Shown here: positions 1 to 23,180 of the stretch, in pieces
How the letters are laid out: the number at the start of each line of letters is the position of its first letter
Numbering within the stretch: position 1 is the first letter of the stretch
From: a virus
DNA length: 23,180 nucleotides
Virus record (IMG/VR): IMGVR_UViG_3300028844_003346
Location: 1,947-25,126 of that record
Reading direction: 5' to 3' (one strand)
Made by a program: the position numbers and the translations under genes
The notes under the pieces: generated by a model
What the model was told of the DNA's origin: nothing
The model's input: the letters and a program-made list of their open reading frames with translations, nothing else
Database searches by the model: none

Positions 1-51
1 TTCTCCAATGGATTCTCCGGAGTGTCAAGGGTAGAGACAGGCCCGGCCTAA

Positions 52-113
52 GAAGCCCCCGACTAAGAAGGAACAGGTACCTACTTTATACCGCGACCCC
101 GCAGGGGGGCTTC
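52..113. repeat. Inverted repeat, 9-bp arms
   Basis: GAAGCCCCC at 52-60 is the exact reverse complement of GGGGGCTTC at 105-113, separated by 44 bases. The right arm overlaps a short CCCC-GCA-GGGG hairpin (97-107), so two alternative foldings compete. No T-tract follows, so a simple terminator is unlikely. The function is unknown. Confidence 0.5.
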
Positions 114-135
114 GATGACTATTTAGCCCTCCTAT

Positions 136-153
136 CCAACCAGAATTTTCAAC
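136..153 (+). repeat. Direct repeat copy 1 (CCAACCAG + AATTTTCAAC)
   Basis: CCAACCAG is followed immediately by AATTTTCAAC. The same two blocks recur at 452-473 separated by four extra bases. This copy ends 9 bases before a TTGACA hexamer, so it could be an upstream regulatory site, but nothing proves it. Confidence 0.4.
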
Positions 154-162
154 TTGTAGCGG

Positions 163-190
163 TTGACAGACCGATATCTGTATGTAGACT
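163..190 (+). promoter_or_regulatory. Possible sigma70-type promoter
   Basis: A perfect TTGACA (163-168) is followed after 16 bases by TAGACT (185-190), which matches 4 of 6 positions of the TATAAT consensus. A transcript would start near 197 and run through about 410 bases of leader before the first gene at 610. The spacer and -35 are good and the -10 is mediocre. It is the best promoter candidate for the packaging/head operon in this window. Confidence 0.3.
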
Positions 191-333
191 CGGATCACAA
201 CTCAAGTTTCACTCCAATCTGGTCTCTGCTTCCAATAAAGCGTGGCCAGCAGGTTTCGGGAACACGCCTAGCCGGTAACCAGTCCGGTCCCAGTCCTGAC
301 CCAAAGGCGTTTCTAGAGGTGGCTTTCAAGGAG

Positions 334-356
334 GCAACTGGATACCGGCCAGTTGC
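334..356. other. Perfect hairpin / inverted repeat, 8-bp arms
   Basis: GCAACTGG (334-341) and CCAGTTGC (349-356) are exact reverse complements around a 7-base loop. A G-T wobble can extend the stem by one pair. There is no following T-run, so this looks more like an operator, an RNA structural element or a processing site than a terminator. Confidence 0.45.
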
Positions 357-451
357 TAGCCAGCCCGCTTGTTCAGGGGCAAAAATCTCGTTTCCTCATT
401 GCTGTTCTCCAAACCCCGCCATCAGGGCCGTCCTTCGGGATTGCGGGTCTC

Positions 452-473
452 CCAACCAGCAGCAATTTTCAAC
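452..473 (+). repeat. Direct repeat copy 2 (split by CAGC)
   Basis: CCAACCAG (452-459) and AATTTTCAAC (464-473) match the copy at 136-153 exactly, with CAGC inserted between the blocks. No good promoter follows this copy. Confidence 0.4.
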
Positions 474-609
474 GAGTATTGGAGCGTGTTTCTCCTAAAA
501 GGCTTGCCGCTGTTGGAAGCGGTGAGGTTGGGAGAAGGGCCCCCGGTCTATCTACACTGCCCCCTAGACCTCTTGTCCCGGTCAGGTACAATCTTGACGG
601 GGTACAACC

Positions 610-888
610 ATGATTGTTGTAGAGGGCCTTGAAGAAGCCGTGGTGGGCTGGGCGAACATCGGTTCACACCGAGTGGTCGTTTACTCTGTTGACCGCCTGA
701 GCATCTTGATAGACAAGGATTTGGACGACGAGGCCAAGCCGGAGGAAGTCCGGGAGATTGTCCGCTTCCTTGAGGAGTCCGTCTGGGACCGCTCAGAGGA
801 CGAGAAGGTGCCTCCGCCTATCTTTGTCGAGAACGGAGATTGGGAAGACGCCAAGCACGAACTGGGGATACCAAATGAGGAACCCTGA
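610..888 (+). CDS. Hypothetical protein, 92 aa, acidic
   Basis: The first gene I can support in the window. ATG at 610 is preceded by GGGG (599-602) at 7-base spacing. The product is acidic and has no signal peptide, membrane segment or motif I recognise. Its N-terminal half alternates hydrophobic residues as in a small beta-sheet domain, and its C-terminal half carries two acidic stretches. It overlaps the next gene by 14 bases, so the pair is probably translationally coupled. Its place just upstream of the terminase genes suggests a packaging-region accessory protein, but that is positional inference only. Confidence 0.75.
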   Translation: MIVVEGLEEAVVGWANIGSHRVVVYSVDRLSILIDKDLDDEAKPEEVREIVRFLEESVWDRSEDEKVPPPIFVENGDWEDAKHELGIPNEEP

Positions 889-1213
889 CGCCCGGGTCTG
901 GATTGGAGGCCAGTGGATCGGGGTTGTTCAGCGTTTGGATTTGGATCACTTTGGCGAGTTCAACTCATTCCCAAAGCCTGAGATCGTCCTTGGCCCTATT
1001 CGCAACGACATTGCGGCAATGACTCTCATACATGAGATGCTTGAGGCGGCCTGTGAGGTGTTGGATGTGAAGATAAAGGAGAGCGAAATCCGCTGTCTTG
1101 AACACTGTATTGCGGCTTTGATTGTCCGGAGCCCCCAGACCGTGGATTGGATAATCTCAGAACTCCGTAATTCAGAGAAGAATTGTAAGGCTGAGAATAT
1201 GGGCGTAGAATAA
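875..1213 (+). CDS. Small zincin-like phage protein with degenerate HExxH site
   Basis: 112 aa. The frame is open further upstream, but ATG at 875, inside the end of the previous gene and after a GGGG Shine-Dalgarno, fits the compact layout; upstream residues are low-complexity. The N-terminus has short beta-strands ending in PEIVLGP, then LIHEMLEA at residues 51-58, then a long amphipathic helix. I know this arrangement from small phage proteins with an HExxH helix (LLHEvLHA type) related to zinc metallopeptidases, where the metal site is HExxH. Here it reads H53-E-M-L-E57, so the second histidine is replaced by glutamate and activity is doubtful. The function of such proteins near phage terminase genes is not known to me. 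Confidence 0.7.
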   Translation: MRNPDARVWIGGQWIGVVQRLDLDHFGEFNSFPKPEIVLGPIRNDIAAMTLIHEMLEAACEVLDVKIKESEIRCLEHCIAALIVRSPQTVDWIISELRNSEKNCKAENMGVE

Positions 1214-1217
1214 AAAC

Positions 1218-1787
1218 ATGAGCGTCCTCTTCAAAGCAGCAAAGAAGCGTTGGCTTGCCAGCCAGAAGCCTGAGTTTCTCGATAAGTACAACGCACGGCA
1301 GAATGAACTCAAGGCGGAGGGGCTGTCGTTCTATGAGCGAGAAGACGTTCTTGACGACGAGTTCGGAATTGACAAATTCCTGCTTGCGGTGGACATGGAA
1401 ATCGTGCAAGATGAGTGGGATCGCAAAAAGAAGGCAAAGGCTGCAAAGCCCACAGAGCCCCCAAGCCCCCCGGAGGACACCGAAGATGGCCCGGCGTCCA
1501 AAGGGGGGTTTGTTGCGTCTAATGATGTGGTCAATATCAAGTGGGTGGCGGAGTGTCTTCCTGACGACACCGCCAAGAAGGAGGACGCCCCCAATAATTC
1601 TGCTTGGGGACTTCTTTGCTGGGCCCGAAGAAACCCAGATCAGTTCTACACCCAGATCTTCAAGCAGGTTGTGATTCCCACCCGCAGGGAAATCGAAGAG
1701 TCCACCGACGCAGCAAATGATGAGGAACGCTTGGTCGAAGCCCTTGATCGGGTGAAGAGGATTGCTGGGGAACTCATTGAGTCTTGA
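1218..1787 (+). CDS. Terminase small subunit candidate
   Basis: 189 aa, start ATG 1218, four bases after the previous stop, with only a weak ribosome binding site. The N-terminal ~80 residues are charged and helical (predicted by eye), followed by a Pro/Glu linker (about residues 75-95, PTEPPSPPEDTEDGP) and a C-terminal domain with WGLLCWARRNPDQFY and a charged helical tail. I see no classical HTH. The call rests on position: the gene sits directly before, and overlaps by 11 bases, an unmistakable large terminase, the usual place of TerS, which recognises the packaging site and recruits TerL. Sequence alone does not prove it; it could be another packaging-region protein. Confidence 0.5.
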   Translation: MSVLFKAAKKRWLASQKPEFLDKYNARQNELKAEGLSFYEREDVLDDEFGIDKFLLAVDMEIVQDEWDRKKKAKAAKPTEPPSPPEDTEDGPASKGGFVASNDVVNIKWVAECLPDDTAKKEDAPNNSAWGLLCWARRNPDQFYTQIFKQVVIPTRREIEESTDAANDEERLVEALDRVKRIAGELIES

Positions 1788-3498
1788 GCCAAACCAAATT
1801 GTCCCCCGGGACTTGGTCAAGAACATTGATTACCGGAAGCGGATAATCCGGGCCTGTGGCTCTGATTTGGATGCCCAGAAGGATGTGGCGGCACTTTGCC
1901 GCAAGGACATCCTGTTCTGGTGGAACTCATTTGCTTTTACTTATGACCCACGGCTTTCCGCCAGCGTGGTTCCGATGGTGACGTATGAGTTTCAGGATGA
2001 TGCGATTTCTACGATCAATAACTCGATCGGTAAGTCAGATCTTGTGATCAGTAAATCCAGAGACATGGGTGCATCTTGGATGCTTGTGGGCGTGTTTTTG
2101 TGGCGATGGCTCTTCAGGGACGGCCAGTCTTTCCTGCTTGTGTCGAGAAACGAGGATTATGTAGACAAGCCGGGCAACCCAAAGTCCTTGTATTGGAAGA
2201 TAGACTTCATCATGAAGCATCTTCCCGGTTGGATGCTGCCCGAGTTTAGTAGATCAAAGTTGAGACTCAGCAACCATGCGAATGGATCGACGATTGATGG
2301 AGAGAGCACGACTGGCGATGTGGCTCGCGGTGATAGAAGGACGGCTATTGGGCTCGATGAGTTTGCCGCATTTGATACAGATGCTGGGTACCGTGCCTTG
2401 GCCGCGACCCGCGATGCGACAAACTCGCGCATCTTCAATTCGACGCCGAACGGGACCAGCAATGCGTTCCATACGGTCGCACAGAACGAAGAGATTCCGC
2501 AACTGAGGCTGCACTGGACCAAGCACCCCTCGAAGTCCAAGGGCTTGTATTACGAGGACAAGAAGCCCCGAAGCCCTTGGTACGACAGGGAAGTAAAGCG
2601 GTGCGGAAGTCCTGTTGAAGTTGCACAGGAACTGGACATCTCGTTTGGTGCATCTCAGCAGGTTTTCTTTGATCTGAAACTGCTGACCAACTACCAGCGG
2701 AAATACATCAAGTCTCCGTATGTCAGGGGCGAAATTGTATTTAGTGACAACATTCAGGATGTGTCTTTCGAGCAATCCCCGAAGGGCCGGATGAAACTCT
2801 GGGCTCACCCCGATCCGAATGGTCACATGCTGAGAGACAGGTCGTATGCAATAGGTATTGACATTGCGACAGGAACAGGGTCTAGTAACTCATGCCTTTC
2901 GATTGTCGATAGAAAAACCCGAGAAAAGATAGGCGAGTTTGCGGTGCCAAACATGAGGCCGGATCAACTGGCAAGGTACGCAGTTGCCACGGCAAGATGG
3001 CTTCGCGATGGGGCGAACTCCCCAGCCCTGCTTTGTTGGGAAGCAGCGGGGCCCGGTCGGATCTTCGGCGATGTGGTCGTTGAGGTCGGTCACCGGGAGA
3101 TTTGGTTCCGGCGAAAAGAGGGTGTCGCTGTAAAAAGACAAGGCGACATGATGGGGTGGATTCCTACCAAGGAAAACAAACTGACCTTGTTCGGAAACTA
3201 CCGCAGGCAGTTGTTTTCGGAATCGTTCATAAACAGGTCTATGGAAGCCTTGGCCGAATGCTCTGAGATTGTCTATATGCCGGGTGGAGGCATCGAGCAT
3301 TCCAGATCTGTAAGCACTCGTGACTCTTCGGGGGCACGAATGAATCACGGTGACCGTGCCACTGCGGACGCCCTTGCTTGTATGGCGATTGGTTACGAAG
3401 GCAATGCCGTAATCAAGAAGCCGAAGACGATCCAAGGATCCCTTATGTACCGGCGTAAGAAGCAAAGTGATCTCAAGCGGAAAGCACTTCAATGGTGA
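1777..3498 (+). CDS. terL: Terminase large subunit (packaging ATPase/nuclease)
   Basis: 573 aa from TTG at 1777, chosen because GGGGA (1767-1771) sits 5 bases ahead; an upstream TTG at 1762 has its purine run directly adjacent and is less likely. The ATPase domain shows a Walker A variant, SRDMGASW (about residues 94-101), and Walker B IGLDEF (about 191-196). The C-terminal RNase H-like nuclease shows GIDIATG (D about 362), CWEAAGPG (E about 420) and GDRATADALACM (last acidic residue about 534), the expected catalytic acidic triad. The N-terminal FWWNSFAFTYDPR is typical of phage terminases. The protein docks on the portal, pumps DNA with ATP and cuts concatemers. It overlaps the portal gene by 7 bases. 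Confidence 0.95.
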   Translation: MSLEPNQIVPRDLVKNIDYRKRIIRACGSDLDAQKDVAALCRKDILFWWNSFAFTYDPRLSASVVPMVTYEFQDDAISTINNSIGKSDLVISKSRDMGASWMLVGVFLWRWLFRDGQSFLLVSRNEDYVDKPGNPKSLYWKIDFIMKHLPGWMLPEFSRSKLRLSNHANGSTIDGESTTGDVARGDRRTAIGLDEFAAFDTDAGYRALAATRDATNSRIFNSTPNGTSNAFHTVAQNEEIPQLRLHWTKHPSKSKGLYYEDKKPRSPWYDREVKRCGSPVEVAQELDISFGASQQVFFDLKLLTNYQRKYIKSPYVRGEIVFSDNIQDVSFEQSPKGRMKLWAHPDPNGHMLRDRSYAIGIDIATGTGSSNSCLSIVDRKTREKIGEFAVPNMRPDQLARYAVATARWLRDGANSPALLCWEAAGPGRIFGDVVVEVGHREIWFRRKEGVAVKRQGDMMGWIPTKENKLTLFGNYRRQLFSESFINRSMEALAECSEIVYMPGGGIEHSRSVSTRDSSGARMNHGDRATADALACMAIGYEGNAVIKKPKTIQGSLMYRRKKQSDLKRKALQW

Positions 3499-5282
3499 AC
3501 AACAACCCTTACTCTAAACTTTCTCAGGCGTTTGACTGGTCACGCCTTCGCATGATGCCGTTCCGAAAAGAGCGGGTGAGTAATCTAAAGACATACCTCG
3601 GTCGTCACTACAACGGCGAAGTAACGAGCGACCGGGTTCCGGTCAACATGCTTGAGATGGCGGTGCAGATCTATCGCCGTAATTTGGTGACCGCTAATCC
3701 GACCGTTAATGTCAGCACGGACAAGAGAGACCTGCGCCCCATCTCCCGCAAGTTTCAACTGGCGATGAAGCATGTGCTGAATGAAATGGATTTCCAGACC
3801 ACGATGAACACAATCGTGTTCGATGCCATTTTTGGCATTGGTGTTGGAAAGATCGGAATCACAGAGAAGAAGATGGACGGGATGTCTGGGTACCTGCATG
3901 ACGCGGGGATGCCATTCATGGATGCCGTTGATCTCGACGATCTTGTTATGGACATGAATGCAAAGCATTGGGAAGCAATGCAGTTTGTCGGTAACAGATA
4001 CGAACTTCCTTTTGAAGAAGCCCTTGAATCTGGGATCTTTGAGTTCAAGAACAAGCCAACCCCAAAGCCGCAGCAGCCCTACAACGAATATGGCGAGATG
4101 AAAGTCACCGCGCTTGATTCTCGCTCTGCTTACGGGACTTCGACTTACACCCGTGCCAGAGATGTGATGGAGTTGTGGGACATCTATCTGCCTTACGAAG
4201 GCAAGATTTGCACTTTCTATTGTGATGACCGTGGCGTTCCGATTATGGACGCCCCTATCCGGGAGGTTGATTGGAAGGGCCCTGAAGTTGGTCCCTACAT
4301 TCCATTGAGCCTTGGGAACGTGAGTGGCAATCTCATGCCGCTTCCCCCAATCGCAAACCTTGTTGACTTGAATGATGCGCTGAACCGTTCTTTCCGAAAG
4401 ACAGTCCGGCAGTCCGACCGCCAGAAGACGGTGACTCTTGTGGCTGCTGGATCTGACGAAGATGGGGAACGGATTCTCAACGCTGATGATGGAGATATGG
4501 TTCGGGTTGACCGCCCCGAGGCTACCCGCGAGGCCAGATTCGGAGGGGTTGACCAGACGAACCTTGCGTTCTCTGTCCAACTGCGGCAGATGTTTGACTA
4601 CATGGGCGGGAATCTGTCTTCAATGGGGGGCCTCTCTGCAATGGCGGAAACGCTTGGTCAGGAAGAGATCATCAAGAAGTCCTCTTCCCAGAAGATGCAG
4701 GACATGCAGTCGCATGTCATCCAGTTTGCAAGAAAGGCGTGTGCCTCGATCGCCTCTTGGGTGTGGTACGACCCCCTTCGGACTTACGAACTGATTGACA
4801 CTGTCGATCAGACCGATATTGAGATCCCCCTGAAGTTCTCCCCCAAGGATCGCAAGGAGTCCAATTTCCTTGAGATGAACTTTGAGGTGTCTCCCTCCTC
4901 GTTGAGAGATGTCAGCCCGGAACAGAAGTTGGGGGTTCTTTCTTCTACGATTTCTAACTTCTTGATGCCTCTGGCTCCAAGCCTTCAGCAGCAGGGTCTC
5001 ACCGTAGATGCGGCATCGTTTGTCCGCCAGATCGCAGAACTCACCAACATGCCAGAGATTGAGAGCCTGATCATGCCGGTGGGATCTCAGGGTGAGGCTT
5101 CTGAGTTCCTGAAGTCAACGCAGGGCAGCACTACCCGTAAGTATGTCCGGGAGAACATCTCTACCGGCGGAACTCAGGAATCGAGGGATGCGGCAACCAT
5201 CCAGTCATTGATGGGTGCGGCCCCTGCCCCGGGCCAAGAACAGATGATGAACCAGCCGTCTGCCCGTCCCGGGTTTGCTTGA
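3492..5282 (+). CDS. Portal protein
   Basis: 596 aa, start ATG 3492 overlapping the terL stop. Order (TerL, this, scaffold, capsid), length and composition fit a portal: the N-terminus has YLGRHYNG and a segment on NLVTANP typical of the wing region. A long central part includes WDIYLPYEGKICTFY, and a helical region (about 380-430, including SSQKMQDMQSHVIQFARKAC) resembles the long portal helices. The C-terminus is Gln/Pro-rich and probably flexible. A portal dodecamer forms the DNA entry vertex and binds TerL and the neck. I recognise it by overall pattern and context rather than by a single signature motif. Confidence 0.85.
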   Translation: MVNNNPYSKLSQAFDWSRLRMMPFRKERVSNLKTYLGRHYNGEVTSDRVPVNMLEMAVQIYRRNLVTANPTVNVSTDKRDLRPISRKFQLAMKHVLNEMDFQTTMNTIVFDAIFGIGVGKIGITEKKMDGMSGYLHDAGMPFMDAVDLDDLVMDMNAKHWEAMQFVGNRYELPFEEALESGIFEFKNKPTPKPQQPYNEYGEMKVTALDSRSAYGTSTYTRARDVMELWDIYLPYEGKICTFYCDDRGVPIMDAPIREVDWKGPEVGPYIPLSLGNVSGNLMPLPPIANLVDLNDALNRSFRKTVRQSDRQKTVTLVAAGSDEDGERILNADDGDMVRVDRPEATREARFGGVDQTNLAFSVQLRQMFDYMGGNLSSMGGLSAMAETLGQEEIIKKSSSQKMQDMQSHVIQFARKACASIASWVWYDPLRTYELIDTVDQTDIEIPLKFSPKDRKESNFLEMNFEVSPSSLRDVSPEQKLGVLSSTISNFLMPLAPSLQQQGLTVDAASFVRQIAELTNMPEIESLIMPVGSQGEASEFLKSTQGSTTRKYVRENISTGGTQESRDAATIQSLMGAAPAPGQEQMMNQPSARPGFA

Positions 5283-5312
5283 GTTTAGCGGTACACACGT
5301 TAGGATAGGTAA

Positions 5313-5672
5313 ATGCCGAACTACCAGTACAAGAAGAAAGACACCGGCGAGACCGTGGTCATTTGGATGTCGGTCAAGGAAATGTGGGATAAGACCGAAG
5401 GCGATGGGCTTGAGATTGACGGGGAAGTTTGGGACCGGGATATTGCTGGAGAACACCAAGGCAGGCAATCTCTTGGTGGGGCAGGATGGCCCCTGATGAG
5501 CGAGGCGGCGGGTACACATCCTGATGAAGTTCCGAAGACGATGGCAGAAATGCGATCAAAGGGGGTAAATCTCAATTACACCAAAGATGGCCGGGCGATT
5601 TTTGAGAATGCCTCTCAGCGTAGAAAGGCTCTCCGGGCCCTCGGAATGCAGGACATGAACGGTTATGACTGA
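5313..5672 (+). CDS. FmdB-like phage protein lacking zinc-ribbon cysteines
   Basis: 119 aa; ATG 5313 follows AGGA (5302-5305) at 7 bases. It begins MPNYQYKKKDTGE, the pattern of FmdB-type proteins (MPxYxYxC...), but the positions where the zinc ribbon has cysteines are lysine or threonine, and there is no cysteine anywhere. The C-terminal half matches the second part of these phage proteins as I remember them: WPLMSEAAGTHPDEV, a GRAIF segment, an RRKALRALGM helix and a short NGYD end. The protein sits between portal and scaffold, so a role in head assembly is possible, but the function is not established. It overlaps the next gene by 8 bases. Confidence 0.75.
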   Translation: MPNYQYKKKDTGETVVIWMSVKEMWDKTEGDGLEIDGEVWDRDIAGEHQGRQSLGGAGWPLMSEAAGTHPDEVPKTMAEMRSKGVNLNYTKDGRAIFENASQRRKALRALGMQDMNGYD

Positions 5673-6315
5673 AGAAAACAACACGGGTGAGCGGTTTGAG
5701 CCGCAAGATCCTTCCGAACAAATGAAAAGAATCCTTTCTGACGGTGAAGGGGGGCACGATCCGGGTGATGAACACAAGGATCCCGAGCCAACTGCCGAAG
5801 CAAAGGATGAGCAGCCGAAGACTGAGGCGGAAACGCCCAAGCCTTCTGTTGAAATGAAATCCGTTGATGATTACATCGACGAAGATCTTGCGAACGTCGT
5901 AAGCAAACTGATGGTTGAAATCAATTCCCTGAAGTCTGCAAAGCGTCAGCAAGAAGGTTCCGCAAAGGTTGATGACCTTGTTTCCAGCCTTGGCGATGAT
6001 TGGGCTCCGGTTTTTAAAGACAAGGCTAACCGGGCCAAGTTGGAGACTGCGATCGGCGTTCTTCGCGTCGGGTATGAGCGGTCAAACGTCCCTGTTCCGG
6101 ATGAACAGGAGATTGTTCAGAAGGCGCTCCGTTCGGAGTTTGCCGATTTAAAGTCAAGTATCGAAAAAGAAGAGGTCCAGTCAAAGGTTGATGATCGAAG
6201 ATCTCAAATGATTTCTCGGGCGAGTGGTCGCAGAAGCGATTCTCTCAGTCCCAAGGAGTCAGCAATGAAATCTGTTCATCAAATCATGGTTGATCGCGGC
6301 CTCTATAACTCATAA
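5665..6315 (+). CDS. Capsid scaffolding protein candidate
   Basis: 216 aa. The first ~65 residues are highly acidic and Pro/Glu-rich (disordered), the middle is helical with heptad-like stretches (about 75-110), and the last third is charged and helical, ending with a basic cluster (SGRRSDSLSPKES) and a short C-terminal helix. This composition, the size, and the position immediately before the major capsid gene are typical of phage scaffolding proteins, which bind capsid protein through a charged C-terminal helix and leave before DNA entry. There is no sign of a protease domain. The identification rests on composition and context. It starts within the end of the FmdB-like gene. Confidence 0.75.
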   Translation: MTEENNTGERFEPQDPSEQMKRILSDGEGGHDPGDEHKDPEPTAEAKDEQPKTEAETPKPSVEMKSVDDYIDEDLANVVSKLMVEINSLKSAKRQQEGSAKVDDLVSSLGDDWAPVFKDKANRAKLETAIGVLRVGYERSNVPVPDEQEIVQKALRSEFADLKSSIEKEEVQSKVDDRRSQMISRASGRRSDSLSPKESAMKSVHQIMVDRGLYNS

Positions 6316-6320
6316 AGGAG
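6314..6320 (+). promoter_or_regulatory. Strong ribosome binding site of the major capsid gene
   Basis: AAAGGAG lies 7 bases before ATG 6328 and overlaps the preceding stop codon. It is among the best Shine-Dalgarno matches in the window, as expected for the most abundant virion protein. Confidence 0.7.
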
Positions 6321-6327
6321 AGATCAA

Positions 6328-7470
6328 ATGGCTATTGCCGTTTCTGATCTTCAGGATCTCATCACGACCACCCAGAAGGAACTGGGTGAACTCAAGTGGA
6401 CTGAAATCGCCACCGATCTCACTGAACATACGGCTCTTTCGAGTCTGCTTCAGGAGTCGCGGGTTCAGTTCTCCGCTGGTACCTCGGTCCAGTGGAATAT
6501 CATGGTTGACAACAGCGGCCTTGCAAAGGACACCAGTCTGTTTGCAACCGACGAAGTCAACATCGGCGATGTCATGAAGACCGCCGAAATTGGCTGGAAG
6601 CACCAGACCGTCAACTACGCCATCGAGCGTCGAGAGATTGCGTTCAACCGTGATCCCCGCCGTATCGTTGACCTCGTTGCGGTTCGCCGTGCTGACGCCA
6701 TGATCTCGCTCGCCGAGCATATGGAGAAGCGTTTCTGGGGAGCCCCGTCTTCCGAGGCCGATCTCAAGATGAACGGTGTCGGGTACTGGGTGTCCGCCGA
6801 AGGTTCTTTCCCCGCCGATGGCGTGGGTGGATTCCTCGGTGGAGATGTGTTTGCTGCTGGCACTGCCGGTCTGAGCAGCACCACCTACCCCCGTTGGCAG
6901 AACTGGGTTGGTGGTTACAACGCGGCAGACCTTACTGGTGCTAGCGGCGCAACCAACAACAACGATTACTCCAAGAGCAATTCGCTTGCTAATTCTTTCC
7001 CGGTTCTCGGGCTTGTCAGCCAGATGCGAGAGGCTTACGTCAAGACCGGCTTCAAGCCGATCGCGAATGCCAGCGTTCCCTCGTACAACACGGGTGACCG
7101 CCACGGTATCTACTGTGGGTATGCGGCTCTTGCTGGCCTTGAGCGAATCGTCGAGCGGACCAACGACAAGGTCACCTCGGCAGACCTCCAGCCCTACGCT
7201 GGCCGGGTCATGTTCCGTGGTGTTCCGATCACCTACGTTCCGCATCTTGATTCGGCTGCTACCAACAACCCGATCTACATGCTGAACTGGGGTACGTTCC
7301 ACCCGGTGTTCCTTGAGGGTGAGTACATGCGTGAGATGGGTCCGGAGATCGCTCCGAACCAGCACACCACGATGGTCACCCACATCGACTGTACGGCGAA
7401 CATCTACTGCACCGATCGTCGCCGAAACGCGGTCCTCGCCACCGCGAAGCCCGTCCTCACCAACGCCTGA
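6328..7470 (+). CDS. Major capsid protein
   Basis: 380 aa. The call rests on place after the scaffold, length, strong ribosome binding site and fold-like composition. An N-terminal helical arm (DLQDLITTTQKELGELKW) is followed by a mixed alpha/beta body with a spine-like helix region near LVAVRRADAMISLAEHMEKRFWG (about 115-137), a Gly/Ala/Asn-rich loop (about 165-220), and a C-terminal beta-rich part with RGVPITYVPHLD and WGTFHPVFLEGEYMRE (about 290-335). RGVPI..VP in a late strand is frequent in HK97-fold capsids. The codon use looks well adapted, with many C-ending codons, unlike several neighbours. I cannot assign a specific capsid family without a search. Confidence 0.85.
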   Translation: MAIAVSDLQDLITTTQKELGELKWTEIATDLTEHTALSSLLQESRVQFSAGTSVQWNIMVDNSGLAKDTSLFATDEVNIGDVMKTAEIGWKHQTVNYAIERREIAFNRDPRRIVDLVAVRRADAMISLAEHMEKRFWGAPSSEADLKMNGVGYWVSAEGSFPADGVGGFLGGDVFAAGTAGLSSTTYPRWQNWVGGYNAADLTGASGATNNNDYSKSNSLANSFPVLGLVSQMREAYVKTGFKPIANASVPSYNTGDRHGIYCGYAALAGLERIVERTNDKVTSADLQPYAGRVMFRGVPITYVPHLDSAATNNPIYMLNWGTFHPVFLEGEYMREMGPEIAPNQHTTMVTHIDCTANIYCTDRRRNAVLATAKPVLTNA

Positions 7471-7494
7471 CTTAGATAGAAGGGAGCCAGAAAA

Positions 7495-8190
7495 ATGGCT
7501 ACTATCGTTACTTACAACCGGGGTGCGCAGGTTACGCGGCCCCATGAAGCCTACGCCGAATCCGGGCAGTCGATCTTTACCGAGTGGCTTAAGGCCACCG
7601 ATGATCTGTTCACCATTGGCGGAACCACGGCTGCGGCACCGACCTACGGGTCTACTCTCAAACTTGATGCCACTGGTGTTGTCACTTGTGCTGCGGCAAG
7701 TGAACTTTTTGCTCCGCAGGCATCCGTTAACTTTGCTGCCAAGACTCGGACGAAGATCGTCTGGGGAACCGACGATGTTGTTTCTCTCAAGATGGCCTTC
7801 CAGAGTGATTCCACCGATAGCCCGACTGAGGCTATTGGGTTCAACCTTGCTCTTACTGGGGGAACCACTTCAAGCAATGAAGCGGTGACCGTGAGTTGCT
7901 CCTTTGATGACGGCGCGGCTGATCTCAGCGAGGTGGTCTCCGCGACGGAACTCGGGGGCGCGCTCTCCATTGATGGCTGGAATGATTTCTCCGTGCTGGT
8001 TGATTGTGATGGGTCGAGGGTTACGGCCAAGTACTTCATCAACGGCAAGCAGGTCAAGGAAATCGCCCAAGCGGGGTTCGGTACTTGGGCTTCGGCTGGG
8101 CTGACTTGGTGCCAGACCAACCTGACCAGCGGTTCCCTCCATGATCCGCACATTGACTGGATCTCGATCGGATCCTCGATCCGTCCGTGA
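7495..8190 (+). CDS. Head decoration or minor structural protein candidate
   Basis: 231 aa, ATG 7495 with GAAGGGAG about 9 bases upstream. After a short N-terminal arm the protein is almost wholly beta-strand and Ser/Thr/Gly/Ala-rich. The pattern of a hydrophobic strand, GWNDFSVLVDCDGSRVTAKYFINGKQVKEI (about 160-190, in two blocks) and a final HIDWISIG resembles a concanavalin/LamG-like jelly roll. Such domains occur in capsid decoration and fibre proteins. It follows the major capsid gene by 24 bases and precedes a strong hairpin, so it is probably the last gene of the head transcription unit. The exact role is unproven. Confidence 0.65.
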   Translation: MATIVTYNRGAQVTRPHEAYAESGQSIFTEWLKATDDLFTIGGTTAAAPTYGSTLKLDATGVVTCAAASELFAPQASVNFAAKTRTKIVWGTDDVVSLKMAFQSDSTDSPTEAIGFNLALTGGTTSSNEAVTVSCSFDDGAADLSEVVSATELGGALSIDGWNDFSVLVDCDGSRVTAKYFINGKQVKEIAQAGFGTWASAGLTWCQTNLTSGSLHDPHIDWISIGSSIRP

Positions 8191-8208
8191 CGCTCGAAAA
8201 CTCAATCC

Positions 8209-8234
8209 CCGGGGGGGCCGAAAGGCCCTCCCGG
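8209..8234 (+). terminator. GC-rich hairpin with GAAA tetraloop after the head genes
   Basis: An 11-bp stem (8209-8219 with 8224-8234, one G-T wobble) closes on a GAAA tetraloop. The downstream sequence is only modestly T-rich (ACTTCTT), so it may be a partial terminator, an attenuator or an mRNA 3'-end stabiliser. It sits in the 64-base gap between the head and fibre modules. No convincing new promoter follows, which suggests read-through feeds the downstream genes. Confidence 0.65.
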
Positions 8235-8254
8235 AGACTTCTTGGGGATAATCA

Positions 8255-8620
8255 ATGCCGTTGCCAACGTACAACTTTGAGTTTGTCAAAGGCGAGACCG
8301 TTGATCTGACGGTTGATTACAAAGACTCAACGGGTTCTGTGATTGACCTGTCGAGCAACTACACAGTGACGATGCAGGGTCGAACGGAAGCGTCTTCTTC
8401 TTCGACCCTTTTTAGTTTGGCAAGTGGAAGCGGGATTACGCTTTCTTCAAGTTCTCCCAACATCACGATCAGGCTTTCAAAGACTGTGACTGATACAATC
8501 ACAGCACCAACTTCTGGCGTTTACGACATCAAGGTGGCGGAGACCGCGTCCAACCCTGATGTTGTGAAATACATTCTCACTGGGAAGTTCACGGTTTACG
8601 AGGCGGTGACCAGTGCCTGA
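8255..8620 (+). CDS. Ig-like beta-sandwich protein ahead of the tail fibre
   Basis: 121 aa, ATG 8255 with GGGGA (8244-8248) as ribosome binding site. The order of elements is F-x-KGETVDLTVDYKD, G..IDLSS, a strand with TMQGR, a Ser-rich loop, ITIRLS, a GVYDIKV strand and a final KFTVYE strand. This is a pattern I know from small phage proteins (BppU N-terminal-like or Ig-like) that often lie just before tail fibre genes and link fibres to the baseplate or neck. A shorter relative lies at 17335-17631. It overlaps the fibre gene by 8 bases, supporting coupled synthesis. Confidence 0.7.
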   Translation: MPLPTYNFEFVKGETVDLTVDYKDSTGSVIDLSSNYTVTMQGRTEASSSSTLFSLASGSGITLSSSSPNITIRLSKTVTDTITAPTSGVYDIKVAETASNPDVVKYILTGKFTVYEAVTSA

Positions 8621-10574
8621 CGTTACTGTCACAGAAGAAAATTTGCAGGTTGTTGTCGCAGAGCCCGGCCCGCAAGGGGCTCCCGGGCAAGCAGGATCAG
8701 CCTTCACTCCTGCTGCTGACAGCGGGACTGGGGCTCCGGTATCGGGTTCGTTCACGGTTACTGGCGGCAACAATATCACGACGGCAGTCAGTGGCGCGAC
8801 TGTCACCGTGAACGCGGACCTTGCGGGAACTGTTACCTCGGTGACTCCGCAGGGTGACAATGGTTCCGGGACTGAAATCACCGGCAGCGGCAACATCAAG
8901 GTTGCCGGTACTGCTCCGATTTCTACGAACGTAGTCGGTGACACGATCACCGTCACGCATGACACGAAAGCAGGAACCGGAACCAGCACGAACTATCCGG
9001 GTTCGATCGAGGTTGACTCGTTCGGGCATGTCCTCGGCGTCGGAACGTCTGCACCTCCGGCTCAGGCCGCGAACAACCTGAGCGATCTGGCGAACGCGGG
9101 GACCGCTCGAACAAACCTCGGTCTTGGTAGTTCCTCGACCCTCGACGTTCCGTCATCTGGTGACGCAGCGTCGGGTGAGGTTGTCAAAGGCAACGACACG
9201 CGACTGACCGACGCTCGCACGCCTACGACGACGCTTGAGCATGACGCGAACAAGATCACTACCGGGCAACTTGTTGCTGCACGGGGTGGTACAGGATTGT
9301 CCTCGATCTCAACGCTCCTCAACTCGAACACGACGAAGTCGGACGTTGGTCTTGGGACGACGCTCGGTCTGGGAAACGCCGCGATCCTCGACACGGGGAT
9401 TGGAAACACCGACCTTCTCAAGTGTGGAGCGAACGTCTCCCAAAGCGACTTCCTTCGCATCAACGCCTTGAGCGGATTGGTTGAAGGCCGAACGGCTGCC
9501 GAAGTCTTGTCGGACATCGGAGCCGCTACGTCTGCGCAGGGGACGAAAGCGGACTCCGCGTTGCAGGATGTCGTGAGCGATACGACTCCGCAACTCGGTG
9601 GCAACCTCGACGTTCAGGCTCGTACCATCACGACCTCAACGACGAACGGCAGCATCGTCATCGACCCCCCCGGCACTGGATTCTTGCAGGTCGAGGGGAC
9701 GACGAACCCCGGCAAGATTCGACTGATGTGCGAGGTTGGATCGCACGGCGTCGGGCTGAAGAGTCCCGCCCATAGCGCGGGAGCGAACTACGATCTCGTG
9801 CTTCCTACCGCGACGGGTTCGGCAAACGAAGCACTGAAGACTGATGGCAGCGGGAACCTCGGCTGGGGTAGTTTCGTGGCAACGTCTGCGGTCTCGACCT
9901 TTGGCGGTACGCTCATTGATGATGCAAACGCAGCGGCAGCAAGGACGACGCTTGGAGGAACGACTGTAGGTTCGAACGTCTTCACGGCGGCAGATCAGGC
10001 AGCAGCCAGATCAGCGATCGGCGTCGGGACCGGGACCGGCGACATGGTCGGGTCGAACAACCTCTCAGATGTGACGAACGTGGGGACCGCTCGCACGAAC
10101 CTTGGAGCAACCACGGTCGGTGCGAATGTGTTTACTGCTGCTGATGCTGCTGCCGCTCGGTCTGCAATCGGTGCGGGAAGTGGTACAGGCGATCTCGTTG
10201 CTTCCAACAACTTGAGCGACCTTGCTAGTGCAGCAACTGCCCGAACGAATCTTGGCATCACGAACACTGGTTCGTACACCGGACATATCGAGACGGCAGC
10301 AAACAAGACCTACGTTCTTGATCCTTCTGCGGCAACGGACCGAACGATCTCCGCCTTCTACATCAAGGTAAACAGTGGATCGGGAACGGTAAGTGCTGAA
10401 CTAAAGGTCGGAACGAGTAGCGTGAAGACCGTTACCGCTTCCACATCTACGGGAGTCATAACGAGTCTTCACCCCGGAGCATCGGTGGTTACGGCAGGTG
10501 ACGCGATCACGCTCGTCTTTTCTTCGAACAGTTCTGCGACCGATGTCATTTTCTCAGTGGAATACACCGAATGA
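8613..10574 (+). CDS. Tail fibre protein with modular repeats
   Basis: 653 aa from GTG 8613, inside the preceding gene. The N-terminus (about 1-40) carries a short collagen-like segment, GPQGAPGQAG. The body consists of fibre-type modules: NNLSDLxxxxTARTNLG at residues 154, 482 and 532, GGNLDVQARTITTS near 330, and LKTDGSGNLGWG near 408. A 50-residue unit is tandemly repeated (residues 443-492 and 493-542). The last ~100 residues form a separate beta-rich domain. Such elongated trimeric fibres bind host surface receptors. No chaperone or peptidase domain is visible at the C-terminus. The gene shares ATGA with the next gene, whose product may be its tip or partner. Confidence 0.85.
   Translation: MPDVTVTEENLQVVVAEPGPQGAPGQAGSAFTPAADSGTGAPVSGSFTVTGGNNITTAVSGATVTVNADLAGTVTSVTPQGDNGSGTEITGSGNIKVAGTAPISTNVVGDTITVTHDTKAGTGTSTNYPGSIEVDSFGHVLGVGTSAPPAQAANNLSDLANAGTARTNLGLGSSSTLDVPSSGDAASGEVVKGNDTRLTDARTPTTTLEHDANKITTGQLVAARGGTGLSSISTLLNSNTTKSDVGLGTTLGLGNAAILDTGIGNTDLLKCGANVSQSDFLRINALSGLVEGRTAAEVLSDIGAATSAQGTKADSALQDVVSDTTPQLGGNLDVQARTITTSTTNGSIVIDPPGTGFLQVEGTTNPGKIRLMCEVGSHGVGLKSPAHSAGANYDLVLPTATGSANEALKTDGSGNLGWGSFVATSAVSTFGGTLIDDANAAAARTTLGGTTVGSNVFTAADQAAARSAIGVGTGTGDMVGSNNLSDVTNVGTARTNLGATTVGANVFTAADAAAARSAIGAGSGTGDLVASNNLSDLASAATARTNLGITNTGSYTGHIETAANKTYVLDPSAATDRTISAFYIKVNSGSGTVSAELKVGTSSVKTVTASTSTGVITSLHPGASVVTAGDAITLVFSSNSSATDVIFSVEYTE
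9939..10238 (+). repeat. Two tandem 150-bp coding modules in the tail fibre
   Basis: Codons 9939-10088 and 10089-10238 encode two 50-residue units with the same framework (LGxTTVGxNVFTAAD, AAARSAIGxGxGTGD, SNNLSD), and a third copy begins at 10239. The protein sequences are close, but the DNA copies differ at many third codon positions, for example in the GTCTTCACGGCGGCAGAT and GTGTTTACTGCTGCTGAT blocks. The period is exactly 150 bases. Confidence 0.8.
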
Positions 10575-11209
10575 CGCCGCCAAGTAAGTTTCTTTTCTTC
10601 CCTACTCAATCGTCCGGGACGACGACTTGGCGTGACGAAGCGGATCACTCGTTCGTTGCGACCGTCCACACGGCGTGGTCAACCTCAAGCCTCGCTCCCG
10701 GCATGATTGGCTACGACGCCTCCGCCAACAGTGGTGCCGGAAGTTACAACTACAACATCACGATCGACGGCGACCTCGAACCATCGAACGCAACCTGCGC
10801 CTATGGCAACATCGCGGTTGGCGGTGACTTGGTGTGGTGGGTGACGGCGTGGTTCGGAGCCTACACCACGACCGGGATTGACTTCAGGAACCACCCCGAC
10901 AGCACGCAGAGTTCTACGGGTAGCGAACAGACTGCGATGAGCGACGTGATCTCCGCGAATAGTAACTACGACTGGGTACTCGAAGCCGAACGAAGCGACG
11001 GCACGATCGCGATGCTCAAGCGGTACAACGATACCGGCTCGACGTACAGCCCGGACTGGGGAGCAAACGCGGGCTCCCACTACTACTGGAACTCCTCTCC
11101 GAAGTGTTCGGCGTCGGACTACAGCGTCGGGTTCAAGGTTCGCTTCTACTGGTTCGATGACGCAACGGCGATCACTGATTCAAACTGGCCCCCAACTCAG
11201 GTGACATGA
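10571..11209 (+). CDS. Putative fibre tip or adhesin partner, unknown function
   Basis: 212 aa. ATG 10571 overlaps the fibre stop (ATGA) and has no Shine-Dalgarno, so translation is probably coupled to the fibre. The protein is rich in Trp, Tyr, Ser, Thr and Asn, low in Lys, and beta-rich by eye, with aromatic clusters (LVWWVTAWFGAY about 86-97; HYYWNSSPKCSASDY about 169-183; VRFYWFD about 189-195). Aromatic-rich beta proteins next to fibres are often carbohydrate- or receptor-binding tips, but no family is recognised here. A prophage-tail chaperone or a capsid fibre are other options. Confidence 0.6.
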   Translation: MTPPSKFLFFPTQSSGTTTWRDEADHSFVATVHTAWSTSSLAPGMIGYDASANSGAGSYNYNITIDGDLEPSNATCAYGNIAVGGDLVWWVTAWFGAYTTTGIDFRNHPDSTQSSTGSEQTAMSDVISANSNYDWVLEAERSDGTIAMLKRYNDTGSTYSPDWGANAGSHYYWNSSPKCSASDYSVGFKVRFYWFDDATAITDSNWPPTQVT

Positions 11210-11210
11210 C

Positions 11211-11438
11211 ATGGACACGATCTTTACTTTCGCTTCTCTCACGCAGGCTCTTGCCACCGTTCAAGGTGGACTCGGCACGCTCGGCTACGCTTACAAGGAA
11301 ACTGCTCCTCGTACCGCTTTGGATGATGCGCACATCGACCTGCTTGTCGCTTCGGCGAACGAGATGATTGCGGCAGCGACTGCTCTGAAGTCGATCGAAT
11401 ACGACCCGACTCCGTTCCCTCCGGCGGAAGGGCCGTGA
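11211..11438 (+). CDS. Small hypothetical protein, 75 aa
   Basis: ATG 11211 begins one base after the preceding stop, with AGGTGA just upstream. The product is Ala/Thr-rich and largely helical by eye (a central DDAHIDLLVASANEMIAAATAL helix read in two parts), ending in the Pro-rich PTPFPPAEGP. There is no membrane segment or recognised motif. As the last gene of the fibre module it could be a small structural or assembly protein. A 56-base gap with only a ribosome binding site follows. Confidence 0.65.
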   Translation: MDTIFTFASLTQALATVQGGLGTLGYAYKETAPRTALDDAHIDLLVASANEMIAAATALKSIEYDPTPFPPAEGP

Positions 11439-11494
11439 TCCTGTGGCTCATCGCGGTTGATTTTGGAATCTGAAACAAAGCAAGAAGGGCTTTC

Positions 11495-11800
11495 ATGGCA
11501 AAGCGAGTAGACAAAAGCAAGATGAAGTGCAACTCTCCCACGCGAAGCACCAAGGCTGGCAAGAAGCGAATGGTCAAGGCGTGCGAGGGTGGCAAGGAAA
11601 AACTGATTCACTTCGGTGCGTCTGCCTATCCCCACAACTACTCTGACTCTGCGCGGAAGAACTTCCGGGCTCGCCATAGTTGTGACGAAAGCCCCTCTAA
11701 GTTGTCCGCAAGGTACTGGGCCTGCAAGGCTCTGTGGACCAAGGGTGGCAGCAAGAAGTCAAGCGGGTCCAAGGGGGGTACCTATCGTGGCAAAAAGTAA
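11495..11800 (+). CDS. Basic Cys-containing phage protein, first of a basic cassette
   Basis: 101 aa, ATG 11495 with AGAAGGG about 8 bases upstream. It carries roughly 27 Lys+Arg against 6 acidic residues. It contains FGAS..., ARKNFRARHSCDESPSKLSARYWACKALW (about 53-80, read in blocks) and a Lys/Gly/Ser tail. The FRARHxC...K.SARYWxCK pattern is one I remember from conserved hypothetical proteins of aquatic phages, usually near structural genes. Four cysteines (12, 30, 63 and 76, approximate) could bind metal. Charge suggests nucleic-acid or capsid-DNA contact; no activity is known to me. Confidence 0.75.
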   Translation: MAKRVDKSKMKCNSPTRSTKAGKKRMVKACEGGKEKLIHFGASAYPHNYSDSARKNFRARHSCDESPSKLSARYWACKALWTKGGSKKSSGSKGGTYRGKK

Positions 11801-11939
11801 AAAGAGCAAGCCCCTCGACGAGTGCGCCCAAATGGCCAAGCGCACTTACAAAGTCTGGCCATCTGCATACGCAAGCGGTTACGCTGTCAAATGCCGGAAG
11901 GCTGGTGGCGTTGCTAAGTTCAAGAAAGGAAAAAAGTAA
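11787..11939 (+). CDS. 50-aa basic protein with VWPSAYASG motif
   Basis: The frame is open far upstream, but GTG 11787, preceded by the very strong AAGGGGGG (11771-11778) within the end of the previous gene, is the credible start (14-base overlap). The product reads KPLDECAQMAKRTYKVWPS, then AYASGYAVKCRKAGG, then a Lys-rich tail. KYKVWPSAYAS..xVKCRK is a motif I know from phage and large-virus proteins of unknown function, where it is normally part of a longer chain; here it is a free-standing mini-protein. Two cysteines (14 and 37, approximate) flank the motif. Confidence 0.7.
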   Translation: MAKSKKSKPLDECAQMAKRTYKVWPSAYASGYAVKCRKAGGVAKFKKGKK

Positions 11940-12136
11940 TGTTCAACATCGGCAATCGAGTGATGGAAGCGGCAAAAAAGAATGTGGAACTGGCCCAGAA
12001 GGGGGCAGCCAAGAAGAAGCGTAAGAGGCCGCCTAATCAGACAAGGCCCGCAGATCAAATGAAGCGAGAGCCGGTGGAAATGAGACGCAAGGGCAAGATG
12101 AGTGCGCGGCGACCGGGCGGAAAGTACGGCAAGTGA
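11939..12136 (+). CDS. 65-aa basic protein, unknown function
   Basis: ATG 11939 overlaps the previous stop (TAATG) with AAAGGA about 9 bases ahead. A short N-terminal amphipathic helix (FNIGNRVMEAAKKNVELAQKG) precedes a disordered Lys/Arg/Pro-rich tail (KKKRKRPPNQTRP, ending GGKYGK). There are no cysteines. The tail resembles a nucleic-acid-binding or nuclear-signal-like basic stretch, but here it simply shows the compositional bias shared by the whole cassette. Confidence 0.65.
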   Translation: MFNIGNRVMEAAKKNVELAQKGAAKKKRKRPPNQTRPADQMKREPVEMRRKGKMSARRPGGKYGK

Positions 12137-12324
12137 GCCTCAAGACTTGGTTTGGGCAAAACAACGGCAAGGGCTGGATCGACTGCAAGACTGGGAAGCC
12201 TTGTGGAAGAAAGTCAGCGAAGGGAAAGTCAAAGCGTAAGTATCCCGCATGTAGGCCAACGAAGGCCCAGTGCACGAGCAAAGGAACTCGGGCCAAGAAG
12301 GGTCCAGAAAGGGTCAAGTGGTAA
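12133..12324 (+). CDS. 63-aa basic protein with four cysteines (KGWIDC..PCGR..PACRPT)
   Basis: GTG 12133 overlaps the previous TGA as GTGA. The product reads WFGQNNGKGWIDC, then KTGKPCGRK, a Lys-rich linker, YPACRPTKAQC, and a PERVKW end. Spacing is C18-x5-C24-x15-C40-x6-C47, compatible with a small metal-bound ribbon. I recall this GWxDCxxxxPCGR...YPACRPT arrangement from conserved hypothetical proteins of aquatic phages and large viruses. No function is assigned. The strong match to that pattern makes the gene real despite its size and non-ATG start. Confidence 0.7.
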   Translation: MSLKTWFGQNNGKGWIDCKTGKPCGRKSAKGKSKRKYPACRPTKAQCTSKGTRAKKGPERVKW

Positions 12325-12488
12325 TGCCGAAGGTCAAGACTAAGGATGGCAAGGTCAGGCAGTTCGGGTACACGGCTGCGGAGAAGCGTGCCGCTGAAGC
12401 CTACGCAAAGTCAACCGGGGGCCAGTTGCTTGCTGACCCGAAGAGAGAAGCAGAAGAAGGCCGTAAGAAGAAAGCGAAGGGCTACTGA
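12324..12488 (+). CDS. 54-aa basic protein, unknown function
   Basis: ATG 12324 overlaps the previous stop (TAATG); AGAAAGGG lies about 9 bases ahead. The product begins MPKVKTKDGKVRQFGYTA, followed by a helix rich in Ala, Lys and Glu (EKRAAEAYAKSTGG) and a basic end (EEGRKKKAKGY). It is similar in style to short phage proteins with a GKxRxFxYT strand followed by a helix. The frame is open upstream to 12270, but that extension is a shadow of the preceding gene. Confidence 0.6.
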   Translation: MPKVKTKDGKVRQFGYTAAEKRAAEAYAKSTGGQLLADPKREAEEGRKKKAKGY

Positions 12489-12904
12489 TGGCAAAGAAGA
12501 AGAGGGGCGGCATGATCCCGGGAGGGATGGATTCGGTCCTTAAAAAAACGGTTCGGGATTCCACGGCCAAAGCCCCCGCATCGAGTGCCGAAAAGACCCT
12601 GAAGGGCGCAAAGCCACTACCGCCCTACGCGAGTGTGGCTCCTACTGCAAAAAATAAGAGGGTGATTAGCCCAGAGGGTTATGCCACTTTCAGCAAATCA
12701 TTAGACGGTGGCATGGAACGAGGAAAAATTACCCGTGGGGATTATGGGGCTGCGGACGGGATACAAAAGTCAAAGAAGGCTGGTACATCCTCAAGGGGGG
12801 CGAGGAGAAGTCAGGAAGACTACTTCGCAAAAAAGATTTATTGGATCAGGAAAAACAACCCGTCAGTGCGGGGGATTACAAAGAACAAGAAGGGTGAGAA
12901 GTAA
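12488..12904 (+). CDS. 138-aa basic protein, unknown function
   Basis: ATG 12488 overlaps the previous stop as TGATG. The start MAKKKRGGMIPGG and the Lys-rich C-terminus (NKKGEK) match the compositional style of its neighbours. The middle is Ser/Ala/Pro-rich with ISPEGYATFSKSLDGG and RGDYGAADG, and a helix (EDYFAKKIYWIRKNNPSV) comes near the end. No known domain is recognised. The Gly- and Lys-rich ends suggest a flexible nucleic-acid-contacting protein. Confidence 0.65.
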   Translation: MAKKKRGGMIPGGMDSVLKKTVRDSTAKAPASSAEKTLKGAKPLPPYASVAPTAKNKRVISPEGYATFSKSLDGGMERGKITRGDYGAADGIQKSKKAGTSSRGARRSQEDYFAKKIYWIRKNNPSVRGITKNKKGEK

Positions 12905-13437
12905 TGGCAAAGAAGACAAAGACGAAGACTCCAGTTCTCATCACTGCTGAAGCGGCAAAGCGTCGAAGGCGGACAGATGCGATGATCGCAAAAAACACGC
13001 CGCCCCAAGATGCGGCAGCCGAAAAATCTCGGGCCAAGAAGTTTGCCAAGATCAAGAAGCGGAACTTCATTAAAAATGAAGAAACCGTAGCGCAGAAGCA
13101 AGTGCGGCTTGGGGTGCGAAGCAAGAAGCGCATTCGCAAGGCAGCAAAAGCCGCCAACGACATGCTGGCTATCGACCCCGACAGCAAGGATGGCGAAAGA
13201 CTCCGTAGTTTTGCTGGGGATGAAAAACCACCCATTGGTAAATCTCGCTACTCCGGAGGGAAGGGCCTCGGGCGAGACACAGGCAAGACCGTCGCCGAGC
13301 ATATTGAAGGTGCCGAAAAGAGGGCTAGGAAGTTTTTGGATAAGGCCAAAGATGACAAGTATTTTTCTGAACACGGCGAGTTCCCTCCGGGCAGCAAGCG
13401 GAGCGGTCGCAGTAAAAACAAGAAGGGCAAGAAGTAA
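12904..13437 (+). CDS. 177-aa basic protein, last of the cassette
   Basis: ATG 12904 overlaps the previous stop (TAATG) with AAGGGTGAG upstream. The N-terminus is MAKKTKTKTP, followed by a helical Lys/Arg/Ala-rich region (about 15-90, including EKSRAKKFAKIKKRNF and RSKKRIRKAAKAAND), a short acidic patch and a Gly/Lys end (SKNKKGKK). Alternating basic and alanine-rich helices resemble histone-like or DNA-condensing proteins, but I recognise no family. It is followed immediately (TAATG) by a non-basic, virion-like protein. Confidence 0.65.
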   Translation: MAKKTKTKTPVLITAEAAKRRRRTDAMIAKNTPPQDAAAEKSRAKKFAKIKKRNFIKNEETVAQKQVRLGVRSKKRIRKAAKAANDMLAIDPDSKDGERLRSFAGDEKPPIGKSRYSGGKGLGRDTGKTVAEHIEGAEKRARKFLDKAKDDKYFSEHGEFPPGSKRSGRSKNKKGKK

Positions 13438-13853
13438 TGGCAAACGAAATTCGATTCACTGGGTCCATCGTGACCACCGCTACAAACTTTAGTGAGACCA
13501 TCTCCCCGGGTCAGATCTCCATTGATCTGCCTAGTGGGCCTGATCTGACTTCTGAGTCTGGCGTGCAGGCGACTACCACGGCTGCGGCTGGTGTTGCGTT
13601 GACCGTGGGAAACCTAACCAGTTCTAAGGATGGGGGCGTCTACTTCTTCCGAAACCTCGGAACTACCACGGGCGACAACATCGAGATTGGGGCCACGCTC
13701 GGCGGTTCCTTTGAAGCGTTTATGATGCTGAAGCCCGGGGAGTACGCAATGGGGCGTCTGCCCTCGTCCTATCCCGCCGCCAGCGCACTGAAGATCCGGT
13801 CGGTCGCAAACACACCGTCTCTCCAGTACAAGATCTACGCTGGCGATCTTTGA
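13437..13853 (+). CDS. Beta-rich virion-like protein, 138 aa
   Basis: ATG 13437 overlaps the stop of the last basic gene. The composition changes sharply: Thr/Ser/Gly-rich, few Lys, beta-strands by eye. Features are GSIVTTATNFSETISPGQ near the start, a GGVYFFRNLGTTTGDNIEIG strand pair (about 63-82, in blocks), LKPGEYAMGRLP and KIRSV...LQYKIYAGDL at the end. This looks like a small virion or decoration/tail-associated beta-sandwich as seen in other phages. It is the last gene before an intrinsic terminator. Confidence 0.65.
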   Translation: MANEIRFTGSIVTTATNFSETISPGQISIDLPSGPDLTSESGVQATTTAAAGVALTVGNLTSSKDGGVYFFRNLGTTTGDNIEIGATLGGSFEAFMMLKPGEYAMGRLPSSYPAASALKIRSVANTPSLQYKIYAGDL

Positions 13854-13878
13854 TCCCAAAAACAAACTCAGAGAGATC

Positions 13879-13903
13879 AAGCCGGGTATTCCTCGGCTTT
13901 TTT
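13879..13903 (+). terminator. Intrinsic terminator
   Basis: AAGCCG (13879-13884) pairs with CGGCTT (13894-13899) around a 9-base loop, and the stem runs straight into TTTTTT followed by CTTTTAT. It ends the transcript that carries the fibre and basic-protein genes, 26 bases after the last stop. Confidence 0.85.
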
Positions 13904-13914
13904 CTTTTATAGGG

Positions 13915-13950
13915 CTTGCACATCTTGCACGGTTTGTCTAGATTGCGTGC
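13915..13950 (+). promoter_or_regulatory. Promoter candidate with direct repeat CTTGCAC
   Basis: After the terminator, CTTGCAC occurs twice (13915-13921 and 13924-13930, period 9). TTGCAC (13916-13921) is followed after 17 bases by TAGATT (13939-13944, 4 of 6 matches to TATAAT). The expected start of transcription, about 7 bases further, falls on the ATG at 13951. The repeat could be a repressor or activator site. No Shine-Dalgarno precedes the ATG, which supports a leaderless mRNA. Confidence 0.5.
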
Positions 13951-14724
13951 ATGACTGACTACTACTCGCATCCAGCGTTGAGTCATTCTCGGTTGAAGGT
14001 GATCGAGAAGTCTCCCTCTCATTTCAAGTACAACCTCGACGCCCCAAGCATGGCTTCGGACGCCCTAAAACTAGGGAGTCTGGTCCACGCGATGGTGTTG
14101 GAGCCGCACACCGTGGAGGGTGCGTTCGTCCGGTGTGAGAAGATCGACCGCCGCACAAAGGCTGGCAAGGAGCGATGGGCAGAACTCCAAGAGTCTGATC
14201 AGACAGTGATCCCCGCTGATATGTGGGACACCGCTGAGTCGATGTCGGGTGCCGTGATGACCTGCCCGGCAGCGAGGGACATGGTGGACGAGGCGATCGC
14301 CATGAACAGCGTGGAAGTCGAGTTCTTCTGGGATGACAATAAATACGGTTGCCAGCGAAAGGCAAAGATTGATGGGTTGATCGAGAGGTCGATCATCGAC
14401 CTGAAGACTACGACTGATGCGACCCGTGGTTTTTCCAAGTCGGTCATGAAGTATTTTTACCACACTCAGGGGGCCTACTACCGTGACGCCATCAGGTCTC
14501 ACGGCGGGAAGCAGGAGGACTTCAGGATCATTGCGGTTGAGAAGACACCCCCCTACGCGGTGGCGATCGTCAGGTTTGATTACGCGGTGCTTGATTGGGC
14601 CAAGGAGAAAGTTGATCAGTGGCTTGAAACCTACCGCTCGTGCTTGTCTGCAAACTCTTGGCCCGGTTTCACGGGCATGACTAATTTTGAAATCCCTTCA
14701 TGGGCAAAGGAAAGTGATGACTGA
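13951..14724 (+). CDS. RecE-like PD-(D/E)xK exonuclease
   Basis: 257 aa, first gene after terminator and promoter. The N-terminus (SHPALSHSRLKVIEKSPSHF) is the typical opening of RecE/exodeoxyribonuclease VIII-like phage nucleases. LGSLVHAMVLEP (about 41-52) supplies the conserved His46. The catalytic core is KAKIDG (D141) and IIDLKTT (D150, K152), followed by HTQGAYYRDA (Q173, Y176-177). These enzymes resect double-stranded DNA ends 5' to 3' and expose 3' single strands for a partner annealing protein, encoded next. Length is close to phage members that lack the long E. coli RecE N-terminal part. ATG is chosen because the frame has no upstream context and the promoter falls just before it. 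Confidence 0.85.
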   Translation: MTDYYSHPALSHSRLKVIEKSPSHFKYNLDAPSMASDALKLGSLVHAMVLEPHTVEGAFVRCEKIDRRTKAGKERWAELQESDQTVIPADMWDTAESMSGAVMTCPAARDMVDEAIAMNSVEVEFFWDDNKYGCQRKAKIDGLIERSIIDLKTTTDATRGFSKSVMKYFYHTQGAYYRDAIRSHGGKQEDFRIIAVEKTPPYAVAIVRFDYAVLDWAKEKVDQWLETYRSCLSANSWPGFTGMTNFEIPSWAKESDD

Positions 14725-15409
14725 ATCAAAGAAAGAACTATGGTCAGCAATCCGGAAGGCACAACTGGGGCTCAACTCGGTTTCCAAGGATGCAACAAAC
14801 GACTGGGGAAAGTACGGGTACACCAGTGCGGAGCAGATGATTTCGTCTTGCCGCAAGACCATGCTTGAGAACAATCTTGTATTCTCAAGGACGCATTGGG
14901 ATCTGCAAGATGGCAAGGTGTACTCTCATTTCACAATCTTTCACACTGAGAGTGGTGAATACCTTGAGTTTGGCAATCAGATGCTGGTGGTTGGTGGCAA
15001 GAACCCGGACAAGTCTGTTCTTGCAGCCCTGACCACTGCGATGAATTACGCCTTGCGAGACATCCTTTTGATTCCCCGGGTCGAGGCTGGGCAGCCTGAA
15101 ATCGACAACCGCTCTCATGATGCGATTCTTGATGCACCCCCCAAGCCCCCCAAGCCTCCCAAGCCTTCCAAGTGGGAAAAGTCTCCCGCGTGGATGTCGA
15201 TGGCTTTCGGTGCCGTGCTTGGCCAGAAGGACGATCCCGACGATTTCGTCAAGAGGCTTCTGGGTGCGGCGGAATCGAAGTACGAATCAAAGTTCAAGTC
15301 AGTAGAAGATCTTCCCGAAGAATACTTGAGTCGAGTATTCGAGCATCACGGATGGGAAGTTTCCGTCAAGGACCAAGAGGTCAGAAAGGCCAGTGAAGAC
15401 AATGGGTGA
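14717..15409 (+). CDS. ERF-like single-strand annealing protein with C-terminal extension
   Basis: 230 aa from ATG 14717, 8-base overlap with the nuclease and GGAAAG just ahead; an upstream TTG at 14687 is possible but has no ribosome site. The core (about 1-125) has the order of ERF-family annealing proteins: helical start, a YGYTSAEQM segment, a strand pair with HFTIFHTESGEYLEFG, then LAALTTAMNYALRDILLIPR, corresponding to the family's TxxRRYAL element (here degenerate). After a PPK-repeat hinge (141-152) comes a ~78-residue acidic domain of unknown role (WMSMAFGAVLGQKDDPDDF...). It should coat ssDNA and promote annealing with the RecE-like partner. The assignment depends on fold pattern plus context. 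Confidence 0.7.
   Translation: MTESKKELWSAIRKAQLGLNSVSKDATNDWGKYGYTSAEQMISSCRKTMLENNLVFSRTHWDLQDGKVYSHFTIFHTESGEYLEFGNQMLVVGGKNPDKSVLAALTTAMNYALRDILLIPRVEAGQPEIDNRSHDAILDAPPKPPKPPKPSKWEKSPAWMSMAFGAVLGQKDDPDDFVKRLLGAAESKYESKFKSVEDLPEEYLSRVFEHHGWEVSVKDQEVRKASEDNG
15137..15172 (+). repeat. 9-bp tandem repeat encoding Pro-Pro-Lys
   Basis: Four units of about CCCCCCAAG, with third-position drift, encode PPK-PPK-PPK-PSK. It forms a proline hinge between the annealing core and the C-terminal domain, and is a likely slippage site. Unit number could vary between strains. Confidence 0.7.
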
Positions 15410-15542
15410 GTACCAGAAAAAGGATGACACGGCGTTCTTGTTTCGTAACCAGAACAAGAGCAAGGAGGTCCAGCCTGATTACACGGGTTGGATCAAGATC
15501 GGCGGCAAGGAGAGGCGGCTCGCTGCTTACATCCCCTTCTGA
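15402..15542 (+). CDS. 46-aa phage protein, PDYTGWIKIGGKE type
   Basis: ATG 15402 overlaps the previous gene by 8 bases and the frame runs 46 codons to TGA 15540-15542. The peptide reads MGEYQKKDDTAFLFRNQN, then KSKEVQPDYTGWIKI, then GGKERRLAAYIPF. It matches the small early-phage protein type with FxN..K....PDYxG.xxIxGxEyxxxaw, found beside recombination and replication genes. Its exact function is not known to me. An overlapping frame for the next gene begins near its end, so it is easily missed. Confidence 0.6.
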   Translation: MGEYQKKDDTAFLFRNQNKSKEVQPDYTGWIKIGGKERRLAAYIPF

Positions 15543-15759
15543 TCGCCTTCTCACCGTAGCCGAGTTTGCCGGTGCCCTCGGGGTCTCTTCCTACACGGTC
15601 CGAAAGTGGATCAGGCAGAAGGAGGTCTCTGCGTTGAACATGAACCTCGGGGGCAAACTCCCCGTTTACAGGATCAAGGAGAATGAGATTGACAGAATCA
15701 GAGGAAGGATTGAGGTCAACCAATCTGACCCTAAAACAGGCCGGGAGGCTGGCCAATAA
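15523..15759 (+). CDS. Small HTH (excisionase/MerR-like) DNA-binding protein
   Basis: The conserved part is LLTVAEFAGALGVSSYTVRKWI (residues 9-30, in blocks) followed by a wing, GGKLPVYRIKENEIDRI: the winged helix-turn-helix of phage excisionases and MerR-type DNA-binding proteins (Helix-turn-helix_17 style). The start is uncertain. In-frame GTG 15406 and ATG 15424 have no usable Shine-Dalgarno and would add about 33-39 Arg/Ser-rich residues shadowing the 46-aa gene. CTG at 15523 has AAGGAG (15507-15512) 10 bases ahead and gives 78 aa beginning just before the domain. It probably regulates this operon or assists recombination. No integrase is visible, so an excisionase role proper is unlikely. 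Confidence 0.65.
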   Translation: MLTSPSDRLLTVAEFAGALGVSSYTVRKWIRQKEVSALNMNLGGKLPVYRIKENEIDRIRGRIEVNQSDPKTGREAGQ

Positions 15760-16072
15760 GTTCCTAGATGGCCACCCCTCCACTTGGGATCAGACCAATC
15801 TGGGAACGCACCTCAAGGTGGTCTGGTGCGGTCTGATCTGGGAGAACGTGGATGCTGTCCAAAAGCAGTACGCGGCGATCGCCGAAGAAGGCAAGATGCA
15901 GCACCACTCAACGATCTTTGAGTGGGTCAAGAGGTGGTTTGAGTTACCGTGGGGTACTCGGCACGCTTACCTCATTCTTTTCGAGGAGGTCAAAAAGAGG
16001 CCCCGACGCCTTGATGAGGCTTGGTACGGTTTGCGGTGGATTGTGGAGGAGTACAAGAATGCCGATAAGTGA
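15689..16072 (+). CDS. Hypothetical protein, 127 aa
   Basis: TTG 15689 is preferred because AAGGAG (15676-15681) lies 7 bases ahead; ATG 15683 is just 1 base from that site. It overlaps the HTH gene by 71 bases. The protein is helical and Trp-rich (VVWCGLIWENVDAVQKQY about 45-62; EWVKRWFELPWGTRHAYLILFEEVKK about 78-103, in blocks; WYGLRWIVEEY near the end). There is no known domain and no membrane segment, despite the hydrophobic character. Location in the recombination module suggests a replication accessory protein. The overlap with the HTH frame is longer than usual in this window. Confidence 0.6.
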   Translation: MTESEEGLRSTNLTLKQAGRLANKFLDGHPSTWDQTNLGTHLKVVWCGLIWENVDAVQKQYAAIAEEGKMQHHSTIFEWVKRWFELPWGTRHAYLILFEEVKKRPRRLDEAWYGLRWIVEEYKNADK

Positions 16073-16430
16073 ACTGGAATTAAAGGTCAAAGCCCTGTGT
16101 GCTGACTACGGGGGCCCGGAGGTCATGAGGGCCTTGGCGTCCGCTCTGGAGGCCCCTCCGGAGGAACTGAAGGGGGACAGGGTTCACTGGGATGAGGCGT
16201 TCGGTTGGCTGAATGTGACCGATGCGGTGATTTCCTGCTGGGTGCTGGCCTACCCCGGGGTCAACGTGAAGTTTGAGTTGGCCCGCGCCCATGATTGGCT
16301 GATTTCCAACCCCTCCCGGAGGAAAAAGAACTACAAGAAGTTCATTGAATCTTGGTTTTCGAGGGCCCAGAAGGCGGCTAGGGCCCACAACGATGGCTGG
16401 AAAAGGGCTAGTGGAGGTGGATTCTCATGA
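16059..16430 (+). CDS. Replication-module protein with C-terminal NPSRRKKNYKKF motif
   Basis: 123 aa from ATG 16059, with a near-perfect GGAGGAG (16045-16051) 7 bases ahead; the frame is open far upstream but that part is shadow. The N-terminal half is helical and acidic (ELELKVKALCADYGG). The C-terminus has AHDWLISNPSRRKKNYKKF and IESWFSRAQKAARA (about 82-115). I know NPxxRKKNYxxFxxxWLxRAQ as the C-terminal tail of various phage replication/HTH proteins, where it is thought to contact DNA or the replisome. That makes a replication role likely, but the N-terminal domain is not recognised. Confidence 0.6.
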   Translation: MPISELELKVKALCADYGGPEVMRALASALEAPPEELKGDRVHWDEAFGWLNVTDAVISCWVLAYPGVNVKFELARAHDWLISNPSRRKKNYKKFIESWFSRAQKAARAHNDGWKRASGGGFS

Positions 16431-16966
16431 AGGATTTCGAGGAGATTTGGGGTATGATGGGGTCGTTATGGCCCCATGCTGACCTTGGAGAAGGGCCCGG
16501 GCTGAAGGGGCTGTATCGCAAGAAACTCAGGGGCCTGAAGCGTCTGGATATTCTTGAGAGTGCCCTTGAAGATGTCCGGGCCAGTTATTCCAGCAAGACT
16601 CCGGAGTTGAGATGGATCCGGGAGAGGTATTTCAAACTCCTGAGAGAGTACGAGGATAATCGGGCGAAGGAGGCTGCCAAGCCTACTGATCAGTCTGAGG
16701 TCGAGTACATGAGGGAGGTTGACGAGAGCCGGGAAAGGATCGCGTTCAACCTCAGCCTCCTGACTGATGATGAGTTGGCCGTATTGAGGGAAGAGATGCG
16801 TGGCAGAGCGTTCCTCTGCTCGATTGCAGGGGGGCTGCACGGGCCCCCTGACTCTTGGTCGCACTTTACGAGGGGCATGGCTTGGGCATTACATACGAGT
16901 TTATCGTCCGGTCAGAGCCCCGGCCCCAGCCCAGACCCCGGGCATCAAGGATTGCTGGACGTATAA
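16427..16966 (+). CDS. Hypothetical replication-module protein, 179 aa
   Basis: ATG 16427 overlaps the previous stop (ATGA) with GGAGGTGG upstream. The first ~80 residues (IWGMMGSLWPHADLG, LKRLDILESALEDV, PELRWIRERYFKLL) are a helical pattern reminiscent of phage replication accessory/loader proteins that pair with the type of protein encoded upstream. The middle is a charged helix; the last ~28 residues are Pro/Gly/Ser-rich and overlap the start of the RusA gene by 85 bases, so this tail is probably overprinted and dispensable. No catalytic motif is visible. Confidence 0.6.
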   Translation: MKDFEEIWGMMGSLWPHADLGEGPGLKGLYRKKLRGLKRLDILESALEDVRASYSSKTPELRWIRERYFKLLREYEDNRAKEAAKPTDQSEVEYMREVDESRERIAFNLSLLTDDELAVLREEMRGRAFLCSIAGGLHGPPDSWSHFTRGMAWALHTSLSSGQSPGPSPDPGHQGLLDV

Positions 16967-17331
16967 GGATTTACACGCCAGCGTCAGCCTCCCTCTACAA
17001 GGCTGCTGTTCAGGCTTCCGCCCGGGAAGCGATTCCATTTGAGGATGGGCCGATCGACTCCGCCGTCAGTTTTGAGGTGGAGTTTGTCATGCGCAGGCCC
17101 GCTAGGATTAGGAAGGGAGAAGTTTTCGTGCCCCACATATGCAGGCCCGATATAGATAATCTTCTCAAAAGCACTTTGGATGCAATCGTTGACGCGGGAA
17201 TACTCAAGGATGACTGCTTTGTTGCCAAAGTCACCATGTCGAAGAGATACGCAAATCCAGAAGAATCATCCCACACCCGTATTTCGTTGACAGTTGAAGA
17301 AACTCACGAAACAGATAAAATAGAGGAGTGA
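16882..17331 (+). CDS. rusA: RusA-like Holliday junction resolvase
   Basis: 149 aa from TTG 16882, set by GAGGGG (16870-16875) 6 bases ahead and by the fit of the N-terminus to the family: ITYEFIVRSEPRPQPRPR then IRIYTPASASLY. The catalytic part is RPDIDNLLKSTLDAIVDAGIL then KDDC (about 88-112): D90, D92, K96 and D111 correspond, with a constant shift of 20, to Asp70, Asp72, Lys76 and Asp91 of E. coli RusA. The enzyme is a dimeric Mg-dependent endonuclease that cuts four-way junctions made by recombination and by packaging intermediates. It completes the nuclease/annealing/resolvase set of this operon. Confidence 0.85.
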   Translation: MGITYEFIVRSEPRPQPRPRASRIAGRIRIYTPASASLYKAAVQASAREAIPFEDGPIDSAVSFEVEFVMRRPARIRKGEVFVPHICRPDIDNLLKSTLDAIVDAGILKDDCFVAKVTMSKRYANPEESSHTRISLTVEETHETDKIEE

Positions 17332-17334
17332 AAT

Positions 17335-17631
17335 TTGAGTCTCGATTACAGGCTTGAGGTCAGGAAAGATCAGCCCATCCTGCTTGGGATTTCGTACAAA
17401 AGCAGTGAGGGTCGGGAGGTAGATCTCACCGGGTCCGCAGCGTTTTTTTGTTACAGCAAGACTTCAAAGCCGTATCCGGGCGAGATTGATTCGGGAGTGA
17501 TTCGGTTCAACATCCCGACAGGCAAAAAGCGAGGCCCTCTTGCGGACAGGTATGAAATCAAACTGAAAAATCTCAGGACAGGAGAAACGGAAACCCTCAT
17601 GTCGGGGCCCTTAATTGTTGAAAATGAATGA
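17335..17631 (+). CDS. Short Ig-like beta-sandwich protein, relative of the fibre-linker protein
   Basis: 98 aa, TTG 17335 with GAGGAG (17323-17328) 6 bases ahead. The strand order matches the protein at 8255-8620: YRLEVRKDQPILLGISYK, G..VDLTG, a strand ending YSK, IRFNIP, RYEIKL and a final PLIVEN. It lacks the long Ser-rich loop of that protein. Such small domains serve as adaptors for fibres or tail appendages. It lies just before the membrane/lipoprotein pair and overlaps the next gene by 8 bases. Confidence 0.65.
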   Translation: MSLDYRLEVRKDQPILLGISYKSSEGREVDLTGSAAFFCYSKTSKPYPGEIDSGVIRFNIPTGKKRGPLADRYEIKLKNLRTGETETLMSGPLIVENE

Positions 17632-17890
17632 CTCGTCAAAATCAAACATGAACTCGGTTATCCAGTTGCTCCAACTGGTCGTTTTGATTTTTGGAGTTGC
17701 CGGGGTTTTTGCCCACATCGGTAGCAGGGATAACCAGTTGGCGACAAATACCAAGGAGATCGGCGAGATCCAAGATATCGCCAAAGACCTTCTTGAGTCT
17801 CAGATAACGTCTGTTTCAAACGACGCTCGAATTTTTGAAGCCCTTGAAGGGCTCAAGATCCGAGTCTTGAAAGTCGAGAGGACGCAATGA
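17624..17890 (+). CDS. Single-pass membrane protein with coiled coil, lysis-type candidate
   Basis: 88 aa from ATG 17624, overlapping the previous gene by 8 bases; upstream TTG 17615 or downstream ATG 17648 are alternatives, and the Shine-Dalgarno is weak. One membrane helix (about residues 12-32: VIQLLQLVVLIFGVAGVFAHI) follows a short polar N-terminus. The rest (about 36-88) is a charged heptad-like helix ending RTQ. With the lipoprotein encoded next (ATGA overlap) it resembles an inner-membrane spanin paired with an outer-membrane partner. A simple phage membrane protein or holin-type accessory is equally possible: no endolysin gene is seen nearby. Confidence 0.6.
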   Translation: MNDSSKSNMNSVIQLLQLVVLIFGVAGVFAHIGSRDNQLATNTKEIGEIQDIAKDLLESQITSVSNDARIFEALEGLKIRVLKVERTQ

Positions 17891-18387
17891 AAAACTGGAT
17901 CCAGAAAAACCCGTTGGCCCTCAGTGCCGCCGCTGCCGCCGTGTCTGTACTGATGTTCTGTTTGGCCGCCGCTGGCTGTCAGGTGGGAGATCTGATCAAA
18001 GTCAATGTCCCGAGCGAGGTCAAGGAAGCGGTGGGTGTTGAGGGAGATGTCACCCTTACGGAAGTTCCCATCGTCTGGGAAGACTGGAATCAGTTCGTAA
18101 AGAGGAACACGGATAGGTTTGAATCACAGACAAAGAAGTCTTACGAACTTCTTGGCTTTATCAATACCGCCACGGACATTGCGATTGCCTCGGCAGAAAG
18201 TGCTGCCCCCGCTTTCCCGGGAGGTGCCATTGTTTTTGGGCTGCTCGCTGGAACGGCGGGGCTGTTTATGAAGAAGCCCGGCGCAGACAAGGTTCTGGCA
18301 AAAGAAAAAGAAGACTCATACAACGCGGGCATCAAGCGGGCTGAAGATCTGGGGAAGATCTGGGAGGAACAAGATGGCACAGCCTGA
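17887..18387 (+). CDS. Putative lipoprotein with a second membrane segment
   Basis: 166 aa; ATG 17887 shares bases with the previous stop. A signal-peptide-like N-terminus (KNWIQKNPLALSAAAAAVSV) ends in LAAAGC at 26-31, a slightly non-consensus lipobox with Cys31 as the acylated residue. A second hydrophobic helix lies near 112-128 (GGAIVFGLLAGTAGLFM), followed by a Lys-rich tail. The mature part between is acidic and helical. The pairing with the upstream membrane protein suggests an outer-spanin-like or other envelope-associated function, but classical outer spanins have no second helix. The end overlaps the neck gene by 14 bases. Confidence 0.6.
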   Translation: MKNWIQKNPLALSAAAAAVSVLMFCLAAAGCQVGDLIKVNVPSEVKEAVGVEGDVTLTEVPIVWEDWNQFVKRNTDRFESQTKKSYELLGFINTATDIAIASAESAAPAFPGGAIVFGLLAGTAGLFMKKPGADKVLAKEKEDSYNAGIKRAEDLGKIWEEQDGTA

Positions 18388-19186
18388 TGGACTCGCCCTT
18401 ACTAGGGCCGATCTTCGTGATGAGATTGCCCGGTTCATGTCGTTTGGCACTTACACCCAAGCGACGACGCAGAGCCAAAGAGATATCAATGCGTTTATTC
18501 GGCGAGGTCTTAGGCAGTTCTACAACCCGCAGCCAATGGCGGGAGACAACCAGAGCCATACTTGGTCTTTCTTGCAGCCTTGGGCCGCATTGTCAACAGT
18601 CGCAAACACGCAGGCTTACAACTTCCCTGCCCAGTTTGGCGGCCTAGTTGGTGATATCACCTTTTCTGCCGAGACCGCAAAGAGTCCGATTGAGAATGTT
18701 GGCGAAGCAAACTTTCGACGTATTCAATCAGAAGATCCTGATAAGAAGGGGCGTCCCTCTGTTTGTTGCGTGATGCCGAAGGATGCTGCGGACACTGAGT
18801 ACCCAGACAACCCCACGGCGTTCACCCTTCATATGTGGCCCACGCCAGACGCGGTGTATGCGTTGGAGTACAAGTATGTTGCGATTCAGGGGGATGAAGA
18901 AGACTCTCCCGCCGCCACATTCTTGGGGGGTGTCCAGCATTCAGAGACCATCCTGACCAGTTGCCTGTCTATCGCCGAGGAGTACGCCGAGACGCCAAGC
19001 ACCAGATACCGGGAGTCATTCATGATTAGGCTTGCCGCCTCGATCATGCTGGACCGGCGAATGAATACCCCAGACAACTTCGGTCCCAATCTGGACCGCA
19101 GCGACATTCGGGGGCAGTATCGAAAGCACAGTACCGACTACACGGTGTCTTACTTTGACATTGATGGCAACCAAGTGGGGCCCTGA
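18374..19186 (+). CDS. Head-tail connector/neck protein candidate
   Basis: 270 aa, ATG 18374 with GGAGGA (18362-18367) 6 bases ahead. The N-terminal ADLRDEIARFMSFG..., then DINAFIRRGLRQFYNPQP, then WSFLQPWAALSTVANTQAYNFPAQFGGL (in blocks), is the general pattern I know from phage connector proteins (adaptor or tail-tubular-A-like) that cap the portal. The second half (HMWPTPDAVYALEYKY; LSIAEEYAETPSTRYRE) continues the helical fold. It should bind the portal after packaging and connect head to tail. Its place far from the portal gene, behind the recombination genes, is unusual. Confidence 0.7.
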   Translation: MAQPDGLALTRADLRDEIARFMSFGTYTQATTQSQRDINAFIRRGLRQFYNPQPMAGDNQSHTWSFLQPWAALSTVANTQAYNFPAQFGGLVGDITFSAETAKSPIENVGEANFRRIQSEDPDKKGRPSVCCVMPKDAADTEYPDNPTAFTLHMWPTPDAVYALEYKYVAIQGDEEDSPAATFLGGVQHSETILTSCLSIAEEYAETPSTRYRESFMIRLAASIMLDRRMNTPDNFGPNLDRSDIRGQYRKHSTDYTVSYFDIDGNQVGP

Positions 19187-19188
19187 TC

Positions 19189-19650
19189 ATGGCGTATGAA
19201 CAACTGGCAAAGCCGGGAACCGTCACTGGGAACGCGATTGTCGAGGGGGCAATCAGTTCTGATGGCACGGCGGCAAACAAGATCTTCCACATCAAGACGG
19301 TTGCGGTAAGCATCAAGTCTCAGGTGGAAGTGGTAGAAGTCACTGGCGACATCGACACCGAGCGGGTGTACGAGAACGGCAGGCTGGCTGCGACCCAGTT
19401 CCAAATCCAAGGCTACATGGTTGCAGACAGTGCAGTAAAACTCAGCAACCTTGCAAGCGACAGCAACAACGGCAACAGCAACGCAAATTGCAGCCTGACG
19501 TTCTACCCGCACAGCGGTCGCGCCGTTGGTGGAACGGTCGTGTTTGGTGCGGTTGAATTACAGTGGGCGAGAAACAGCCCTTACGTTGCAGTTAATGTCA
19601 CCGGCGTCTTTACTTCCGTTGACTTTACAAACCCAAGCGAGGAGTCTTGA
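19189..19650 (+). CDS. Beta-rich tail or neck protein, 153 aa
   Basis: ATG 19189 begins two bases after the previous stop. The protein is beta-rich with TGDIDTERVYENGRLAATQFQIQGYMV (about 52-78, in blocks), an Asn/Ser-rich loop and a final GTVVFGAVELQWARNSPYVAVNVTGVFTSV strand set. The size and strand pattern are compatible with a tail-tube, tail-completion or neck protein. No direct recognition. Order after the connector suggests it continues the tail/neck region. Confidence 0.6.
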   Translation: MAYEQLAKPGTVTGNAIVEGAISSDGTAANKIFHIKTVAVSIKSQVEVVEVTGDIDTERVYENGRLAATQFQIQGYMVADSAVKLSNLASDSNNGNSNANCSLTFYPHSGRAVGGTVVFGAVELQWARNSPYVAVNVTGVFTSVDFTNPSEES

Positions 19651-19651
19651 T

Positions 19652-19909
19652 TTGCCAAAGTTTCCTGAAGACACTGAGTTTGATCGTCTGCTTGCTGCTG
19701 GCGAATTGCCTGACATCCCAAGCGGGAGCGGCAAGCCTGATGTGAAGTCAAGCACGCAAGATTTGGATTCTTCGGTGGAGATTTCCAAAGGCCCCGACCC
19801 CGCCAGCCAGATGGAAAACACCGTCCGGCAAATTCAAACATCTGTGGATGGTCTTGTCCGGCAGTTTTCAGAAACTTCTGAAATGCTCAGGCGTGTTTTG
19901 GAGGGGTAA
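19652..19909 (+). CDS. Small hypothetical protein with C-terminal coiled coil
   Basis: 85 aa from TTG 19652, one base after the preceding stop, with GAGGAG (19639-19644) 7 bases ahead. The acidic N-terminal part is DTEFDRLLAAGELPDIPSG; the middle is Ser/Asp/Pro-rich and probably flexible; the end (ENTVRQIQTSVDGLVRQF, SETSEMLRRVL) forms a heptad helix. The pattern fits a small assembly or tail chaperone-like protein, but no family is recognised. The stop overlaps the next ATG (TAATGG). Confidence 0.6.
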   Translation: MPKFPEDTEFDRLLAAGELPDIPSGSGKPDVKSSTQDLDSSVEISKGPDPASQMENTVRQIQTSVDGLVRQFSETSEMLRRVLEG

Positions 19910-20718
19910 TGGCTACTGAAGTCAAGCGAGACATCATTGGGTCCAGTCTGTTCCAGACAGAATCAGACTTTGGGTCTCAGGCCGAGCGCAAAGTTTTCGT
20001 TCGCCTTGATCCGGGCGATGCTTTTACAAGCGACACCCTGATTGGCAAGGCGATTGAAAAGGCAATCGACGGGCAGTTTGCTCACCCTGAAGACCCCTCG
20101 CTTCCACTTAAGGAAGCCCGTGGAATCCAGATCGGCAAAGACTCCGCTGAGATCACGCTTCGATACCGAAGGTCGAGCAGCCCCAGCGGCCCCCTTGATG
20201 TTCCGCGTGGCCAGTCGGTCGTATCTACTTGGCGAACAACCATTGTTCCAGAAAGGTTTCATTCGACACAGGGTTACTTCATTATTGATGGCGTGCCAAC
20301 TCTGCCCGCCAATGCGACAAACGCCCAGAACGCTCCAGAGCCCCAGACCCGATTTTTATCGGAGATGGATGTTTCGATTCCTACCGTTCTGAATACGTCG
20401 CAGTATGAAAGCCTGCTGGGTGTTGTGCGAGGAATGGTGGGGACTGTAAACAGCAACCCTTTATTTCGTTTTGGCGGGGTCTCTATGTTCCCCGGCGAAT
20501 TGCTGTTCACGGGGATAGACACGGATTGGGTTAACGAAAGATCCTTGGGAACTGCCGGGTTTGTAAATAACCTATCTTTTGCGACCGCCTACAAATTTAA
20601 ATACAGGACTTATGGATTTAATGACTCGCTTCCTATCTTCGATACTTCGATAGGGCGATGGACAGAGACGCTTACTCCTCGCTACCCCTCAGCGGAATTT
20701 GTGAACTTCCCGATTTGA
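19909..20718 (+). CDS. Hypothetical virion protein, 269 aa
   Basis: ATG 19909 overlaps the previous stop with GGAGGGG just upstream. The protein is mostly beta by eye with few motifs: GKAIEKAIDGQFAHPEDPSLPL (about 46-67), a Pro/Ser region, WRTTIVPERFHSTQGYFIIDGVP (about 108-130, in blocks), NTSQYESLLGVVRGM and a final GRWTETLTPRYPSAEFVNFP. There are no membrane segments or enzyme motifs. It is placed with the neck and tail genes. It might be a tail or virion protein that is family-specific and poorly known. Confidence 0.6.
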   Translation: MATEVKRDIIGSSLFQTESDFGSQAERKVFVRLDPGDAFTSDTLIGKAIEKAIDGQFAHPEDPSLPLKEARGIQIGKDSAEITLRYRRSSSPSGPLDVPRGQSVVSTWRTTIVPERFHSTQGYFIIDGVPTLPANATNAQNAPEPQTRFLSEMDVSIPTVLNTSQYESLLGVVRGMVGTVNSNPLFRFGGVSMFPGELLFTGIDTDWVNERSLGTAGFVNNLSFATAYKFKYRTYGFNDSLPIFDTSIGRWTETLTPRYPSAEFVNFPI

Positions 20719-21287
20719 ATTTCAAAGGCAAGCAAAACCCGTTTTCAGAGTCATTCCGAAGCAACCTGCAAAGGGTTGCTGACGGTGTCGCTGATTATCT
20801 GGAGAACCGCGCCGGGTATCTAATGGCTTCTCGCAAGCCTGAGCCCCGGATTCCGCGTGGCTTTGTTGCGACAATACTTGAGTCTCGGCTGATTAATGGT
20901 TTGGACGCTGGCCCGTTTAGCGGCGGAAATGTAAATGACGAAGTCAAAAACGTGTGGATGTACCAATGGGTTGACCAGCAAACTCAGGGGCAATCTTCAA
21001 GTTCGAGAGGCTATTCCTTCTTTGCACTGAATGGCGCAGAGTTTGGCAACACGGGTTCGGGCAGTGAATCTTATGGGGTGGGAGTTTCAAGCGGGTCTCC
21101 CGCCATTGAGTTGTTGCCCATTGGAAATTACGGAGCAGTCTCCCCCTCTGTATTTATGCACCTGCTTCCGGCCCCGGTCTCGATCACCCTTCCTCTTTAC
21201 CAGCCCGGCGGCGCGGCGGCGGGGCAAGTGACCGTGTCTACCCCATATATATTCTTCGCTGGCAACGAAGTGGAGGTCACCTGCTGA
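20715..21287 (+). CDS. Hypothetical virion protein, 190 aa
   Basis: I prefer TTG 20715, which overlaps the previous stop (TTGA); ATG 20658 would add 19 residues that shadow the upstream gene, and neither start has a strong Shine-Dalgarno. The N-terminus is helical (RSNLQRVADGVADYLENRAGYL), then a Gly/Ser/Asn-rich region with SSSRGYSFFALNGAEFGNTGSGSESYGVG (in blocks), then hydrophobic beta-strands (PAIELLPIGNYGAVSPS and FFAGNEVEVTC). One cysteine sits at the end, just before the Cys-rich gene. No recognised family; it looks like a virion surface protein. Confidence 0.6.
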   Translation: MNFKGKQNPFSESFRSNLQRVADGVADYLENRAGYLMASRKPEPRIPRGFVATILESRLINGLDAGPFSGGNVNDEVKNVWMYQWVDQQTQGQSSSSRGYSFFALNGAEFGNTGSGSESYGVGVSSGSPAIELLPIGNYGAVSPSVFMHLLPAPVSITLPLYQPGGAAAGQVTVSTPYIFFAGNEVEVTC

Positions 21288-23023
21288 TGGCCTCCTTGTT
21301 CACCAAATGCTGCTGCACCGGCAACTGTTTCTGGGGATGGAACTCCCTTGGAAACCTTGGCGATGACTTTGGGTTTTGCTCGCACAACACGACCGAGCAG
21401 TTGTACCTGCGTATTCCAAGAGGTGAGTTTACGACTTCTTCGACAAAGACAGTTCCGTCGAACATTGATTGCGGGTGTTCGGGGACTGTCCAGTTGAACA
21501 ACAAGGCGTCTGGCACTACCGACATTATCGTCAAGTACCAGCACTACCCCGGAGAGTCAGGAACAAGGCTGTACAACTGGAAGTGGTATGACCCGTTTGA
21601 CTCTACCCCTAAGTGCGGGACATCGGGGATTGAACTTGTCAGGAACTGCTGGGGCTACGACTCTTCGGGAACAAGCGATGACGATTGTTGCGGGGATCCC
21701 ACTGATACCACGAAATGCCAGTCCGTCTGGAGAAACCCCACCGATCCTTCGAGTGGCGTGGAAACGTACATGGCGAAGGGGCAAAGGGACATATGCAGTG
21801 GTGTGCCCCTCGATCGAACCGTAAACACTACTAACGGGGGAACCCCAATCGTAGAGTCAGAAAAAGACTTTGGCGACGGGTTCCGGTGGCTTGAAAATAT
21901 TGCCAACTACGAGACGGGTGTCGGTCAGAAGAGATTCAAGAAGTGGAACTATGACACCACGAGTGGCTGGACATCGAGTGACCGCATACTCGTAGGCACC
22001 ATGTTTGTCGTTCTGCACAGGACCAAGTGGTACAAGAGGTACTTCAATTCCATCCATCCAGATGACGGTGGCAGTGAAACCGGAACTGTTGCGTCTTGCA
22101 GGACTCCCCAATACTGGGTCTACGAATGCTCTGGCTTCCCGATCTTCAGTTGGGAGATTAAGAATGCCCCGACCAGTGTGATTACGGAAACTCAAAAGCA
22201 GCAGTTGTTTTTGGACAAAGCCGCTGGCGACCCCATGAACCAAGAGGTACTCGATGCCCTTGTTTCTCACTTGGGTTGTGAGCCGAAGGATCACAGTCAG
22301 GCAAACGGAGAGGTTGTTTTCCGCACTCTCACTGATGTCAACGGGGACACCTATGACCATTACGCCTACGCAAGGGAGGCGGGATGGAAGAGTGTTTGCT
22401 ACGACAAGGACACTGTTGGGAAGTTCCCGCAATGGGAAACCGCCGAGTATGGCAACACCTCTTGTGACGCTGCCCCGGGATGTGATTGCTGCTTTACTGC
22501 GGCACCGATTCCCCAGTCAACGTCATGCTCTGTGTTTGACCCGAACAATGTGAATTGCAGTTGGGACGAATGCGGCAGTGCCCCTGCGGGATGTTCGCCC
22601 CTTGTCTCCGATTGCGACTTTAGCAATACGCCCACTGGGTGCGCCATCGACAGTGCGGTTGGCGACTGCTCTGGGATTTGGTTCCACTACAACCAGTATT
22701 GCAACGCTCTGGTTTTGCCTCCGGGAGCAAGCAACCACACGGGCGGGTACGAGTGCTGTGTTCACAACGAAGCATTCCTGTGTGTGGTCCCCAACGCATT
22801 GTCTGTTTGCGACTGCTCCACCCTTCCTTTCTATGGGCCCCAATCTCCTATTCCCCCCGCAGTGAGCAGCAGTATTCGGAACGGAGTTTCTGCTCTGAAC
22901 ACTAATTGCTGCGGGGGCAAAAGCACCTTGTATGAAACGGTTGGAGATAAATTCTGCGACAGGTGCAATTCAAACAACACCCAAGTTTGCAGCAACCCCG
23001 AAGATTCTGAATTCTGTGACTGA
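21287..23023 (+). CDS. Cysteine-rich protein, 578 aa, unknown function
   Basis: ATG 21287 overlaps the previous stop. About 40 cysteines (roughly 7%) occur, very high for a phage protein: the N-terminus starts MASLFTKCCCTGNCFWGWN, with later pairs DCGC and DDDCCGD. About 23 lie in the last ~186 residues (from about 393), as in GCDCC, YECC, VCDCS, NCC and CDRC. The middle (about 150-390) is ordinary, with WVYECSGFPIFSWEIKN and a helical DKAAGDPMNQEVLDALVSHLG. No signal peptide or membrane segment. Many disulphides or bound metals are likely; disulphides would need an oxidising site, suggesting a virion surface or fibre role. No known domain is recognised, and similarity to secreted Cys-knot or EGF-like folds is only superficial. 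Confidence 0.65.
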   Translation: MASLFTKCCCTGNCFWGWNSLGNLGDDFGFCSHNTTEQLYLRIPRGEFTTSSTKTVPSNIDCGCSGTVQLNNKASGTTDIIVKYQHYPGESGTRLYNWKWYDPFDSTPKCGTSGIELVRNCWGYDSSGTSDDDCCGDPTDTTKCQSVWRNPTDPSSGVETYMAKGQRDICSGVPLDRTVNTTNGGTPIVESEKDFGDGFRWLENIANYETGVGQKRFKKWNYDTTSGWTSSDRILVGTMFVVLHRTKWYKRYFNSIHPDDGGSETGTVASCRTPQYWVYECSGFPIFSWEIKNAPTSVITETQKQQLFLDKAAGDPMNQEVLDALVSHLGCEPKDHSQANGEVVFRTLTDVNGDTYDHYAYAREAGWKSVCYDKDTVGKFPQWETAEYGNTSCDAAPGCDCCFTAAPIPQSTSCSVFDPNNVNCSWDECGSAPAGCSPLVSDCDFSNTPTGCAIDSAVGDCSGIWFHYNQYCNALVLPPGASNHTGGYECCVHNEAFLCVVPNALSVCDCSTLPFYGPQSPIPPAVSSSIRNGVSALNTNCCGGKSTLYETVGDKFCDRCNSNNTQVCSNPEDSEFCD

Positions 23024-23037
23024 TCTGGAACACTGAA

Positions 23038-23180
23038 ATGACTTACATCAACAGAAACGCCAGCCACCGCAAGACCCCGTCCATCAAGCCCTCGACTGCA
23101 CCGAAACAGGCGATCCGAGGTATGGGCGATGTTGTTGATCGGGTCACCAGTGCGACAGGTATCAAGAGTGCAGTGAATAA
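23038..23180 (+). CDS. Partial small protein, cut by the right edge
   Basis: ATG 23038 starts 14 bases after the Cys-rich stop; 47 codons plus two bases are present and no stop is reached. The peptide begins TYINRNASHRKTPSIKPSTA and continues AIRGMGDVVDRVTSATGIK. DxVtxATGIKxxV is the start of a small phage protein type that normally ends in a CGC..R...LN motif; the rest lies beyond the window, so this is a suggestion only. Confidence 0.55.
   Translation, partial: MTYINRNASHRKTPSIKPSTAPKQAIRGMGDVVDRVTSATGIKSAVN

Follow-up and report, generated by a model that had tools for sequence, protein, structure and literature searches.

The DNA analysed here (the window) is a stretch of 23,180 nucleotides within a record of 25,126 bases from a tailed phage. 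It encodes a terminase large subunit (1762-3498) and a major head protein (6328-7470), both identified by PHROG matches; the gene at 3492-5282, which has no PHROG match, is taken as the portal by position alone. A fibre-like protein (8613-10574) and an exonuclease VIII-like protein (13951-14724) are encoded further on, as is a 578-aa protein that is unusually cysteine-rich and without a PHROG match (21287-23023). Positions 11495-13437 are occupied by seven consecutive overlapping genes, g1 to g7, with products of 50-177 aa (Table 1). Every open reading frame and junction is as the original prediction, made from the letters of the DNA, had described: from g1 to the boundary gene d8, the junctions are a 14-base overlap, TAATG, GTGA, TAATG, TGATG, TAATG and TAATG. 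The seven products contain 24-32% Lys+Arg, with a pI of 10.0-11.6 and a net charge of +8 to +30, a strongly basic composition that they share with protamine- and histone-like virion proteins that condense genomes. The 75-aa and 138-aa flanking products are acidic (pI 4.2 and 4.7), and the composition shifts at 13437. If seven of the 33 called genes count as basic, their falling in one run has P = 6e-6 under random gene order. Codon preference in the genes' own frames exceeds that of random synonymous codons for g1, g3, g4, g5 and g7, and is borderline for g2 and g6 (P = 0.07).

Table 1. Genes and features of the basic cassette and its borders (window coordinates).
Feature	Position	Strand	Description
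Upstream boundary gene	11211..11438	+	75 aa, acidic; L088 and L089 have relatives at this end of the cassette
g1	11495..11800	+	101 aa, FRARHxC protein, DUF5754/Tlr6F-like
g2	11787..11939	+	50 aa, GTG start, 14-nt overlap with g1, KVWPSAYASG protein, DUF5872-type N-terminal half
g3	11939..12136	+	65 aa, basic protein, no relatives found
g4	12133..12324	+	63 aa, GTG start, GWIDC..PCG..PACRPT, DUF5872-type C-terminal half, four invariant cysteines
g5	12324..12488	+	54 aa, PKV..FxYT..A..AYAK mini-protein
g6	12488..12904	+	138 aa, basic protein, no relatives found
g7	12904..13437	+	177 aa, basic protein, weak partial similarities; codon preference P < 0.002
Junction repeat, reference copy	12881..12911	+	g6 end/g7 start; 31-nt direct repeat
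d8	13437..13853	+	138 aa, acidic; conserved boundary gene closing the cassette; L086, L088 and L089 have it in the same position, at 56-96% identity

Three motifs that had been noted in the sequence (FRARHxC in g1, KVWPSAYASG in g2 and GWIDC...PACRPT in g4) prove to mark genuine conserved domains, and the profile searches proposed at the time link all three genes to catalogued families. g1 has at least 594 relatives among IMG/VR viral contigs. It resembles DUF5754 (PF19058), the Tlr6F family known from giant viruses, virophages and polinton-like viruses (PMC4642659, PMC12220804). Nearly every polinton-like virus is described as carrying Tlr6F, as are many giant viruses and some phages, with no known function for the conserved protein (PMC4642659). 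The g1 relatives match this profile consistently (27 of 29), with scores short of the Pfam cut-off and a best E-value of 2.8e-4; g1 of the window scores 16.8 bits, below the curated cut-off of 27.4, and a relative that was scanned singly also falls below it. We therefore call g1 DUF5754-like on its sequence score and do not file it as a family member; it also departs from the family in its Lys-rich tail and its two cysteine pairs. These cysteines, at 12/30 and 63/77, come or go strictly pairwise: all four are present in 78 proteins, one pair in 5 and 1, none in 6 and half a pair in 0.

The predicted structure of g1 consists of a hairpin and two helices (pLDDT 76). It matches phage proteins at E-values down to 6e-11, as well as the predicted structure of Tunisvirus V9SE36 (Foldseek probability 1.00, E 4.9e-3, TM about 0.5). 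Among solved structures (PDB), neither the g1 model nor a sequence search gave a significant match. Arm-type integrase and AP2 domains were considered as possible DNA-binding folds. Since they appear only at E > 1, with TM ≤0.25 by query length, and since VIA-align of the model returns no DNA-binding fold at Z 2, we claim no such fold for g1.

The second and third motifs belong together. g4 has at least 593 relatives among IMG/VR viral contigs, with 26 positions invariant in 26 members. In the best 80 of these loci, g2 lies upstream of g4 on the same strand in every case, within 400 bp in 73 of them and with a median gap of 50 bases. Because the IMG/VR searches gave the best 80 relatives, locus counts describe close relatives. 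The 80 loci form 21 groups when at least 500 bases of flanking DNA are shared, and 46 groups at 3,000 bases. Conserved order in distant phages, which the original prediction had set as a test of a functional system, is thus found for g2 and g4 across at least 21 flank groups. In more distant contigs the two genes form a single protein; a strict test finds four such cases, and inspection by eye more. One such fusion, in contig L071, matches DUF5872 (PF19197) over nearly its full length (7.8e-14, 52.7 bits), which identifies g2 and g4 as halves of DUF5872 in the same order. The window proteins themselves score lower, g2 at 14.6 bits against a cut-off of 27.5 and g4 with no match to the profile. 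We therefore call them split and DUF5872-related, as judged from sequence, rather than full family members.

g2 and g4 correspond to the N- and C-terminal halves of DUF5872, and fused phage relatives exceed the profile cut-off. In contrast to the family, the window has two genes with an unrelated gene between them, and the fused proteins lack the second cysteine pair found in g4-type proteins. At positions 18 and 47 of g4 the cysteines are again paired, with both present in 59 proteins and neither in 11. The pairing in g1 and g4 fits disulphides or paired metal ligands. The predicted structure of g4 was too poor for a structure search, and a mixed alignment of fused, g2 and g4 proteins was discarded because it paired g4 with the wrong half. 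The annotation of the algal giant virus CpV-BQ1 includes DUF5872 as well as DUF5754 (PMC12085832). The idea that the motifs had been split into free-standing mini-proteins holds for two of the three, which are fused in relatives. Since g1 and g2/g4 belong with catalogued families, "undescribed" was too strong a word for these parts; for the cassette as a unit, we found no description in the open-access library searched, the DUF families themselves being known.

A capsid protein 80-95% identical to that of the window is present in eleven contigs, three of which reach the cassette. Their gene sets differ. In L089 the order is g1, g2, another basic gene, g4, g5 and d8, and in L088 it is a DUF6321 gene (PF19846, 5.6e-16), g2, g4, g5, two tandem basic genes and d8; in L086 only g5 stands ahead of d8. 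A search of the window's record for DUF6321 gave no match, and its search controls likewise gave none. The comparison of these contigs shows that the place and the boundary gene are fixed and that the shared order is kept, while the set of genes varies. The sharp end at 13437 had been read as the mark of a discrete unit. The composition break is real, but a fixed seven-gene unit is ruled out by the differing content of the relatives; membership varies even among near ones, and the cassette is thus a modular island. The within-lineage dN/dS of g1, g2, g4 and g5 is about 0.07-0.23, against 0.14 for the capsid protein (unsaturated dS only; dS is high in most pairs). For g5, which is present in all three contigs, pN is 0.20-0.31 against a pS of 0.68-0.83, and g5-like short proteins were seen by eye in several unrelated loci. 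After g5 in L088, tandem similar basic ORFs of 157 and 137 aa (11762-12694) have apparently arisen by recent duplication.

The same pattern extends well beyond this lineage. Within the fetched flanks of the best 80 of at least 594 g1 loci, g2 is found in 38 at E 0.01. When the basic ORFs near these genes were clustered, 16 families occurred in at least 11 loci each, among them DUF6321, several unnamed mini-proteins and a divergent g2 relative (no. 6); in all, at least 15 families of basic mini-proteins recur in these neighbourhoods. The window cassette is one instance of a widespread mix-and-match cassette that occurs in many marine viruses unrelated to one another. Four of its genes are under purifying selection, which is strong for g1, g2 and g4 (median dN/dS of 0.125, 0.171 and 0.112, respectively, with no pair at or above 1 among hundreds) and extends to g5. 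Near-neutral dN/dS, which had been named as a result that would speak against a functional cassette, is not seen in these four genes. The remaining genes are less well documented. For g3 and g6, which make up about a third of the cassette coding length and are known from composition, frame and position alone, we found no relatives among viral contigs at the sensitivity of the search. g7 has weak partial similarity to basic ORFs adjoining g2-g4 in L094 and L111, and no relatives beyond these in the viral-contig scan at its sensitivity.

Chaperonin GroEL/GroES-like genes adjoin the cassette in many related loci (by eye; L006, L033, L050, L064, L071 and L078), and Flavobacterium phage elemoE (L177) has an annotated chaperonin gene beside it. 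In a collection of bacterial and archaeal genomes, g4 relatives occur in only six contigs (L189-L194), all from metagenome-assembled genomes, which is what the binning of phage contigs together with their hosts would lead one to expect.

The basic C-terminal tails described in the original prediction are real, although the near-identity ascribed to most of them applies to g6 and g7 only, and loosely to g2. In 592 related mini-proteins, Lys/Arg makes up 47% of the final 8 residues and 27% of the remaining sequence. A near-identical 31-nt repeat covers the g6/g7 and g7/d8 junctions, the copy at 13414-13444 being 90% identical to the reference copy at 12881-12911 and another, at 11916-11946, 71% identical. 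This repeat could be a homology linker for the exchange of cassette genes. Together with a slight purine excess in tails that are coupled to a following gene, the first two copies also lend something to the alternative that the cassette is neutral or mechanically repeated coding sequence, with Lys tails produced by embedded ribosome-binding sites and junctions by duplication. However, the tails are basic with or without a following gene (Lys/Arg of 0.49 when coupled and 0.46 when uncoupled), so that embedded ribosome-binding sites have a small effect only. Moreover, dN/dS values of 0.11-0.17 over hundreds of pairs and conserved cores with invariant residues rule out chance or neutral sequence for g1, g2, g4 and g5. 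We find this alternative, largely refuted for those four genes, scarcely credible.

What the cassette might do is suggested by the company that its domains keep in other phages. In Aphanizomenon phage CL131, the g1 domain is embedded in a portal-InPase-MuF protein of 1393 aa (iE 1.3e-21). In Aeromonas phage 2L372X, it stands N-terminal to an XkdF protease domain in the protein 2L372X_100 (iE 2.7e-20), the gene for which sits between terminase and capsid genes. The g1 model also has a structural match to ORF125 of Vibrio phage ICP1, named as a predicted capsid protease (PMC9040626, PMC7567579). In the cyanomyoviruses S-RIM8 and S-SM1, a single protein (gp114/T4-GC119) combines a g4-like stretch, seen by eye, with a g2 module and, as detected by HMM in S-RIM8, DUF6321. 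It differs from the cassette in being one protein of 495-591 aa with another module order, encoded beside the neck and terminase genes (gp13-gp16). The S-SM1 gene bearing the g2 module is annotated as hypothetical; the S-SM1 study reports 41 virion proteins (PMC3037559). Papers on the CHAB-I-5 and CHUG roseophages contain proteomic trees only, with no virion proteomics.

Gene placement elsewhere points the same way. Prochlorococcus podovirus P-SCSP2 has g2-like, DUF5872-C and DUF6321 genes between its scaffold and major capsid genes, the g4-type gene matching the C-terminal half of DUF5872 at 53.3 bits (5e-14) and the DUF6321 gene its profile at 3.9e-24. Phage C72C1 has its terminase gene on one side of the g2-g4 pair and its portal gene on the other. 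Of the larger neighbours closest to g4 across 33 flank groups, nine proteins are terminase large subunits and three are head-tail adaptors, and many have no assigned function. Against a link to the head, the cassette of the window sits past the fibre genes and adjoins neither portal nor capsid. No portal, MuF or protease domain was found in the window proteins, which have only the accessory domain in common with these head proteins.

The evidence is, in our estimate, evenly poised for the reading that the cassette is a late structural-gene island encoding free-standing, highly basic versions of head-protein domains. Because its parts are also fused to shell-building proteins of other phages, the cassette proteins would most likely work inside the virus head, where they are probably in contact with DNA and possibly packaged. 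In such a scheme, the conserved cores would dock on the head (in the procapsid interior, at the portal or at the packaging vertex), the Lys-rich tails would bind DNA without sequence specificity, and the proteins would assist in organising, packaging or retaining the genome, with which they may be ejected. The charge of g1 bears on this division of labour. The median net charge of g1 domains is +22 when they stand alone, and fused ones have only +3 to +7, so that the extra charge is an addition to a core that can dispense with it. This contrast suggests a docking core with a DNA- or acid-binding tail, and the core itself need not bind DNA.

In a competing reading, the proteins may be non-virion nucleic-acid-binding proteins that act late in infection, as regulators or as modifiers of the host nucleoid or translation, and are merely housed in structural operons. 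Small, basic and variable gene sets whose membership shifts among near relatives do resemble accessory gene islands, and some loci adjoin chaperonin, tail or unknown genes rather than capsid genes. Nevertheless, fusion of the g1 domain to portal and head proteases is unexpected for host-takeover genes, and the presence of g2, g4-like and DUF6321 modules in a protein encoded beside neck and terminase genes, as well as the P-SCSP2 placement, also argues against it. We judge this explanation unlikely, while according it serious weight. A role as ejection proteins, which would be packaged in the head and enter the host with the DNA so as to protect or mobilise it there, would be compatible with all the evidence for head association, and the number and variety of small proteins fit a cargo role. 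Since well-known ejection proteins are mostly large, we regard this role as improbable. Slightly less probable still is a role as helpers in the assembly of tails or fibres, or as proteins of the virion surface with disulphides as stabilisers. Many g1 loci adjoin large fibre-like genes, and the strictly pairwise gain and loss of cysteines in g1 and g4 is as expected for disulphides or metal sites, but it is head proteins to which the domains were seen fused, and the sole tail link is a weak PHROG match between S-SSM7 gp114 and a family of tail lysins.

If the proteins do act on DNA in the head, their total charge limits how. A 43-kb genome has roughly 86,000 charges; with one set of seven carrying +127, 100 copies of each protein would offset about 15% of them, which makes full neutralisation of the genome implausible. 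A local or vertex role therefore fits better than condensation of the whole genome. A published statement that no evidence shows basic proteins to contribute greatly to neutralising phage DNA (PMC3281028) counts against our reading. The basic DNA-binding virion proteins of the chlorovirus PBCV-1 and the protamine-like proteins of eukaryotic DNA viruses (PMC3281028, PMC6163548) are alike in proposed working only, as basic proteins that accompany packaged DNA, with no apparent sequence relationship to the phage proteins, which would likewise be packaged and bind DNA. A bolder version of our reading is that many marine tailed phages carry a multi-part set of exchangeable, packaged, DNA-organising mini-proteins, a protamine-like counterpart in phages, made up of domains that they have in common with giant viruses and polinton-like viruses. 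We consider it doubtful as a whole; were it true, it would provide the first function for the Tlr6F and DUF5872 families. Packaging by itself would add a protein component, unnoticed until now, to the packaged genome of tailed phages.

In any case, tying Tlr6F and DUF5872 to a recurrent, selected cassette with portal and head-protease fusions yields a concrete hypothesis of head association, and one for which there are cultured phages to test it in. Pelagiphage HTVC106P carries g1, g2-like and g4-like genes, and Roseobacter phage CRP-902 carries g4. The g4 gene is unannotated in both CRP-902 (L188, 3971-4204) and Roseobacter phage CRP-901 (L179), and the g1-type gene of these two phages is labelled "HVA1 family protein."
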